A stretch of 64,000 nt of DNA from Bacteroidota bacterium. Lineage in GTDB: Bacteria; Bacteroidota; Ignavibacteria; UBA10030; UBA6906. Position numbers and translations under genes: made by a program. The notes beneath the pieces were generated by a model. That model was not told the DNA's origin. It worked only from the letters and a program-made list of their open reading frames with translations, and searched no databases. Where the stretch lies: contig JAHBUR010000006.1 of the NCBI GenBank assembly GCA_019637975.1, forward strand, positions 1 through 64,000, given 5' to 3'. Positions 1 through 64,000 of the stretch are shown here, one piece after another (position 1 is the first letter of the stretch; each line of letters opens with the position of its first letter).

Positions 1-54
1 GGGAGGGGGGCGAACATCCCCTCTCCCACTAATTGAACATAGAAATCGTTAGGC
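1..54 (+). other. Right half of an integron attC site (edge of window)
   Basis: Positions 48-54 read GTTAGGC, which fits the R' core consensus (GTTRRRY) of integron attC sites. A G-rich/C-rich hairpin at 1-27 precedes it and could be the variable tip of the same site. The 14 bases starting at 48 are exactly complementary to 596-609 at the far end of the next gene, as expected for the two ends of one cassette. The left half lies outside the window. Confidence 0.6.
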
Positions 55-77
55 TTACAAAAGGAGTACCAATTGAA

Positions 78-575
78 ATGGCATTAACAAAATGTCTTGA
101 CTGTAAGTGCCAACTCAGTGATTCTGCTTTATCGTGTCCGAACTGTTCATCGAATGAACCATTCGGTGTGCTGTGTGAATTGTGTTTTACACGCCTTCGC
201 CGGTCAGATGGTATAACTTCAAAACGGTGGCACAATACAGTTGAAGGATACTGGCAGGATATAGTTGCTCATAAAGAATGTCTTGAACGTTACTTCACTC
301 TTCCATCAGAGACGAAATGTCGTGAATGTGGAAAGCGTCTTGCTGGACTCGAAGGTTTTTCTCCAAAAGAACTTTGGAGTATTTCGTGGGACCCATTTCG
401 GCATTCTTCCGACTTTACTTGTCCAGACTGCGGGAAAACTTGGGTATTAGGAAAAATTATGAGTTGCGATAAATGTAGCGCTCCCTTATTTCCTTTTCAG
501 AGCGGATCATCCGGGCTAGGTCACGGGCACAAGTCACCAAAGAAAAACAGTTTTTGGGATTGGTTGTTTGATTAA
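78..575 (+). CDS. Multi-zinc-ribbon protein of an integron cassette
   Basis: A 165-residue cysteine-rich protein of unknown function. CxxC pairs occur near residues 6-9 (CLDC), 20-23 (CPNC), 33-36 (CELC), 79-82 (CREC), 113-116 (CPDC) and 128-131 (CDKC), so it should fold as several zinc ribbons. There is no signal peptide or membrane segment, so it is probably cytoplasmic. The ATG at 78 was chosen because GGAG lies 11 nt upstream and the first CxxC follows at once. An upstream in-frame ATG at 33 would start inside the recombination site. The gene fills one cassette (48 to about 759) and is more AT-rich than the chromosomal genes from 4 kb onward. Zinc ribbons bind nucleic acid or protein; no more specific role can be given. 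Confidence 0.75.
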   Translation: MALTKCLDCKCQLSDSALSCPNCSSNEPFGVLCELCFTRLRRSDGITSKRWHNTVEGYWQDIVAHKECLERYFTLPSETKCRECGKRLAGLEGFSPKELWSISWDPFRHSSDFTCPDCGKTWVLGKIMSCDKCSAPLFPFQSGSSGLGHGHKSPKKNSFWDWLFD

Positions 576-602
576 ACCTCTTCTCGTGAATTATTTTTGT
601 AA

Positions 603-766
603 GCCTAACCAGTCGCTCAACCTGACGTTGCAATCGCGGGCGCGCCTGAACTGAAATTGTTCGAGAGTTCTAAACACAACTTACGATACGAAACATCATT
701 TTAAATTTAAAAACGGCGGCAGCCCGCTGGAACATTGCAACGCAGGTTAGCTCCAGTCCGTTAGCC
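603..766 (+). other. Integron attC recombination site (cassette 1/2 boundary)
   Basis: The left arm begins GCCTAAC (603-609, R'') and the right arm ends GTTAGCC (760-766, R'). The inner arms pair as CAACCTGACGTTGCAA against TTGCAACGCAGGTTAG. The left arm carries one unpaired A, which matches the extrahelical base typical of L boxes. The mismatched spacer between R and L boxes, and a long AT-rich tip of about 100 bases, also fit an attC folded as single-stranded bottom strand. The last R' base triplet departs from the RRR consensus. Recombination would occur between G760 and T761. Confidence 0.8.
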
Positions 767-779
767 AGCGCAATCAAAC

Positions 780-1232
780 ATGTGTTTGCTCATTGAAATT
801 GTGTTACCTGATGTCTCTCGACAAGTGGGTGGTCAGATTACGAAGCAAGCGAAAGAGAAAAGTCTCCTTGGTCTTCTTGCAGCTCGTACTGAAAAGTCTG
901 AGCAGCTCTGCGGATTTCATGTGAGTTCGTCACTCGAGAGTAACTGTTCATGCAAACTTCTGGCAGATGGCGCAGATTGGAAGAATGAATTCTGGACTTT
1001 TGACGCTCAGTATCTTGATGTGCTTGCGAGGACGCTGGAATTTCTTTTTCAGTGTTCGTCTGGGAAAATGTGTGTTCGGGCGTACTGGAACGGAAAGCCT
1101 AACGAGAAATGGGCGCACATCAAGGATGTGAGTCTTAATCTCATTGATTTCCTAACCGTCGTTCGTTCAAACTCAGTCAGCACTCATTCACGTTATCAAG
1201 TGTCACCAACGCACAAAAAATTAAATCAATGA
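780..1232 (+). CDS. Hypothetical protein of an integron cassette
   Basis: A 150-residue protein that I do not recognise. The ATG at 780 lies only 14 bases inside the cassette boundary at 760-766, the usual layout of cassette genes. There is no signal peptide or membrane span. The middle part (WKNEFWTFDAQYLDVLARTLEF, roughly residues 68-90, written here only as a landmark split: WKNEFWTF then DAQYLDVLARTLEF) looks like a compact mixed alpha/beta domain, and the tail is polar and basic. Six cysteines are scattered without a metal-site pattern. It is read in the same direction as the genes in cassettes 1 and 3. Confidence 0.6.
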   Translation: MCLLIEIVLPDVSRQVGGQITKQAKEKSLLGLLAARTEKSEQLCGFHVSSSLESNCSCKLLADGADWKNEFWTFDAQYLDVLARTLEFLFQCSSGKMCVRAYWNGKPNEKWAHIKDVSLNLIDFLTVVRSNSVSTHSRYQVSPTHKKLNQ

Positions 1233-1235
1233 TAG

Positions 1236-1363
1236 CTCCCCGCGCATTTTGCGTGCGGGAGAGTTTACGTTGCGGCGGGTCCCGCTTTTGCGGGATCCTC
1301 GATTCGACCACGATCCCGCCAGGGCGGGATCTGTCGAATCGGGATTAGCCGCAATCGTTAGGT
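1236..1363 (+). other. Degenerate attC-like site containing a nested palindrome (cassette 2/3 boundary)
   Basis: The right end is a clear R' core, GTTAGGT at 1357-1363. The inner arms pair as ACGTTGCGGC (1267-1276) against GCCGCAATCGTT (1349-1360). No R'' box complementary to the start of cassette 2 is visible, so the left side is degenerate. Between the arms sits a very strong palindrome at 1301-1340: GATTCGAC with GTCGAATC and GATCCCGCC with GGCGGGATC. A terminator-like hairpin at 1236-1261 follows the stop codon of the preceding gene. Confidence 0.55.
1301..1340. repeat. Near-perfect 40-bp palindrome
   Basis: Outer arms of 8 bp (1301-1308 and 1333-1340) and inner arms of 9 bp (1312-1320 and 1323-1331) surround a 2-base centre. 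A smaller GC hairpin with a TTTT loop (about 1279-1296) sits just before it. It occupies the tip of the attC-like site and looks like a small mobile or dispersed palindromic element; copy number cannot be judged from this window. Confidence 0.6.
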
Positions 1364-1394
1364 TGCGGAATCGTTCCATCGAACAAGGCAGTCA

Positions 1395-2021
1395 ATGACA
1401 AGAGCTCTGGTCTTTCCAAAGGGGGTTCGTTTTCCCGTTGCAGATGAAATACCTAATAATGATCTCAAGGTGAGCCTTCTCGACAGAATCGCAAGTGCAG
1501 ACATTCGCGAAGGGTATGTTCTGGCTACGAGTGAAAACCCAAACTACCCCTATTACGCCGAAATCAATGTCAGTGCCCCACAAGTCTGGAAAGTCTTCAA
1601 AGATTTAAGTCACCAGCTTCTTCCTGAGGAGGTTGGTACTATTCTTGGCGAGAAGGACCAGGAGAAAGATCAACTCTTTCTAGGGCCATATTCGAGCCGG
1701 GAAGCTCTTCTAAACATACTCGGTAAATATGAGTTTGAACTTGCGAATGACGGATTCATACAATTCGGACTGATTCACCAAGTTGAGGGGAAGACGGAAG
1801 AAGTGTTTGTTGAGCCCTCAAAACACTTTTGCATTTGGACAAGCAACGATATGTCCTTCAGGAACGCAATGCAAGTACATGATATTCCTGAGCAAGACAA
1901 GTTGTCTTTCATTGATGAATACCCGCGGGTAACACTTGCGGAATACGAGGGAGCAACGAGACACCACTGGGAAGTGCTGAAAGAGTTGAAGGAGCTTTGT
2001 GTGCAATTGTCGCAACGATGA
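1395..2021 (+). CDS. Hypothetical protein of an integron cassette
   Basis: A soluble 208-residue protein without signal peptide or membrane segment. I do not recognise its family. It is acidic and mixed alpha/beta, with a W/F-rich central region (VWKVFKDLSH near residue 62, FVEPSKHFCIWTS near residue 140) and a helical C-terminus. Some immunity-like and DUF families have this appearance, but no assignment is safe. The ATG at 1395 is 32 bases after the R' core at 1357-1363. The cassette closes at 2032-2038 with ACCTAAC, and the 13 bases TCCGCAACCTAAC (2026-2038) are the exact complement of the cassette start. That makes the gene boundaries and orientation secure. Confidence 0.7.
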   Translation: MTRALVFPKGVRFPVADEIPNNDLKVSLLDRIASADIREGYVLATSENPNYPYYAEINVSAPQVWKVFKDLSHQLLPEEVGTILGEKDQEKDQLFLGPYSSREALLNILGKYEFELANDGFIQFGLIHQVEGKTEEVFVEPSKHFCIWTSNDMSFRNAMQVHDIPEQDKLSFIDEYPRVTLAEYEGATRHHWEVLKELKELCVQLSQR

Positions 2022-2025
2022 ACCG

Positions 2026-2080
2026 TCCGCAACCTAACCAGCAGCTCCCGACAGAAGGTAAAGCACGTCGGGTCTTCGAC
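2026..2080 (+). other. Left half of an attC site (end of cassette 3), right half not found
   Basis: ACCTAAC at 2032-2038 is a consensus R'' core. CCCGAC and GTCGGG further on (about 2047-2072) can form a short stem. No matching R' core is visible before the next gene at 2207. The array therefore seems to end here with a truncated or rearranged site. Confidence 0.6.
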
Positions 2081-2206
2081 AACACGTCCGAAATAGCGCA
2101 TTTGTTCTTTGAAAGTCGAATTATTTTTGAGGCAAACTTTAGAAGTCAGTAAATAAAAACTTTGATCGGCGTTTCTTGACGTTATTTCTATAAATGAGGC
2201 GACAAA

Positions 2207-2602
2207 ATGCCATATAGAATCAGTTACAATCCAGAAACAGGTTTTGTTGAAGCGAAGGTTCAAGGAGCTATAAGTTTCAACGAAATTAAAGAGATCTATT
2301 CTAAGTACGTACAAACGACTATGGAGAACGAGTCTTTTCTCTATCTCGCCGATTATCGTGAGGCAATATTGGACTTGTCAACGATGGAACTTTATGATTT
2401 GCCCACCATACTAGCAGATATAGTTGCTCCGTTGGGGATTAATGTTCACAAACTCAGGAGAGCAGTTGTTATAGCAAAAGGCTTGAAAGATAAGCGATTA
2501 GGAGACTATCGTTTTTATGAAACCGTAACACTAAATCGCTGGCAACACACGAAGTTGTTTGAAGACTTGGACGAAGCAAAACAATGGCTTTCTGAAAAAT
2601 AA
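2207..2602 (+). CDS. SpoIIAA-like (STAS/Sec14-type) protein
   Basis: A 131-residue soluble protein. Its opening beta strands (MPYRISYNPETGFVEAKVQG) lead into a helix-strand pattern, then YLADYREAILDLST, an RRAVVIAKG strand near residue 86 and a C-terminal EAKQWL helix. This order is characteristic of short SpoIIAA-like/STAS proteins found in many Bacteroidota; the function is unknown and the family call is by overall pattern only. It stands alone between the end of the cassette array and an intergenic inverted repeat. No signal peptide is seen. The coding region is AT-rich like the cassettes, so it could itself be an acquired gene. Confidence 0.6.
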   Translation: MPYRISYNPETGFVEAKVQGAISFNEIKEIYSKYVQTTMENESFLYLADYREAILDLSTMELYDLPTILADIVAPLGINVHKLRRAVVIAKGLKDKRLGDYRFYETVTLNRWQHTKLFEDLDEAKQWLSEK

Positions 2603-2728
2603 CATTGTCGAAGAGAGTGCACGGTTAACAAATTCTGTTTTTAGTGATTGCCAAGGATTAAGTTGTGTGTAAAAATTTATCGTATTGGCTATGGCATCTC
2701 TTTTTGTCAACGAGTCTTAAGGCAGGGA

Positions 2729-2865
2729 GCCGCCGGACACAGCGTGCACCTGACGTGTGGATTCTGCGGCATTTTCAACCTTTTATCTGGCTTCGAGTTT
2801 TTCCTGCTCTCAAAGAGAGTCCACGACCGCCCACACGCAGGTAACGCAAACAGTTGGCTGGCGGC
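2729..2865. repeat. Long imperfect inverted repeat, attC-like
   Basis: The arms are GCCGCC (2729-2734) with GGCGGC (2860-2865), and GCGTGCACCTGACGTGTGG (2742-2760) with CCACACGCAGGTAACGC (2831-2847). The inner arms pair almost completely, with one extra A in the left arm. The 70-base tip is T-rich. Size (137 bp) and shape resemble an attC site, but core boxes are not clear. The rest of the 474-base gap between the genes at 2602 and 3077 shows no convincing gene. Confidence 0.5.
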
Positions 2866-3076
2866 AAATTGTGTTCAACTAATCTTGACACTATATGAAC
2901 CTGCAAATATTTGCGATCTGTAACGTTGGCGGTATGCAAAATGGTCGAATGTTCATCTCCGACATTTTTGACACCATATCCTTTGACAAGTTTCCCGTGA
3001 CGGGCGAATTCCCCAAGAAAAGAGTCCCGCCAAGACAAACGGTTCCGGCGGGCAGGCAAATCAGGAGCACCACAAC

Positions 3077-3850
3077 ATGACAATAACTCTTGACAAATTC
3101 CTCGCGCAGCGTAAACTTCTCCGCAATGAGAAAGTTCGTATGCAAAGCAAGAAGAATAGCGCCGGGGAGAATCAGTTCGGCGTTCGGCTTGTCGACATCC
3201 GGAAATTTGCCGGTATGTTTTGTATTCTGTCAGCGCTAATATGTCTGACGCCCGCCGTGTACGCTCAACCTGACGTACGTAATGACTATCCACCAATGGG
3301 GCTGGGGATGGCCGTGCCGAAGTTCTATGACAATCGCGTTGTGTATTTCTACGGCAATCCCAACCTGGAAAAACCGGTCTCCGATCACATGCCGACCGAC
3401 AGCCTGGTATTTGAACGGCGCGAAACGGGGTTTGAGATCACTTCGGCGCCGCCGTGGTTCGTCCCCGCGCATCTCAAGCTCGATTACGACATTCTGTTTC
3501 TTCGAGTTGTTTCCATTCATTCCGATTTTGTTGAGGTCATTGTCAATGAGCTCAATGGACACACTGCGTTCATGGATCGGTTCAAGAGTGATTTGCGGTA
3601 TTGGCCGGAGTTCTTGTTAACAATCAATAGCGTGGAGCCGTTGTTTCCGCAGGATTATCCTGTTCGGATAAAGCCGCTATCCCATGCTTCGCTTGTTTCG
3701 ACACGCTATGCTTTCTTGAAGCCGCTGAGGATTTCCAGTCAATGGATGGAGGTGGAATTGCTGGATGAGAACTTCCAACCTCAGGGGAAAGGGTGGATCC
3801 AATGGCAGGAAAATGGTAAAATATTAATTACCTACTCGCTGTTGAGTTGA
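3077..3850 (+). CDS. Secreted protein of unknown function
   Basis: The protein has 257 residues from the first ATG. A hydrophobic stretch (FAGMFCILSALICLTP, about residues 44-59) followed by VYAQPD looks like a signal peptide cut after AYAQ-like residues. The true start is therefore probably an internal codon, for example ATG at 3140, and the first 20-40 residues may be untranslated. The mature part of about 195 residues has repeated short beta segments and aromatic residues (DNRVVYFYGNPN, WIQWQENGK), as in small periplasmic beta proteins. I cannot name a family. It stands alone and the next genes are convergent. Confidence 0.55.
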   Translation: MTITLDKFLAQRKLLRNEKVRMQSKKNSAGENQFGVRLVDIRKFAGMFCILSALICLTPAVYAQPDVRNDYPPMGLGMAVPKFYDNRVVYFYGNPNLEKPVSDHMPTDSLVFERRETGFEITSAPPWFVPAHLKLDYDILFLRVVSIHSDFVEVIVNELNGHTAFMDRFKSDLRYWPEFLLTINSVEPLFPQDYPVRIKPLSHASLVSTRYAFLKPLRISSQWMEVELLDENFQPQGKGWIQWQENGKILITYSLLS

Positions 3851-4106
3851 TTTTCAGAGAGAATCCTCTATTGACAAACAGTTTGTGAGTTCCTGTAATA
3901 TGTGGATAGGCCTACGGCTGGCAGAGTCAAATGCGTTCTTTGACGCAATAGGCTTTTTGCCACGTCGGGCATCAAATCAACACGAAAGCGGCGGCAGTCC
4001 TTAACAACACTCACGGCGATTCCACGCAAAACAAAACCGAGAAGGAGAGCCCGAATAGGAGCAAGCATGCGTTTCAAGCAGGTCCTTGAATGTTCCCGAC
4101 TGATTC

Positions 4107-5387
4107 TTACAAATACTTGCTCAAATGAGCCAAAAACTTCTCCGTTGCCCCGATTCTCTCATGAACAAAGGTTGCCGCAATTCTCCCCGCCTCTCTTCTC
4201 TTCCCCTCATTCTCGAATAACCTCTTCAACGACGTGAAGAGGGAGTCGGAATCCTGCACAACAAATCCTCCACCTGATTCTGCAAGCGTCACTGCTTCCT
4301 GCGAGTTTGCATGACGGGGCCCGTACACCACGGGAATTCCGTACACGGCGGCTTCCAACACGTTGTGAACGTTCTGCTTGAAACTTCCGCCGATGAACGC
4401 AACATCGGCGTATGTATAAAGTGTAAGGAGTATGCCGATGCTGTCTACGATGACAACATCCTCATTGCTGTAATCATTCAACGCGGAAAAACGGATGAAC
4501 GAGGCTTTCCCTTGCAGCTCCGCTTCAAGTTCCTCCAAATGCTCAATGGTTGGCTCGTGAGGCACAATGATGAGCAGGAAATTCTGCATCGTTTGTCGCA
4601 GTCGCAAGAAACCGGTCAGCAACACCTCCTCATCTTCCGGCCACGTGCTGCCTGCCAGGAGTACGCGCTTGCCGCGAAGCACAGGCTCCGCAATCACATG
4701 CCGCTTCTTCGCTTCCGCACTTCTGATGCTTACCTGATCGTAGCGCGTATCGCCGATTGCTTGAATGGCAGGATGCGTGAGAGAGAAGATCTTGAAGGCT
4801 TCGGCATCCTGTTCCGATACGGTGAGAATGCTATCAATTGCATTATAGATGAAGTAGTGGAACGTCCGCACAAGCGGAAAGCGGCGTTGTGTATTCTGCC
4901 GCATTGTAGCGTTGGCGATGAGAACAGGAATGTTGCGGCGTTGTAATTCCCAAATGTGATTGGGCCAGACGTCGTAACGGATGATGACGGCAACATCGGG
5001 ACGTGTCAGGTCGAGAAAGCGTCTGGCATTTGCCCGTGTGTCGAACGGAATGTAGCTGATCACATCGGCAAGCGGATATTTCCGGGAATGTTCGAATCCT
5101 GACGGGGAGAAAAATGTTGCGATGATGCGGATGTCGGGATGGCGGTGCTTCAGTTCTGCAATAATCGGTTTCGCCTGTTCAAACTCGCCCATCGACGATG
5201 CATGAAACCACACACGCCTTCCGCCCGCCAGCTTCCCGGTGACTTGCTTTTCAAGCATCGCGAAAAGATCACGCCGTCCCTGAATACCCCGTCTGACCTT
5301 TCTGTTGAAGAGGCCGAGAATTCTGACAACAACCCACATCATCGGCAGGGCGAGCAGGCTGTACGCAGTGTGCCAGATGGTTTTCAT
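4107..5387 (-). CDS. waaA: 3-deoxy-D-manno-octulosonic acid (Kdo) transferase
   Basis: This transfers Kdo from CMP-Kdo to lipid IVA, the first step of the lipopolysaccharide inner core, at the inner face of the cytoplasmic membrane. The 426 residues match the family length. A membrane anchor spans about residues 9-27. The acceptor-side motif FHASSMGEFEQ carries the conserved catalytic glutamate at residue 68. The GT-B fold C-terminal half contains FIGGSF and a NVLEAAVYGIPVVYGP donor-site stretch. It overlaps the upstream glycosyltransferase by 4 bp (ATGA), so the two are translated together. How many Kdo units it adds cannot be told from sequence. Confidence 0.95.
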   Translation of the reverse strand: MKTIWHTAYSLLALPMMWVVVRILGLFNRKVRRGIQGRRDLFAMLEKQVTGKLAGGRRVWFHASSMGEFEQAKPIIAELKHRHPDIRIIATFFSPSGFEHSRKYPLADVISYIPFDTRANARRFLDLTRPDVAVIIRYDVWPNHIWELQRRNIPVLIANATMRQNTQRRFPLVRTFHYFIYNAIDSILTVSEQDAEAFKIFSLTHPAIQAIGDTRYDQVSIRSAEAKKRHVIAEPVLRGKRVLLAGSTWPEDEEVLLTGFLRLRQTMQNFLLIIVPHEPTIEHLEELEAELQGKASFIRFSALNDYSNEDVVIVDSIGILLTLYTYADVAFIGGSFKQNVHNVLEAAVYGIPVVYGPRHANSQEAVTLAESGGGFVVQDSDSLFTSLKRLFENEGKRREAGRIAATFVHERIGATEKFLAHLSKYL

Positions 5388-6445
5388 TGCGTGTGCGTTT
5401 GCAGAAGTCTGTTGGCGGATGCGATAACCTGCGCCGCGGAAATATCATTCATACACTTAAAATGTCCTTTGGGGCAATTCGGAAGCCCGATGTGCGTACA
5501 GGGGCGGCATGCCAATTCAGCATTCTCGATAACTTCGTTCTCGGTCCCGAAAGGGAAGAAGCCTAACTCTTTCACCGTCGGTCCGAAGAGTGCAACGACG
5601 TGTCGCTTGCGAGCCGCCGCAATGTGCATCAATCCGGAGTCGTTTGTGATAACAATCGAGCAACGATCCATCATCGCCGCCGTTTCGCGCAACGAGATCT
5701 TCCCGGCAAGATTCAGAATCCCCGCTTGCGGATTTCGTTCTCGAATAAGATCGGCGATGGTATTGCACCGTTCCGCCTCATCTCCGGAACCGAAAAGAAC
5801 GACAGGGCGCTGCCGCCCGATGCTCAACGCCGCCGTGGTTTCTGCAAAGCGTTCCTTCAGCCACATCTTGTTGTGATGTTTGGCTGAAGGGCAAATGCCG
5901 ATGAACTGTTCCTGCCCGAATCCGCCTTCGCGAATCAAGTGTTCTGTTCGTTGCCGGTCGTCTTCCGAAATGAAGATCTCCAGTCCCTTTCCGTCATCTT
6001 CAATCCCGAACGGGCGAAGCGGTTCAAGATAACGGAGCGCAACGCCGGGGCTGCCGCCAAATCGTTCATACACGTTCAGCTTGAACTTGACAAGCAGGAA
6101 CTGTGCGAGTTTTCTTTTGTTGATTCGGACGACGCGTGAAGCGCCGAAGCGGAGAAATCGGCTTCGTAGACTATCGTGAATGTCGATGATGAGATCGTAA
6201 TCGTTTTCTCCGATCGTGCGCATGAGTTTTCGCACGTCGCCGAACCTGCCGTGTTTCGGGAATGTGATGACATTCGAGATGTTCGGGTTCAAACGGATGA
6301 GGTCGGCGAATTCCTCCTTCACACAGTAGTCAAGCCGGTTTGCAGGAAAGCGGCTGCGCAACACGCGGACGAGCAGCGATGACAGCACGATATCGCCGAT
6401 GGAACTTAATCGAATGACGAGTGTTTTATGTAGTACATCTGTCAT
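5384..6445 (-). CDS. Glycosyltransferase family 9 (heptosyltransferase-like)
   Basis: A 353-residue ADP-heptose:LPS heptosyltransferase-family enzyme for core lipopolysaccharide assembly. The family landmarks are visible: the N-terminal strand LVIRLSSIGDIVLSS, the SAKHHNKMW region, and the donor-site NDSGLMHIAAA with FGPT a little later. The start at 6445 (MTDVLHKTLVIR) puts the first beta strand at the beginning. An upstream ATG at 6457 and a TTG at 6484 are possible alternatives. It precedes the Kdo transferase in a two-gene operon, which supports a role in lipid A-core or glycolipid synthesis; the exact sugar is not known. Confidence 0.88.
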   Translation of the reverse strand: MTDVLHKTLVIRLSSIGDIVLSSLLVRVLRSRFPANRLDYCVKEEFADLIRLNPNISNVITFPKHGRFGDVRKLMRTIGENDYDLIIDIHDSLRSRFLRFGASRVVRINKRKLAQFLLVKFKLNVYERFGGSPGVALRYLEPLRPFGIEDDGKGLEIFISEDDRQRTEHLIREGGFGQEQFIGICPSAKHHNKMWLKERFAETTAALSIGRQRPVVLFGSGDEAERCNTIADLIRERNPQAGILNLAGKISLRETAAMMDRCSIVITNDSGLMHIAAARKRHVVALFGPTVKELGFFPFGTENEVIENAELACRPCTHIGLPNCPKGHFKCMNDISAAQVIASANRLLQTHTQ

Positions 6446-6589
6446 GCTGCGTATCATTCTACCAAAATCGATTTGCAATTGCAATGAACAAAGCCGCGAC
6501 GGTGTGTTTGATTTTGAGAATCAAAGCGCCTACATTGACGCAGCATGTGAAATGCACAGGTGTTGTCCGAACTTCGTGAGAGGAATTCT

Positions 6590-8101
6590 ATGGGTCGTCC
6601 CGCCACGCTTGGCGAATTGAAAGCAAGCGGTTACAACGTGCAATCGGTGAAAGAAGAGTTGCGTGCCAACCTGATTCGCAAGCTCAACAACAAAGAACCG
6701 TTATTTCCCGGCATCATCGGTTATGAGAAGACAGTAATTCCGGCGATCGTAAATGCCATTCTCGCGAAGCACGATTTGATTTTGCTCGGGCTGCGCGGAC
6801 AGGCAAAGTCGCGCATCGTACGTTCCTTGCCGGGTTTGCTGGATGAATACATTCCGGTTGTGCGTGGAAGCGAAATCAACGACGATCCGTTTCATCCCGT
6901 CAGCAAGCATGCCGTCGATCTCGTGAACGAGATGGGCGAAGCAACTCCCATTGAGTGGCTGCACCGCGACCAACGGTATGGAGAAAAACTCGCAACGCCC
7001 GACGTCACGATTGCCGATCTGATCGGCGACATCGATCCCATCAAAGCCGCGGCGAAGCGCCTGCATTACTCGCATGAAGGCGCGATTCATTTCGGTATTG
7101 TCCCCCGTTGCAACCGCGGGATCTTTGCCATCAACGAACTTCCCGATTTGCAGCCGCGTATTCAGGTCGGACTCTTCAATATTCTTGAGGAGAAGGACAT
7201 TCAGATTCGCGGATTCAATATCCGCATTCCGATGGATATTATGTTAGTGTTCACGGCGAACCCGGAAGATTATACAAACCGCGGCAACATCATCACGCCG
7301 CTGAAGGATCGTATTGATTCACAGATTCTGACGCACTATCCCCGCTCACTTGAAGAGGCGATCGGCATTACCGAGCAAGAGGCGCATATCAAACGTGATG
7401 GTCGGGAAGTGCGGATACCCCAGTTCTTCAGAGAGATTGTCGAACAGATCGCGTTCGAAGCACGCAGAAGTGAGTTCGTCGATCAGAAATCCGGCGTCAG
7501 CGCACGACTGACAATCGCGGCGATGGAAAATCTCGTGAGTAACGCCGAACGCCGCGCAATTACGGTTGGCGATAACGTGATCGTGCCGCGCATCTGCGAT
7601 CTTCCGCACGTTCTTCCCGGCATGACCGGGAAAGTGGAATTGGTGTTCGAGGGCGAACAGGAAGGCTCCGTGAAAGTGAGCAAGGCGTTGGTGGGAAAAG
7701 CTGTACGGGAAACATTCAAGAAGTATTTTCCCGACCCGCTGCGGAAGCGTCCGACCCGTCCGCAGAGTGCCGAGGGAGGCCGGCAACATGTTGAGGATGG
7801 AGAGTACGGGAAGATCACCCTCTGGTTCGAATCGGGCAACAAAATTGAAATCTCCGATGACATGCCGGCGGAACAATACTTCCGGGAGCTAGACAAGGTC
7901 AAAGGCCTGCGCGAGTTGACAAGAAAACACATGCCCGATCTTGAAGAGAAGTACGAGTTGCCTTCTGTCATGGAGTTTGTGCTTGACGGATTGCATCAGA
8001 ATTCAAAGATTGCGAAGGACGAAGTTGATCACATGACGTCGTATAAGGATATGGTGGGAAGTATCTTTTCGGGGCCGGGACGAGGTTTTGAGGAGGATTG
8101 A
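6590..8101 (+). CDS. MoxR/magnesium-chelatase-I-like AAA+ ATPase
   Basis: A 503-residue AAA+ protein. The Walker A region reads GLRGQAKS (about residue 67) and a sensor-containing stretch reads FTANPEDYTNRG, as in magnesium chelatase subunit I and MoxR proteins. This class works as a chaperone-like ATPase with a von Willebrand A partner, inserting metals or maturing other complexes. The ATG at 6590 has AGGA 6-9 nt upstream. The stop codon overlaps the start of the VWA gene (TGATG), giving a coupled pair. There are no porphyrin-pathway genes nearby, so chlorophyll chelatase function is unlikely; the client protein is unknown. Confidence 0.88.
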   Translation: MGRPATLGELKASGYNVQSVKEELRANLIRKLNNKEPLFPGIIGYEKTVIPAIVNAILAKHDLILLGLRGQAKSRIVRSLPGLLDEYIPVVRGSEINDDPFHPVSKHAVDLVNEMGEATPIEWLHRDQRYGEKLATPDVTIADLIGDIDPIKAAAKRLHYSHEGAIHFGIVPRCNRGIFAINELPDLQPRIQVGLFNILEEKDIQIRGFNIRIPMDIMLVFTANPEDYTNRGNIITPLKDRIDSQILTHYPRSLEEAIGITEQEAHIKRDGREVRIPQFFREIVEQIAFEARRSEFVDQKSGVSARLTIAAMENLVSNAERRAITVGDNVIVPRICDLPHVLPGMTGKVELVFEGEQEGSVKVSKALVGKAVRETFKKYFPDPLRKRPTRPQSAEGGRQHVEDGEYGKITLWFESGNKIEISDDMPAEQYFRELDKVKGLRELTRKHMPDLEEKYELPSVMEFVLDGLHQNSKIAKDEVDHMTSYKDMVGSIFSGPGRGFEED

Positions 8102-9201
8102 TGCGTTTCCGCTATTCACAATGGACGCCGCAATCCCGGACTGACGAACAACGTCTCCAGCAGATGGTGTCGTTGTTCAGCTACCTGATCGTACAGACGA
8201 GCGGCGATGTTGAAGAGGCGCTGGAATGGCTCCGCCAGCTTGCTGAAGAATACGGATTGTTCGATGAGACCATGTCGATGGATGATCTCATCGACAAGCT
8301 GCGCGAGATGGGCATCATCGAAGATGTGAATGATACTCCGACGCTCACCACGAAGGGAATCCAGCGAATCCGGCAGGATGCGTTGAAAGAAATTTTCACG
8401 TCATTAAAGAAATCCCCCACCGGCTCGCATGAGACACCGTACACAGGCAGCGGGGTCGACCGCTTAAGCGAGACGAAGAAATTCACCTTCGGCGATCAGC
8501 CCACGAACATTGATCTTACATCAACTCTCTCCAACGCTTTCAAGCGTGACGGAATTGATGACTTTACGCTGAAGGAAGAGGACTTCGAAGTCTACGAAAC
8601 CGAGCATCAGACGACTTGCGCGACGATTCTGATGATCGATATCAGCCACAGCATGATTTTGTACGGTGAAGATCGCATCACACCGGCCAAGCAAGTGGCG
8701 CTTGCGCTTTCCGAACTCATCATGACGAGATTTCCGAAAGATTATCTTGCCATGATCACGTTCGGGGATGATGCCCAACTCGTAAGCATTAATGAGTTGC
8801 CGTTTCTGAATGTCGGGCCGTATCATACGAACACGCGTGCCGGGTTGCAGCTTGCGCGGCAATTGCTTCGCAAATGCGGCAATGCCAACAAGCAAATCTT
8901 TATGGTCACGGATGGAAAACCATCCGCCATCTTTACTGAATCGGGCAAGCTCTACAAGAATTCCTTCGGCCTCGATCCCAAAATCGTGAACAAGACGCTC
9001 GATGAAGCGGTAGCGTGCCGAAGGGAGAAAATTCCCATTACCACATTCATGGTTGCCCGCGATCCATATCTTATCAACTTCGTTGAAGAACTCACTAAAG
9101 CAAATCAGGGACGAGCATACTACTCATCCCTGAATAACCTCGGCGAGTTTGTGTTTGTGGATTACATTCGCAATCGGAAAAAGAAGTTCACCTCCCGATA
9201 A
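8101..9201 (+). CDS. von Willebrand factor A domain protein (MoxR partner)
   Basis: A 366-residue protein whose C-terminal half is a VWA domain. The metal-ion-dependent adhesion site is visible: DISHS at residues 180-184, the threonine in HTNTRAG, and VTDGKP. The N-terminal 150 residues are helical and acidic, and probably dock the ATPase. There is no signal peptide or membrane segment. Start ATG at 8101 follows GAGGAGG at 8091-8097 and shares one base with the upstream stop. Pairs of this sort act as metal-dependent chaperones or protein remodellers; substrate unknown. Confidence 0.88.
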   Translation: MRFRYSQWTPQSRTDEQRLQQMVSLFSYLIVQTSGDVEEALEWLRQLAEEYGLFDETMSMDDLIDKLREMGIIEDVNDTPTLTTKGIQRIRQDALKEIFTSLKKSPTGSHETPYTGSGVDRLSETKKFTFGDQPTNIDLTSTLSNAFKRDGIDDFTLKEEDFEVYETEHQTTCATILMIDISHSMILYGEDRITPAKQVALALSELIMTRFPKDYLAMITFGDDAQLVSINELPFLNVGPYHTNTRAGLQLARQLLRKCGNANKQIFMVTDGKPSAIFTESGKLYKNSFGLDPKIVNKTLDEAVACRREKIPITTFMVARDPYLINFVEELTKANQGRAYYSSLNNLGEFVFVDYIRNRKKKFTSR

Positions 9202-9330
9202 TCATTTCAGCAAGAACATCCGGCGTACCTGCGCGAACGTGGTCGTTTGGGGTATGTAGAAATATTCGCCGCTTGCCAGTTCCCCAGCATCAAAACTCGT
9301 TTCACACCTTCCCGCCTTCAACTTTTTCAA
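9202..9330 (-). pseudogene. Relic of a T9SS type A C-terminal sorting domain
   Basis: On the minus strand, ending at the TGA at 9202-9204, an open frame reads TSFDAGELASGEYFYIP followed later by RRMFLLK and stop. This is the typical end of a type A sorting domain (compare FDASRFSSGVYFYSL and MLLLK at the end of the deiminase gene in this window). Upstream the frame degenerates (LKKLKAGRCE), with no YPNPFNP motif and no gene body. It appears to be the leftover tail of a lost T9SS cargo gene. Confidence 0.7.
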
Positions 9331-9394
9331 GCACCCTTCGATTGAAGGATGGAAACGCATGCAATCCTTCCGAACTAAGATACTCCAAACAGAA

Positions 9395-9421
9395 CAAGAC
9401 CCGAGAGAACGTCGGGTCTTG
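9395..9421 (-). terminator. Intrinsic terminator-like hairpin
   Basis: Perfect 10-bp stem CAAGACCCGA/TCGGGTCTTG with a 7-base loop. Read on the minus strand it is followed by TTCTGTTTGG, so it should end transcription of the lipoprotein gene at 9478-10179. Confidence 0.7.
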
Positions 9422-9477
9422 TTGCGCTTGGATCACGTGAGCTTTTCTTTGCGTCGAGGGGGTACAACTTCCATCCC

Positions 9478-10179
9478 TTACTGCACCAGCGTTCCGTTCC
9501 ACGTGCCGTTTGCTTGTCCGCTTGTGTTGATTGTCGAGCCGCTGACGGTTGTTCCGCTTCCGCTGATTGTGCCTGATGCAACAACGAGGTTCGCACGTGC
9601 AGGATCGACAATGGTCACGTTCAAGCCCTGAACGGTACCGGCAAACGGGAACGATCCGTTCTGGTTAATAATGAATGCCACTCCTGAGATGGTTGCTCCG
9701 GAGATGAGCATGTTAAACGGTCCGTGGTCGCCGTTGCTTACCGAGAATGACCCCGTGTACACCTTGACCGGACTGTTGGTTGTCGATACTGCTACTGTGA
9801 AGATTCCCGTTCCGTTCGGCCCCGTGCATGTACCCGAGATTTGTCCGCCGCTGAACCGTCCTGCAAATGTGTACCCGCCGCCCGTGGCGTAGAGGCTGTC
9901 GTTGACTGTGTTGTACGTACCGCTGAGCGTGATTGAACCTCCTGCCGCAGGACGGAACACGCCCGTGACCGGAAGGATATCCATCGCCTTTGCAAGACCG
10001 ACATTGACCGTAACAGCACCGCCGCCTGCCTGATCGGCCAGCGTTCCGACGTAAGACCCGCGGCGATCGGGAGTATTGTCGGGATTGTTGTTTGCCGGAT
10101 TGTTTTCGTCCTTCTTGCAGCCGCTGATGACAGCCGCAACGATGAACAGGGCAGCAAAGAACAGGTTGAATCGTTTCAT
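9478..10179 (-). CDS. Glycine/threonine-rich lipoprotein
   Basis: A 233-residue protein with a lipoprotein signal (hydrophobic FFAALFIVAAVISGC, cysteine at about 21) followed by a KKDENNPANNN linker. The mature part has repeated beta-strand units rich in G, T, S and N (for example GGSITLSGTYN, GRFSGGQISGT, GTISGSGTTVSGS), like beta-sandwich proteins common in Bacteroidota. No enzyme motif is visible. It should sit in the outer membrane or periplasmic face. A motif at 10308-10321, about 130 bp upstream, is repeated exactly in front of the response regulator gene and may link their control. Confidence 0.75.
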   Translation of the reverse strand: MKRFNLFFAALFIVAAVISGCKKDENNPANNNPDNTPDRRGSYVGTLADQAGGGAVTVNVGLAKAMDILPVTGVFRPAAGGSITLSGTYNTVNDSLYATGGGYTFAGRFSGGQISGTCTGPNGTGIFTVAVSTTNSPVKVYTGSFSVSNGDHGPFNMLISGATISGVAFIINQNGSFPFAGTVQGLNVTIVDPARANLVVASGTISGSGTTVSGSTINTSGQANGTWNGTLVQ

Positions 10180-10307
10180 GGGGTTCCCTTAATGTTGTGT
10201 GTGGAGTTGTGACGGTTTGTTAACAACAAGGTACGCAGCGACGCGAGGCGGGACAATCGAACAAATGTGTGAATTGACGCGAAAACCAGTCCGAAGGAGA
10301 AGCCGGA

Positions 10308-10321
10308 CTCACACGTTCGTG
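10308..10321. promoter_or_regulatory. Shared 14-bp motif, copy 1 (candidate operator)
   Basis: CTCACACGTTCGTG is identical to 11015-11028. The core CACGTTCGTG is a near palindrome. This copy is 129 bp upstream of the lipoprotein gene on the minus strand. Being an operator is an inference from the repetition and position. Confidence 0.4.
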
Positions 10322-10354
10322 GGGGATTGTACTGATGAAGAGTAACTACGCAGG

Positions 10355-10981
10355 CTATTTTTGAAGGTACTTCACGACTGCTTCGGTGCGCGAACGGACA
10401 TGGAGTTTTTCGTAGATCTTGTGAATATGCGAGCGAACCGTCTCAACGCCGATGAAGAGATTGTCGGCAATCTCTTTGTAGCGGAACCCCTTTGCCAGCT
10501 CAGCGAGAATTTCTTCCTCCCGCGGCGTAAGGTTTTCCTGCTCGGATTTCGAGCGCCCCTGTTGATGGAATGTCTGCACAACTTTTCGCGCAATGGTGCT
10601 GGACATCGGTGATCCGCCGGCATGCACTTCCATGATTGCTTCAAGCAGTTTCGCGGGCGGCGTGCGTTTCAGCAGGTAACCGCTTGCTCCGGCCTGCAAT
10701 GACTCGAAAATATTCTCGGCGTCTTCGTACACCGTGTGCATGATGATTTGGGTGGAGGGCGAAATCGCTTTCAACTTTCGAACACACTGGATGCCGCTCA
10801 TGTTCGGCAGGTTGATGTCCATCAGGACGACATCCGGCTTTACCGCACTGAAGCTCGCGAGAGCCGCCTCGGCATTTGGGTGCGCGCTGACGCAACGAAA
10901 CCCGTCCGACCCGTTGATGAGCGTTGAAAGTCCGTCCCGAATGCCATCGATGTCCTCTACAATTGCAACTTTGATTGTCAT
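10355..10981 (-). CDS. NarL/LuxR-type response regulator
   Basis: A 208-residue two-component regulator. The receiver domain (1-125) has the acidic pair ED at 9-10, the phosphorylation aspartate D55 in VLMDINLP and a conserved lysine in YLLKRTPP. A LuxR helix-turn-helix follows from about residue 148 (LTPREEEILAELAKG, then TVRSHIHKIYEKL). It lies 55 bp downstream of a propeller histidine kinase on the same strand, so the two are almost certainly partners. A 14-bp palindrome-like motif lies 34-47 bp upstream of its start and recurs upstream of the following lipoprotein gene, suggesting autoregulation. Confidence 0.93.
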   Translation of the reverse strand: MTIKVAIVEDIDGIRDGLSTLINGSDGFRCVSAHPNAEAALASFSAVKPDVVLMDINLPNMSGIQCVRKLKAISPSTQIIMHTVYEDAENIFESLQAGASGYLLKRTPPAKLLEAIMEVHAGGSPMSSTIARKVVQTFHQQGRSKSEQENLTPREEEILAELAKGFRYKEIADNLFIGVETVRSHIHKIYEKLHVRSRTEAVVKYLQK

Positions 10982-11014
10982 AAACTCAATGTATGAAATG
11001 GAACATAGCTATCC

Positions 11015-11028
11015 CTCACACGTTCGTG
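11015..11028. promoter_or_regulatory. Shared 14-bp motif, copy 2 (candidate operator)
   Basis: Exact second copy of the motif at 10308-10321. Here the symmetry extends to CACACG-TT-CGTGTG. It lies in the 55-bp gap between the histidine kinase and response regulator genes. Confidence 0.4.
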
Positions 11029-11036
11029 TGAAATTC

Positions 11037-14000
11037 TCAAGATTCTGTACGAATTGCGGAGAAACTGAAACGAATCTTCACAATCGTTCCCTTTGCGGGT
11101 TGTGAGTGGATTTCAAACCTTCCCCCGATTTCTTCTATACGCCTCTTCATGTTGGTGATGCCGTTGCTGAAGCGGCTGACTGTTTCCATTGAAAACCCTT
11201 TCCCGTCATCCTGTATCGAGAGTTCAAAGGACTCTTCATCGGCGCAAAGCCCGATTCTCACGGTAGTGGCCCCGGCGTACTTCAGTACGTTGGTGAGAGC
11301 TTCTTTGATGACGAGAAACGTGTTGTGGCGAACTTCTGCTGTCAACGGCAGCGGCGGAATCACGCCCGGAAAATCAAACCGGCACTTTACCTGTGTGAGT
11401 TCGAAGTAGCGCTCCACATATTCGGCGATGTATGCCGCGAGGCTGTCGAGCGTATCGTTCTTCGGATTGACAGCCCAGACGATTTCATCGAGATTGCCGA
11501 CAACGTGTCGCGCCGTGTCGGAAATTTTTTGGATGGTTGCCTGTGCCTCATGTGACAACGACAACCCTCTTTTTGCAATTTCGCTCAAGACAGAGATACT
11601 GGTGAGACTTGCGCCCAGCTCATCGTGCATCGTGCGCGAGATGCGTGCCCGCTCGCGTTCCAGTGCCCGTTCTTGCTCAAGCAGCGCAAGACGCTGCCGG
11701 ATTTTGCGCAGTTCGTAGTATCGGACGCCGCCGCCGAATGTTCCCAGTAGGACCATTACTGCAATTCCCCTGAACCACCACGTCATCCAAAACGGAGGGA
11801 CAATTTCAATCCTCACCGCGAGCGGAGTGTCCGCCCACACTCCGTCGTTGTTGGATGCCTTGATCAGCAACGAATAGGTTCCCGGATCGAGGTTGGTGTA
11901 GAATGCCTCGCGACGCGTTCCTGCTTCAGTCCAATTGTCATCATGTCCCTCGAGCTTGTACGCATAACGGTTGCGGTGCGGGTATGTAAACTCAAGTCCG
12001 GCAAACCGCACCGACCAGACTTTTTGCTCGAAAGGGATCGTAAGCGACTTCATCGTCGAAATATCCCGTTCGAATTTCACAGGTTCGCCATAAAAAGAAA
12101 GGCCCGTCAGTGCTATGGTCGGTGCGTTCGGATTATCGTGAAGCGAATCGGGCGAGAAGAACAGTAGCCCGGTCATGCCGAAGTACAACGTCCCGGCACT
12201 GTCTATCGCATTCATTCCCATCCCGAACTCGTTCCACAAAAGGCCGTCGTCAACTGTGTAGTTGCGTATGCGGATGGTTCCATCGGGAGCCCGCCGTGCA
12301 CTTGTTAGGCCGCGGTTTGTTCCGATCCATACCGAATTGTTCCGGTCGGGTTGAATACACCAGATTTTTTCATTCGGCATTCCGTCACGAATTCCGAAGA
12401 AGTGGGTTTGTCGCGTCGTGGCGTCGTGAACATACAAGCCGGACTGCGAGCCAATCCAGAGAGTCGAAGGTCCCTCAAGCGCAAGCGAAAGAATCGGCAC
12501 TTGAGGAATATTCACTGGACTTCCGGCAGCGTCTGTCATCAACCGGACTGTTGCATCACGAAGATTGCACAGGAGAAGTCCGCCGTTCGTCCCGATCCAC
12601 ACATTCTCTCCCTCCTCCATCAATGTCGAGATTGATGCGGATTCCGGAACAAGTGCTTGCCGCCGCAAGGCAAACAGCGTTCGTACAAACACCCGCCGTT
12701 TCGGATCAACCTCGAAAACGCTGTCGGATGAAACGCAGATGACGGTTCCGGTCGCGCTGCGGATGAGCAAACGGTAGACATCGTTTGTCGCGTGTCCGGC
12801 AACGACAAGCTCTTCGGCCTTGTTACGATTCGTGTTGTAGAGATAGACAACGCGATTGGCAATGAGGCACACTGTCGAGTCATCCAACACATACACGCGC
12901 CTCGTGTTATGTGCATATCGCGTTGATGTGTCGCTCGGAATGTAGTTGTGATGCATTACAATACCGTTTGCGCGGTCAATCGTGGTAAGACCCCCACCGG
13001 CTATCCAGAGGCGATTCCTGCGGTCAACGGCCAGCGCCCACACGAGGCTGCTGGGAATTTGCCGGGGCAGGCGGGGATGATTGTAAAAAGAAAAGAACCT
13101 TCGGGGCTTGAGGTCAAGCTTGCACACTCCCTGGTCACGTATCCCGACCCAGAGATTATGAGAATGATCTTCCGTAATCGTGAGAACGGCGCCGGGCATC
13201 ACGCTCGACGCATCGGTCGGGTCATGAACGTACACGGCCATGCTGTTGTTGCGTGAATGATAGGCCGCAAGGCCGATGTCCATTCCGATCCAGAGCATGC
13301 CCTTGCTGTCTCTGAACAATGCGGTCACGGAAGCATTTCGCAAGAGCGGTTGACTACCGGAAAATAATTCGGGTGTCAACGATCCGTTGACATACTGCAA
13401 CAATCCTCTGCCCGTTCCAATGAGCAGCACGTTTGGGTTCAGATCGAAGAGCAAACACTGCGCTTGCTGATCGGCGCCGAATGCGGCAAGACGCTTCGTT
13501 ATTTTACTCTTTCCGTCATACAGCAAAAGGTGGTCGTTCGTAGCGATGTACGCATCGCCGTTTTCCAGAGGCACGACACCGGCGACCTCGACGTCCGGCG
13601 ATCGTCCCCTTCTCGATATCGAAAAGGAATCCACAAGGGCGAAAGAGCGTGAGTTGGTATCAAATCTCACCACGCCAATTCCGCTGATGCCGAAGAGCAT
13701 GGAGCCATCCTGCAATCGCGTGAGATGAAGTGCGCTCAAGCGAGCGACGCGTTGCGTGAGGGACACCGGCGGAGTAAACAACTCTCCCGACCCCGTAACA
13801 GGGTCAAAGAGAATCAAGCCGACGTCTGTGCTGAGCCAGAATGTTGAATCGCTGTTCTCAATGCATGAATAAAAGTATACCGGCTGGACCGGGATACCCG
13901 TGATGCTTGCAAAGGATTTGAATTCGATCCCGTCAAACCGATCAAATCCCCCTGCTGTTCCGAACCAGAGAAATCCGGTCTTGTCTTGATGGACGAAACC

Positions 14001-14156
14001 GATCGAGCCTTGCGACAGCCCCTCGTTTACAGTCCAGCGTTGAAAGCGGAAAAATTGTTCAGGCGGGGAAAGTGGAAAGATGGTTCGTGAAGAACTATAC
14101 GCCTCAGCGCACAGCAGCAACAAAAGAAGGACGTGAAGGTGCGTGGTGCGTAACAT
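11037..14156 (-). CDS. Beta-propeller sensor histidine kinase
   Basis: A 1039-residue membrane sensor. A signal sequence (VLLLLLLCAEAY, about 8-19) is followed by roughly 700 residues of repeats of the two-component regulator propeller type (WFGTAGGFDRFDG, WIGMDIGLAAY, WIGSQSGLYVHD, WIGTNRGL). Next come a Y_Y_Y domain (about 740-800), one transmembrane helix (WWFRGIAVMVLLGTF) and a short coiled coil. The kinase is of the HisKA_3 class, with H844 in RTMHDELGAS, an N box near 954 and DDGKGF near 990. The periplasmic propeller probably senses a sugar polymer or another extracellular ligand, which is unknown. Its partner is the adjacent NarL-type regulator. Confidence 0.92.
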   Translation of the reverse strand: MLRTTHLHVLLLLLLCAEAYSSSRTIFPLSPPEQFFRFQRWTVNEGLSQGSIGFVHQDKTGFLWFGTAGGFDRFDGIEFKSFASITGIPVQPVYFYSCIENSDSTFWLSTDVGLILFDPVTGSGELFTPPVSLTQRVARLSALHLTRLQDGSMLFGISGIGVVRFDTNSRSFALVDSFSISRRGRSPDVEVAGVVPLENGDAYIATNDHLLLYDGKSKITKRLAAFGADQQAQCLLFDLNPNVLLIGTGRGLLQYVNGSLTPELFSGSQPLLRNASVTALFRDSKGMLWIGMDIGLAAYHSRNNSMAVYVHDPTDASSVMPGAVLTITEDHSHNLWVGIRDQGVCKLDLKPRRFFSFYNHPRLPRQIPSSLVWALAVDRRNRLWIAGGGLTTIDRANGIVMHHNYIPSDTSTRYAHNTRRVYVLDDSTVCLIANRVVYLYNTNRNKAEELVVAGHATNDVYRLLIRSATGTVICVSSDSVFEVDPKRRVFVRTLFALRRQALVPESASISTLMEEGENVWIGTNGGLLLCNLRDATVRLMTDAAGSPVNIPQVPILSLALEGPSTLWIGSQSGLYVHDATTRQTHFFGIRDGMPNEKIWCIQPDRNNSVWIGTNRGLTSARRAPDGTIRIRNYTVDDGLLWNEFGMGMNAIDSAGTLYFGMTGLLFFSPDSLHDNPNAPTIALTGLSFYGEPVKFERDISTMKSLTIPFEQKVWSVRFAGLEFTYPHRNRYAYKLEGHDDNWTEAGTRREAFYTNLDPGTYSLLIKASNNDGVWADTPLAVRIEIVPPFWMTWWFRGIAVMVLLGTFGGGVRYYELRKIRQRLALLEQERALERERARISRTMHDELGASLTSISVLSEIAKRGLSLSHEAQATIQKISDTARHVVGNLDEIVWAVNPKNDTLDSLAAYIAEYVERYFELTQVKCRFDFPGVIPPLPLTAEVRHNTFLVIKEALTNVLKYAGATTVRIGLCADEESFELSIQDDGKGFSMETVSRFSNGITNMKRRIEEIGGRFEIHSQPAKGTIVKIRFSFSAIRTES

Positions 14157-14297
14157 AAGTGATCAGCCGTTTTTCCCTTGCAAGAGAGAATTCTGTTACC
14201 AAACTATCGCAAATGAAATGGAAAATCAAGCCGTTCGATTTTCCACGGTACTTTTCTCTGTCGATTGTCACCACAGAGTTATATATATTATCTGACA

Positions 14298-16067
14298 ATG
14301 AAGCAGAACTTTCCGATGCGCTATTCCTTTACCCTTTTCGTACTCCATTTGATTTTTTGCGGAGATGTGTTCGGGCAAATCTCGGAAACGGAACTGCATC
14401 CCCTTCCGCGACACGCGACGGCAGAAGAACATGCGATTGCTCCGCTCTACGTACCGCCGCCTGCTGTTCGCATTCTCCCTCCATCAAGACCCGTCCGCAC
14501 GATGGCGGAGTTCGAGGAACTTGAGGGTATCATCGTCCGATGGGCGTACAACACACAGAATCTTCTGCTGAGTCAGATTGTTGATGCTGCACAGGATGAA
14601 GGCATGGTCTGGATCATCACAAGACCGGGAACTTCCGACTCCACCAATATCAAATCGTATCTCACCTCAAGAAGCATTCCGCTAACGAATATCGAGTTCC
14701 TTTCCATCAGCACGAACAGCATCTGGTCACGCGACTACGGCCCGTGGTGCGTGTACGACACTGATACGGACTCGATGGCGATCGTCGACTTCCGCTACAA
14801 CCGTCCCCGCCCGCAGGATGACGCTGTTCCGGTCGCTCTTGCGCAATTGTGGAACCTGCCGCTGTATCAAACTGTAACGATGCCGGACAGTCTTTCCCAC
14901 ACAGGCGGAAACTACATGGTGGATGGATCGGGAAGGGGCTTCGCTTCGAAGTTGATTTATTTCGAGAACAGGCTGCAGTCGATGGATCGCATCGACAGCA
15001 TTCTGTTGCGGTATAACGGCATCTCGTCATTTATAACAATGGATACGCTGCTGTACGACGGCATTCACCACATTGATATGCACATGAAGTTGTTGGATGA
15101 AGAGACGATTCTTGTGGGTCAGTATCCGGTGAACGTGTCGGACTATCAACGTATTGAGAATACTGTCAACTATCTCAGCACCCTCACGAACAGCTACGGA
15201 CGGCCCTACCGGATTATCCGCATTCCAATGCCTGCCGACGCATCCGGCAGATATCCGCCACAGTCATACTATCTCACGTACGTGAACGCGCTGATTGTGA
15301 ACAAGACTGTTCTTGTACCGGTGTACAACCTGCCGACTGATGCAGCCGCGTTACAGATTTGGCGCGAAGCGTTGCCGGGATACCGCATTCTCGGTTTTGA
15401 TTGCAACGCCATCATTCCGCAGTCCGGCGCAATACATTGCATTACGAAGGAAATCGGCGTCCGTGAGCCAATGCGCATCAGGCACAAGCGTCTGTGGGAG
15501 GTGGCTGATACGACGAACTCATATCGTATTGAAGGAACAGTCCGCGTACGAAGCGGCGTGGATTCCGTGTTTTTGTTTTGGCGTGCCGACTCGACTGCCG
15601 GGTTCACACGCGCGCAAATGACGGATACAGGCGGCGTGTACGTTGCTCAGATTCCAGCGCAAACGGCGGGGAGCCGGGTTTCGTACTTCATAGAAGCGAC
15701 ATCATTTTCGGGGCGGCGATCAACATTTCCGTTTGTCGGCGAAGCCGGGGCGTTTACCTTTACTGTCAAGTCATCTCCAACGTCAGTACCGCTCGAAGTC
15801 GCCGGCCGATTTCGTCTCGACAACAACTACCCGAATCCGTTCAATCCTTCAACAACAATCCGCTTCGAGATTCCTGCGTCGGGAATCGTGACCCTGAAGG
15901 TGTTGGATGTGTTGGGAAGGGAGGCAGCAACGCTGGTCGAACGAATGCTTGAGTCGGGAAGTCATACAGCGGCGTTTGACGCCTCTCGTTTTTCAAGCGG
16001 TGTCTACTTCTACTCATTGGAATCGGCAGGCCGGAGAATATCGAAGCCGATGCTTCTGTTGAAGTAA
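14298..16067 (+). CDS. Secreted peptidylarginine/agmatine deiminase-family protein with T9SS sorting domain
   Basis: A 589-residue guanidino-group hydrolase of the Porphyromonas peptidylarginine deiminase family, predicted to turn arginine or agmatine side groups into citrulline-type products with ammonia release. The catalytic set is intact: D146 in SRDYGPW, H258 and D260 in HHIDMH, and C381 in GAIHC. A signal peptide covers about residues 7-25. An Ig-like module follows the catalytic domain (about 410-495), and the C-terminal 80 residues start with NNYPNPFNP and end MLLLK, the T9SS type A signal. The ATG at 14298 was chosen to put the signal peptide first. The substrate (protein, peptide or agmatine) cannot be fixed by eye. 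Confidence 0.88.
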   Translation: MKQNFPMRYSFTLFVLHLIFCGDVFGQISETELHPLPRHATAEEHAIAPLYVPPPAVRILPPSRPVRTMAEFEELEGIIVRWAYNTQNLLLSQIVDAAQDEGMVWIITRPGTSDSTNIKSYLTSRSIPLTNIEFLSISTNSIWSRDYGPWCVYDTDTDSMAIVDFRYNRPRPQDDAVPVALAQLWNLPLYQTVTMPDSLSHTGGNYMVDGSGRGFASKLIYFENRLQSMDRIDSILLRYNGISSFITMDTLLYDGIHHIDMHMKLLDEETILVGQYPVNVSDYQRIENTVNYLSTLTNSYGRPYRIIRIPMPADASGRYPPQSYYLTYVNALIVNKTVLVPVYNLPTDAAALQIWREALPGYRILGFDCNAIIPQSGAIHCITKEIGVREPMRIRHKRLWEVADTTNSYRIEGTVRVRSGVDSVFLFWRADSTAGFTRAQMTDTGGVYVAQIPAQTAGSRVSYFIEATSFSGRRSTFPFVGEAGAFTFTVKSSPTSVPLEVAGRFRLDNNYPNPFNPSTTIRFEIPASGIVTLKVLDVLGREAATLVERMLESGSHTAAFDASRFSSGVYFYSLESAGRRISKPMLLLK

Positions 16068-16146
16068 ATGATGCTTCCATCCCTTTCCTTTTCTTTGTAG
16101 ATTGGCTTTGTAAACAGTTCCATCCAACCACAAGACAATCCTTGAT

Positions 16147-17667
16147 ATGCTATCGTATTCTCTGAGACTCAACTGCGTTATCCTTGTGTCCTTTGTGACC
16201 GTCAGTTGCTCGACGGCGCAACAACAGGATGCGTCGCAGGCAACAACCATCACCATCCTCCATACAAACGACATGCACGCGAGTTTCGTGCCTCACGAAG
16301 CGACGTGGATGAGAGAAACACCGAAACCAATGGTAGGCGGGTTCAAGGAACTTGAGTTCAAAGTCGACAGTATCAGGAGAGTGAAGCCCGATGTGCTGCT
16401 GCTTGATGCGGGAGATGTTATGACCGGGAACCCGATTACCGACCGGATGTACAAAGGGGCTGAAGGGGGCGCTCTCTTTGAGATGATGAATATGATGAAG
16501 TACGACGCGTGGGCAATCGGCAATCATGAATTCGACATCTCGCAGGAAAACCTCAGGGCGCTCGTTAGAATCGCGAAGTGTCCGGCGCTTTCCGCAAACC
16601 TTGTGAACGACAAGGGAGAGTTTCCGTTCAACAACCGCGAATACATCATTGTCAACATCGGAGGATTGAGAATCGGTATTTTCGGGCTGATTCTGCAGTC
16701 GTTGGCCGGCATGGTTCTTCCCGATAACGTGAAGGGCATACGCGTTCTTTCGCCTGTCGAAACCGCGCAAAAGGTTATTGACAAGATAGGAAATGAAACG
16801 GATCTGATCATCGCGCTAACGCATCAGGGGGTTGATAATGATTCGATTCTTGCCATGAATGTCCGCGGCCTCGATATCATTGTCGGCGGGCATTCCCACA
16901 CGCGTCTGACGAAACCCAAGGTGGTGAACAACGTCATCATCGTGCAGGCGGGGCGCTACTGCGAAAATCTCGGCGAGCTTGAAGTGACGGTTGAAGACGG
17001 GAAGGTTACGAAGTTCAACGGCAAGCTCATTCAATTATGGCCGGGGGAGAACCGTCCCGCGACACGACTCTCCGCCCTTGTTGACTCGATGCAGCGGGAA
17101 ATCGAAATGGAATACAATGAAGTGATTGCGCATCTCGCTATCGATTGGACAAGGCAACGCGGCGACAGCAATATCGGGCAGTTCATTACCGATGCGCAGC
17201 GCGATGCGGCCCTGGCAGATGTTGCGTTCATGAACGTCAGCGGCATTCGTTCGAATGTGTCCGCAGGTCCGTTGACAAAGCAGACACTGTTTCAGGTCCT
17301 GCCGTTCAGGAACATGCTCACCACGTTTCAACTCAGCGGCAAACAGTTGAAGAAAGTTGTCCTTCACAGCATGAAGGCGGAGGAATCGCTTGTGTTTTCA
17401 GGCATCGAAGCGGCAATCCGGAAACTGCCGAACGGAATATTCGAGCTTGAATCGATGCGGATCGGAGGTAAGCCCGTGGATGATGAACGGATGTACAATT
17501 GTGCTATGAACGACTTTATGGCGGGGCAATCGAAAAAGTACCTCGGACTCGAAATAGACAAGCCGATTTACTCAAAGCACACGATATTCAAGGTTATCGA
17601 GAACGCCGCACGCGAAGCAAAGACCATTGCCAACATCACCGAAAAACGCATTCAGATCATTCAATAA
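16147..17667 (+). CDS. 5'-nucleotidase family lipoprotein (UshA-like)
   Basis: A 506-residue periplasmic or surface metallophosphoesterase that should remove phosphate from nucleotides. The signal (LNCVILVSFVTVSC) has a lipoprotein-type cysteine at about 21. The dinuclear metal motifs are clear: ILHTNDMHA (D, H), LLDAGDVMTGNP, AIGNHEFD and GGHSHTRL. The C-terminal nucleotide-binding domain follows from about residue 330 (GDSNIGQFITDAQRDAA, NVSGIRSNVSAG, QVLPFRNML). Spacing of 79 bp from the deiminase gene on the same strand allows, but does not prove, co-transcription. Confidence 0.9.
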   Translation: MLSYSLRLNCVILVSFVTVSCSTAQQQDASQATTITILHTNDMHASFVPHEATWMRETPKPMVGGFKELEFKVDSIRRVKPDVLLLDAGDVMTGNPITDRMYKGAEGGALFEMMNMMKYDAWAIGNHEFDISQENLRALVRIAKCPALSANLVNDKGEFPFNNREYIIVNIGGLRIGIFGLILQSLAGMVLPDNVKGIRVLSPVETAQKVIDKIGNETDLIIALTHQGVDNDSILAMNVRGLDIIVGGHSHTRLTKPKVVNNVIIVQAGRYCENLGELEVTVEDGKVTKFNGKLIQLWPGENRPATRLSALVDSMQREIEMEYNEVIAHLAIDWTRQRGDSNIGQFITDAQRDAALADVAFMNVSGIRSNVSAGPLTKQTLFQVLPFRNMLTTFQLSGKQLKKVVLHSMKAEESLVFSGIEAAIRKLPNGIFELESMRIGGKPVDDERMYNCAMNDFMAGQSKKYLGLEIDKPIYSKHTIFKVIENAAREAKTIANITEKRIQIIQ

Positions 17668-17686
17668 CACGAACACGGAACAGCGC

Positions 17687-18400
17687 ATGAGTACAAGCAA
17701 CTTTCCTGTTGTCATTCTAACGGCACGCCCGGCGGCCGGAAAATCCGAAGTGATCGACTACCTGAAGAAATGCAACCCTGCGGAGCGACTGCAACGGTTT
17801 CATATCGGGAATGTTGATGAACTGGATGATTTTCTGTATGTGTGGGAGACGTTCGAGATTGATGACATCCTGACGAAGAACGGCAAGCCCCGCATCTGGA
17901 CGGACGAGAAGTATTGGTTCAAGGATCATTTCATCTGGAATCTCTACATCGAACGGATCAATCTTGAGTACAGAAAGAAGCTCGCCCGCAACCCGACGTA
18001 CCACGACAACACAACCACGCTTGTCGAGTTTGCCCGCGGCGGTGAGAACGGCATCGAAGAAGCCTTGAACTTTCTGCATGAAGATATTCTGAGCAAGGCA
18101 TGCATTGTGTACATTCGTGTTGACTATGCCGAATCAGTCCGCAAGAACCACCGCCGGGCACGTCCCGGCGAGGAACATTCCATTCTCCATCATTCTCTTC
18201 CCGACGAGAAGATGGAATTCTACTACAAGACAAATGATTGGGAAAAGCTCGAAGCGAGAAACCCGAACTTCATTGAAGTGAAGGGCTTCAAAGTCCCGTA
18301 CGCCGTATTCGAGAACATGCCGGAGAAAACACTCGACCCGAACCTCATTGGCGAAGAGTTGGAACGCGTGTCAAAGAAGTTGTGGGGGATGAACAGGTAG
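17687..18400 (+). CDS. P-loop nucleotide-binding protein of unknown function
   Basis: A 237-residue cytoplasmic protein with a Walker A-like sequence, ARPAAGKSE (about residues 12-20), at the end of the first beta strand (VVILTARP). Later strands include TLVEFARGGENG and KACIVYIRVDYAES, followed by KNHRRARPGEE, which could be an arginine lid as in small-molecule kinases. Length and layout suggest a nucleoside- or metabolite-kinase-like fold, but I do not recognise the family. ATG at 17687 was chosen because the upstream frame overlaps the nucleotidase gene. It follows that gene by 19 bp and may be co-transcribed. Confidence 0.7.
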   Translation: MSTSNFPVVILTARPAAGKSEVIDYLKKCNPAERLQRFHIGNVDELDDFLYVWETFEIDDILTKNGKPRIWTDEKYWFKDHFIWNLYIERINLEYRKKLARNPTYHDNTTTLVEFARGGENGIEEALNFLHEDILSKACIVYIRVDYAESVRKNHRRARPGEEHSILHHSLPDEKMEFYYKTNDWEKLEARNPNFIEVKGFKVPYAVFENMPEKTLDPNLIGEELERVSKKLWGMNR

Positions 18401-18617
18401 GCCTGCTTGAAATTCATGTTCCGATTTCCTATCCTGTTGCCGTACCGACTTTCCTCTGACAGATCATGTACTACCGACGAAAAATCCTCCTTGCTTTGCT
18501 TGAAGCGTGCGGCGAGTATCACTCTCCGAACATGGCGGTTTAACCGAAGAGACCCTCAACTGAAGGATGACGGGAAAGAGATAATCAGTAAACAGAAATT
18601 GTAGGAGAGACCTCAAT

Positions 18618-18866
18618 ATGCCAGACATCTTTGACAAATTGAAGGATGGGATTTCCTTCTCACAATCTGAAACAAATGCAATGCTTGCATCCCTTGCCAT
18701 GACAAATTTGGCTTATTCCCAAGCGTTACTTGCAGCAACCTGCAGACTGATTTCGTTGCTCGAGAAAGAGAAACTGCCAGAGGTGCTATTATCAGAATAC
18801 TACGACATTGCCAATAGACATTTTGAAGAACTCAGCGTCAACATGGCCTCCCGTTACGGCCAGTAA
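18618..18866 (+). CDS. Small helical protein of unknown function
   Basis: An 82-residue, probably all-alpha soluble protein (ETNAMLASLAMTNLAYSQALL, then a second helix with LISLLEKEKLPEVLL). The ATG at 18618 has GGAG about 12 bases upstream. I do not recognise it. It opens a cluster of four unidirectional genes (18618-21042) with overlapping or short junctions and lower GC than the flanks, so it may be part of an acquired module. The 217-bp gap before it contains nothing I can name. Confidence 0.55.
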   Translation: MPDIFDKLKDGISFSQSETNAMLASLAMTNLAYSQALLAATCRLISLLEKEKLPEVLLSEYYDIANRHFEELSVNMASRYGQ

Positions 18867-18899
18867 CCTTGGGGGGGGTGAATCAATGGATCAAACGTT

Positions 18900-19121
18900 G
18901 TGATTTATCTCGTCGTCACGCTCGCCGCATTTCTACTCCTACGACCAATCTTTATCTGGTACTGGAAGATCGATGTTCTCATCGTATTGCTACGCGAGAT
19001 CAAGAACCGTTTGCGGGAACCGGACAAAACTGGGACCTGGCTCTGTGATTTATTGCAGGCGAGAGAATTCTCCCAATATTACGGTTTGTCCGAGTTGCGG
19101 GCACAGCAGGTGACGACTTGA
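18900..19121 (+). CDS. Small single-span membrane protein
   Basis: A 73-residue protein starting at GTG (18900), with one strong membrane helix (VVTLAAFLLLRPIFIWYW, residues 4-21). A second hydrophobic or amphipathic stretch (IDVLIVLLREIKNRL) and a polar tail follow. A nearby ATG at 18886 is followed by a stop after four codons, which is why the GTG is preferred. Its last codons overlap the next gene by 4 bp (TTGA). No family recognised; it could tether the downstream proteins to the membrane. Confidence 0.5.
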   Translation: MIYLVVTLAAFLLLRPIFIWYWKIDVLIVLLREIKNRLREPDKTGTWLCDLLQAREFSQYYGLSELRAQQVTT

Positions 19122-20017
19122 TAAACGGCAAAGACATCGATGAGTTCTATAAGCGATGGGACATAGAGCTCCCACATGAAGAATCATTTGTAGCATTCCG
19201 CAATAGGCTTCAGAAGGTTGTTTGGGCCTTTCTGAGGAACCCCCTCTTTCACAACCCTTTGAATCTGTACAGACAATCGTTGGAGGGAAGGTTTGCCCTT
19301 ATTAGTGGATTGAAGGGTGACGGCAAGGGCGACATACCGCCATCCATCGAAGCTACTAATACCCTAAGAGAACTCGTACTGATCATGCAGAATCTCTTTT
19401 GGGCTATAGGTGATCTGGACGTTGCTATTCAGGACAAAAAGAAGTGGGAAGAGGCATGCCGGTTAATGGTGGAGAACGTTAATACAGTTCTTGATCTCTC
19501 ACCGGGGATAAGACTTCGAAAGCTTGAATTCACTGGCAAGGGTGTACAATTGTATCCGTTAGGTGTACCGATACTTGATACCGTTGTGGATTCGAATGTT
19601 TTATGGCTGGGCCGATTCCCGGATGTCGCGGCAGAGTATAACAAGGCACTTCGAATCCTTGCAACTAACGAGAATGCGTCTTACAGACAGGCATTGGATT
19701 GTCTTCGGTACGCGATGGAGAAGCTCCTCAAAATTCTCTTCAAGAATTCACTACCTCTTGAAAAGCAAAAGGAAGAGTTGTTATTATGGATGAAGGAAAA
19801 AGGAGTACACTCACAAATTCGCAATAACTTCTGGACGATGCTCAACCAGTTCACAAGTTTTCAAAATTCTGTCGTGAAACACGATAACCAGCCACAATCA
19901 GACGATCCCAGAACGTTCACGACTACAGAAGTGGAGTACATGACGTACTTATCCACCACGCTAATGCACTTTGTGATTGAAATTAGTCGTTCCGAATATG
20001 ATGCTGCACCTAAATGA
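19118..20017 (+). CDS. Uncharacterised protein with a possible HEPN-like C-terminal helical domain
   Basis: A 299-residue, mostly helical, cytoplasmic protein beginning at a TTG that overlaps the upstream stop. The C-terminal third (YRQALDCLRYAMEKLLKILF, then a WTMLNQFTSFQNSVVKHDNQ helix) resembles helical domains of the HEPN/abortive-infection type, in which a conserved His follows a polar helix. This is only a visual resemblance. It overlaps the DUF4238 gene by 4 bp (ATGA), so the two proteins are probably made together. Defence or nucleic-acid-related function is an inference from the company it keeps. Confidence 0.55.
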   Translation: MINGKDIDEFYKRWDIELPHEESFVAFRNRLQKVVWAFLRNPLFHNPLNLYRQSLEGRFALISGLKGDGKGDIPPSIEATNTLRELVLIMQNLFWAIGDLDVAIQDKKKWEEACRLMVENVNTVLDLSPGIRLRKLEFTGKGVQLYPLGVPILDTVVDSNVLWLGRFPDVAAEYNKALRILATNENASYRQALDCLRYAMEKLLKILFKNSLPLEKQKEELLLWMKEKGVHSQIRNNFWTMLNQFTSFQNSVVKHDNQPQSDDPRTFTTTEVEYMTYLSTTLMHFVIEISRSEYDAAPK

Positions 20018-21042
20018 GTTCAGGCAGGTTGCGACGCAACAATCACTATGTTCCAGAGATGTACCTGAAGCGGTGGAGTGTCGATGGACAGAGGGTTTGG
20101 ATTTATCGGCTGCTGGTGCCGAGCCAGAATGTGCCCGACTGGAAGCTTCAATCAATTCGCGGGATAGCGTATCACCGTTTCCTTTATGTGAAAATTGCGG
20201 CTGGCGGTGAGACGGACGAGTTCGAGCGATGGCTTGAAAAGGAGTATGAAACCCCCGCGGCCGAAGCGTTGGAACTGGCGACCACCGGTCGCCGTCTGAC
20301 ACGCCAACATTGGATGCACCTCATACGATTTGTGGGAGCGCAAGATGTAAGGACTCCAGCACGGCTATATGAAAACATGTTGAGGTGGCGAAGAGACGTA
20401 CCTAACACGCTTGATGAAATTCTGCGCGATCTGCCAGAGAAAATCGCGGATGCTAAGCGGAAAGGACGTCCCCTAAAACCCGAGGCCAATCCTTTCCCTA
20501 TTCCACCGATAAAAGTCTCGAAGGAAGTACATCCTGGCGGGGAGAAGATCAGACTGAAGGCTGAGTTGAATGTCGGACGCGAGTTCTGGCTTTGGCAAAT
20601 GCGACATCTGCTTAAGGGAATCGCGAAAGTGTTATTGCAGCATAAATGGAAAATATTGACGGCACCTGACAACGTTGAGTGGGTAACGAGTGACGATCCC
20701 GTGATCCGACTCAACTATGCCTCACCAAAACAGTACGATTTCAAAGGGGGTTGGGGGAGTAAAGGCACGGAGATTTTTCTCCCCCTCTCCCCTAAGCACT
20801 TAATCTACACTCAGATTGGAAAACGACCCAATCTGCAGGGAGAAATTCACCCTGATGCCGCTAAGCTTTTTCAGAAGCTGATCGTAGAACACGCTCACCG
20901 AATGCTCATCGGCAAGACCATCGATCAACAAGTTCCTCTTCTGAGGGGACGAACCGTTGACCAGGTAGCTTTTGCCCATGAACGGGGAGAGTGGGAGAAA
21001 TGGCATCGTGAACAAAGCGAGGCCGAACGGGAACAGGTATGA
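20014..21042 (+). CDS. DUF4238 family protein
   Basis: A 342-residue soluble protein. The opening RRNNHYVPEMYLKRW is the signature of DUF4238. A second conserved stretch, WVTSDDPVIRLN (about residue 227), follows, and then FLPLSPKHLIYTQ. The family is found sporadically in bacterial accessory regions and has no established biochemical role that I can state. The C-terminus is charged and helical. It is the last gene of the four-gene cluster and is translationally coupled to the gene before it. Confidence 0.8.
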   Translation: MSSGRLRRNNHYVPEMYLKRWSVDGQRVWIYRLLVPSQNVPDWKLQSIRGIAYHRFLYVKIAAGGETDEFERWLEKEYETPAAEALELATTGRRLTRQHWMHLIRFVGAQDVRTPARLYENMLRWRRDVPNTLDEILRDLPEKIADAKRKGRPLKPEANPFPIPPIKVSKEVHPGGEKIRLKAELNVGREFWLWQMRHLLKGIAKVLLQHKWKILTAPDNVEWVTSDDPVIRLNYASPKQYDFKGGWGSKGTEIFLPLSPKHLIYTQIGKRPNLQGEIHPDAAKLFQKLIVEHAHRMLIGKTIDQQVPLLRGRTVDQVAFAHERGEWEKWHREQSEAEREQV

Positions 21043-21049
21043 TTTGGCT

Positions 21050-21142
21050 GGGCTGCCACCGGTGCCCGGTTTATCATGGCAGCCCGCCTCATCATTGGCT
21101 GGGCTGTCACGGTTTCCCGAACCAATCCGGCACCGTGACAGC
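21050..21142. repeat. Two tandem hairpins built on a direct repeat
   Basis: Hairpin 1 pairs GGGCTGCCA (21050-21058) with TGGCAGCCC (21077-21085). Hairpin 2 pairs GCTGTCACGGT (21103-21113) with ACCGTGACAGC (21132-21142) perfectly over 11 bp. Both left arms lie in a direct repeat (TTGGCTGGGCTG, then YCAC). They follow the DUF4238 stop codon directly and might act as a terminator or be a REP-like element; there is no T-run. Confidence 0.6.
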
Positions 21143-21451
21143 AATTCTCTGAATCTGTCTGACTTAGTTCCCCGCATATTCTATTCTCCCTATAACAACT
21201 ACAACCGCAAGGCCGGAGACCAAATCCTGATTCATGCGACAGACGATTTCGAAGTAACAAAAGTTGATGTTGCAATTTACAACAGCAACGGCGAAACCAT
21301 CGAGAGTGGGCTTGCAGTCAAGTCAACTGCAGACCCGGATCAATGGATGTATACAGTTGCACTATCCCATGCCGGCGGCGGTCCATTAGCCGTAGTCGCA
21401 TCTGCTGCGGACAGGCCCGGGAACGTGACCTCACACGCGGAAGCTAACTGA
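21095..21451 (+). CDS. Short conserved-type protein or gene fragment, start uncertain
   Basis: From about 21150 the frame gives a protein-like sequence (DLVPRIFYSPYN, GDQILIHATDDFEVTKV, then VVASAADRPGNVTSHAEAN). It resembles small hypothetical proteins of Bacteroidota with a beta-sandwich HATDDF...V.I core ending in PGNV. The in-frame TTG at 21095 is the only plausible start after the DUF4238 gene and lies in the tandem-hairpin region, so the 5' end may be lost and the piece may be a remnant. No Shine-Dalgarno sequence is obvious. Confidence 0.45.
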   Translation: MAGLSRFPEPIRHRDSNSLNLSDLVPRIFYSPYNNYNRKAGDQILIHATDDFEVTKVDVAIYNSNGETIESGLAVKSTADPDQWMYTVALSHAGGGPLAVVASAADRPGNVTSHAEAN

Positions 21452-21668
21452 GAATGTTCCCTCTCTCATCACGAATGTGAAAGCAAGAACTCAGGGGTCG
21501 GCGTGCGTGCCTGTCGGCGGCCGAACTCCCGGACCCGATGCGCCATAGGATGTTGCTGAACTCCTCAACAGTCTCTCGTCTGCCGGTACATTTCTTTTCC
21601 CTGGATGTTGACTTTGCAGATACCTTCGCCTAAATTCGCGCAGGAGAGCAAGAAGAAAAACAGGTGTG

Positions 21669-21707
21669 GTTTCCCCTCGCGGGAAACAAATCTGGTACTA
21701 CGCGAGG
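21669..21707 (+). promoter_or_regulatory. Possible RNA pseudoknot in the leader of the T9SS gene
   Basis: GTTTCCC (21669-21675) pairs with GGGAAAC (21681-21687), leaving the loop CTCGC. That loop is complementary to GCGAG within CGCGAGG (21701-21707). The two pairings could form an H-type pseudoknot or switch between alternatives. Part of the 365-bp stretch without a gene between 21452 and 21816. Confidence 0.35.
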
Positions 21708-21731
21708 CCTTCTTCATTCCGACCTCATACG

Positions 21732-21785
21732 AGAAACCTCTTTTGTGTATCCCGCAAGGGTGAAGTATACACGAAAGAGGTTTCT
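21732..21785 (+). promoter_or_regulatory. 19-bp inverted repeat forming a long leader hairpin
   Basis: The left arm 21732-21750 and right arm 21767-21785 match at 18 of 19 positions. Inside the 16-base loop, CCC-GCAA-GGG can form a small hairpin with a GNRA-type tetraloop. It ends 31 bases before the ATG at 21817 and 20 bases before its AGGAG, and has no T-run, so it looks more like a leader element or small mobile repeat than a simple terminator. Confidence 0.5.
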
Positions 21786-21816
21786 GCATTTCTGCACAGT
21801 CACACAGGAGCATCAT

Positions 21817-22683
21817 ATGAAGAGGATCGTTGGCGTAACGCTCTCGCTGATTGTTTCTCTGATCGTCATGGCCGAGCATCGATCGGCCGCGCAAATGTTC
21901 AGCGACTCGATTGGTTTCCGACTTTTTGAAGATGACGGGCAAGATTGGAGTCTGAAAGTCCCTCGCGATACGGTGTGGAACCGGTACTCAATTCCGCTCT
22001 CCGCCTTCGGAAACGGAAGCGGATTTCTCGATACATCGGTGACGAAGTTCGTCGTGGTTCCCATCGGCGGTGGGGGATTGATCGGTGGGCCGTATGTGGA
22101 AGTGGTTGACTGGATTGACCATCTCAGTCTTGCCGATTCCCTGATTGATGATTTTGACGATGGGGATTATTCTGATTGGTTCCTGGATATTGCGACCAAC
22201 GGAAGCTATCTCCGGGTGACTTCAAGTTCGATCACGCCCGACACATCCGTCCACTGCATGCAACTCGCTCATGGGAATACGATGGGACAGTCGTTTGCAG
22301 GATATGTCGAGAAGCGATTTACAGGTTTGTTTCTTGCCCCGACAGATACCCTTCGTCTATGGTTGCGCGGGAAGATCTCCCCGGTTGCCGGCGCGCCCCA
22401 GACAACCAACGGAGTTCCCCCGGCGTTTGCTTTACATCAGAACTATCCCAATCCCTTCAACCCGGCGACTACAATCAACTATCAACTGGCAGCGAAAAGC
22501 CACGTTACGCTGAAGGTGTTTGATATTCTCGGGCGCGAGGTTGCGATGCTCGTAAACGAGGTTCAATATCCCGGGTTCAAATCCGTCCTGTTCAATGCGA
22601 GCGGTGTGGCGAGCGGCGTGTATTTGTATCGTATGGCGACGGAAAGATTCACACAAACGCGTACACTCGTACTGTTCAAATAG
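21817..22683 (+). CDS. Secreted protein with T9SS type A sorting domain
   Basis: A 288-residue protein with a signal peptide (VGVTLSLIVSLIVMAEHRSAAQ, split as VGVTLSLIVSLI and VMAEHRSAAQ; cut near residue 25). An unrecognised beta-rich domain of about 170 residues follows (DDGQDWSLKVPRDTVWNRY, VDWIDHLSLADSLIDDFDDG), which has the look of a carbohydrate-binding or jelly-roll module of the kind found in glycan-active proteins. The C-terminal 85 residues form a type A sorting domain starting HQNYPNPFNPATT and ending LVLFK. Start at 21817 has AGGAG at the usual distance. It probably binds an external ligand at the cell surface; no catalytic motif is visible. Confidence 0.82.
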   Translation: MKRIVGVTLSLIVSLIVMAEHRSAAQMFSDSIGFRLFEDDGQDWSLKVPRDTVWNRYSIPLSAFGNGSGFLDTSVTKFVVVPIGGGGLIGGPYVEVVDWIDHLSLADSLIDDFDDGDYSDWFLDIATNGSYLRVTSSSITPDTSVHCMQLAHGNTMGQSFAGYVEKRFTGLFLAPTDTLRLWLRGKISPVAGAPQTTNGVPPAFALHQNYPNPFNPATTINYQLAAKSHVTLKVFDILGREVAMLVNEVQYPGFKSVLFNASGVASGVYLYRMATERFTQTRTLVLFK

Positions 22684-22718
22684 GCACCCGGGTGCAGTGA
22701 GTCGATTCTCTTCTGATA

Positions 22719-22904
22719 GTGGAAAGATCGGCTGAAAAAAACCTAACAAACATTGGAGGAATCATATCAAGGCGAAACCTCGGCTACCTGGGCTTTCTTG
22801 GGATGTTGGGATTGCTCGGTGCACTGACGGGCATCGATGCACTGTACGGCTTGTTCGGACTTTTCGGGCTGCTCGGGTTCTTCGGATCGTCTCAAGGAAA
22901 ATAG
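22719..22904 (+). CDS. Tiny Gly/Leu/Phe-rich membrane protein
   Basis: A 61-residue frame. From residue 22 on it is a run of LGFLG-, LGLLG- and LFGLFG-like units, i.e. a long GxxxG-type membrane helix pair, resembling the N-terminal part of DUF3796-type small membrane proteins. The only canonical start is GTG at 22719, without a good ribosome site. A perfect GGAGG at 22755-22759 instead lies just before in-frame ATC (22761) and ATA (22764) codons, so a rare start is possible. It sits between a T9SS gene and a lipoprotein gene on the same strand. Function unknown. Confidence 0.5.
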   Translation: MERSAEKNLTNIGGIISRRNLGYLGFLGMLGLLGALTGIDALYGLFGLFGLLGFFGSSQGK

Positions 22905-22971
22905 TATATGCATCTCTCCGTTCCGGGAAGCTACGTCAGCACCATCAACTTGAATGAAAACACGTACTGCC

Positions 22972-24132
22972 ATGAACACGAAGTCTCTCTTCTGTTATCT
23001 TGCAGTCGTATACCTCCTTACCCAATTGTCGCAGGGGTGTGCAAGACAGGAAAAGTCCATCGAACAAGAACCGGCAACAAATCAGAAGGCCGCTCAGCAA
23101 ACAACAGCGCTCCTCAAATTCAAGACAGTCAGTTATGTGGACAAGCACGGCATCGGCATCGAAGCGTTCCGGGTGCTGATTCCGACTGATTGGACTTTTG
23201 ACGGAGGAATCCGTTGGGTATTGGATAATCCGGGCATGCCTGCGGTGGCAGGCTTCAGGATTACGAGTCCCGATGGTAAAGACGAGGTTGAAACTTTCCC
23301 CAACCAATCCTTCTTCTGGACGACGAATCAGATGACACTGCAACTGAAGCCAATCGGATCGAAGTATTTCGGCGCGGAAGTACGTTCGCCGGTAGGGCCG
23401 ATGGACGCGTTGAGGAAGATCGTTCTCCCACGATTCCGAAGAGGGTACAAAGATCTTCGCATCATCTCCGAACAGCCGCTTCCTGAACTGGCACAAGCGC
23501 TGGGTGCCGGACAGAGTCAGCAGGGAATTTCGGCCGGAGCTGACGGCGCGAGCATGCGTGTCGAGTATCCAGCCGGACAAACTATGAGGGAGGAAGAACT
23601 GTATGCGGTAGTGGAGTGGTTTTCCTTTCCCGTTCAATCCATGTTCGGCACGCAAACGAATACGATGTGGACGGTGGGTTATATCTTCTCCTTCAAATCT
23701 GACAAAGGGAAACTCGACGAACAGTCAAAGCTCTTTCAGACAATCGTCTCATCGTTCAAGCTCAACCCGCAATGGTTCAGCAGGTACAACCAGGTGGTGG
23801 AGTATCTGATTAAGCAGCAGATACAACAAATCCACAACATCGGCGAGTTGAGCAGAATCATCAGCCGCACGCACAACGAAATCAGCGATATGATGATGGA
23901 GACGTACACCAACCGTCAGAATGTGTACGACAAGATTTCGGAGAACTTCAGCAGAAACATCAGAGGAGTAGACGGCTACTACGATCCCGTGAAGGGGGAA
24001 ACGGTTGAACTTCCTTCGGGCTACAACGATGGATGGGTGAACGGGCTGGGTGAGTACATTCTTTCGGACAATCCCAACTACAACCCGAACATAGGCTCGA
24101 ATCAGAATTGGCAGAGGATGGAGAGGAAGTGA
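22972..24132 (+). CDS. Lipoprotein of unknown function
   Basis: A 386-residue protein with a lipoprotein signal (SLFCYLAVVYLLTQLSQGC, cysteine at about 23). The mature part begins with a polar linker. A region then reads GIEAFRVLIPTDWTFDGGIRW and continues to SSFKLNPQWF, similar in layout to PsbP/Mog1-like folds that bind at membranes (pattern only). The C-terminal 110 residues are helical (YNQVVEYLIKQQIQQIHNI, RIISRTHNEISDMM) and end in an N/Y-rich tail. ATG at 22972 is preferred over 22954 because it puts fewer residues before the hydrophobic core. Ends at the bidirectional hairpin shared with the convergent transporter gene. Confidence 0.72.
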   Translation: MNTKSLFCYLAVVYLLTQLSQGCARQEKSIEQEPATNQKAAQQTTALLKFKTVSYVDKHGIGIEAFRVLIPTDWTFDGGIRWVLDNPGMPAVAGFRITSPDGKDEVETFPNQSFFWTTNQMTLQLKPIGSKYFGAEVRSPVGPMDALRKIVLPRFRRGYKDLRIISEQPLPELAQALGAGQSQQGISAGADGASMRVEYPAGQTMREEELYAVVEWFSFPVQSMFGTQTNTMWTVGYIFSFKSDKGKLDEQSKLFQTIVSSFKLNPQWFSRYNQVVEYLIKQQIQQIHNIGELSRIISRTHNEISDMMMETYTNRQNVYDKISENFSRNIRGVDGYYDPVKGETVELPSGYNDGWVNGLGEYILSDNPNYNPNIGSNQNWQRMERK

Positions 24133-24155
24133 GGCCGGACTGAGCAGTCAGGCCT
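24132..24155. terminator. Bidirectional terminator between convergent genes
   Basis: AGGCC, one mismatch, GACTG, a 2-base turn, CAGTC, one mismatch, GGCCT, followed by TCTTT on the + strand. It overlaps the stop codons of both converging genes (stops at 24130-24132 and 24148-24150). Confidence 0.65.
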
Positions 24156-25476
24156 TCTTTGGCTTCACATTCCACATCGCCGTCATCAGCACGCCGCCGA
24201 GCAGGGTAAATCCCATCAACACAATAATCCATGCCTGCCAGCCTTCGGGGGTGATGTTGGTTGTGCCCGGAACAGTTCCGTAACTCTGCATGATTGCGCC
24301 GATGATCGAGCCTGCAAACAACCCTCCGCCCAGATACTGGCACGCGTCAATCAATCCGGTTGCAAATCCCGCCGCTTTTCTTCCCCCGAAATCCATTGCA
24401 GCAGCGCCGCCGAGCAATGAATGCGGCCCGTTGATGAACATCTGAAGGATGATGAGAAAGACGACCGAGAGGATTGGCCCCGGGAAATAGAGAAAAAGAA
24501 GCAGCATCACAAAACTCATGAAATACATGAGAGCCGCTGCCGGGCCGCGTCGTGCGCCAAAGATTTTGTCGGATGAAAGACCTGCAAGGAACGATCCCGC
24601 CACCGCTGAAATCGGAATCAGGAATGCGCTGACGACATACGTGAACGAATCCGTGCGCATGTTGTATGTTTCCTGCAGGTAGCGGATGTACCACGAATCA
24701 ACTCCCCACCGGATGACGCCCGTACAAAAATACGCGGCGGCAAGCATCCAGATAATCCTGTTGGTTGCGACTTTGCGGAAGATTTCGCCGAGTCGCAGTG
24801 GCGTGGTATCCTCGATGCCGTGCCCGACATCTCCGGTTTCGGCGGGCGGCAAGCCGATATCTTCCGGATTGTTTCTCACAACGAAATAGAAAACTGCCGC
24901 AGTTGCGGCGATGAGGATTGCCGGTGCCCAGAAGAGCCACGGCCATGGGGCGTTGGCGACAAGCCAGCCGCCGCCAAGCAGTATTGCCCAGCGGCCGCAT
25001 TGAATAACAGCGCCGAATATTCCCGTAAATGTTCCCCGCTCGTTCACCCGCATCCAGCTCGCGCAGATTTTTACCAGAGACGGCGCGCCATGAGCCTGGA
25101 AAAATCCGAGCAATACGCCCATCCCCACAAAATACGAAAGCGTCCGGACGAACATGCCGAAACCGAGGAGAACGTTGACGGCGACAATGCCGATCGCGCC
25201 GATCAACATCATCCTTCGTCCTCCGGCCCGATCGACACGAAGTCCGTTGATAATTTGTCCGGCGGCGTAGGCCCAGAGTGTTGCGTTGATGATAAGCCCC
25301 CACTCATCGGCACGCCAGCCGAACTCGGTGGTGAGAGTCTTGTTCGCGACGGAAAGGAAGTTGAAACGTCCCGTGTAGTACGCGGCATACATCAGGCCGA
25401 GCGTGAGAAGAACGGGCCTTCTCGCTTTGCGGAAGTCGGAGGAAAGTGGATGTTCGCTGTGCGCGGCGGCAGTCAT
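24148..25476 (-). CDS. Organophosphate:phosphate antiporter-family (GlpT-like) MFS transporter
   Basis: A 442-residue inner-membrane transporter with 12 predicted helices. The N-terminal YAAYYTGRFNFLSVANKTL and the loop NGLRVDRAGGRRMM are hallmarks of the OPA family, which exchanges glycerol-3-phosphate, hexose phosphates or similar organic phosphates for inorganic phosphate. It shares one base with the upstream gene (TGATG) and ends an operon led by a periplasmic alkaline phosphatase-type gene. That fits uptake or recycling of phosphorylated compounds. The exact substrate is not known. Confidence 0.88.
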   Translation of the reverse strand: MTAAAHSEHPLSSDFRKARRPVLLTLGLMYAAYYTGRFNFLSVANKTLTTEFGWRADEWGLIINATLWAYAAGQIINGLRVDRAGGRRMMLIGAIGIVAVNVLLGFGMFVRTLSYFVGMGVLLGFFQAHGAPSLVKICASWMRVNERGTFTGIFGAVIQCGRWAILLGGGWLVANAPWPWLFWAPAILIAATAAVFYFVVRNNPEDIGLPPAETGDVGHGIEDTTPLRLGEIFRKVATNRIIWMLAAAYFCTGVIRWGVDSWYIRYLQETYNMRTDSFTYVVSAFLIPISAVAGSFLAGLSSDKIFGARRGPAAALMYFMSFVMLLLFLYFPGPILSVVFLIILQMFINGPHSLLGGAAAMDFGGRKAAGFATGLIDACQYLGGGLFAGSIIGAIMQSYGTVPGTTNITPEGWQAWIIVLMGFTLLGGVLMTAMWNVKPKKA

Positions 25477-26582
25477 CAGGAGGCTTTGGCGCTGCCTTCA
25501 ATCTCATGTGCCAGCAGAAGTTCCTGCGTTCGCTTCCGTTCGGCTCTCGTCAGGAATCCGACGGCGACCAGAATAAAAACGAGAGCCAACCAATCCTGCG
25601 TGCCGGGAAATCTTCCGCTGAAGGCGAAGTACGAGACGAGGGTTGCCGCAGTTCCTGCAACAAGCGACGTCAGCCTGTTGACGAGTCCGGCGAAGGTTGC
25701 GGTTCGTCCCTTGAACATGAAAATGAAAACGGAAAAGAACGCCACGATACCGTACGCGAAGCCCGCAACTACGGCAAGCGACCACAACGAGTGCGGGCTG
25801 GCAATGCTGTTACGGAATGTGACAAGTTCCGCGCTGACATTGTTGAACCATTCCGGTGATTTGAAAAGGATGTAGGTGGCGAGCATCATCGTCAGTGATG
25901 CTGCAATCTGCTCGATGGCAAAGAAGCCGTTGTTGTCTAACTTCACGCCTTTCGCCCGTGTGTTCTTGTAATAGTTCATGATGTAAATGCGCAGCGAGTA
26001 CGCGACAATGTAGCTGCCCAGTATGGCAAGGGCAACAGTGGAGGCCGCGAAGTCGAAATCGTTCGGGCCTACCCAGAAAATGTTTATCGCTGCCGCAATC
26101 AAGGCAAAGACGACGGCGATGTTCTCTTCCCAATAGACGCGTTTGGTGAGAATTCCCTGTTTGATCTGCACAGCATCAACAACCCGGCTGATGATGATGA
26201 CGCTCGCTCGCATAATCACCATCGCCACCATAACAGAGATTGGAAGAAGATACATCATTGTTGTTGTCGGGATGATGACGGCTGTACAGACTCCCGACGG
26301 GATGATGTACAGAACCTCGGAAGGAAACCGGAATCTCCCCCAGGAGATCATCTTGTTGGATTTGAGTTTGAACCAACGCAGAATGAGCACAACGGAAAGC
26401 GCAACGAGGCTGCCTCCGAATGTGCTGTACACGAGGTACTCGATCTGGTGCATCCCCGGGAAACCGAGTTCCGCTCTGCCTGTGAAATACTTCACGCTGA
26501 CGCCGGTGATGACGTAGAAAACGAAATAGCCGATACAGAGCTGGATGAGGCGCCCGGTACTTCCTTCTGTTGTTCTGAACAT
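25476..26582 (-). CDS. Ten-helix membrane protein, drug/metabolite-transporter-like
   Basis: A 368-residue membrane protein with about ten hydrophobic segments (LIQLCIGYFVFYVITGV, EVLYIIPSGVCTAVIIP, VAMVIMRASVIIISRVV, LWSLAVVAGFAYGIVAFF and others). The two-halves layout resembles EamA/DMT transporters, but no named family is certain. It is coupled to the OPA transporter by an overlapping stop/start and follows the phosphatase gene by 30 bp. All three are probably one transcription unit. Confidence 0.72.
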   Translation of the reverse strand: MFRTTEGSTGRLIQLCIGYFVFYVITGVSVKYFTGRAELGFPGMHQIEYLVYSTFGGSLVALSVVLILRWFKLKSNKMISWGRFRFPSEVLYIIPSGVCTAVIIPTTTMMYLLPISVMVAMVIMRASVIIISRVVDAVQIKQGILTKRVYWEENIAVVFALIAAAINIFWVGPNDFDFAASTVALAILGSYIVAYSLRIYIMNYYKNTRAKGVKLDNNGFFAIEQIAASLTMMLATYILFKSPEWFNNVSAELVTFRNSIASPHSLWSLAVVAGFAYGIVAFFSVFIFMFKGRTATFAGLVNRLTSLVAGTAATLVSYFAFSGRFPGTQDWLALVFILVAVGFLTRAERKRTQELLLAHEIEGSAKAS

Positions 26583-26612
26583 TATACACTCATGAAATGT
26601 TGAATGGCGCAG

Positions 26613-28253
26613 TTACTTGAGGGCTTCCGTCAGAACGCGGCCGCCGCGGCCTGCCGGAAGTTCGATGCCGAGCAATGCGGAAAGCGTCGGCGCAATATCA
26701 ACCGGGCTGGCTTCGACCGCATACGTGCCCTTGCGAATTCCGGCGCCGACGAAAACAAGAGGAACGTGGGCGTCATATTCGTACGGCTCGCCGTGTGAAG
26801 CGCCCGCAGTCCAGTTGCTTTCCGTCCAATAGGGCCTCAGCGCATAGACCACATCCCCGCTGCGGACTTTGTGGAAGCTGCGCTTCAGTTTGTTTTCCAC
26901 CGGCCCGGTGGCGGCAAGTGCGGACAGTTGGCTGCTGCTGTATGCCGCGGCAATCGGGTGATATGTACGCAGCGAGTCGGCGAGCTCGCTTGCTGCCCAC
27001 TCGAGCGTTGGAACCTTCATCTGTTGGAATGTCTCCCGATTGAAGTAGATGTTGTTTGCCACGATGGCATCAATCCACTTTGCGTCATTCTGCGGCTCGC
27101 CAAATCGTCTCGTAAGAACTCTGGAGCAGAATTCCTTCAGCGAATCAACCCGGACTCGTCCTGCGTCGGCATTCGGATGATGGCGTTTCATGTATTCCGG
27201 AATCGGCGCGACGCCGTGATCGGCAGAGAGGACAAACACGCAGTTGCTCAATCCTATTCTCTTCTCAAGAAAGGAAAGAAAATCCGCCAAAATCTGATCC
27301 GTCCGTAACGCCATATCCATCACTTCAATACTGTGGGGTCCATACGCATGTCCCACAATGTCGGGGGCGGAGAATCCTACGCACAACAAGTCGGTAAGTC
27401 CGCGCTGCCCGAGGTTCTCGGCCTCGATTGCCTTCTTGGCAAATTCGTTCAGAATCTCCGAGCTAAACGGGCTTCTTGCCAACGACCAGTAATACGAGGG
27501 GGTGATTTTCGTTGTGTCAAGCCCGTTGATTGTGTGAGGGAAAGTCCTGCCTGAACCATCCTGATCCGTTTCGTAGGGCACGTTATCATCGTCCATGAAC
27601 CGGTAGGCGGAATCGGGGAGCTTCTTGTTCCAGACTTTTCCGAAGAATGAATCGATGTAGCCCGATCGGTTGAATTGCTTTACCCACGCCGGAAGTTCGT
27701 TCGCATAGTAGTTCGAGGAAATGAAAACCGAATCCTTCATCCAATAGACGCCATTGGGCATTTTGCCGCCCATCAGAATGGCGGCCCGGTCCTTGTTCGA
27801 AACGGAAACCACTTTCGCATGAAAGCCGTATTTCATACGCAGCTCGTCGCCGAGTGTCGAGCCGATGAAATTGCGGGGCGAGCGGCCCGTACCTTGCGAG
27901 CCAATGAGCGCCGCATTCCGATCTTCTACACAGTACATCCATTTCCGGCTGTCGCGGTCGAACCAATCGTTGCCGATGATACCGTTGACATTGCCGTACG
28001 TGCCGCTGAGCAACGCGGCATGTCCCGGCCCTGTCGTGTTGATGGCATGTTTGAAACTCGCGTTCGTGAAGTTTGCCCCGTTCTCAAGAAAGTACCTGAA
28101 CCCGCCCTTGCCGAAATGCTGCCCGAACCGTGTGATGTAATCGTAGCGGAATTGGTCGAGACTGATAACGACGATGAGCTTTGGTGAGGATGCGCGGGCC
28201 TGCATAGCTGCTGCAACGCAGAACAGCGTGATGGTGAAAATTCGCTTGACCAT
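26613..28253 (-). CDS. PafA-type alkaline phosphatase/phosphodiesterase
   Basis: A 546-residue exported hydrolase of the alkaline phosphatase superfamily. The signal peptide is residues 1-21. Metal and nucleophile sites are visible: D33 in VISLDQFRYD, the nucleophilic threonine in NTTGPGHA (73-74), D and H in SAPDIVGHAYG, DH in LSADHGVAP, and a late His in SHGEPYEYDAHVPLVFVG. PafA-like enzymes release phosphate from a broad range of monoesters in the periplasm of Bacteroidota; related enzymes act on diesters. It leads an operon with two transporters, consistent with scavenging phosphate esters. Confidence 0.9.
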   Translation of the reverse strand: MVKRIFTITLFCVAAAMQARASSPKLIVVISLDQFRYDYITRFGQHFGKGGFRYFLENGANFTNASFKHAINTTGPGHAALLSGTYGNVNGIIGNDWFDRDSRKWMYCVEDRNAALIGSQGTGRSPRNFIGSTLGDELRMKYGFHAKVVSVSNKDRAAILMGGKMPNGVYWMKDSVFISSNYYANELPAWVKQFNRSGYIDSFFGKVWNKKLPDSAYRFMDDDNVPYETDQDGSGRTFPHTINGLDTTKITPSYYWSLARSPFSSEILNEFAKKAIEAENLGQRGLTDLLCVGFSAPDIVGHAYGPHSIEVMDMALRTDQILADFLSFLEKRIGLSNCVFVLSADHGVAPIPEYMKRHHPNADAGRVRVDSLKEFCSRVLTRRFGEPQNDAKWIDAIVANNIYFNRETFQQMKVPTLEWAASELADSLRTYHPIAAAYSSSQLSALAATGPVENKLKRSFHKVRSGDVVYALRPYWTESNWTAGASHGEPYEYDAHVPLVFVGAGIRKGTYAVEASPVDIAPTLSALLGIELPAGRGGRVLTEALK

Positions 28254-28443
28254 TGAATGACTCGTGGCGGAAATGACTGTGAAAAACAGAGTAGGATGTT
28301 GGAAAAGTGTAGTGAAAAGTCGTTAGAAAAGAAAGGGAAGATCGTGTTCGGTGAGTTGCATGCTTCCGGCCGTCACATGGCTTGCTTGAAATTCAGCCTC
28401 TTTTTCTGCAACTTGATCCCGACGACGAGGAGATGCAGCAGTC

Positions 28444-29202
28444 ATGTTGTTGATCATTCCCGCAATTGAGATTTGCGCTGAACATTGCGTACGCACGGTT
28501 GTCGGAGCCGATGGCACGACGTACTCCGACGACCCGGTTCGCACGGTCAAATTGTGGCGTATGGAGAACGCGAAAACGCTGCACGTCACCGATGTCGACG
28601 GTGCACTTGCGGGAAAGCCCGTCAATCTGGGGACAGTCGGCGAGATGATCAGGGCTGTGGATATTCCGATTGAAGTGGGGGGCGGGTTCCGGACATTTGA
28701 TGATGTGTGTGCCGCATTCGAGATCGGCGCGTACCGCGTCCTCATCAGCACCATGCTTATTGAAAGCCCCGACGATGCGAAGCGGGCGCTTGACAGATTC
28801 GGTTCAAGTAAAGTGGTTGTCGGGATTGACGCTATTGACGGACTTGCAGCAACTCATGGCTGGCAGCACACATCGGGCTTGTCACCCCTTTCCGTTGCCT
28901 TGAACGCGAAAGCACTGGGCTTCAAACGCCTTGTCTATACCGATATCAACAAGCACAGAAACCTCGAAGGCGTGAATCTTGAAGTTCTTCGCCAACTTAC
29001 CGAGGTAACAGGAATGCGCGTAACATCCGCCGGCGGTATTCGCGGCCTCGATGATTTGCTGAAAGTTCAGGAATTGCAGCAATACGGCGTCGATTCCGTC
29101 ATTATGGGGCGCTCGTTGTACGAGAACAAATTCTCCTGCCAGGCGCTGTGGCGAATGTGCGAGAAGGAGAATTTTCCCTACACGGCACGGGTTCAATTCT
29201 GA
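28444..29202 (+). CDS. HisA-like (beta/alpha)8 isomerase with an altered catalytic residue
   Basis: A 252-residue protein of the HisA/HisF family. HisA converts ProFAR to PRFAR in histidine synthesis. Phosphate-binding glycines are present (IEVGGGFRTFDD near 77-86 and TSAGGIRGLDD near 195), and the second catalytic aspartate is D129 in GIDAIDG. The first catalytic aspartate, normally in IPAIDL, is glutamate here (E9 in IPAIEICAEH), and the KDG that follows is replaced. No other his gene lies nearby; purE follows by 30 bp. It could be a true HisA with a conservative change or a paralogue with another sugar-phosphate substrate. Confidence 0.8.
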   Translation: MLLIIPAIEICAEHCVRTVVGADGTTYSDDPVRTVKLWRMENAKTLHVTDVDGALAGKPVNLGTVGEMIRAVDIPIEVGGGFRTFDDVCAAFEIGAYRVLISTMLIESPDDAKRALDRFGSSKVVVGIDAIDGLAATHGWQHTSGLSPLSVALNAKALGFKRLVYTDINKHRNLEGVNLEVLRQLTEVTGMRVTSAGGIRGLDDLLKVQELQQYGVDSVIMGRSLYENKFSCQALWRMCEKENFPYTARVQF

Positions 29203-29232
29203 TTCTATACTATTCCTAACTCTCAGTGTGTC

Positions 29233-29691
29233 ATGGCAAAAGTTGCAATACTTCTCGGAAGCAAATCCGACGAAGCGGTTATGCAGGGATGCGCCGACTA
29301 TCTTACGAAGTTCGGCATACCGTTCGATTTGAAAGTCTCTTCCGCCCACAGAAATCCCGACGAAACCGCGGAATTCTGCAAGAATGCGGAGAAGAACGGC
29401 TATTCAATAATTGTTGCCGCGGCGGGCATGGCGGCGCATTTGCCCGGCGTCGCCGCATCGCATGCTACAATCCCCGTTATCGGAGTTCCGCTGGAGGGTT
29501 CGGCGTTGAACGGCGTTGATGCACTCTATTCAATTGTGCAGATGCCCGCCGGAATTCCCGTTGCCACAGTTGCCATCGGAAGCGCGGGGGCAAAGAATGC
29601 AGCCGTGCTTGCGGCCGAAATTCTCGCACTGCACGATTCGTCGATCAAGCAAAAGCTGATTGAATTCAGAAAGCAAGGGGCGAAGTTCTGA
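29233..29691 (+). CDS. purE: N5-carboxyaminoimidazole ribonucleotide mutase
   Basis: A 152-residue class I PurE, moving the carboxyl group on the purine precursor from N5 to C4. The signature LLGSKSDEAVM (8-18), the catalytic histidine region VSSAHRNPDET (38-48) and AAAGMAAHLPGVAA (66-79) are all intact, and the length is typical. It lies 30 bp after the HisA-like gene and 34 bp before the PfkB kinase, so the three are likely co-transcribed. PurK is not in the window. Confidence 0.95.
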   Translation: MAKVAILLGSKSDEAVMQGCADYLTKFGIPFDLKVSSAHRNPDETAEFCKNAEKNGYSIIVAAAGMAAHLPGVAASHATIPVIGVPLEGSALNGVDALYSIVQMPAGIPVATVAIGSAGAKNAAVLAAEILALHDSSIKQKLIEFRKQGAKF

Positions 29692-29725
29692 TCGCCCGCC
29701 ACGTCAACACCTCTACAGGCCAGCC

Positions 29726-30637
29726 ATGAAGTTTCTCGTCATCGGCCACATGTGTCTCGATGTCATTCATCCTGTTGATGAACCCGAAGTGCAAAGCTAC
29801 GGCGGGATCTACTACTCGATTGCCACGCTTGCGTCCCTTCTTGGCGAGAATGATCGCATCATTCCTGTTTTCGGAGTGAACAAGAATCACTATGAGCCGC
29901 TCATTCAACATCTGAAACAATTTCCGAATGTCGATACCTTGGCGATTTTTCAGTTTGATGAACCGACGAACAACGTTCATCTCTTCTATCAGAATAAGGA
30001 AACACGCATCGAATGCTCGAAGGATATCTCGAAGCCGATTCCGTTTAGTCGCATCAAGGACTTCCTGAAGGTGGATGGTATTCTTGTGAACATGATTTCG
30101 GGTTCCGATATCACCGTGAACACGCTCGACGAAATTCGCATGGCCGTGCGGGAGAAGAATATTCCGGTTCATTTCGACTATCACAGTCTCACGCTCGGCA
30201 TCAGTCCCAACTTCGAACGGTTTCGCCGCCCTGTATCCGACTGGCGCCGGTGGGCGTTCATGACGGACACAGTTCAACTGAACGAAGAAGAGATTGGCGG
30301 ACTTACGCTCGAAAAGCTGACCGAACAGCAAACGGTCGGGCACATGCTCACGTTGGGCGTGAAGGGGCTTGTGGTTACGCGGGGAGAACGCGGCGTTTCG
30401 CTGTTCTTCAACGAACATAAGAAAGTCATCCGGCAGGACATTGACGGGTTGGCCGTTGAGCGGCCGCGTGACGCAACCGGATGCGGCGACGTGTTCGGGG
30501 CGGCGTTTCACCTTCATTATGTGAAGAACTGCGATCTGCCTGCTGCGGCAACGTTCGCCAATCAGGTGGCGGCTGCAAAGGCAAACATGGTAGGCTCGGA
30601 TGATATCCGGCAATTGAAATCATTTGCAACAACGTGA
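29726..30637 (+). CDS. PfkB-family carbohydrate/nucleoside kinase
   Basis: A 303-residue ribokinase-fold kinase. GHMCLDVIHPV opens the protein, and PfkB signature 2 with the catalytic base is RDATGCGDVFGAAFH (about residue 250), in which the usual TGAGD is TGCGD. The YGGIYYSIA segment takes the place of the usual N-terminal GG motif. The ATG at 29726 was chosen because the first beta strand starts there. The substrate cannot be predicted; the neighbours purE and dapB do not decide it. Confidence 0.85.
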   Translation: MKFLVIGHMCLDVIHPVDEPEVQSYGGIYYSIATLASLLGENDRIIPVFGVNKNHYEPLIQHLKQFPNVDTLAIFQFDEPTNNVHLFYQNKETRIECSKDISKPIPFSRIKDFLKVDGILVNMISGSDITVNTLDEIRMAVREKNIPVHFDYHSLTLGISPNFERFRRPVSDWRRWAFMTDTVQLNEEEIGGLTLEKLTEQQTVGHMLTLGVKGLVVTRGERGVSLFFNEHKKVIRQDIDGLAVERPRDATGCGDVFGAAFHLHYVKNCDLPAAATFANQVAAAKANMVGSDDIRQLKSFATT

Positions 30638-30647
30638 AGGCATAAAC

Positions 30648-31379
30648 ATGAACCTTGCTCTCATCGGGTACGGGAAGATGGGGAGGGAGATCGATGCAGT
30701 GGCGCGGGAAAAAGGGATCACGATTCTTCAGATCTTCGACGAGAAGGAAAATCACGGGGGCCACGCGCTGAACACTTCCGCGCTAGCGGGGGTGGATGTG
30801 TGCATTGATTTCTCGACGCCGTTTGCCGTGATGGACAATATCAAAGCCGTGGTTTCGTGCGGGAAAAACATCGTCGTCGGAACAACGGGATGGTACGACA
30901 AGTTAGACGACGTTCGCAAGATGGTGAAGGAGAAGAATACGGGATTTCTCTATTCGTCGAACTTTTCGCTCGGCGTCAATATCTTCCTGCATATTCTGAA
31001 GGATGCGGCTCATATCTTCGACAAGTATGCCGAGTACGATGTCGCGATTCTCGAATCCCACCACAACAAAAAAGTCGACAGCCCCAGCGGTACCGCGCTC
31101 TCGCTTGGCTCGACGATAGTCCAGCATGTCCGCCGGAAAACGGAGATTCTCTCGGAAACATCGCACGGACAAATCAAGCCTCACCAACTGCATGTCAGCT
31201 CGACGCGGGTCGGGAGTACAGTCGGGAAGCATTCCGTGATATTTGATTCCGAATGTGACACCATTGAGCTTGTTCATACAGCCAAGAACCGCCGCGGCCT
31301 GGCGCTTGGCGCAGTGGTTGCCGCTGAATGGCTCAAAGGCAAGAAGGGGTTTTTTACGATGAAGGATGTTGTTGTTTAG
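30648..31379 (+). CDS. dapB: 4-hydroxy-tetrahydrodipicolinate reductase
   Basis: A 243-residue DapB, reducing the DapA product with NAD(P)H in lysine and diaminopimelate synthesis. The Rossmann motif is IGYGKMG (5-11), and the active-site signature is ESHHNKKVDSPSGTA (about residues 132-146), with the catalytic histidine pair and lysine. ATG at 30648 follows GAAGG at 30636-30640. It is 10 bp after the kinase gene, and dapA and dapD follow 180 bp later beyond a repeat. Confidence 0.94.
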   Translation: MNLALIGYGKMGREIDAVAREKGITILQIFDEKENHGGHALNTSALAGVDVCIDFSTPFAVMDNIKAVVSCGKNIVVGTTGWYDKLDDVRKMVKEKNTGFLYSSNFSLGVNIFLHILKDAAHIFDKYAEYDVAILESHHNKKVDSPSGTALSLGSTIVQHVRRKTEILSETSHGQIKPHQLHVSSTRVGSTVGKHSVIFDSECDTIELVHTAKNRRGLALGAVVAAEWLKGKKGFFTMKDVVV

Positions 31380-31398
31380 CATGGTGTTGCAGAACGAT

Positions 31399-31516
31399 CC
31401 CGGAAGCCACAGAGACACGGAGCCACAGAGGTTTCTTCCGGGAAAGAGGACGAAGATTCAGTTCATAAAAAGGAAAATGTAACTTTCACGTTGATCCTCT
31501 CTGTGCCTCTGTGTCT
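31399..31516. repeat. Inverted repeat between dapB and dapA, MITE-like
   Basis: A CCACAGAGACACGGAG-type sequence at 31407-31431 (itself two partial units) is inverted at 31496-31516 (CCTCTCTGTGCCTCTGTGTCT). Within the left part CCCGGAAG (31399-31406) and CTTCCGGG (31435-31442) form a further perfect 8-bp pair. This kind of sequence looks like a dispersed non-coding element. Confidence 0.55.
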
Positions 31517-31561
31517 TGATGGCAAGGAGATGTGGTTTCCACGAGAATGAAAAGGAGGTCA

Positions 31562-32458
31562 ATGAAACGTAATCTACTGTTTCGCGGAACGGCAACCGCG
31601 CTTGTTACACCATTCAAAAGCGACGGTTCGCTGGACGAGGCTGCGCTGAGGGCATTCGTCAAATTTCAGCTGAAGGGGAAAGTCGAGGCGCTGGTGCCCG
31701 TCGGCAGTACGGGCGAAGGCGCAACGCTGACCGAAGCCGAACAGGCACGCGTCATTGAAATTGTCGTCGACGAAGTGAACGGCAAGGTGCCCGTCATCGG
31801 CGGGGCGAGCAGCAACTCCACCGCAAAAGCCGTCGCGCTTGCAAAGCAGGTGAAAGCCTGCGGCGCCGATGCCGTGCTGAGTGTTGCTCCGTTCTACAAC
31901 AAGCCGACGCAGGAAGGAATTTTCCGGCACTTCGCGGCTGTTGCCGAAGCCGTGCAGATGCCCGTCGTAATTTACAACGTGCCCGGACGGACATCCTCGA
32001 ACATTGAGGCAGGCACCGCGCTGCGTCTCGCGCAAGAGATCGAGCATGTGGCCGGAGTGAAAGAAGCGTCGGCAAATTTTGCGCAGATCATGGAAATCTT
32101 GCATCATTGCCCTGAAGGATTCGGTGTTTGGTCGGGCGACGATAATCTGACGCTGCCGATGATTGCGCTCGGGGCAGACGGCGTAATTTCCGTGCTTTCG
32201 AACGAAGTCCCCGCAAAATTCTCGGAGCTTGTGCGTCTCGCGTTGAAGGGCAAGCTTGACGATGCCCGCGAGCTTCACTACGAACTGCTGCATCTCATGA
32301 ACATCAACTTCGTCGAGTCCAATCCCATTCCCGTAAAAGCGGCGATGGCGATGATGGGAATGATGGAAGAACATCTGCGGCTCCCGCTCGTTCCACTCTC
32401 CGATGCCTCACGCCCGAAAGTGGAGAGGTGTTTGAAGGAACTCGGCCTGATCAAGTAA
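31562..32458 (+). CDS. dapA: 4-hydroxy-tetrahydrodipicolinate synthase
   Basis: A 298-residue class I aldolase joining pyruvate and aspartate semialdehyde, the committed step to diaminopimelate and lysine. The motif [13 protein letters not shown] (about 46-58), the catalytic tyrosine in IYNVPGRTS (about 136) and the Schiff-base lysine in AGVKEAS (about 164) are all present. The start at 31562 has a strong GGAGGT just upstream. dapD follows after 10 bp. Confidence 0.95.
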
Positions 32459-32468
32459 AGGTATTCGT

Positions 32469-33305
32469 ATGACAACTCTCCGACAAGACATCGAGCGGCT
32501 CTTCGACATGAAACTCGAAGGTGCCGACATTGACCGGGCGCTGAAAGTGTTCAGCAAGTTCAAGTTCTTTCTGAACAAGGGGGAAGTCCGTGCCGCCGAA
32601 TGTGTGAGCGGGGAATGGAGGGTGAATGATTGGGTGAAGAAGGCCATTCTTCTCGGCTTCCGGCTCGGCGATTTGGAGGATGTGTCGATCAACACGCATT
32701 TCAAATTCTTCGACAAAACAACATACCCGCTGAAGCCGATGCAGCTTGCAGACGGCGTCCGGATTGTGCCGGGGGGCTCGTCGATTCGGGATGGCGCGTA
32801 CGTCGCAAAGGGTGTTGTCTGCATGCCGCCGATGTACATCAATGTCGGGGCATATGTGGACGAAGGCACGATGGTGGATTCGCATGCGCTGGTCGGGTCG
32901 TGCGCGCAGATCGGGAAGCGTGTGCATCTCAGCGCGGCGTCGCAAATCGGGGGAGTGTTGGAGCCGGTCGGCGCAATGCCCGTCATTGTCGAAGACGATG
33001 TGTTTATCGGCGGGAATTGCGGCGTGTACGAAGGGACGCGTATACGGCGCGGGGCGGTACTTGCCGCGGGCGTGATTCTCACAAGCGGAACGCGGGTGTA
33101 CGATCTTGTTCATACAACAATCCACCAAAAAGAACAAGGGCGCCCGCTCACGATTCCTGAAAACGCCGTTGTTGTTGCAGGAAGCCGGCCCGTTTCGGAT
33201 GAGTGGGGGATGGAGCAGGGACTTCAGGTGTCGACTCCGGTTATCATAAAATACCGGGACGGAAAGACAAGCGCGGCGGTGGCGTTGGAGGAGGCGTTGC
33301 GGTGA
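32469..33305 (+). CDS. dapD: Tetrahydrodipicolinate N-succinyltransferase
   Basis: A 278-residue hexapeptide-repeat (left-handed beta-helix) acyltransferase of the Escherichia coli DapD type. The N-terminal helical domain ([14 protein letters not shown]) is followed by [30 protein letters not shown], split here as [15 protein letters not shown] and [13 protein letters not shown], and then [15 protein letters not shown]. Its presence points to the succinylase branch of lysine synthesis; DapC and DapE are not in the window. It follows dapA closely. After its stop there is a short tract of TTCTTCG-like units (33307-33336) and no terminator. Confidence 0.94.
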
Positions 33306-33388
33306 GTTTGTTCTTCGTTCTTCGTTGTTCGTTGCCGGGTGTTGATCCTGCCCACTAACAATCAACCATCAACATTTCTTCACACCCC

Positions 33389-34357
33389 ATGAACAGCAAA
33401 AAAATCCTCGTTATCGGCAGTAACGGTTTGCTCGGACAAAAATTGTGTGAGATTATCGTTCGCGGCGGAGCCTATTCTCTCACGATTGCTTCAATCGAAG
33501 AGAAGTCTGTCAGGCAGGTAGTCGGGGCGCAGTACCAGAGCGTCGATATTACGAGCAAGAAGGATGTGAAAAGCCTCGTCTTCGACTGTAATCCCGACGT
33601 AATCATCAACGCTGCCGCCATGACGAATGTTGATATCTGCGAAACCGAGCGGGAAATGTGCTGGAAGATCAATGTGGAAGGGGTGGAGAACATCGTCGAG
33701 GCGGCGAAGAAGCGCGACACGAAAGTGATTCATGTTTCAACCGATTATGTGTTCGACGGAAAGACCGGACCCTACACCGAGGACGACAGGCCCGAGCCGC
33801 TGAGCTATTACGGTAAAAGCAAGCTCGCCAGTGAAACCGCCGTGCGGACTGGAGGCGTGCCCTACATGATTGCCCGGACGATGGTGCTGTACGGCTTTGC
33901 TCCAGGTGTGAAGCCGAACTTCGCGCTGTGGCTTATCGACAGTCTCGAAAGCGGAAAGCCCGTCAACATTGTGGACGATCAGTTCGGCAACCCGACGTTG
34001 GTGGATGATCTTGCGTACGGGTTGATTCAGGCGTTCGAAATGGACCGGACGGGCATCTACAATATTGCCGGGCGCGATATTATCAGCCGGTACGAATTCG
34101 CATTGAAACTTGCCAAAGTATTCAATCTCGATCCCCAACTCATTACTCCCATCAAAACATCAACACTCAAGCAACCCGCGCCGCGGCCGTTGAAAAGCGG
34201 ACTGATAACGCTGAAGGCCGAGGTGGAACTTGGCTTCCGTCCGAGCACGGTAGAGCAGGGATTGCTGATTCTCAAAACACAACTCAACCGCACACTCCGC
34301 ATGTTGGCCGACAGCGGCCCGATTCCCGCGCAGAACGTGAGCAAGCCGAAAAGCTAA
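33389..34357 (+). CDS. RmlD/dTDP-4-dehydrorhamnose reductase-like SDR
   Basis: A 322-residue extended short-chain dehydrogenase. The NAD(P)-binding GSNGLLGQ (residues 10-17), VIHVSTDYVFDGKTGPY (about 114-130) and catalytic YYGKSK (about 140-145) match the RmlD substrate-binding family. It could make dTDP-rhamnose for surface polysaccharide, but no rmlA, B or C adjoins it, so a related deoxysugar or other role is open. It is 83 bp after dapD. Confidence 0.82.
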   Translation: MNSKKILVIGSNGLLGQKLCEIIVRGGAYSLTIASIEEKSVRQVVGAQYQSVDITSKKDVKSLVFDCNPDVIINAAAMTNVDICETEREMCWKINVEGVENIVEAAKKRDTKVIHVSTDYVFDGKTGPYTEDDRPEPLSYYGKSKLASETAVRTGGVPYMIARTMVLYGFAPGVKPNFALWLIDSLESGKPVNIVDDQFGNPTLVDDLAYGLIQAFEMDRTGIYNIAGRDIISRYEFALKLAKVFNLDPQLITPIKTSTLKQPAPRPLKSGLITLKAEVELGFRPSTVEQGLLILKTQLNRTLRMLADSGPIPAQNVSKPKS

Positions 34358-34500
34358 TCCACGCAACAGACGGACTCTGTTATGCTCACTGCTCGTGAGA
34401 GTGATTAAACTGAGTAGAGACAAGTCCATTCTCAAGCCTTGAAACTCATGCATCATTTGGGTAGAATGTGCAAGCACATTCATCCCATACATGAGGATTC

Positions 34501-35769
34501 ATGCTCGATATCAAGTTTGTTCGTGAACACGCAGAGGTCGTCAAAGAAGGCGTCACAAGAAAAAGGGAGGATCCCGCCAAAGTCGATGAGGCGCTTGCGC
34601 TCGATGAAAAGCGGAGGCACACGCTGGCGCAGGCCGAGCAACTGAAAGCACGGAAGAACAGCGTATCCGCCGAAGTAGCAAAGAAGAAATCAAAGGGGGA
34701 AGATGCAACTGCAGTTTTCGAAGAAATGCGGAAAGTTGCCGACGAAATCAAGTCGCTGGATCATGATCTGGCGGCTATCGAGGCAGATCTGCGGAATGTG
34801 CTGCTCGCCATTCCGAATATCCCGCATCCCTCGGTGCCCGTCGGCAGAACACCCGAAGAAAACCAAATCGTTGCCACGTGGGGTGAGCCTCCGGCCATTG
34901 ACTTCAAACCGAGGCCGCATTGGGAGTTGGTGGAAAAATTGGGAATTATTGATTTCCCGCGCGGCGTGAAGATTACCGGAGCCGGATTTCCCGTGTACGT
35001 CGGGAAAGGCGCGAAGTTGGAACGAGCCCTCATCAATTTCTTTCTTGACGAAGCAGAAGCGGCGGGCTATACAGAAGTGATGCCACCGCATGTGGTGAAT
35101 GCCGCAAGCGCAACGGGAACGGGACAGCTTCCCGACAAAGAAGACCAGATGTATGTCGCAACAAAGGATGAGTTCTATCTCATCCCCACCGCCGAAGTCC
35201 CTGTAACGAATTTCTACCGCGACGAAATTTTAGGCGAGAAGCAACTCCCCGTCAAGATGTGTGCATACACACCCTGCTTCCGGCGTGAAGCCGGTTCGTA
35301 CGGCAAAGATGTGCGCGGGCTGAACCGTGTGCATCAATTCGACAAAGTCGAGCTGGTCAAGTTCGTGCATCCCTCGACATCGTACGATGAATTGGAAAGC
35401 CTCCGCGCAGACGCGGAACGGCTTCTGCAGAAACTCGGGCTGCACTACCACGTATTATTGATGTGTTCGGGCGATTTGGGGTTTACACAAACAAAGAAGT
35501 ATGATCTGGAAGTCTGGTCGGTAGGCCAGCAGAAATGGCTTGAAGTTTCGTCGTGCAGCAACTTTGAGTCGTATCAGGCACGGCGCATGAACATCCGTTT
35601 CAAACCGGGGAGCGGAGGAAAACCTGAAATTGTGCACACACTCAACGGCTCGGCGCTTGCATTGCCCCGCATTGTCGCGGCAATCATCGAGAACTACCAG
35701 ACTCCGGAAGGCAAAGTAATTATGCCGAAAGTCCTGCATAAGTACACAGGTTTTGAAGTGATTGGGTGA
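34501..35769 (+). CDS. serS: Serine--tRNA ligase
   Basis: A 422-residue class II aminoacyl-tRNA synthetase charging tRNA-Ser. The N-terminal 100 residues form the tRNA-binding coiled-coil arm (KRRHTLAQAEQLKARKN and onwards). Motif 2 is FRREAGSYGKDVRGLNRVHQF, split as FRREAGSYG and KDVRGLNRVHQF. Motif 3 lies in LNGSALALPRIVAAI. No T-box-like leader is visible in the 143-bp gap upstream. A terminator hairpin follows. Confidence 0.97.
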   Translation: MLDIKFVREHAEVVKEGVTRKREDPAKVDEALALDEKRRHTLAQAEQLKARKNSVSAEVAKKKSKGEDATAVFEEMRKVADEIKSLDHDLAAIEADLRNVLLAIPNIPHPSVPVGRTPEENQIVATWGEPPAIDFKPRPHWELVEKLGIIDFPRGVKITGAGFPVYVGKGAKLERALINFFLDEAEAAGYTEVMPPHVVNAASATGTGQLPDKEDQMYVATKDEFYLIPTAEVPVTNFYRDEILGEKQLPVKMCAYTPCFRREAGSYGKDVRGLNRVHQFDKVELVKFVHPSTSYDELESLRADAERLLQKLGLHYHVLLMCSGDLGFTQTKKYDLEVWSVGQQKWLEVSSCSNFESYQARRMNIRFKPGSGGKPEIVHTLNGSALALPRIVAAIIENYQTPEGKVIMPKVLHKYTGFEVIG

Positions 35770-35777
35770 GCCAATCT

Positions 35778-35807
35778 GCTCGCAGCGAGTCATCGACTGC
35801 TGCGGGC
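35778..35807 (+). terminator. Intrinsic terminator after serS
   Basis: GCTCGCAGCGAGTC and GACTGCTGCGGGC form a stem with one bulged base and a 3-base loop (35778-35807), followed by AATATGTTCTTTT. Confidence 0.7.
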
Positions 35808-35829
35808 AATATGTTCTTTTAGAGATTGC

Positions 35830-37590
35830 ATGAAACCACTGCTGCGGCTGCTGCCGTATCTTGCACAATACAAACGGACCCTTTTCATCGGGTTTCTGAC
35901 GGTTGTGGGGAGTAACATCTTTACCATCTTGCCTCCGCTTTACATCGGGGATGCGATTGATATCCTTGAGGAGGGGCTTCAAGCGAAGAGTATAGGCGGG
36001 TCCGACCTTGTCATGTACGCCGTCGGGATAGTTGTTTTCTTCCTTATCGCAGGCACGTTTACATTCTTCACCCGACAAACGCTCATCGTCGTTTCCCGTC
36101 ACATCGAATTCGATTTGCGAAATGATTTCCTTTCCCATATCCAGAAACTCTCACTCTCATTTTACCAGAACACCCCCACCGGCGACTTGATGGCGCATGC
36201 CACCAATGATATCAGTGCCGTGCGCAATTGTCTCGGTCCCGGCATCATGTATCCCACCGATACGATCCTCGCCTTTGCCATGGTCATTGCGATGATGCTC
36301 CGCATTGATTGGGAACTCACTCTTTTTGCCATGATTCCGTTGCCGTTTGTGTCATTCGCGGTGTACCGGTTGGGCAAAGTTGTGCACAAGAAATTCGATG
36401 AACGGCAGAAACAATACGGCGAGATGACGACACGGGCTCAAGAAAATCTCTCCGGCATTCGCGTCGTCAAGGCGTATGTTCGCGAGGAATACGAGACGGA
36501 GTTGTTCCGCACGATGAGCTTCGAGTATTTGAAGAAGAACCTGGTACTTGCCCGCGTGCAGTCCATTATGTGGCCGCTAATGTTCCTGCTGGTCGGACTT
36601 TCTCTCGTTATCACCATTTACTTCGGCGGATTGAAGGTGATTGCCAATGAACTTTCCGTGGGCGGCCTTACAAAATTTCTGATCTATCTGACAATGCTCA
36701 TCTGGCCGATGATTGCCTTCGGCTGGGTGATCAACATATTGCAACAAGGCGCCGCTTCGATGGATCGTCTCGCGAAGATACTCGATACCAAGCCCGAGGT
36801 TCAGGATACCAAACGGACTGATCATACAATTACCGATATCGGGGGAATGATTGAATTCCGCAACGTTTCATTCACGCACAACGGGGCGGCTCGTGCATCG
36901 CTTTCCGATATCAACCTGATAATTCCGCAAGGCGCCACTCTTGCTGTTATCGGTTATACCGGAGCCGGCAAGAGTACGCTCGTCAACCTGATTCCGCGGC
37001 TCTACGACGCGACGTCCGGCGAGGTGTTGATTGACGGGAAGAATGTGAAGCAGATTCCGCTGGAAGTGCTGCGCAGAAGTATCGGCTACGTCCCCCAGGA
37101 AACCTTCCTGTTCTCGGATTCGCTTGCCGAGAACATCAGCTACGGGACGGACAATGGAACCGAGGAACACGTCCGCGATGCTGCCGAGATTTCCCAGATT
37201 GCCCGCGACATCAGCGATTTCCCGATGGGATATGCAACCATGTTGGGCGAGCGGGGTATCACCCTCTCGGGCGGACAGAAGCAACGGACAAGTATTGCGC
37301 GAGCCGTGATGCGCAAGCCCAAAATCCTGATTCTCGATGACGCCCTCTCCGCAGTCGATACATATACGGAAGAAGAAATCCTGAAACGGCTTCGACAGAT
37401 CATGAAAGACCGGACGAGCATCATCATCAGTCACCGCATTTCAACCGTGAAAGATGCCGACATGATTGTGGTGATGGATGACGGCAAGATTGTTGAACGT
37501 GGAACGCATGATCAGTTGGTGGAACAGGGTGGTGTGTACGCCGAGCTGCACCGCAAGCAGTTGTTGGAGCAGGAACTGGAAAATCTCTGA
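35830..37590 (+). CDS. ABC exporter half-transporter with degenerate ATP site
   Basis: A 586-residue type IV ABC exporter subunit: six membrane helices (about 1-320), then the nucleotide-binding domain. Walker A is GYTGAGKST, the signature is LSGGQKQR, and Walker B is ILILDDALSAVD, in which the catalytic glutamate is aspartate. That is the mark of the inactive-site subunit in heterodimeric exporters such as TM287/288 or LmrCD. Its stop overlaps the start of its partner (TGATG). Likely cargo is a lipid or toxic hydrophobic compound; this cannot be resolved. Confidence 0.93.
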   Translation: MKPLLRLLPYLAQYKRTLFIGFLTVVGSNIFTILPPLYIGDAIDILEEGLQAKSIGGSDLVMYAVGIVVFFLIAGTFTFFTRQTLIVVSRHIEFDLRNDFLSHIQKLSLSFYQNTPTGDLMAHATNDISAVRNCLGPGIMYPTDTILAFAMVIAMMLRIDWELTLFAMIPLPFVSFAVYRLGKVVHKKFDERQKQYGEMTTRAQENLSGIRVVKAYVREEYETELFRTMSFEYLKKNLVLARVQSIMWPLMFLLVGLSLVITIYFGGLKVIANELSVGGLTKFLIYLTMLIWPMIAFGWVINILQQGAASMDRLAKILDTKPEVQDTKRTDHTITDIGGMIEFRNVSFTHNGAARASLSDINLIIPQGATLAVIGYTGAGKSTLVNLIPRLYDATSGEVLIDGKNVKQIPLEVLRRSIGYVPQETFLFSDSLAENISYGTDNGTEEHVRDAAEISQIARDISDFPMGYATMLGERGITLSGGQKQRTSIARAVMRKPKILILDDALSAVDTYTEEEILKRLRQIMKDRTSIIISHRISTVKDADMIVVMDDGKIVERGTHDQLVEQGGVYAELHRKQLLEQELENL

Positions 37591-39386
37591 TGCACGAAGA
37601 AGAAATACTCGGTAAAGCGTACGACGCCTCTCTGATGCGGCGGTTGCTCATCTACCTCCGTCCGTACAGATGGCATGTCGTTTTCGGCATCGTCCTCAGC
37701 GTGGTGGTTTCGGGACTCGAAGCCGTTCGTCCCTACTTTACGAAAATTGCTGTCGACGTGAACATCGCCGAGAAAGACGGAGAAGGCCTTCTCCTGACGG
37801 CGCTGGCGTTTCTTGGCGTTCTGCTTTTACGCGGGGTCATCCAATACTTCAACGCGTACCTGACGCAGTGGATCGGCCAGAAGACGATTTTTGATTTGCG
37901 CATGCAGGTATTCGAGCACCTTCAGTCACGTAGTCTCAAATTCTACGACAAGAACCCCATCGGCCGGCTCATCACCCGTGTCACAAACGATACCGAGGTG
38001 TTGAACGAGATGTTCTCGTCCGGAATCGTCATGGTGTTCAGCGACATCTTCACCATCATCGGCATCCTCACCTTGATGTTTACGATGAACTGGCAGCTTG
38101 CGCTTATTTCGCTCAGCGTACTGCCGCTGCTGTTCTACGGAACGTTTCTCTTCCGGAAGAAAGCCCGTGAGGCGTATCGTGAAGTTCGCATCCAGATCGC
38201 CCGCATCAACACGTTCATGCAGGAACATATCACCGGCATGATGGTGGATCAGGTGTTTAATCGTGAGAAGAAATCGTTCGAGAAATTCGATCGCGTCAAT
38301 GCGGCGCACCGTGATGCCAATATCAAATCCATTTTCTACTACGCCCTCTTCTATCCCGGAGTCGATCTTATCGGTGCTATCGCCGTGGGGCTGATCATCT
38401 GGTATGCGGGCGTTGATGCGCTCGAAGGAACGATCACGGTCGGGACGGTGATTGCCTTCCTGCAGTTCAATGAGATGTTCTGGCGGCCGATACGTGATCT
38501 TTCGGAGAAGTACAACATTATGCAGACGGCGATGGCATCTTCCGAGAGGATATTCAAGCTGTTGGACGACAAGACGGCGATCAACGACCCAGGACATCCG
38601 AAACCTTTCGATCATGTCAGTGGAACGCTCAAATTCAAGAATGTCTGGTTTGCGTACAATGTTGGCCCGACAGACGCCGAGACCGAATGGGTTTTGAAGG
38701 ATGTGTCATTTACGATCAATGCCGGCGAAACGGCGGCCTTTGTGGGACATACGGGAGCGGGGAAAACCACAATCACCAACCTGCTCTGCAGGTTTTATGA
38801 TGTTCAGAAAGGCGAAATTCTGATAGACGGCATTAATATCAAACACATTCGTCAGCAGGAGTTGCGGAAGCATATTGCTGTTGTGCTGCAGGATGTGTTT
38901 CTGTTTTCGGGCGACATCTCCTCCAATATCAATCTGGGAGATGGAACAATACCGAGAGATGCAGTCGAGCAGGCAGCACGCACAGTCGGGGCCGATGAGT
39001 TTATCCGGCAACTCCCGGGCGGATATGATGCTGAAGTAAAGGAACGGGGCGCTACTCTCTCGGTCGGGCAGAAACAACTGATCTCTTTTGCGCGGGCACT
39101 GGCGTACAATCCGCAGATTCTCATCCTCGACGAAGCGACATCGAGCATCGACACCGAAACAGAACAACTGATCCAGCAGGCTATCGAAAAGCTGCTGCGT
39201 GGAAGAACGTCCATTGTGATCGCCCACCGGCTCTCGACAATACAAAATGCGAGTAAAATCATCGTCATGCACAAAGGCGAAATCCGCGAGATCGGAACGC
39301 ATCAGGAATTGCTGGCCCACGGCGGAATTTACTTCAAATTGTACCAGTTGCAGTACAAAGACCAGGAGGTCAGGCAAACGGCATAA
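37590..39386 (+). CDS. ABC exporter half-transporter with complete Walker B
   Basis: A 598-residue partner of the preceding subunit, also with six membrane helices followed by an ATPase domain. Walker A is GHTGAGKTT and Walker B is ILILDEATSSID with the catalytic glutamate, while the signature reads LSVGQKQL in place of LSGGQ. Combined with the upstream subunit, this gives one competent and one degenerate ATP site, as in known asymmetric heterodimers. Made by translational coupling with the first gene. Confidence 0.93.
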   Translation: MHEEEILGKAYDASLMRRLLIYLRPYRWHVVFGIVLSVVVSGLEAVRPYFTKIAVDVNIAEKDGEGLLLTALAFLGVLLLRGVIQYFNAYLTQWIGQKTIFDLRMQVFEHLQSRSLKFYDKNPIGRLITRVTNDTEVLNEMFSSGIVMVFSDIFTIIGILTLMFTMNWQLALISLSVLPLLFYGTFLFRKKAREAYREVRIQIARINTFMQEHITGMMVDQVFNREKKSFEKFDRVNAAHRDANIKSIFYYALFYPGVDLIGAIAVGLIIWYAGVDALEGTITVGTVIAFLQFNEMFWRPIRDLSEKYNIMQTAMASSERIFKLLDDKTAINDPGHPKPFDHVSGTLKFKNVWFAYNVGPTDAETEWVLKDVSFTINAGETAAFVGHTGAGKTTITNLLCRFYDVQKGEILIDGINIKHIRQQELRKHIAVVLQDVFLFSGDISSNINLGDGTIPRDAVEQAARTVGADEFIRQLPGGYDAEVKERGATLSVGQKQLISFARALAYNPQILILDEATSSIDTETEQLIQQAIEKLLRGRTSIVIAHRLSTIQNASKIIVMHKGEIREIGTHQELLAHGGIYFKLYQLQYKDQEVRQTA

Positions 39387-39503
39387 GCCGCAAAAAACAG
39401 GGTTGCAACTCTACGCCCTCTTCACTATTATCAAGTAGTCTCCCCCGCAGTTCATACCCGTTCATACTCACACAATCATTATTCAATCTTGCAAGGAATC
39501 CCG

Positions 39504-40526
39504 ATGAATCCCGACCGCGAATCTTCAGCGAAATTCATGACGTTGGAACGGCATATTATGGAGGAGGAAAGACATCATCCTGACGCAACGGGCGAATTCT
39601 CCGGCGTGATGCATGCACTCTCGCTTGCCGTCAAACTTGTGTGGCGTGAAGTCACAAAAGCCGGGCTGGTGAACATTCTCGGCAAAACAGATCGTATGAA
39701 TGTTACCGGCGACGAAGTCAAGAAGCTCGACGAGTTTGCCGATGAAACCATCTATAAAGCAATGGATCACGGCGGACATTTGTGTGTGATGGCATCGGAA
39801 GAGAACGAAGATCTCCTGCACATACCCGACCAGTACGAATACGGCAAGTACGTGCTGCTATACGATCCGTTGGATGGTTCCGGCAACATTGACGCCAATA
39901 TCACCGTCGGGACGATCTTCTCGATCCTGAGACGCATCACGCCTGACGGCCAGGGGCAACTTGAGGATGTGTTGCAGCCGGGCTATAAGCAGGTTGCAGC
40001 CGGGTACGCGCTGTTCAGTTCGAGCATGATGTTCGTGTATTCAACGGGCCATGGCGTTCACGGGTTCACCCTTGATCCCTCCGTCGGCGAGTTTCTCCTT
40101 TCGCACGAAAATATCCGCATGCCGCAGCGCGGGGCCATCTATGCCATCAACGAAGGCAACTACAACCGGTGGGAGCCGAACATGAAGCGGTACATCGACT
40201 GGTTGAAGACGGAAGACAAAGCAGACGGCAGGCCGTATTCGCTCCGCTATATCGGTTCGCTCGTCGCCGACGTTCACCGCACGCTGATGTACGGCGGCAT
40301 CTATTGTTATCCCGGTGATACAAAGAATCCCAGCGGCAAACTGCGTCTGATGTACGAAAACAATCCGCTTGCCTACATCGTCGAGAATGCCGGCGGCGCC
40401 GCGTCAGACGGGAAGCAACGTATTATGGATATTGTTCCGACGAAGCTGCATCAGAAAACTCCGCTCTTCATCGGCAGCTCCGATGACGTGAGATTCGCCG
40501 AAGAATTTCTTGCGGGCAAACGCTAA
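39504..40526 (+). CDS. fbp: Class I fructose-1,6-bisphosphatase
   Basis: A 340-residue gluconeogenic phosphatase. The metal-binding signature YDPLDGSGNIDANITVG, split as YDPLDGSGNID and ANITVG (about 120-136), the upstream EENED acidic site (about 94-98) and the substrate region NRWEPNMKRY with SLRYIGSLVADVHR (about 210-255) are intact. ATG at 39504 has AAGGA upstream. A strong hairpin terminator follows the stop. It is a single gene. Confidence 0.95.
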   Translation: MNPDRESSAKFMTLERHIMEEERHHPDATGEFSGVMHALSLAVKLVWREVTKAGLVNILGKTDRMNVTGDEVKKLDEFADETIYKAMDHGGHLCVMASEENEDLLHIPDQYEYGKYVLLYDPLDGSGNIDANITVGTIFSILRRITPDGQGQLEDVLQPGYKQVAAGYALFSSSMMFVYSTGHGVHGFTLDPSVGEFLLSHENIRMPQRGAIYAINEGNYNRWEPNMKRYIDWLKTEDKADGRPYSLRYIGSLVADVHRTLMYGGIYCYPGDTKNPSGKLRLMYENNPLAYIVENAGGAASDGKQRIMDIVPTKLHQKTPLFIGSSDDVRFAEEFLAGKR

Positions 40527-40552
40527 CCGGATGTAATTCCCTGAAACGAAAA

Positions 40553-40577
40553 AACCCCGGCTCGGTGAGCCGGGGTT
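40553..40577. terminator. Strong hairpin terminator between fbp and the YbgF-like gene
   Basis: A perfect 11-bp stem, AACCCCGGCTC/GAGCCGGGGTT, with a GGT loop. An A-tract lies on its left and a T-rich sequence on its right, so it can serve both convergent genes. Confidence 0.85.
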
Positions 40578-40600
40578 GTTGCCTTTCTAACAGGGATCTC

Positions 40601-41299
40601 TTACAACGAACTCATCTTCGATCGTGCCCGTCCCGCAAGCTGGCTTCCCGGATAGAGCGTCAGCAGTTTCTGAAAAGCCTCACGTGCCTGTTCACGATTT
40701 CCTGCCTGCAGATACGAGTTGCCGATCATATACTGCGCATCATCCGCCTTATCCGATCCGGTCATGCCTGTAACAGTTTGGAACTGTTGAATGGCTTCGT
40801 CATATCTCTTCAACCCGAAATACGATTCGCCGATCCAGTAATAGCAATTGTCGAGCAGGTCGTCGCTGACCCCCCCCGTAATCAAGCTGCTGAAGTGATC
40901 GATTGCCTCCTGGAAATTTCTGTTCCGGTATTTTGAAAGGGCAGCTTCATACCCCCCGGAAAATGCAGCCGATGATCTTGGCGTCGAAGGAGGCGGTGTA
41001 GTAGCCGCAGTGCGCGGTGTGATAACCGCCTCGCGCATGCGTGTTTCCAGTTCCGAATTGCGTGCCGAGAGATTCGTGTTTTCCGTTGCAACAACTTCAA
41101 GTTGTTGCTGCAATTTCCGGTTTTCATTGGAAAGGCTGTCGAGCCGGTATTCGAGTTGGGCCGTTGTTGAAATCGGCGGGGTGTTTGTCCAGTCTTCACT
41201 CGTTGTTTCCTCCACTGTTCCGCAGCCGGCGGCCATCATGACCAATCCGGCAACTGCGACCACGAAGAGAAACGATATGTGAGCCCCTGTCTGTTTCAT
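40601..41299 (-). CDS. YbgF/CpoB-like TPR lipoprotein
   Basis: A 232-residue protein. The lipoprotein signal ends VMMAAGC (cysteine about 26 from the chosen ATG at 41299, which has GGAG upstream). A coiled coil follows (LEYRLDSLSNENRKLQQQ, to about residue 80), then a proline-rich linker, then three tetratricopeptide repeats (YEAALSKYRNRNFQEAI, NCYYWIGESYFGLKRYDEAI, DDAQYMIGNSYLQAG). This is the layout of the Tol-Pal-associated coordinator YbgF/CpoB. No tol genes are adjacent, so the name is by architecture only. Confidence 0.82.
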   Translation of the reverse strand: MKQTGAHISFLFVVAVAGLVMMAAGCGTVEETTSEDWTNTPPISTTAQLEYRLDSLSNENRKLQQQLEVVATENTNLSARNSELETRMREAVITPRTAATTPPPSTPRSSAAFSGGYEAALSKYRNRNFQEAIDHFSSLITGGVSDDLLDNCYYWIGESYFGLKRYDEAIQQFQTVTGMTGSDKADDAQYMIGNSYLQAGNREQAREAFQKLLTLYPGSQLAGRARSKMSSL

Positions 41300-41432
41300 G
41301 AAGATTCTCCTAAGGATGAACGTGAATTGTCGATGGACATCTTCCCGGAACGTGTATATCATGGTTCAAATGTATCAAACGCATCAGGTAAAGTCAAGCA
41401 GCGTGTATAATTGTGGCTTTCTTGTGACGGAT

Positions 41433-42341
41433 TCAACGAAGTGCGGCCTTCAAGTGTTTGGCTATCTTTCTGCAAATCTCCAGCACAACCACATCGGGCA
41501 CGCCGTCAACATGCTTCGATTGCAGCCGCATGTCGCAGATTTCGTTGACATAGTCAACTGCAACAAAACGGCCGTTATCGGCGACGGCAATTTCTGTTGA
41601 AAAGAAATCCAGTTTGCAGACGCCGTGTATTTTTTTTGTGATGGTGATGAGAGGGCGAAGGCGATGCAGTGTCATTTCGTGCTGAGTGATGAGATGGTAG
41701 ATGTGTGTCTCGTCGTCCCACCAACAGGGAATCACGCTCCCGAAGATGTAGAACACCCTGAACCATGCCTTCTGTTCTCCCATCCCGGCGGGAAGGATCT
41801 TTTCCTGGAGAAGATATTTGTCATTCTTGTGATGCTGACGCGTTTCGATGATATCCTTCAGCGAAGCCGCGTTCAGCACAACCCCGATGCCGCCCCCCGT
41901 TGTATTTGCCGGCTTGATGATAAAGGGCCATTTCAGATTGGCGATATCGCTGAGCCGCAGCTCGATCTCCTTCTTTTTGTTATGGGGGGAGATGATGACG
42001 GAAAACGGAACCTCGATCCCCTTCGTGATGAATTCGAGATGCATCGTCGCTTTGTCGATTGCGTGGTGAACGTGATCGGGATGATTGATGAACAGCGCAC
42101 CGGATTTTTTGATGAAGCGGGCAAGCGGCGGAAATTTCTCGTCGCCGTCACCGGCACGGTCGAGAAACGCGCCGAACCGGAGTTCCCCTTTCTGCACGTT
42201 CCTGATTGTCTCCTGCGTATTGTGGTGCGTGATGGAGTACGACTTCAACTTCAGCCGCTGCACTTCCGCTTCCAACATGGCAACGAAGTCGGTGTCGTAT
42301 TCCCAATCCCACGCAATAGCGATGTGGTAGTAGTCGGGCAT
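41433..42341 (-). CDS. ATP-grasp domain protein
   Basis: A 302-residue cytoplasmic protein. The central ATP-grasp features are visible: WPFIIKPANTTGGGIGV (about 137-153) is the ATP-binding lysine and glycine loop, YLLQEKIL (about 178) the hinge, and CKLDFFSTEIAV plus AVDYVNEICDMR (about 245-272) carry the metal-binding acidic residues. Enzymes of this fold join a carboxylate to an amine or thiol using ATP. The partner substrates are not known, and there are no neighbours in the same direction beyond the YbgF-like gene. Confidence 0.8.
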   Translation of the reverse strand: MPDYYHIAIAWDWEYDTDFVAMLEAEVQRLKLKSYSITHHNTQETIRNVQKGELRFGAFLDRAGDGDEKFPPLARFIKKSGALFINHPDHVHHAIDKATMHLEFITKGIEVPFSVIISPHNKKKEIELRLSDIANLKWPFIIKPANTTGGGIGVVLNAASLKDIIETRQHHKNDKYLLQEKILPAGMGEQKAWFRVFYIFGSVIPCWWDDETHIYHLITQHEMTLHRLRPLITITKKIHGVCKLDFFSTEIAVADNGRFVAVDYVNEICDMRLQSKHVDGVPDVVVLEICRKIAKHLKAALR

Positions 42342-42440
42342 GATACAGGATGATGGTGTCGCATACTATTAATACGAAATTCGGGGTTTCAAGCAAGAAT
42401 CCTCTTCTTGTTATTCACCCGTGTTATGAATATATTTTTC

Positions 42441-44186
42441 ATGAAAAACACGAGGGGATTTGTGAAAACGCTGTTCATTGCCTGTGTATGTGTTGCCTTT
42501 GCCATGCTGGTTCTCGGCGGCTGTTCGGGAAGCAAGCAGGCTGTTCCGTCAGCGGGCGCAAGCGAGCAAACCGGGACAAGCCCCCGTCCGCCGATGCACG
42601 ATGTTGCCACGCAGCATATGATCAACGGCTCGTTGTACGAGGTGAAAGGCGAGTATGCGCAGGCGATTCTCGAATTCCAGGATGCCCTCCGGTATGCAAA
42701 AGACCCCGCCATCCACTATGGCCTTGCGAAAAACTACGCCGCTTTGAACAAGCATTCGCTCGCTATCGAGTCTGCGCGGCAGGCGGTGAAGCTCGACCCC
42801 GCCAACACGGAATACCGCCGCATTCTTGCGGCATCCTACGCGCAGACGTTCGAGTTCGACTCCGCCTCCGCGATGTACGAAGAGGTTGTGAAACGCGATT
42901 CCACCAACATCGAATCGTGGTTCAATCTTGCACGACTGCAACAGGCCCGCAATCCGCAGAAAGCCCTTCAGACTCTCGAAGAGATCACCAACCGCTTCGG
43001 CCCGCAGTGGGAGATTTTGTTGCAGATTGTCGAGTTGCACAACGCGACGGGGAATTTCGGCAAAGCCGCCGAAGCAATGAGGAAGATGACGGATCTCGAT
43101 CCCTCCAATCTCGATTTGAAACAAAGTCTCGCCCGCGCATTTGTCCGCGCCAATCAGCCAGAAGAGGCTTTGAGCATCTATCGTGATTTGCGCGAGCGCG
43201 ATCCCGAGAACCATGAATACGCCGCTGAACTCGGCGGAGTGTATCTGATGCAAAAGGAATATGCCAGAGCTGCAAAGGAGTTTGCCGTTACCCTCGCGCA
43301 GGATTCCGTCAATGTGGAGGACAAGCTTCGCATCGGGCAGATGTACTTCGGCCAGCTTGAGAAGGATTCCACCATTGCGCCGTATGCCCGCGATGTGTTT
43401 CAACGGATCCAGCAGGCGCATCCGCAGGATTGGCGTTCGTATTGGTTTCTCGGCGCAATCGGCGCCATCACCCGCGACGATTCTCTTTCTCTCATCAACT
43501 TCAAAAAAGTCACCGAGTTGGCAAGCTGGAATGCGGACGGCTGGGTGTATCTCTCTTCGGTGTTCCTGGAGAAGAATGATTTCGATGCCGTTGTTACCGT
43601 TCTCGAATCAGCACTGAACATTCTCCCCGAGGAACCCCGGATTCATTCGATACTCGGCTTTGCGTACAACAGACTCGGCAGGAACACCGAGGCCATCAGT
43701 GTTCTGGAAAAAGCCCGAACGCTCGATCCGAAGGACATGAACACGATCTCGCAACTCGCGCTGATTTATGACGGGATGAAGATGTATGCGGAGTCCGATT
43801 CCTTGTACGAAGATGTGTTGCGTGTCGATCCCGACAACCATCTCGTGCTGAACAACTACAGCTACAGCATGTCCGAGCGGGGGTTGCAGTTGCAGCGGGC
43901 GCTGGCAATGTCGAAGCGTGCCATTGAGCAGCAACCCGACAATCAGGCATATCTTGATACGTACGGGTGGATTCACTTCAAACTCGGCAACTACACCGAG
44001 GCGGAAAAGTGGATCAAGAAGGCCATCGACAAAGGGAATGCGAGCGCCGTTCTGTATGAACACCTCGGCGATGTGTACGAGCGGATGAACGACACCGAGC
44101 GTGCGCTCGAGCAATGGGGGCTTGCCCTGAAGCTCGACGCCGGCAACGCGGATTTGAAAGAAAAGATCTCCCGTTTTATGCGATGA
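42441..44186 (+). CDS. TPR-repeat lipoprotein
   Basis: A 581-residue outer-membrane-type lipoprotein. The signal (FVKTLFIACVCVAFAMLVLGGC) has its lipid cysteine at about 28. The rest is a series of tetratricopeptide repeats, at least a dozen (for example GSLYEVKGEYAQAILEFQ, YGLAKNYAALNKHSLAI, LGFAYNRLGRNTEAI, LDTYGWIHFKLGNYTEA, YEHLGDVYERMNDTERAL). Such proteins act as scaffolds for envelope assembly. An in-frame ATG at 42426 is an alternative start. Its stop overlaps the next start by 4 bp (ATGA), starting a four-gene coupled operon that ends with the CHASE2 regulator. Confidence 0.88.
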   Translation: MKNTRGFVKTLFIACVCVAFAMLVLGGCSGSKQAVPSAGASEQTGTSPRPPMHDVATQHMINGSLYEVKGEYAQAILEFQDALRYAKDPAIHYGLAKNYAALNKHSLAIESARQAVKLDPANTEYRRILAASYAQTFEFDSASAMYEEVVKRDSTNIESWFNLARLQQARNPQKALQTLEEITNRFGPQWEILLQIVELHNATGNFGKAAEAMRKMTDLDPSNLDLKQSLARAFVRANQPEEALSIYRDLRERDPENHEYAAELGGVYLMQKEYARAAKEFAVTLAQDSVNVEDKLRIGQMYFGQLEKDSTIAPYARDVFQRIQQAHPQDWRSYWFLGAIGAITRDDSLSLINFKKVTELASWNADGWVYLSSVFLEKNDFDAVVTVLESALNILPEEPRIHSILGFAYNRLGRNTEAISVLEKARTLDPKDMNTISQLALIYDGMKMYAESDSLYEDVLRVDPDNHLVLNNYSYSMSERGLQLQRALAMSKRAIEQQPDNQAYLDTYGWIHFKLGNYTEAEKWIKKAIDKGNASAVLYEHLGDVYERMNDTERALEQWGLALKLDAGNADLKEKISRFMR

Positions 44187-44959
44187 TCCGACGACGCCTC
44201 TGCCTTGTGCCGGTTCTTGCCCTTCTTGTCGTGTCGTGTGCGCCCAAGCGCTCCGAACTACTTCTCAACACTGATGCTACTCCGCCCGCACTGCTTCTCA
44301 ACAGATTGGAAGAACGCGAAGCCAAACTCACGACGCTTGTCGGTCGGGGGATTGTGACGTTTGATAGTCCGGAGATTGCCGGTTCCGCGTCGTTTCACTC
44401 GAATATGAAGAAGCCCGATTCGTTGCTCGTGACGCTGGCGGGCCCGTTCGGTATTGAAGTCGGCACGCTGTTTCTTTCACGTGAGAAGTACGTCATGTAC
44501 AACAGCCTCGAGAACAGCGTTGCCACGGGCGACCCGACGGGTGCGGCACTTCGTTCCGTTATTCCGTTTGAACTGACTCCTGAACAGATACTCAATGCGT
44601 TTGCAGGCGTGTTCAGCATTCCGTATTCGGCAAAGGAGTTGCAGGGATATACAATTGAGGATGACATGTTTTTCCTTACGTATTCATGCGGGCAGAATAC
44701 CTGCCGGTATTGGATTGACCCGCGCTACCTTGTCGTGTCGCGTTTCGAACAACGGGACACCGATGGAAATCTTCTTGTTGAAGCGCGGGCGTCGTCTTTC
44801 ACCGAGCAGGACGATGCCGTCGCCGCCCGGCGGATTCGCATCACGTTTCCGCAGCAAAGCAGGCAGCTTTCTATTGCTTACAATTCGCTGACGCTGAATG
44901 CGGGGAAAACGGACTTTCGTTTCTCTATTCCATCCAATGCAAAACCTCGATTTCAGTGA
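44183..44959 (+). CDS. DUF4292 lipoprotein (LolA/LolB-like fold)
   Basis: A 258-residue lipoprotein with the signal LCLVPVLALLVVSC (cysteine about 19). The sequence KLTTLVGRGIVTFDSPEIAGSASFHSNMKKPDSLLVTLAGPFGIEVG (landmarks: LVGRGIVTF, KKPDSLLVTL, FGIEVG) follows the pattern of DUF4292 proteins of Bacteroidota, which resemble LolB-type lipoprotein-handling folds. It is translated by coupling to the TPR lipoprotein and is followed 6 bp later by the EnvC-like gene, so a role in outer-membrane upkeep is likely. Confidence 0.85.
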   Translation: MIRRRLCLVPVLALLVVSCAPKRSELLLNTDATPPALLLNRLEEREAKLTTLVGRGIVTFDSPEIAGSASFHSNMKKPDSLLVTLAGPFGIEVGTLFLSREKYVMYNSLENSVATGDPTGAALRSVIPFELTPEQILNAFAGVFSIPYSAKELQGYTIEDDMFFLTYSCGQNTCRYWIDPRYLVVSRFEQRDTDGNLLVEARASSFTEQDDAVAARRIRITFPQQSRQLSIAYNSLTLNAGKTDFRFSIPSNAKPRFQ

Positions 44960-44965
44960 TGTTGT

Positions 44966-46150
44966 ATGAAGTGCGCGCTCTGCATAGTGATGTTGTTGGT
45001 GCTGGCGGCCCCCGCGGCCGGACAGGATGAAATCACGAAACGGAAGAATGAACTGCAGAACATCCGCAAGCAGATTCAGGATTTCGAACAAAGAATCAAA
45101 CAGCAACAGGCGAGGGAGAAGTCGACGCTTGATCTTCTCGATTCGTACGACCGGAAAGGAACTCTGCTTCGCAAGCTGATTGCAAATCTGAGGGCGGACG
45201 CAGCAGTCCTGCAAAGATCCATTGAAAAGACAAAAGCCGAGTTAAACCAACTCAATGCACAGCTGAAATTCCTGAAGCAGCATTATGCGTCGTATGTGAA
45301 GTCGGCGTACAAGTCGGGTAGGGTCTATGATGTGGAGTTGCTGCTTTCTTCGCGCTCGATCAATCAGCTATACGTCCGCTCGTATTATTTGCGACGATTC
45401 ACCGAGCAGCGCAGACGCGATGCGGACAAAATTGACGTAAAGCGTGGTGAAGTCGAGCAGGTACAGTACCGGTTGCAGTCGCAGCTTGCCGAGGAACGTC
45501 GTCTGATTGCGGAAAAAGGAGCGGAAGAAGATCGCTACACGTCGCTCGCCGCTGACCGCAAAAAAATTCTCGCCGACATCAGAAAAGACAAGAACACGTT
45601 CCAGCGGGAGATCGATCGTCAAAAAAGGGCCGCAAAAGAATTGGAGAACGTGATCGCCAGTCTGATTGAGGCCGACCGGTTGAAGAAAGAAAAGCGCGAC
45701 GCCGCAGTCAAAGAAGGCGTACTTCCCCAACCTCCCCCAAAGACAGGTAATTTCGAATCGAAAAAGGGGAAGCTTCGCTGGCCTGTAAGTCAGGGACTTG
45801 TTGTGGCAAAGTTCGGCAATCAAATTCACCCGCGACTCAAAACGGTTACAACCAATACCGGAATTGATATTCAGGTGAAAGCCGGTTCGCCCGTCAGTTC
45901 TGTTGCCGATGGCGAGGTCTCGACCATACTCTGGTATCCGTCGTACGGCAATCTTCTCATCATCAATCATTACAACGGCTACCGCACCGTGTACACGCAT
46001 CTCTCGGAAATCAGTGTCACCGAAGGACAGAACGTGAAGGAAGGCGATCTGATCGGGCGCAGCGGCGAAGCAATCGACGGCCCGCGGCTGCATTTTGAAT
46101 TGTGGAAAGAACGCGAGAAACAAAACCCCGAACACTGGCTCAGCCGATGA
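44966..46150 (+). CDS. EnvC-like murein hydrolase activator
   Basis: A 394-residue exported protein with a signal peptide in residues 1-19 and a very long coiled coil (about 22-240). A C-terminal LytM/M23 domain covers about 270-394. The zinc site is incomplete: the usual HxGxD is NTGID (H to N) and the usual HLHFE is RLHFE (first H to R). Loss of zinc ligands is typical of EnvC, which switches on amidases and does not cut peptidoglycan itself. It is coupled to the regulator downstream by an ATGA overlap. Confidence 0.88.
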
Positions 46151-48789
46151 AACCGTTTGTCCTGCCTGCCGCTATAGCTTGTGCCTCGCTTGTTATTACA
46201 ATCATACTCGGCAGTCCGCTAAACTCTCTTGAGGAGCAGGTCACCTCGGTGAAGTACGGCCTGCGCGGTGACCGGCACGCCGACACGAACATCGTCATCA
46301 TCTACATCGACAATGAGGCCGTCAAGGAACTTGGCTGGCCGGTCCGCCGCAATTTTCATGCGCTGATGATCAGCGCGCTCGCCGATCTGAAGGCGAAAGC
46401 GATCGGGGTGAATGTTCTGTTCGAGAACCCGAGTCCCGAATACCCCGAGTACGATCAGCTTCTCACTCGCATCGTTGGCGATGCGCGGTCTGTTGTGCTG
46501 AGTTCGTACTTCGAAAAGCTTGTGCTGAGCGGGTGGAAGCTCGCACGAATTGGTGATGACGATGTGCCGCTTGCGGAGGATGATTCGACACAATTGTTCG
46601 ACTTTCCGCTTGTGTCGGATATCTACCGGTTGGGAGACGGGCTGCATCTTCCTATGCCTTCGCTTGTCCGGTCGGCAGCGGGTATCGGGCATGTGAATAT
46701 TGAAGATGACGGAAGGATTTCGCTTTTTGTCGCAAGCGACCAGTTTGTGATTCCTTCGCTCGGAACGGAAATGCTGCGCCTGTATTCGGGCGTCAGCAGA
46801 AATGCGATACGCTTCGAACACAACCGGCTTGCGTTGCGCAAAGAAGGTAAGTTGCTCGAAATCCGCACGGATGAGGGGAAAGTCCGGCTGCATTTTCCGG
46901 GCAGGATTTCTTCGTTCACCCTCTATCCCTTTCTGGAAATACTGAAGTCGTACGATGCCCTTCGTTCAGGCCGCGAGCCTCTCATTCCGGTTGCCAATCT
47001 GAAGAACAAGATCATCCTCATCGGTGTCATCGCAGAAGGCCGGACTGAGACGTTCGCAACGCCGGTTGATCCGCGCTTCCCTTCGCTCGGACTTCATGCC
47101 GTGTTTCTTGATAATGCGCTGCATTCCGGATTCCTGCAGAGTGCGCCGTGGTGGGTTGATGTGCTGCTGGCTATGCTGCTCGGTTATCTCTGCGCATTTT
47201 CGGCTCTGCATTTTGTCTCCATGGCCCGGCGGTTTGTTCCTGTTGCGACGATATTCGCGGCAACCCTGATTTCATTTCTTCTGTTCTTCGCTATTCCGCT
47301 TGTGCTTCCCGTCGTTCCGTTGATCGTTGTTGGATTGATTTCAACGCTGGCTGCCGTGTTCTACAGGCATCGTTTTGTTCACGAACAACTCAAAAGAGCT
47401 CTGACTGAAAAAGAGCGCATTGCCGCCGAGTTGCAGGATCGTGAAGCAAAAGTTGTCGCTCTTGAGCGTGAGTTGGTTTCACTCGAAAGAAACAAATCCG
47501 CCGACAGAACGGCCGCGTTGCTGGAGGAAATCCGCAAATACAAAGCCGAGATTCATGCTCTGAGTTCACGCAGGGATGATATGGAGGAAGCGTCTGTTAC
47601 TGATGCGGCAGGGGAAGCGCAGATGTTCGAGGGAATGGTCTATCAATCGGGCGGCCTGCTGCAAGCTGTTACGGATTTTGTCGGCAAGATCGCTGCGAGC
47701 GACGCAACCGTTTTGATTTTGGGAGAAAGCGGAACCGGCAAGGAAATGGTTGCCCGCGCAATTCACAGGCGGAGCGGCAGAGCCGGGAACGCATTTATTG
47801 CCGTGAACTGCGGCGCATTGGCGGAGAGTCTGTTGGAAAGTGAATTGTTCGGGCATGACAAGGGGGCATTCACGGGCGCCGTGAGGGAGAAGGCCGGCCG
47901 CTTTGAACTTGCCGACGGCGGAACGATCTTCCTTGATGAGATCGGTGAGGTGAACGAAGCGTTTCAGTTGAAATTGCTTCGTGTCCTGCAGGAGGGTGAA
48001 ATCGAGCGCGTCGGCGGAACGAAAACCATCAAGGTGAATGTCCGGGTCATCGCCGCCACCAACAAGGATCTGAAACAATTGGTGAAGGAGAAGCGATTCC
48101 GGGAGGATCTCTTCTACAGACTGAATGTCCTTTCGGTCGAGCTTCCGCCCTTGCGTGAGCGACAGGAGGATATTCCGCTGCTTGTCAGTCATTTCATCGA
48201 ACGGGAACATGCCGGGATGAAGGTATCGAAGAATGTATCGGACACGCTGCAACACTATGCCTGGCCGGGAAACATCCGTGAACTCGAGAGCGTGATTACG
48301 CGGGCGGTACTTCTTGCAAAAGCAGAGAAACGTCAGATGATCAGCATGAAGGACCTGGCAGACGAGATTTCCGCTGCCGCGAACAATGCCATTGCACTTG
48401 AGGATCAGATCCTTGAGTCGTTGCGGGAGAAGAAGTTCTCGCGCAGCGCAGTCACTGAAACCGCGGATGAGTTGGGCGGTTTGAACCGCGGCACTGTTGC
48501 GGAGTATCTCCGTGGCCAATGTCTCAAGGCTTTCGTCGAGCACACCTACGATCTCGACACGGCCGTTCGCTACATCTCCCTCTCGTCCGACGCGGCGGTC
48601 AACGAGCGCGTCAAAAGGAAAATGCAGGAATATCTTGCCAACATTGCCGGGGCCGTTGACTTCGACAAGCCTTGGGAAGAGATCAGACCCGCGCTTCGTC
48701 CGAAGATGAAAAACCTGCCGCAGAAGTACCACACCACACTTGAACAGGTTGCAGAGGCGTATTTCCGGCGTGTGTGGAAGGATTCCTGA
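46147..48789 (+). CDS. CHASE2 sensor fused to a sigma-54 activator AAA+ domain
   Basis: An 880-residue membrane regulator. An N-terminal helix is followed by an extracytoplasmic CHASE2 domain (about 20-330, with [20 protein letters not shown] and [16 protein letters not shown]). Then come three membrane helices (about 335-415), a coiled coil (to about 480) and an AAA+ domain with Walker A GESGTGKE at about 526. The GAFTGA loop that touches sigma-54 is at 573-578, with Walker B FLDEIGEV. The roughly 140-residue C-terminal tail is not a typical Fis helix-turn-helix. It should sense an envelope signal and open sigma-54 promoters. A sigma-54-like promoter lies 178 bp after its stop. Confidence 0.9.
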
Positions 48790-48808
48790 AATTGCCTGAA
48801 TTGCTGAC

Positions 48809-48841
48809 TTCCCGCACTTCTTTCGCAATTTCCCGCACTTC
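48809..48841 (+). promoter_or_regulatory. Direct repeats phased by 21 bp, candidate activator-binding sites
   Basis: TTCCCGCACTTC occurs at 48809-48820 and again at 48830-48841. The 21-bp spacing is two helical turns. They lie about 150 bp upstream of the sigma-54-like promoter, the usual range for upstream activating sequences. Confidence 0.45.
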
Positions 48842-48966
48842 CTGGAATTTGCCCTGACTTCATTCCGGCTGGTTCGCTTGGCAGGCCACCCCATTTCTTG
48901 CCAATTTCATGGTGAATTTGCAGATTTTTTGCATCAAAGAAAAATTCATCCCATTCGGTTGCCAAC

Positions 48967-48981
48967 TGGCACGAGGCTTGA
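48967..48981 (+). promoter_or_regulatory. Sigma-54-type (-24/-12) promoter
   Basis: TGGCACG, four bases, then TTGA. The -24 element is a perfect match to the TGGCACG consensus and the spacing is exact. The -12 element has TTGA in place of TTGC. Transcription would start near 48993, about 60 bp before the lipoprotein gene at 49055. Confidence 0.6.
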
Positions 48982-49054
48982 CCTCTTTTGGGCAGAACTA
49001 AACAAACGAAGTTGGTCTGATGTCAAACAATAATCAAATACAAGGGAGGAAGGT

Positions 49055-50026
49055 ATGAAGAAGTCTTTTGCTCTGCTCTGGACGATTGCCGTGACGGTGG
49101 GGTTGCTTGTCGCAGGGTGCAACAAAAGCACTAACGGGCCGGAAGCAGAAGGCGCTCCGGCAGGCGTTACCGATGAACAATCGGCAATGAAGGCGGCAGC
49201 AGAGAATGATGAGTTTGTGAAGAATGATGAACTCACGTTCGCGGATCAGGCAATCACCTCAACCGATTACGCATACGTTGCCGGACAGATTCAGGCTTCG
49301 ATAACGCCCATCCGTTGGGGGCGGTTTATCACCAGCGTCACGCGTCAAACTACGGTCACGATTCAGCCGGGTGACACGATCGCTATTGTTCGCGTGCATA
49401 AAACGATCAACGGGACGCTCAAGATCCGCGCCATCACATTGCTGGGAGATACCGTTCTCGTTGAAAAACCCTTCAGCGATGAATCCGACCGCAACGTGAT
49501 GTTCAAGCGTGTACGTCGCGGAGCCGAACGGTTCTGGCTGAATTGGATTCCCGTGGCAACATCATTGGTGGATGGCGGCACGCCGAACGGACAGATTGAC
49601 ATCAAGGCGATTGAACTGGCAACACGCGGCGGCACAACCATCACCATAACGGATCCGCTTCGCTACTTCCTTCGCTATCGCTGGCTGCGCTTGCCGCACG
49701 GCGATCGTGATATGCTCGAGTTCAACGGCACGGATACTGTCCGCGTAAAAGTGACATTGGAAAGCGCCTCGGCAGATACCGATCTGGTGGCGTTGCGATT
49801 CGGCGCCAACTCGCTGCACAGAAACCGTGCGCGCATGGTGTTGACAAGCCAGAATAATGGCGGTACACTCGGCTTTGTGAAGACGTATGAACAAAAGTTC
49901 TTCGTCCACAATCGTCCCGGCTATTTCCACGCGGGTGTCGAGGCTATGACAAAGGCGACATTGTACGACAACAACGTAAACGCCTACAGCGTCAGTTGGT
50001 GGGGCGTGCCGTACCGGGTGTACTAA
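49055..50026 (+). CDS. Lipoprotein of the CHASE2/FecR locus
   Basis: A 323-residue lipoprotein with the signal SFALLWTIAVTVGLLVAGC (cysteine at 22), followed by a NKSTNGPEAEG linker. The mature protein is beta-rich with aromatic and charged strands (PIRWGRFITSVTRQTTVTI, RFWLNWIPVAT, YFLRYRWLRLPHG, YSVSWWGVPYRVY). I do not recognise a family. It is the first gene after the sigma-54-like promoter, preceded by AAGGGAGGAAGGT-like purine-rich sequence, so its expression probably depends on the regulator upstream. Confidence 0.75.
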   Translation: MKKSFALLWTIAVTVGLLVAGCNKSTNGPEAEGAPAGVTDEQSAMKAAAENDEFVKNDELTFADQAITSTDYAYVAGQIQASITPIRWGRFITSVTRQTTVTIQPGDTIAIVRVHKTINGTLKIRAITLLGDTVLVEKPFSDESDRNVMFKRVRRGAERFWLNWIPVATSLVDGGTPNGQIDIKAIELATRGGTTITITDPLRYFLRYRWLRLPHGDRDMLEFNGTDTVRVKVTLESASADTDLVALRFGANSLHRNRARMVLTSQNNGGTLGFVKTYEQKFFVHNRPGYFHAGVEAMTKATLYDNNVNAYSVSWWGVPYRVY

Positions 50027-50048
50027 GATGTGATGGTGGGGGAGAAGA

Positions 50049-50077
50049 CGCAGCCTCCCGATTGCCGGGAGGCTGCG
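50049..50077 (+). terminator. Strong hairpin between the two lipoprotein genes
   Basis: A perfect 12-bp stem, CGCAGCCTCCCG/CGGGAGGCTGCG, with a 5-base loop and only a weak T-tract (AATGTTTC). It may partly terminate transcription or stabilise the first message, giving unequal expression within the operon. Confidence 0.6.
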
Positions 50078-50133
50078 AATGTTTCACCGTTGAAGATGAC
50101 GTCAAGTTTGAGCTTATTGAGGCGGTCCGAACA

Positions 50134-50967
50134 ATGAATACGAAATTCTCCATAGCGATCCTGATCGCAACAATACTGGCAGGCTGCCAGAAGCCCACTG
50201 AGGTTCAGCTGAGCGATGACCAATCTCGGCTTGAAATTGAAGCGATCAGTGATGCGGATACGTCGCTCGACGGGACGGCGGTGGATACGACGGCGCTGCT
50301 GCCGCGTGATCATCGCGACTACGTCGGGTTTGCGACTGTCAGTTCCGTCAGGTCCGATTGGGGGACGGGCGTGCGGCAATCTGTGCACGCTCGTGTTGTA
50401 GTTGTCAACAAGTCAAACCGGATTCCATTTCATGACAGAGGTGTTTTTTTCGGCAGGCTGTTGGGAACCGTCCGCATCAACGGGGAATTCATGATTCCCC
50501 GCCTCCGTATTCAGGGCAATCTCGACAGCGGCGTCGAGTATGTGCGGGACATCCTGAACCATCTGCCCCGGCGGGTCTACACGTTCACGGCCGATTCCCT
50601 TGCTTCTCCCTTGACGATTGAGTCGCCCGAGAATCTTACTGTTACTTCGCCGGTTGGTGGACAACGAATCAACCGTGGAAGTGACCTTGAGTTGCGATGG
50701 TCGGGTCAGGGAAAAATATCGCTGATTATCAGCAAAGTGACAATCGAGCAGGGAGAAACGAGGGTGGTTCCGGTTCTGAATATCAACGCGAGACAGGCAG
50801 ATGGCCGGGTTGTCCTCAGCAGAAGAGTTCTCAGCTTACTTCCTCGAGGCGACTATGTGTTCAGTTTTGTGGCATCAAACAGAGCTGAATACCAGACATT
50901 GCGGTATCAGGGGAAAGTACTGATGCAGGCATCATCAATTCATAATGTCCGGGTTGATTTGATTTAG
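50134..50967 (+). CDS. Second lipoprotein of the CHASE2/FecR locus
   Basis: A 277-residue lipoprotein with the signal FSIAILIATILAGC (cysteine 18). The middle region (HARVVVVNKSNRIPFHDRGVFFGRLLGTVRIN, landmarks VVVVNKSNRIPF and GRLLGTVRIN) is followed from about residue 170 by an Ig-like stretch (ITSP-type TVTSPVGGQRINRGSDLELRWSGQG). This is a pattern often seen in surface beta-sandwich domains that start VTSPxGG. It ends 5 bp before the barrel-transglutaminase gene, so they are one unit. Its ligand is unknown. Confidence 0.75.
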   Translation: MNTKFSIAILIATILAGCQKPTEVQLSDDQSRLEIEAISDADTSLDGTAVDTTALLPRDHRDYVGFATVSSVRSDWGTGVRQSVHARVVVVNKSNRIPFHDRGVFFGRLLGTVRINGEFMIPRLRIQGNLDSGVEYVRDILNHLPRRVYTFTADSLASPLTIESPENLTVTSPVGGQRINRGSDLELRWSGQGKISLIISKVTIEQGETRVVPVLNINARQADGRVVLSRRVLSLLPRGDYVFSFVASNRAEYQTLRYQGKVLMQASSIHNVRVDLI

Positions 50968-50972
50968 GATCT

Positions 50973-52961
50973 ATGTCACAAAAGGGTCTGATGATTGTTA
51001 TGGGTCTTTGCATGACTCTCTCGAATACGTACGGCCAATCCTTGTTCGGCGCCCGGGCAACGGCACTCGGAGCGTACGCTCCCTTTGTTACCGATACGAG
51101 AGGATTTGTGAGCAACCCTGCAGGACTTGTCGGGCTTCGTGATTGGGAGTTTACCACCTCAACCTATATTGCCCGGTCGGACAATGGATTTGTTTTTCAC
51201 GGACTTGCGCTCGGCAAAAGATTTCTCGACGACTTTGCCATAGGCGTACAGTATTCCCCCGGTTCGCTGCTTGAGTTTCTTGTACCGTCAGGCCTTTCCA
51301 TCAACACGGGGGACAGCGTGGTTTCGCTTGACAAGCGTGTGGCCTATTCGGAAGATCTCGCAATCGGACTTGCATACAGGTTCGACGAGGATTTTTCAGC
51401 CGGCATCGGAGGAAGAGTTCGGCGCGAGAAAGTCAGCGACACGCAATACAAACTGATTCCCAAAGTCGAAATCGCAACAACAGAATACTCAAACCGGACT
51501 TTTTTGGCCGATGTGAGTGTCTCATGGAAGCCGACTCCGTTTTTCACGATAACCGGAATGGCGAAGAACCTCCTCGCTGTCGGCAGCTCGTCGCTTCCCG
51601 ATGATCTATCAGAATTTGAAATGCCTGCAGACCGGACGTTTGAATTCGGCATGAAGGTCGACGCAGGTTCGGGCATCACGGCTGCAGGGGTCGGAAGCAC
51701 GAATGAATCCGGTATGGCGGGATTCGAGTTCAGGTTGCCCTATAGTATCGCATTGCGAAGCAGCATCTACTTCGACAAGAATGAGTCGCCCTTTGCATAC
51801 GCGTACGGCGTCGGTGCCGGATGGAGGTACGGCCTTCTCGAAGTGGATGCAGCCTTTCTCGGTTTCGTCAATCCGGACAGGCATTCCGGAACATTCGCGG
51901 CAGCCGACTTCAATGCCTCGCGCATCACAAATCTTGATTTGAATGCGTACACCCGGAACAAACTTGTGCTCTCATTGAAAGCCGTATTCGGCAACGTTCG
52001 GGAAAGCTTGTTGCGTATTCAGGGTGTTGAAATACTGAGCGGCGTCTATCCGTCGTCATACGAGTTGTTTGCATTTCGACCGATTGGCAGGGTTCGAGTC
52101 AGAAATATTTCCGACAAAACTGTTCAGGCGAAGGCGAGTATTTTTGTTGAGAGATTTATGGATGCTGCCACAGAGTCCGAGGCAGTGGAGTTACTGCCCG
52201 GAGAAGAAAAGGAAATTCCGTTTCAAGCGGTTCTGAACGATCAGGTTCGTTCAGTCGCGAAACTCACCGTCAGGGAAGCCAACGTGTACGTCTCAACGGC
52301 CGCAGGCGAACAGTACGACGATCGTGTACAAACCAGATTGTTGATTCACGCCCGCAACGATTGGGACGGCGACGTTCACTCACTCCGCTACTTCGTTACT
52401 CCCGATGATCCTGACATTTTGCGCTACACGCGTGATGTGTTACTGCAGTACAGGGATTCACTTGCGGCTGTTCCGAGGGAACTGGAGCCGCTGGTGAAAG
52501 CAAGGATTCTCTTTAATGAATTTGCGGGAAAGCTCGTCTATGTCGGCGACCCGAAGCAGAGCAACGACTATGTCCAATACCCTTCGGAAACGCTGGTGAT
52601 GAAAAGCGGGGACTGCGACGATATGACGGCCTGCTTTGCATCGCTGTTGAGCAGCGTCGGCATATCAACCGCATTCGTTGACGTCGTGCCGCCGCAGAAT
52701 CCCGAGAAGAGCCATATCTACATGATGTTCGATACGGGGCTCGATCCGAAGTTCGGATCCAGCGTGAGTGAAAATCCGAAACGATACGTCATCCGAAAAA
52801 ATCGCCACGGCAACAAAACCATCTGGCTTCCTATCGAAACGACAGTAGTTGCGAAGGGGTTCGAATCGGCGTGGTCGTTGGGTGCGCAACAGTACCTTGA
52901 AGATGTTGAGATCAATCTCGGCCTCATCAAAGGCTGGGTGAAAATTGTTGATGTTAATTGA
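50973..52961 (+). CDS. PorV-like outer-membrane barrel fused to a transglutaminase-like domain
   Basis: A 662-residue protein. After a signal peptide (to YGQ, about 22), GARATALGAYAPFVTDTRGFVSNPAGL has the start of the PorV/UPF0164 barrel family, and amphipathic strands continue to about residue 350. A linking Ig-like domain (about 370-450) follows. The C-terminal part (about 460-662) contains GDCDDMTACFASLL, the cysteine motif of transglutaminase-like enzymes (C548), with a candidate histidine in SHIYMMFD (H581). The fusion suggests a surface-anchored enzyme or peptide-binding module. It follows the lipoprotein gene by 5 bp and precedes the FecR-like gene by 11 bp. Confidence 0.8.
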   Translation: MSQKGLMIVMGLCMTLSNTYGQSLFGARATALGAYAPFVTDTRGFVSNPAGLVGLRDWEFTTSTYIARSDNGFVFHGLALGKRFLDDFAIGVQYSPGSLLEFLVPSGLSINTGDSVVSLDKRVAYSEDLAIGLAYRFDEDFSAGIGGRVRREKVSDTQYKLIPKVEIATTEYSNRTFLADVSVSWKPTPFFTITGMAKNLLAVGSSSLPDDLSEFEMPADRTFEFGMKVDAGSGITAAGVGSTNESGMAGFEFRLPYSIALRSSIYFDKNESPFAYAYGVGAGWRYGLLEVDAAFLGFVNPDRHSGTFAAADFNASRITNLDLNAYTRNKLVLSLKAVFGNVRESLLRIQGVEILSGVYPSSYELFAFRPIGRVRVRNISDKTVQAKASIFVERFMDAATESEAVELLPGEEKEIPFQAVLNDQVRSVAKLTVREANVYVSTAAGEQYDDRVQTRLLIHARNDWDGDVHSLRYFVTPDDPDILRYTRDVLLQYRDSLAAVPRELEPLVKARILFNEFAGKLVYVGDPKQSNDYVQYPSETLVMKSGDCDDMTACFASLLSSVGISTAFVDVVPPQNPEKSHIYMMFDTGLDPKFGSSVSENPKRYVIRKNRHGNKTIWLPIETTVVAKGFESAWSLGAQQYLEDVEINLGLIKGWVKIVDVN

Positions 52962-52972
52962 AGGAGGAAATC

Positions 52973-53680
52973 ATGAAAGGCTTTCGTTCATTTCTTGTTC
53001 TCATCCTGACCTGTGTGCTTGCTGCAGCTGCGTTTGGCGGAGAGAGTATCTCCCTTCAAAAAGCGCAGGGAGAGGTCATGATTCGCGTGGGCGTAACGGA
53101 GACATGGAACAGAGTGAATGTCGGTGACGTACTGAATCCCGATGCAACCGTACGAACCGGCAAGAACAGTTCTGCCGTGGTCTTTCTCCCATCTACCAAG
53201 AAGAGGATTCTTCTCCCTCCTGAAGTGATGGTGGATATTTCCGACATGAGGGAACTGACGCAGGAAGAACTGATGCTCAAGTTGACAATGGAAAAAGTCC
53301 GGGCATCATCCTATGAGTGGAAAAGCAAGGAAATGAACATTCCGGGCACAACCGTTGTTCACGGTGAGGCGGGGGACAGGAAAATTGCATCATCGGAAGC
53401 CGGCGTTGAGGCGGGCCTTCTGCAACTTAACGGAATCCGTGTGTTGTATGACAACGGGTACTATTCCACCAGCGCGTTGAGAACGATAGATGTGTTGCGA
53501 CGTTATCCTTCGCTTGGTGAAAAGTTCGAGTATCGGATGCTGGGAGCGCAGGCTCTGGAAAAGGCAAATTTGAAAGGGGAAGCTTTGAACGAATTTGTTC
53601 TTATCTCCCAACTGTCATCGCTCACGCGGGAACAACGCGATGTTGTACAGAACAGAATCTCCCGGTTGAAGAAACAGTAG
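52973..53680 (+). CDS. FecR-like exported protein
   Basis: A 235-residue periplasmic protein with a signal peptide (SFLVLILTCVLAAAAFGGES, residues 5-24). The FecR-domain pattern is recognisable: QGEVMIRVGVTETWNRVNVGD, split as GEVMIRVGVTE and WNRVNVGD, then ATVRTGKNSSAVVFL. The C-terminus is helical with TPR-like features (NGYYSTSALRTIDVLRRYP, GAQALEKANLKGEALNEF). The start has AAGGAGG at 52961-52967. FecR-like proteins often accompany CHASE2 sensors, which makes it a likely signal partner of the regulator encoded upstream. Confidence 0.82.
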   Translation: MKGFRSFLVLILTCVLAAAAFGGESISLQKAQGEVMIRVGVTETWNRVNVGDVLNPDATVRTGKNSSAVVFLPSTKKRILLPPEVMVDISDMRELTQEELMLKLTMEKVRASSYEWKSKEMNIPGTTVVHGEAGDRKIASSEAGVEAGLLQLNGIRVLYDNGYYSTSALRTIDVLRRYPSLGEKFEYRMLGAQALEKANLKGEALNEFVLISQLSSLTREQRDVVQNRISRLKKQ

Positions 53681-53729
53681 AAAGCCACAACACAAACCGG
53701 TCGGGAAAACGGTTGCTTTCGAAAAAAAG

Positions 53730-53787
53730 AACGGCGTCTCTGTGGAGTCCAAAAAAACATCAGACCCGCTCCACAGAGTTCGCCGTT
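53730..53787 (+). terminator. Large inverted repeat ending the FecR operon
   Basis: AACGGCG-T-CTCTGTGGAG (53730-53747) pairs with CTCCACAGAG-TT-CGCCGTT (53769-53787) around a 21-base loop that includes an A-run. TCTCTACTT follows. Terminator-like; it may also be a dispersed element. Confidence 0.6.
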
Positions 53788-53944
53788 CTCTACTTAAGTT
53801 AGCGTATTTCTTTTCTGTTGCAAGAACAGGAACGGGTCACTCGAATCCTCCCTTGCTGCCGGTTGCGTTTTGTCCGCAATACTGTTAGTTTCGACCATTG
53901 TTGTTGAGCATTTTCTGCCCACGATTTTTTCACTCTCAGAAGCC

Positions 53945-55630
53945 ATGACACGCCGGCATATTCTCATTACCTCGGTGTTCATTTTCGTCGCAACGATGAT
54001 GACGTTTGTGAATGCTGTACAATCGGATTTCGTGAATTGGGATGACGATGCATACATCGTCAAGAATCCGCATATCAAGCAGTTGGATGGCACAACAGTG
54101 TCTTGGGCATTCTCGAACTCGTATTTCTATTCATGGATTCCCCTGACACTCCTCTCCCATGCAACAGATGTTGCCCTGTGGGGGCTGAATCCGAAAGGGC
54201 ATCATTTTACCAACGTGCTGTTGCATTCATTCAATGCCACCTGGGTTTTTCTTGCGGGGATTCTGTTGTTTCGCCTGGCGGAGAGTGCCAGCAAGCATTC
54301 CGCATATGTGATGAGGGGCGGGTTCACGGCGGCAATGCTGCTGGGGAGCGGGGTGTGTGCGTTGTTGTTTGCGATGCATCCATTGCGCGTCGAATCTGTT
54401 GCGTGGGTCTCGGGAAGAAAAGACCTTCTCTGCACCTTCTTTCTTGTTCCGGCGTTCGCGTCGTATTTTTTCTGGCGGTTTCGCCGGCGCGAAAGATGGC
54501 TCGTCGCGACATACATTTTCTTTGCGTTAGCACTATTGACAAAGCCCGTAGCGATTATGTTCCCGTTTGTCCTCGTCATCGTTGATGCATGGTGGCTCAA
54601 GAGGGGAGAAACGAAAGCTGCCCTGTTCGGGTATTTTGTCGAGGGAAAAATCCTGATGATGGTGATGAGTGCAGCCGTGGTACTCATCAATATGTCTGGC
54701 CCCCGGGGTGTTTCAGGAAATGTGTTCGGGGAGATAGGAATTGTTGAGCGTCTGCTGTTCTTTCCCTATGCCGTGCTTTTCTATGTCTGGAAAATGCTGG
54801 CGCCGTTTGACTTGTCACCTGTGTACCCTGAACTCAACCGGACACTTCTCCTTCTTTCGCCTCTTGTTCTCGTCGCGGCGGCGTTTGCGCTGTTCGCGCT
54901 AAAAGCAAAGCGGCGCACAGGACTTGCGACGGCATTTCTCGCGTATATCGTATTCATAGCTCCCACGTTTGTCGGAGTTCCGACCGGACTTCAACCTCTC
55001 GCTGATCGATATACGTATCTTTCAACGATTCCGCTTTTTCTGTTTGTTGGCGGCTGCGGAGAATGGTGGTGGAGGAAATCATCGTCGTCGCCTGCGAAGC
55101 TGTATCAACGGGAAGCGTTGTTCGTTCTCCTGTTCATTCTCTGCGGAATCAATGCCTATCGTACAGTTCGCCACGTTTCCATCTGGAACAATTCCGTTTC
55201 GCTGTGGAGTCAGGCGGCACGGTATGCGCCGGCGTCACGGGAGGAATTTGAGAAGCGCAAACCTTATCTCAAGCCCGACTATCTTGATGCCTTGACCATG
55301 CTCGGAACGGCATATCACGACTCACAAAAACCGGAGAAGGCGGCCGACGCGTTCAGGATGATTGTCCTGCTTGATTCCTGCAATGCCGAAGGGTATCACC
55401 GTCTGGGCTACATTCAGGCCGGGCAGGGTTTTGTTGACAGTTCAAAGGCTTCCTTCAAGAAGGCGATTGCATGCAATGCCCGTCATGCAAAGGCCCATTT
55501 CGATCTTGGCATGTTGCTCACACAGCAGGATAGTTTGAGCGCTGCGCTTCCTTCGTTGCGTGCTTCCGCCCGGCTCGGCTTCCATGATGCGCAGGAATTC
55601 CTCCGCGTCCGCGGACTCGAGTGGCAGTAA
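53945..55630 (+). CDS. TMTC/DUF1736-like membrane glycosyltransferase with TPR tail
   Basis: A 561-residue polytopic membrane protein with about ten helices and a C-terminal TPR block (DALTMLGTAYHDSQKPEKAA, YHRLGYIQAGQGFVDSSK). The first periplasmic loop carries VNWDDDAYIVKNPH, the acidic DD site typical of GT-C protein O-mannosyltransferases, and HPLRVESVAWVSGRKDLL is the hallmark of the TMTC/DUF1736 family. It probably moves a sugar from a lipid carrier to exported protein or glycan. The acceptor is unknown. ATG at 53945 starts just ahead of the first helix. Confidence 0.83.
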   Translation: MTRRHILITSVFIFVATMMTFVNAVQSDFVNWDDDAYIVKNPHIKQLDGTTVSWAFSNSYFYSWIPLTLLSHATDVALWGLNPKGHHFTNVLLHSFNATWVFLAGILLFRLAESASKHSAYVMRGGFTAAMLLGSGVCALLFAMHPLRVESVAWVSGRKDLLCTFFLVPAFASYFFWRFRRRERWLVATYIFFALALLTKPVAIMFPFVLVIVDAWWLKRGETKAALFGYFVEGKILMMVMSAAVVLINMSGPRGVSGNVFGEIGIVERLLFFPYAVLFYVWKMLAPFDLSPVYPELNRTLLLLSPLVLVAAAFALFALKAKRRTGLATAFLAYIVFIAPTFVGVPTGLQPLADRYTYLSTIPLFLFVGGCGEWWWRKSSSSPAKLYQREALFVLLFILCGINAYRTVRHVSIWNNSVSLWSQAARYAPASREEFEKRKPYLKPDYLDALTMLGTAYHDSQKPEKAADAFRMIVLLDSCNAEGYHRLGYIQAGQGFVDSSKASFKKAIACNARHAKAHFDLGMLLTQQDSLSAALPSLRASARLGFHDAQEFLRVRGLEWQ

Positions 55631-55784
55631 TCCCCGTGTTCATTATGTAGCAATTTTCATCTGCGAATTGTTGGCATCAATCCGCCAAGCAGAGTATATT
55701 ATCAAACAAATAATTCCGGTGTCGTCATTGAACAGGCGGCATCGGGAAGTATGTTTCGTTCTTTTCCATATGTGAGGAGTAGCC

Positions 55785-57230
55785 ATGAGGCGCATCATTC
55801 CGATCCTGCTGATACTTGCATTGTGCTTGCCTGAAGTCAGGGCACAGTTTAGCTGGGTGTCGGCGTATCCGAGTCTGCCAACGTTCAGTTTGCCGGTTGA
55901 CCTGGTGAATTCCGGCGACGGTACAAACAGGATGTTTGTTGTTCAGCAACGGGGGATTATCTACGTTATCGAAAACTCTCCCACTGTTTCGGCCCGCAAA
56001 GTGTTCCTCAACCTATCCGACAGGGTATCGCAATCGGGCAGCGAAACAGGATTGCTCGGGCTCGCGTTTCATCCGAACTACCGCAACAACGGGTACTTCT
56101 ATGTGAACTATACAGGCGGCTCACCCCTTACCTCGTACGTGGCGCGCTACCAGGTCAGTGCAGCCAATCCCGATTCGGCAGTACGCGAAAGCGAGCTGAT
56201 CCTGATGTCGGTCGCGCAACCGTTTTCCAATCACAACGGAGGACCGGTGGTGTTCGGTCCGGACGGTTATCTGTATATCGGATTAGGTGATGGCGGCAGC
56301 GGGAACGATCCGGGCAATCGTGCCCAAAACAGATCGCTGTTGCTGGGGAAGGTTCTGCGCATCAACGTCGACAGCACAGCCGGGGGAAACAACTATGCAA
56401 TTCCTCCCACGAATCCCTACTTCGAAAACACACAAGGGTGGCGGCAGGAGATATATGCCTACGGCATTCGCAACCCTTGGAAATTCTCATTTGATCGATT
56501 GAACGGCACACTGTGGTTGGGAGATGTCGGGCAAGATGCTCGCGAGGAAGTTGATATTATCATCAGCGGTGGTAACTACGGCTGGAGGTTGATGGAAGGA
56601 TCGCTCTGCACACCCGGTGTGAATCCCAATTGCCTCGATACGGCAGGACTCATTCGTCCTGTGTGGGAATATCCCAACGCGGGTTCGGATATTGCCGTGA
56701 CGGGAGGGTACGTGTATCGCGGTTCCCTGATCCCTTCAATGGTGGGTAAATATCTCTGCGCGGATTACGGGTCGGGCAAGACGTGGGCGCTCACATACAC
56801 GGGTATTGGAACCGCAACCGCGGTGCTTCTTACCGACGAAGCGTACGCAATTTCGACGTTTGGCGAAGACGAACAGGGGGAAGTGTACTTATGTTCCTAT
56901 AGTACTACGGGTCGAATCTACCGGTTGAACGGGCCCCCTTCATCGGTTAGTGAAATCGGAACCCCCGTTCAGTTCGGACTTGAACAAAACTACCCGAATC
57001 CCTTCAATCCGACTACTGAAATTCGCTTCCGGATAGCCGGAGACGGCTACGCCTCGATGAAAGTATTTGATATGTTGGGAAGAGAAGTTGCAACATTGGT
57101 GGATGAGCATCTCCCTGCCGGAACTCACGTCCGCACATTCGATGCCACCGGTATTGCCAGCGGCGTGTACTACTACAGGCTGGCTGCGGGAACATCGGTC
57201 GAGACCAGGAAAATGATTCTTGCCAGATAG
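55785..57230 (+). CDS. PQQ-dependent sugar dehydrogenase-like protein with T9SS sorting domain
   Basis: A 481-residue secreted protein with a signal peptide to about residue 21. A six-bladed propeller of the soluble glucose/sorbosone dehydrogenase type follows: ETGLLGLAFHPNY, NHNGGPVVFGPDGYLYIGLGDGG (landmarks NHNGG and YIGLGDGG), YAYGIRNPWKFSFD, GDVGQDAREEVDI, GGNYGWR. The type A sorting domain begins EQNYPNPFNPTTE at about 395 and ends KMILAR. It should oxidise sugars or alcohols at the cell surface with PQQ; PQQ synthesis genes are not in the window. Confidence 0.88.
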   Translation: MRRIIPILLILALCLPEVRAQFSWVSAYPSLPTFSLPVDLVNSGDGTNRMFVVQQRGIIYVIENSPTVSARKVFLNLSDRVSQSGSETGLLGLAFHPNYRNNGYFYVNYTGGSPLTSYVARYQVSAANPDSAVRESELILMSVAQPFSNHNGGPVVFGPDGYLYIGLGDGGSGNDPGNRAQNRSLLLGKVLRINVDSTAGGNNYAIPPTNPYFENTQGWRQEIYAYGIRNPWKFSFDRLNGTLWLGDVGQDAREEVDIIISGGNYGWRLMEGSLCTPGVNPNCLDTAGLIRPVWEYPNAGSDIAVTGGYVYRGSLIPSMVGKYLCADYGSGKTWALTYTGIGTATAVLLTDEAYAISTFGEDEQGEVYLCSYSTTGRIYRLNGPPSSVSEIGTPVQFGLEQNYPNPFNPTTEIRFRIAGDGYASMKVFDMLGREVATLVDEHLPAGTHVRTFDATGIASGVYYYRLAAGTSVETRKMILAR

Positions 57231-57254
57231 AAAAAACGTACAAGCTTTCAGATC

Positions 57255-57282
57255 AACCCCTGCTCGAATCCGGGCAGGGGTT
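57255..57282 (+). terminator. Intrinsic terminator
   Basis: AACCCCTGC/GCAGGGGTT, 9 bp, 10-base loop, followed by TTCCTTGT. It ends the sugar dehydrogenase gene. Confidence 0.8.
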
Positions 57283-57448
57283 TTCCTTGTGTCTGATTGT
57301 TTGCAGAAACAGATTCTGATAACTGCTGCAGACACTCCGCATGCTTTGCGCGGGCTCACATCGCCTGCATTGCTTCTCTACGTATTGTTGCTTACCTTTA
57401 TCAGCAAAATTTTCGTTACTGCCTGAACACGAAACAACAACGGGGAAT

Positions 57449-58426
57449 ATGCGAGCAATTATTCCGGTAGCGGGGGTGGGAAGCAGGTTGCGTCCGCACA
57501 CGTATGCAATACCAAAAGTTCTTCTGAATGTAGCCGGCAAGCCGATTCTTGACCATATCATGGACAAGATTCAGGATGAGGGAATTCATACGGCCACGAT
57601 CATCGTCGGCCACATGGGGGATATGATCAAGGAACATCTCACCAAAACCTACCCGAAATTCACATTAGATTTTGTTGACCAAGAAGAACGGCACGGACTC
57701 GGGCACGCCATCTACCTGGCAAAGCACACTATCAACGCAGAGCCGATACTCATCATTTTAGGCGATACGGTTTTTGATGTTGATCTTGGTCCCGTTGTCA
57801 GGTCATCAACGTCGGCGCTGGGGGTAAAGACTGTTGACAATCCCCGCAGGTTCGGCGTTGCGGAGACTGTGAACGGATATATCTCAAAGTTGATTGAGAA
57901 ACCCGAACACCCGACTACGAATCTCGCCATTGTCGGGTTGTACTACATCACAAGTCCCCAACTGTTGATTTCGTGTCTTGACGAGATGGTGGAGAAGGAT
58001 ATACGGACAAAAGGAGAATACCAACTCACCGACGCGCTGCAAATGATGCTCGATCGCGGCGAGAAAATGGAAACATTCATGGTTGAAGGGTGGTACGATT
58101 GCGGGAAACCGGAAACACTCCTTTCCACCAATCGGGCGTTGCTGGAGAAGAAATCCACATCCCGGAAGATCGACGGTGTCGTGATTAACGAGCCGGTGTA
58201 CATAGCGCCGACTGCGAACCTGCGCAATTGTATCGTCGGGCCGTTCACGACAATCGGGGCCAATGCCGTTATCAGCGACTCGGTGATCCGCAACTCGATC
58301 ATCAGTGAAGATGCCCAGGTACACAAGGCGCTGCTGGATAATTCTATTGTCGGCAACAGTGCCGTTGTGCGCGGAAACTACAAGCGCGTGAATGTCGGCG
58401 GCTCGTCGGAGATAGATTTTTATTAG
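57449..58426 (+). CDS. Sugar-phosphate nucleotidyltransferase
   Basis: A 325-residue enzyme that joins a sugar 1-phosphate to a nucleotide. The N-terminal signature IIPVAGVGSRLRPHTYAIPK (4-23) with the GxGxRLRP and PK residues is intact, the metal aspartate is in ILGDTVFDVD, and EKPEHP binds the sugar. The C-terminal 80 residues are a left-handed beta-helix (IAPTANLRNCIVGPFTTIGANAVI), as in glucose-1-phosphate thymidylyltransferases and GlmU-like enzymes. Specificity cannot be fixed by eye; it may supply activated sugar for surface polysaccharide. Confidence 0.87.
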   Translation: MRAIIPVAGVGSRLRPHTYAIPKVLLNVAGKPILDHIMDKIQDEGIHTATIIVGHMGDMIKEHLTKTYPKFTLDFVDQEERHGLGHAIYLAKHTINAEPILIILGDTVFDVDLGPVVRSSTSALGVKTVDNPRRFGVAETVNGYISKLIEKPEHPTTNLAIVGLYYITSPQLLISCLDEMVEKDIRTKGEYQLTDALQMMLDRGEKMETFMVEGWYDCGKPETLLSTNRALLEKKSTSRKIDGVVINEPVYIAPTANLRNCIVGPFTTIGANAVISDSVIRNSIISEDAQVHKALLDNSIVGNSAVVRGNYKRVNVGGSSEIDFY

Positions 58427-58561
58427 TCAGATCAGAAACGACAGCATGTCGTCGACTGCCTGCATTTCAGCGGTACTTCCCCGGTAAGCGGCTGTTCGAG
58501 GTCTTGTCGAACTCCAATTCGGATTTGTTATTCACTATTCTTCTATTTAGAAAGGCATACT
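58427..58561 (+). promoter_or_regulatory. Structured leader of the metK-ahcY operon, candidate SAM-cycle RNA element
   Basis: Several short hairpins are visible: CGACA-GCA-TGTCG (58439-58451), CAGC...GCTG with inner TAC/GTA (about 58468-58494) and GTTCGA/TCGAAC (58494-58512). A SAM-Chlorobi RNA motif is known upstream of metK-ahcY operons in related bacteria. I cannot confirm that this leader matches it. Confidence 0.35.
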
Positions 58562-59722
58562 ATGTCGTACCTCTTCACCTCGGAATCTGTTTCGGAAGGT
58601 CATCCCGATAAGGTTGCCGACCAGATTTCCGATGCTATTCTTGACGAGATGTTGAAACAAGATCCAAACTCCCGCGTAGCGTGTGAGACACTCGTTACCA
58701 CGGGGCAGGTTGTCGTTGCAGGCGAAGTCACCACGAATGCCTGGGTGAATATCCCCGATGTTGTCCGGCAAGTGATACGAGAGATCGGGTATACGAAAGC
58801 TGAGTATATGTTCGAGGCACATTCGTGCGGCGTTCTGACTGCCCTTCATTCCCAATCTGCCGATATTGCTCGTGGCGTAAACTCCGGCAAGAAGAAGAAA
58901 CAAGGCGCCGGTGATCAGGGAATGATGTTCGGCTACGCCACGAACGAAACGCCTGAGTATATGCCGATGGCTATTTTGTTTTCGCATCAGCTCGTGAAGA
59001 AGCTCGCCGATATCCGCAAGAACAATCCGAAGTTGATGCCCTACCTGCGTCCCGATTCGAAATCCCAGGTTACTGTCGAATACAACGGCAGGCGTCCTGT
59101 GCGTGTTCATACCGTTGTCATTTCCACCCAACATGACGGCAATGTTTCGCAGGAGAGAATCAAGCGTGATGTTGTCCGGTATGTGGTGAACGAGGTTATC
59201 CCGGCACATTTGCGTGACAAGAATTTGATTGTACACGTCAATCCGACTGGCAAGTTCGAAATCGGTGGCCCGCATGGCGACAGCGGACTGACGGGTCGAA
59301 AGATCATTGTCGATACTTACGGCGGACGGGCGCCTCACGGCGGCGGCGCGTTTTCGGGGAAAGATCCTTCGAAGGTTGACCGTTCCGCAGCCTACGCGGC
59401 ACGACACGTTGCGAAGAACATTGTTGCCGCCGGGCTTGCGGATGAGTGTCTGATTCAGGTCGCGTATGCCATCGGTGTTGCCGAACCTGTGTCGGTACAT
59501 GTCAATACGCAGGGAACCGGACGCATCCCCGACCTCGAACTTGAGCGCATCGTCAAGCAAGAAGTGGATTTGACTCCGGCAGGATTGATTACGCGTCTCA
59601 AACTGAAACGTCCAATCTACAAAAAGACAGCAGCGTACGGACATTTCGGACGCAACGACAAGGATTTTACGTGGGAGAATTTGGACCTCGTGAATACGCT
59701 GAGAAAAGCGGCACGCGCGTAG
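58562..59722 (+). CDS. metK: S-adenosylmethionine synthase
   Basis: A 386-residue enzyme making SAM from methionine and [19 protein letters not shown] (13-28), the [15 protein letters not shown] signature (about 115-129) and [16 protein letters not shown] (about 261-276) are intact. It is the first gene of a pair with ahcY 48 bp downstream. It is on the + strand behind a 135-bp leader with several hairpins. Confidence 0.97.
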
Positions 59723-59770
59723 CATCGACTTTCAATCATCATCAAACAATTATTTCAACAGAAGGAACAC

Positions 59771-61051
59771 ATGAATCACAAACCGGGGAAATTCAAAGTC
59801 AAGGATATCAAGCTCGCTGCCGAAGGAGACAGGCTGATTGATTGGGCGGAATCACGCATGCCTGTGATGATGGCGTTGCGTGAGCAGTACAGCAGAACAA
59901 AACCATTGAAGGGCTATCGCATTGCGGGCTGCTTGCACGTAACGAAGGAAACCGCCGTTCTGGTGAAGACGCTTGTTGCGGCCGGTGCCGAGGTCAGTTG
60001 GAGTGGATGCAATCCGCTTTCAACGAACGACGCAGTTGCAGCCTCGCTCGCAAAGCAGGGAATCTCGATCTTCGCATGGCACGGCATGAATGTGAAGGAA
60101 TTCTACTGGTGCATTGAAGAGACGCTGAAGTTCCATCCGAATCTCACGCTCGACGACGGCGCCGATCTCATCTTCACTATTCACAAGAACCATCCCGAGT
60201 TTGCCGAGAAATATGTGATTGGCGGAACGGAAGAAACCACCACCGGTGTGCATCGCCTGCGCGCAATGGCGGCCGACGGCGCGCTGAAGTATCCCGTCAT
60301 CGCCGTGAACGATGCCGAAACGAAATGGGATTTTGATAACGTGTACGGAACGGGACAGTCAACGCTCGACGGCGTGTTGCGGGCGACCAGCGTTCTGCTC
60401 GCGGGCAAGAACCTCGTCGTTGCGGGCTACGGACATTGCGGCAAGGGAGTGGCAATCCGTGCCCAAGGCCTTGGGGCCAATGTGATTGCAACAGAAGTGA
60501 AGCCGACCGCCGCATTGAAAGCAACGCTCGACGGCATGCGTGTGATGAAGATGGACGATGCGGCAAAAATCGGCGACATCTTCATTACTGCCACCGGCGT
60601 GAAGGATATCATCGTGAAACGTCACTTCGAGAAAATGAAGGATGGCGCAATTGTTTGCAACACCGGACACTACGATTGCGAAATCAATCTCACGGATCTT
60701 GCCAAGCTTACCAAAAGCAAGCGTCTCATTCGTGACAACAACATCGAATACACGCTGAAGAACGGAAAGAGGGTGTACATTCTGGCGGAAGGCCGTCTCG
60801 TGAATCTCGCGGCGGCTGAAGGACATCCGTCAGAAGTGATGGATATGTCGTTTGCAAACCAGTTCTTGTCCCAAGTCAGGCTGGCAACGGCACACAAGAA
60901 GGGGCGCAGATTGGAGAACGGCGTTCACGACATCCCGACTGAACAGGATCAAATGATCGCCGGCGTAAAGCTGAAGACGATGGGCTATTCGATTGATAAG
61001 CTCACGCCCGAGCAAGTCAAGTATAACGCGGATTACAGCGCGGGGACATAG
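59771..61051 (+). CDS. ahcY: S-adenosylhomocysteine hydrolase
   Basis: A 426-residue NAD-dependent enzyme cleaving S-adenosylhomocysteine to adenosine and homocysteine, which completes the methyl cycle together with MetK. The NAD site is VAGYGHCGKGVA (about 218-229), and substrate/NAD-binding stretches include VNDAETKWDFDN and YGTGQSTLDGVLRAT. The short length indicates the form without the extra insert found in many bacterial enzymes. ATG at 59771 follows GAAGGA. A strong terminator follows. Confidence 0.97.
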   Translation: MNHKPGKFKVKDIKLAAEGDRLIDWAESRMPVMMALREQYSRTKPLKGYRIAGCLHVTKETAVLVKTLVAAGAEVSWSGCNPLSTNDAVAASLAKQGISIFAWHGMNVKEFYWCIEETLKFHPNLTLDDGADLIFTIHKNHPEFAEKYVIGGTEETTTGVHRLRAMAADGALKYPVIAVNDAETKWDFDNVYGTGQSTLDGVLRATSVLLAGKNLVVAGYGHCGKGVAIRAQGLGANVIATEVKPTAALKATLDGMRVMKMDDAAKIGDIFITATGVKDIIVKRHFEKMKDGAIVCNTGHYDCEINLTDLAKLTKSKRLIRDNNIEYTLKNGKRVYILAEGRLVNLAAAEGHPSEVMDMSFANQFLSQVRLATAHKKGRRLENGVHDIPTEQDQMIAGVKLKTMGYSIDKLTPEQVKYNADYSAGT

Positions 61052-61080
61052 GTTCCGGATACCGGCATGATCAAAAAACA

Positions 61081-61107
61081 AAAGGCGACCTCATAAAGGT
61101 CGCCTTT
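61081..61107 (+). terminator. Strong intrinsic terminator after ahcY
   Basis: AAAGGCGACCT/AGGTCGCCTTT, perfect 11 bp, 5-base loop, followed by TTTGTG. Confidence 0.92.
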
Positions 61108-61173
61108 TTTGTGTGTGCCCGGCAGTGTCTTACAGGAACAGGAACGCAAAAACAGCTCAATTTAGAAACCATC

Positions 61174-61263
61174 GTCAGGCTGAGCGAAGTCTCCCGTAGG
61201 CATCCATTTGGGAGAAGCCCGCCATTGTTGTCGGAACACGGTTCGACTACGCTCGCTTTGACC
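61174..61263. repeat. Imperfect inverted repeat, dispersed-element-like
   Basis: A GTCAGGCTGAGCGAAGTC-type arm (61174-61191) is inverted in CGACTACGCTCGCTTTGAC (about 61244-61262), and CTCCC/GGGAG forms a small hairpin inside. It lies in the 322-bp gap between ahcY and the next kinase gene and resembles a non-coding dispersed palindrome. Nothing else is recognisable in that gap. Confidence 0.5.
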
Positions 61264-61373
61264 GGTTACTGAAACTAATGCGTACCCGACGACGCTTCCC
61301 GGTTGTTCTTTTCCGCGGTTTTCCTACATTATCTACCAATTCCGACCATCCAATATCCAAGTTCCGGTAACAA

Positions 61374-64000
61374 TTGCGCTATCTCCACTCTTTCATTCTT
61401 ATCGGATTTTATGTGGCGTCCTTCTCGCAGCCGCGTGATCTTCGTTTCGTTCCGTTGAATGCAGATGACGGCCTTTCTCAAAACACCATCAACAGCATCT
61501 ATCAGGATCGCAGCGGGTTCATCTGGTTCGGAACGCAGGATGGATTGAACAGGTATGACGGTCACACATTCAAGACATATCGCCATGAACCGGGAAATGC
61601 AAACTCCCTCAGCAACAACTATATCTGGGCGATTCATGAGGATCACCAAAGGATTTTGTGGATCGGGTCGTTCGGCGGCGGGCTGACGCGTTTCGATCCG
61701 GCAACGGAAGTTTTCACAAACTTCACACACGACGCGAAGAATCCGCAAAGTCTTTCCAACAACAATGTTTTCGCCATTGCCGAGTATCCCGAAGGAACCC
61801 TCTGGCTCTGTACCGATGACGGACTGAACAAGTTCGACACCCGCACAGGCGCAACCTCCCGCTATCTCAACAAGACGGACAACTCCACTGCCGCACGACA
61901 CACTTCGGCTGTGGCAATTCAGCCGCCCGAACACGTTTGGGCAAGTCTCTCCAACATCCTCTTCCGGCTAAACATTGCAACGGGAACAGCGGATACGTTC
62001 AGAACAGCTCCCGCCACCTCAACCGTTATGGGATTCATCACGCAACTCACCTTCCGCAACGACAAACTCCGGATTATGTGCGAAGCCGGGATGATTGAGT
62101 ACAATGTTCCTACGAATACAAGTTCATTTGTAGATAGAAAAGAGATTGCAGACGGCACGCTCAGCTTGCGGCGCGTGCTTCATGATCCAAACGGGTACGT
62201 TTGGTTCGGAACGAACAACGGACTTGTTCTCTGCGACTCAAGCTACAACACGCTTGTGCACGCAACGCACGAATCCGACAACAAACACTCCCTTACGAAC
62301 AGCTTCGTTCTTTCCCTTTTTCAATCGAGAGAAGGGATTGTGTGGGTCGGTACGAGGGACGGACTGAACAGATTGGACGCCGTCAAAGGAAATTTCCAAA
62401 CTCTCCGGCGTAAGACAAATTCCTCCAACACACTCAGTCACAGAACAGTGAGAAGGGCAATAGAGGATGCGAGAGGTATTCTCTGGATCGGAACAGTTGA
62501 CGGACTCGATGCGTACGACAGAAGCCGAAACTCCTTCACGTCATTCAAGCATGAGCCTTCAAACACGAACACCATCAGTTCAAGCTACATCCTGCATCTC
62601 TATGAAGACAGCAAACAGAACATCTGGGTCTCGACACGCGGCGGAGGGCTTAACCGCCTGTCATTCCCCAATGGAGATTTGACGCGTGTGGTCGTGAGGA
62701 GATTTCCGGGTGGAGGGGCACAAGGATTACTTTCCGCTTCGGTGTATTGCGTGCTTGAAGATCGGAGCGGAACGATGTGGGTTGGAACGCAAGGGCACGG
62801 TCTGGCGAAGTATGTTGCGGAACAGGAGAAGTTTATCCATTTCTCCAGCGCATCCGACGGCACAGGGCCGAGCCATTCGTATGTCTATTGCATGCTCGAA
62901 GACAGGTTCGGCAACTTCTGGATTGGGACGCCAACCGGCGGCTTGAATCTGTTTGATCGCGAGAGCGGACGCTTCATCTATTTTCGAAATCATCCGGATA
63001 ATCCTCACAGCCTCAGCAACAACATCGTACTTTCTCTGCACGAAGCTGCGAACGGGTCGTTGTGGGTTGGAACCTCGGGCGGGCTGAACAAGCTCACGAT
63101 TCCACTGCGGCCGCATCTCTTTCGCCATTTTCAAGATTCGGCGGGATTTGAAACGGATTCCTTGTTTGTGGTGTACGGAAGGCATCACGGACTCCCGAAC
63201 GAAGTCATTTATGGAATTCTCGAAGATGGAAAGGGACAACTCTGGCTCAGCACGAACCGCGGTCTCGCCGTGTTCGATCCCCGCCTCACGAATCCCGTGA
63301 TCAAGCTGTACGATGCGAGCGATGGTTTGGCGGGAAACGAGTTCAACCAGGCCAGCTATTTCAAAAATGCGCGGGGAGAAATGTTCTTCGGCGGAACGGA
63401 CGGGCTGACCTATTTCCATCCCGATAGTATCCGCGGGAATACTTATGTTCCGCCTGTTGTGTTCACGGAATTTCGCTTGTTCAACAAACCCGTTTCCGTT
63501 TCGGCTAAGTCGCCGCTGCGTCAGGCGATTCACCGGACTGACGTTCTTGAATTGTCGTATGATGACTACGTCGCTTCGTTCGACTTTGCTGCGCTGAGCT
63601 TTGTCAATCCTGAAAAAAATAAATACTCGTACAAACTGGAAGGCTTTGACAAGGAGTGGAGTCCGGCGAGTACACAGCATTCAGCGACGTACACGAATCT
63701 TAGTCCCGGCGACTATGTTCTGCGGGTGAAAGCGTCGAACAGTGACGGCGTCTGGAATGAAGAAGGCGCTTCGCTGCGGCTTTCGATTGCGCCGCCCCTC
63801 TGGCTTCGCTGGTATGCATACATCGCTTATGTCGGGATGTTCGTTGCAGGAGTGATGATGTTCGTTCGATATCGTGTGCGTTCAGCGAGACGTGAAATGG
63901 AAACAGAGACGAAAATCGAGCGGGCGAAGTTGCAGGAGCGCGAGGATGTTCGACGGCAAAGTTCCGCCGATTTTCATGACGAGGCAGGACACAAACTCAC
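61374..64000 (+). CDS. Beta-propeller sensor histidine kinase, cut by the window end
   Basis: The visible 875 residues start at TTG (61374), just after an in-frame stop at 61368-61370. A signal peptide (LHSFILIGFYVASFSQ) leads into about 14 propeller repeats (IWFGTQDGLNRYDG, LWIGSFGGGLTRFD, VWVGTRDGLNRLD, WIGTPTGGLNLFD and others). A Y_Y_Y domain (about 720-800, NKYSYKLEGFDKEW, then PGDYVLRVKASNSDG) and one membrane helix (YAYIAYVGMFVAGVMMF) follow. A coiled coil leads into FHDEAGHKLT, with the likely phosphorylated histidine at about 867. The ATPase domain lies beyond the window. Unlike the kinase at 11-14 kb, its H-box has DEAGHKLT after the histidine. Confidence 0.9.
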   Translation, partial: MRYLHSFILIGFYVASFSQPRDLRFVPLNADDGLSQNTINSIYQDRSGFIWFGTQDGLNRYDGHTFKTYRHEPGNANSLSNNYIWAIHEDHQRILWIGSFGGGLTRFDPATEVFTNFTHDAKNPQSLSNNNVFAIAEYPEGTLWLCTDDGLNKFDTRTGATSRYLNKTDNSTAARHTSAVAIQPPEHVWASLSNILFRLNIATGTADTFRTAPATSTVMGFITQLTFRNDKLRIMCEAGMIEYNVPTNTSSFVDRKEIADGTLSLRRVLHDPNGYVWFGTNNGLVLCDSSYNTLVHATHESDNKHSLTNSFVLSLFQSREGIVWVGTRDGLNRLDAVKGNFQTLRRKTNSSNTLSHRTVRRAIEDARGILWIGTVDGLDAYDRSRNSFTSFKHEPSNTNTISSSYILHLYEDSKQNIWVSTRGGGLNRLSFPNGDLTRVVVRRFPGGGAQGLLSASVYCVLEDRSGTMWVGTQGHGLAKYVAEQEKFIHFSSASDGTGPSHSYVYCMLEDRFGNFWIGTPTGGLNLFDRESGRFIYFRNHPDNPHSLSNNIVLSLHEAANGSLWVGTSGGLNKLTIPLRPHLFRHFQDSAGFETDSLFVVYGRHHGLPNEVIYGILEDGKGQLWLSTNRGLAVFDPRLTNPVIKLYDASDGLAGNEFNQASYFKNARGEMFFGGTDGLTYFHPDSIRGNTYVPPVVFTEFRLFNKPVSVSAKSPLRQAIHRTDVLELSYDDYVASFDFAALSFVNPEKNKYSYKLEGFDKEWSPASTQHSATYTNLSPGDYVLRVKASNSDGVWNEEGASLRLSIAPPLWLRWYAYIAYVGMFVAGVMMFVRYRVRSARREMETETKIERAKLQEREDVRRQSSADFHDEAGHKL

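Follow-up and report, generated by a model that had tools for sequence, protein, structure and literature searches.

Gene cassettes and attC sites at the contig start

The window, i.e. the whole stretch of DNA that was analyzed, comprises the first 64 kb of contig C6 from a genome (G000) of 4.25 Mb in 68 contigs. No assembled sequence lies to its left, the beginning of the window being the C6 contig start. The first 47 bases (1–47, minus strand) belong to the left end of an IS110-family element that is truncated by the contig boundary and whose transposase is antisense to the cassettes. The element is followed by the R' core GTTAGGC (48–54, plus strand) of an interrupted attC site preceding cassette 1, which is complementary to positions 603–609. 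Three gene cassettes are arranged behind this core on the plus strand: cassette 1 (49–760) is bounded by the crossovers in the preceding core and in attC1, cassette 2 (761–1357) by the R' cores at 760 and 1357, and cassette 3 (1358–2096) has an uncertain distal boundary. Their open reading frames, all on the plus strand, encode a cysteine-rich, zinc-ribbon-like protein of 165 amino acids with only sub-threshold zinc-ribbon matches (78–575), a protein of 150 amino acids without a family match (780–1232), and a protein of 208 amino acids without a significant family or PDB match (1395–2021). Searches against Pfam, NCBIfam, and PADLOC assigned none of the three proteins to a family, so that their earlier description as undescribed genes is fair. 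A further plus-strand ORF of 131 amino acids (2207–2602) is SpoIIAA/STAS-like (PF11964, E 0.008, below the cut-off) and probably represents a decayed fourth cassette. The chromosomal flank is marked by a kdtA-like glycosyltransferase gene on the minus strand (4107–5387). Between the array and this gene lies an ORF of 257 amino acids (3077–3850) without a family match, demonstrable neither as a cassette nor as a conserved flank. The assignment of the host to a Bacteroidota/Chlorobi-like organism in the original prediction is consistent with the presence of a T9SS sorting tail in the genome.

To locate attC sites, a covariance model (R2) with full-length rows was trained solely on sites from other genomes, taken from arrays beside intI in relatives of the same order (G030, G013, G035, G058, and others), from named bacteria of several phyla, and from G002, a genome of the same genus. 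The model matches a complete plus-strand site of 164 bp at 603–766 (attC1) with 54 bits, corresponding to E-values of 1.8e-9 in 245 kb and 3.1e-8 in the whole genome. This score falls within the range of the complete G030 sites (45.6–63.2 bits), and attC1 is the sole R2 match in the whole-genome search. The site displays R'' (GCCTAAC), R' (GTTAGCC), paired L boxes, and an extrahelical A, so that the structure with R and L boxes and an extrahelical A that had been read from the sequence at this position, and for which a covariance-model run had been proposed as a check, is a real attC (54 bits, E ~2e-9). The first model (R1), which contained the arms only, was silent at 603–766. Since R1 missed sites longer than ~160 bp, even the 194–197-bp sites on which it had been trained, this silence is a length artefact, and the full-length rows in R2 cured the problem.

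The sites further along the array are less complete. For attC2 the right half and inner part are present (1206–1363, plus strand), with R' GTTAGGT at 1357–1363 and an inner part that is 84% identical over ~107 bp to an attC on contig C45; the site was not found by R2 and has no clear left half, the left arm not being identified and a possible ICS lying at 1151. Only the left half of attC3 is present (2032–2096, plus strand), consisting of the ICS ACCTAAC (2032–2038) and CAGCAGCTCCCG..., and on inspection it resembles the left halves of attC sites on C45 and in G002. No matching right half accompanies it, and positions 2032–2073 score 5.9 bits with R2 (filters off), which is chance level. A probable degenerate attC4 (2732–2864, plus strand) is indicated by sequence and fold, with paired L boxes (CCTGACGTGTGG / CCACACGCAGG) and the same extrahelical A as attC1, its R'' being ruined; positions 2732–2858 score 6.3 bits with R2 (filters off), again chance level and not significant alone. 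Judged by eye, this picture suggests that the distal attC sites of the array have decayed. The three small plus-strand ORFs of the original prediction thus stand, whereas its statement that each is followed by a site of attC architecture holds in full only at 603–766, with attC2 a good right half, attC3 a good left half, and both half-sites. An Rfam search at the gathering threshold gave no match in the window, and a loose attC left-arm pattern matched G000 about as often as the reversed control, making it a lead only.

Sites related to those of the array occur elsewhere. Contig C45 carries a second small attC cluster (L140:4239–4720 and 5592 onward), including an attC of ~480 bp that, on inspection, seems to harbor a palindromic MITE-like insertion. 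On contig C5 of G001, a second genome of the same genus, a lone mutated attC (L141:12784–12880) with R'' GCCTATC has arms 87–89% like those of attC1 and follows an ORF that resembles isoprenylcysteine methyltransferases by eye.

Complementary ends were confirmed for cassette 1 over 15 bp (48–62 with 595–609) and for cassette 3 over 13 bp (1357–1369 with 2026–2038), as expected of cassette ends that derive from one circular molecule. The original prediction had given 14 bp for cassette 1 and the same 13 bp for cassette 3. A pair test was applied that counts perfect 12-bp words of the form GTT.../...AAC spaced 150–1600 bp apart. Positions 1–2900 of the window contain exactly two such pairs, both where they had been predicted, and 21 other blocks of 2900 bp contain none; in 1000 first-order shuffles the mean was 0.008 pairs, with one pair in 8 shuffles and two in none, indicating that the complementarity exceeds chance. 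Cassette 2 shows no 12-bp end complementarity by the same test.

The integron integrase and its probable connection to the array

The genome encodes an integron integrase, for which the original prediction had recommended a search. The gene, intI, is located on contig C38 (31479–32513, plus strand) and its product matches TIGR02249 with 467.5 bits against a cut-off of 265, being the sole integron integrase of the genome above the curated cut-off. The protein is collinear with IntI4 (2a3v) over 31–342, including the integron-specific insert that forms the additional domain and the catalytic boxes. Together with the model match at 603–766, the presence of this gene supports the predicted integron cassette array. 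A tree of 93 integrases places the G000 IntI in a clade with 23 members (support 99/93), together with sequences from Treponema, Spirochaetaceae, Chlorobiaceae, Planctomycetia, Neomarinimicrobiota, and Fermentibacterota. The integrases of G001 and of most relatives in the order lie outside this clade, and because the IntI of the genus-mate G001 belongs to another one, the G000 integrase was probably gained horizontally. The G001 gene, on a contig of that genome also numbered C38 (L031), lies near a contig end, with 305 bp beyond its 5' end.

The position of the cassettes relative to intI differs between clades. In G030, G013, G035, and G058, whose integrases fall outside the G000 clade, the arrays lie on the opposite strand upstream of intI, i.e. 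in the canonical layout. The layout was scanned in 21 of the other members of the G000 IntI clade, counting attC matches with an E-value of 0.1 or better. Such a match was present in 12 members, and in 11 of these it lies on the intI strand, downstream of intI (L023, L036, L037, L038, L042, L043, L047, L050, L051, L054, and L060). The exception, L022, has its attC match upstream of intI, and the contig breaks off on the downstream side. Weak lone upstream matches were seen at L046 (E 0.19) and L044 (E 0.9); in L043 an upstream match (E 0.36) accompanies the downstream one. A same-direction layout in G000 is thus to be expected on independent grounds. Alignment of the 3' flanks of intI shows, in many members of the clade, the motif ATAAACA(T/G)T(A) ending directly before GTTRRRY. 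Contig C38 stops 160 bp past the intI stop codon and ends with '...AACATAAACAGTA', the expected core starting at the next base. Up to this crossover, the C38 flank resembles those of the clade. Such a break at the crossover might reflect alternative first cassettes in the sequenced population.

The flanks of the two contigs are neighbors in G001. On contig C13 of that genome, kdtA and the gene that flanks intI on C38 lie ~1 kb apart without an integron; the kdtA-like protein is 90% identical, and the C38 flanking gene is 89% identical at the DNA level over 1.4 kb. The orientations of the genes in G001 fit only a connection from the C38 end to the C6 start. As the flanking genes are neighbors with a fitting orientation, a single integron most likely has its two ends at the end of C38 and at the start of the window; in it, intI and the cassettes would point in the same direction, as in the Treponema/Chlorobium layout. 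Since G001 has ~1 kb of other sequence between the same flanks, the locus appears to have been replaced or rearranged rather than cleanly inserted. The nearest relative has the flanking genes without the array, which is the opposite of what had been named as evidence against an integron, namely relatives in which the same genes and spacers are fixed. Likewise, a comparison of the window cassettes with the DNA of G001 and G002, the two other genomes of the genus, matched attC pieces only, a result that speaks against these being fixed genes of the chromosome.

A search of the bin for contigs that overlap the end of C38 was negative, leaving C38 and C6 unjoined in the assembly. The absence of a bridging contig would also be compatible with a CALIN, an attC cluster without an integrase that is unrelated to the intI on C38 and whose own integrase lies elsewhere or has since been lost. 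Other small attC clusters without intI occur in the same genome, on C43 and C45, and the genus-mate G002 has several. We nevertheless regard a CALIN as improbable, as the two flanking genes adjoin in G001 in the orientation that places intI and the array between them, and C38 terminates at the predicted attI crossover. A single integron divided between the two contigs is the preferred reading.

An IS110-family element at the array edge

Positions 1–51 of the window are identical to C43:28291–28241 (51 bp), and a full 1.9-kb copy of the element is present on contig C43 (L175:3246–5139). Its DEDD transposase contains PF01548 and PF02371 (C-terminal Transposase_20) and matches NF033542 with 170.6 bits against a cut-off of 140. 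The C43 copy also abuts a cassette, which begins GTTATACGCC... and has the matching end ...GGCGTATAAC, its attC being complete by inspection. The cassette beside this copy (L175:2080–3201) encodes a 373-amino acid protein with a weak PADLOC match (PDC-S11, E 1.5e-6), a candidate defence family.

When 391 genomes of the class were searched at the protein level, three relatives of the transposase emerged, in G045, G129, and G152, the last of which is partial. The G045 element (53% identical) borders on GTTAGGC at its left end and on an attC right arm (...CGCAGGTTAACTCCAGTC) at its right end, which places it between this arm and the attC core. The left end of the G129 element (41% identical) abuts GTTATGT, with which a cassette begins; the matching end and attC of this cassette follow ~1 kb on. 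The junction RYYYAAC|GATTTCTAT on C6 is common to G045 and G129, and the four IS-attC junctions from three genomes (C6, C43, G045, and G129) are at the identical base and in the identical orientation. The three genomes have the element ends GATTTCTAT and AGCAAGYAG in common, whereas the flanks differ, and the transposase is in every case oriented against the cassettes. The ends of the G045 element further show that contig C43 stops at the right end of its copy. An inverted repeat at L175:3249/4955, considered as the right end, was rejected because the G045 copy puts that end at the C43 contig end, and no clear subterminal inverted repeats of the IS1111 type were found at the ends defined by G045. 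G045, a relative within the order that holds the closest copy (L023, L208), encodes an IntI of the same clade as G000, with an attC ~0.4 kb downstream of intI.

Positions 1–47 could in principle be the right end of an ordinary attC belonging to a transposase-carrying cassette common to two arrays, and the C6 and C43 junctions both continue with GTTA, as an attC core would. This explanation is very unlikely, given that the bases before GTTA have no pairing partner within ~440 bp upstream, that the other end of the G045 element abuts an attC arm with the core on the far side, and that GATTTCTAT and AGCAAGYAG recur in three genomes within different flanks. Insertion of a mobile element into attC is the preferred reading of the junctions. 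Among the matches listed, the nearest plasmid-borne transposase is 28% identical, and all are below 60%. With only 28% identity to that transposase, the element may belong to a separate lineage of attC-targeting elements. The non-coding regions downstream of the transposase genes in three genomes have a block in common (CTAACTGA, CTAACAGA, and ATAACGGA) that is close to the target CTAACGGA, composed of the attC core and the bases following it, making this CTAACnGA-like block a plausible candidate guide. We tentatively propose, with somewhat less than even confidence, that an IS110 lineage in this Bacteroidota-like class, separate from the known IS1111-attC elements, has evolved RNA-guided targeting of the attC core and that it disables attC sites, parasitizes integrons, and freezes cassettes.

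Proposed mechanism and relation to known systems

That ordinary chromosomal genes happen to be combined here with chance inverted repeats can be dismissed, as attC2, attC3, and attC4 are each weak alone but attC1 is matched at E ~2e-9 by an independent model, the cassette ends are complementary, attC relatives are present in G001 and G002, and the genome encodes intI. With high confidence, the beginning of the contig is the distal part of a true gene-capturing integron of the sedentary chromosomal type, with intI at the end of another contig.

The order of the proposed locus would be the C38 flanking gene, intI, attI (the last bases of C38), an unassembled proximal array, the IS-interrupted attC, cassettes 1–3 with decaying sites, the probable fourth cassette, and kdtA, the array part in the window extending from 49 to ~2870. 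IntI acting on folded, single-stranded attC sites would capture cassettes at attI, and the oldest, distal cassettes would decay in place. The IS110-family element would insert next to the GTT core of attC, with an RNA of its own as the probable guide, and the insertion should fix cassette 1 in place. The linkage across the gap, the activity, the RNA guidance, and the cassette-fixing effect are what we infer from these sequences.

An insertion sequence that targets attC might be the part that a specialist would not expect. Targeting of attC by DEDD elements is already known from the IS1111-attC group, which includes ISKpn4 and ISPst6 (Tetu and Holmes 2008 and Post and Hall 2009, cited in PMC11187229), and guide RNAs have been demonstrated for the IS110/IS1111 superfamily (PMC11187229). 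The element described here shares with this group the DEDD transposase, insertion at one attC end, and a longer non-coding region downstream of the transposase gene. It differs in the low identity of its transposase (28%) to the nearest plasmid-borne one listed and in having been found so far in three genomes of the class. A distant lineage doing likewise would show attC sites to be a recurring landing place for RNA-guided elements, and with three divergent copies inserted at targets of one kind, the predicted guide can be put to the test.

The integron itself is a further, ordinary member of a kind already known, and integrons have been reported before from this part of the tree. It adds one probably horizontally acquired integron with a same-direction integrase to a poorly sampled bacterial lineage and supplies a handful of cassette genes without known function. 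Like the chromosomal integrons with a same-direction integrase in Treponema, which have integrase relatives in Chlorobium phaeobacteroides and Blastopirellula (PMC3607928), the present locus has an IntI of this clade, and its attC sites would lie downstream of the intI 3' end, with intI transcribed toward attI as described for Treponema. Compared with the Treponema type, the present locus is in another host lineage, its complete attC is 164 bp long (190–200 bp at most in the relatives of the order), the assembly breaks inside the array, and one attC holds an IS. Complete integrons are on record in Chlorobi, Ignavibacteriae, and Salinibacter ruber (PMC9024848); set against these integrons of the Bacteroidetes/Chlorobi group, the locus is a further member, while the IntI of its genus-mate G001 belongs to another clade.
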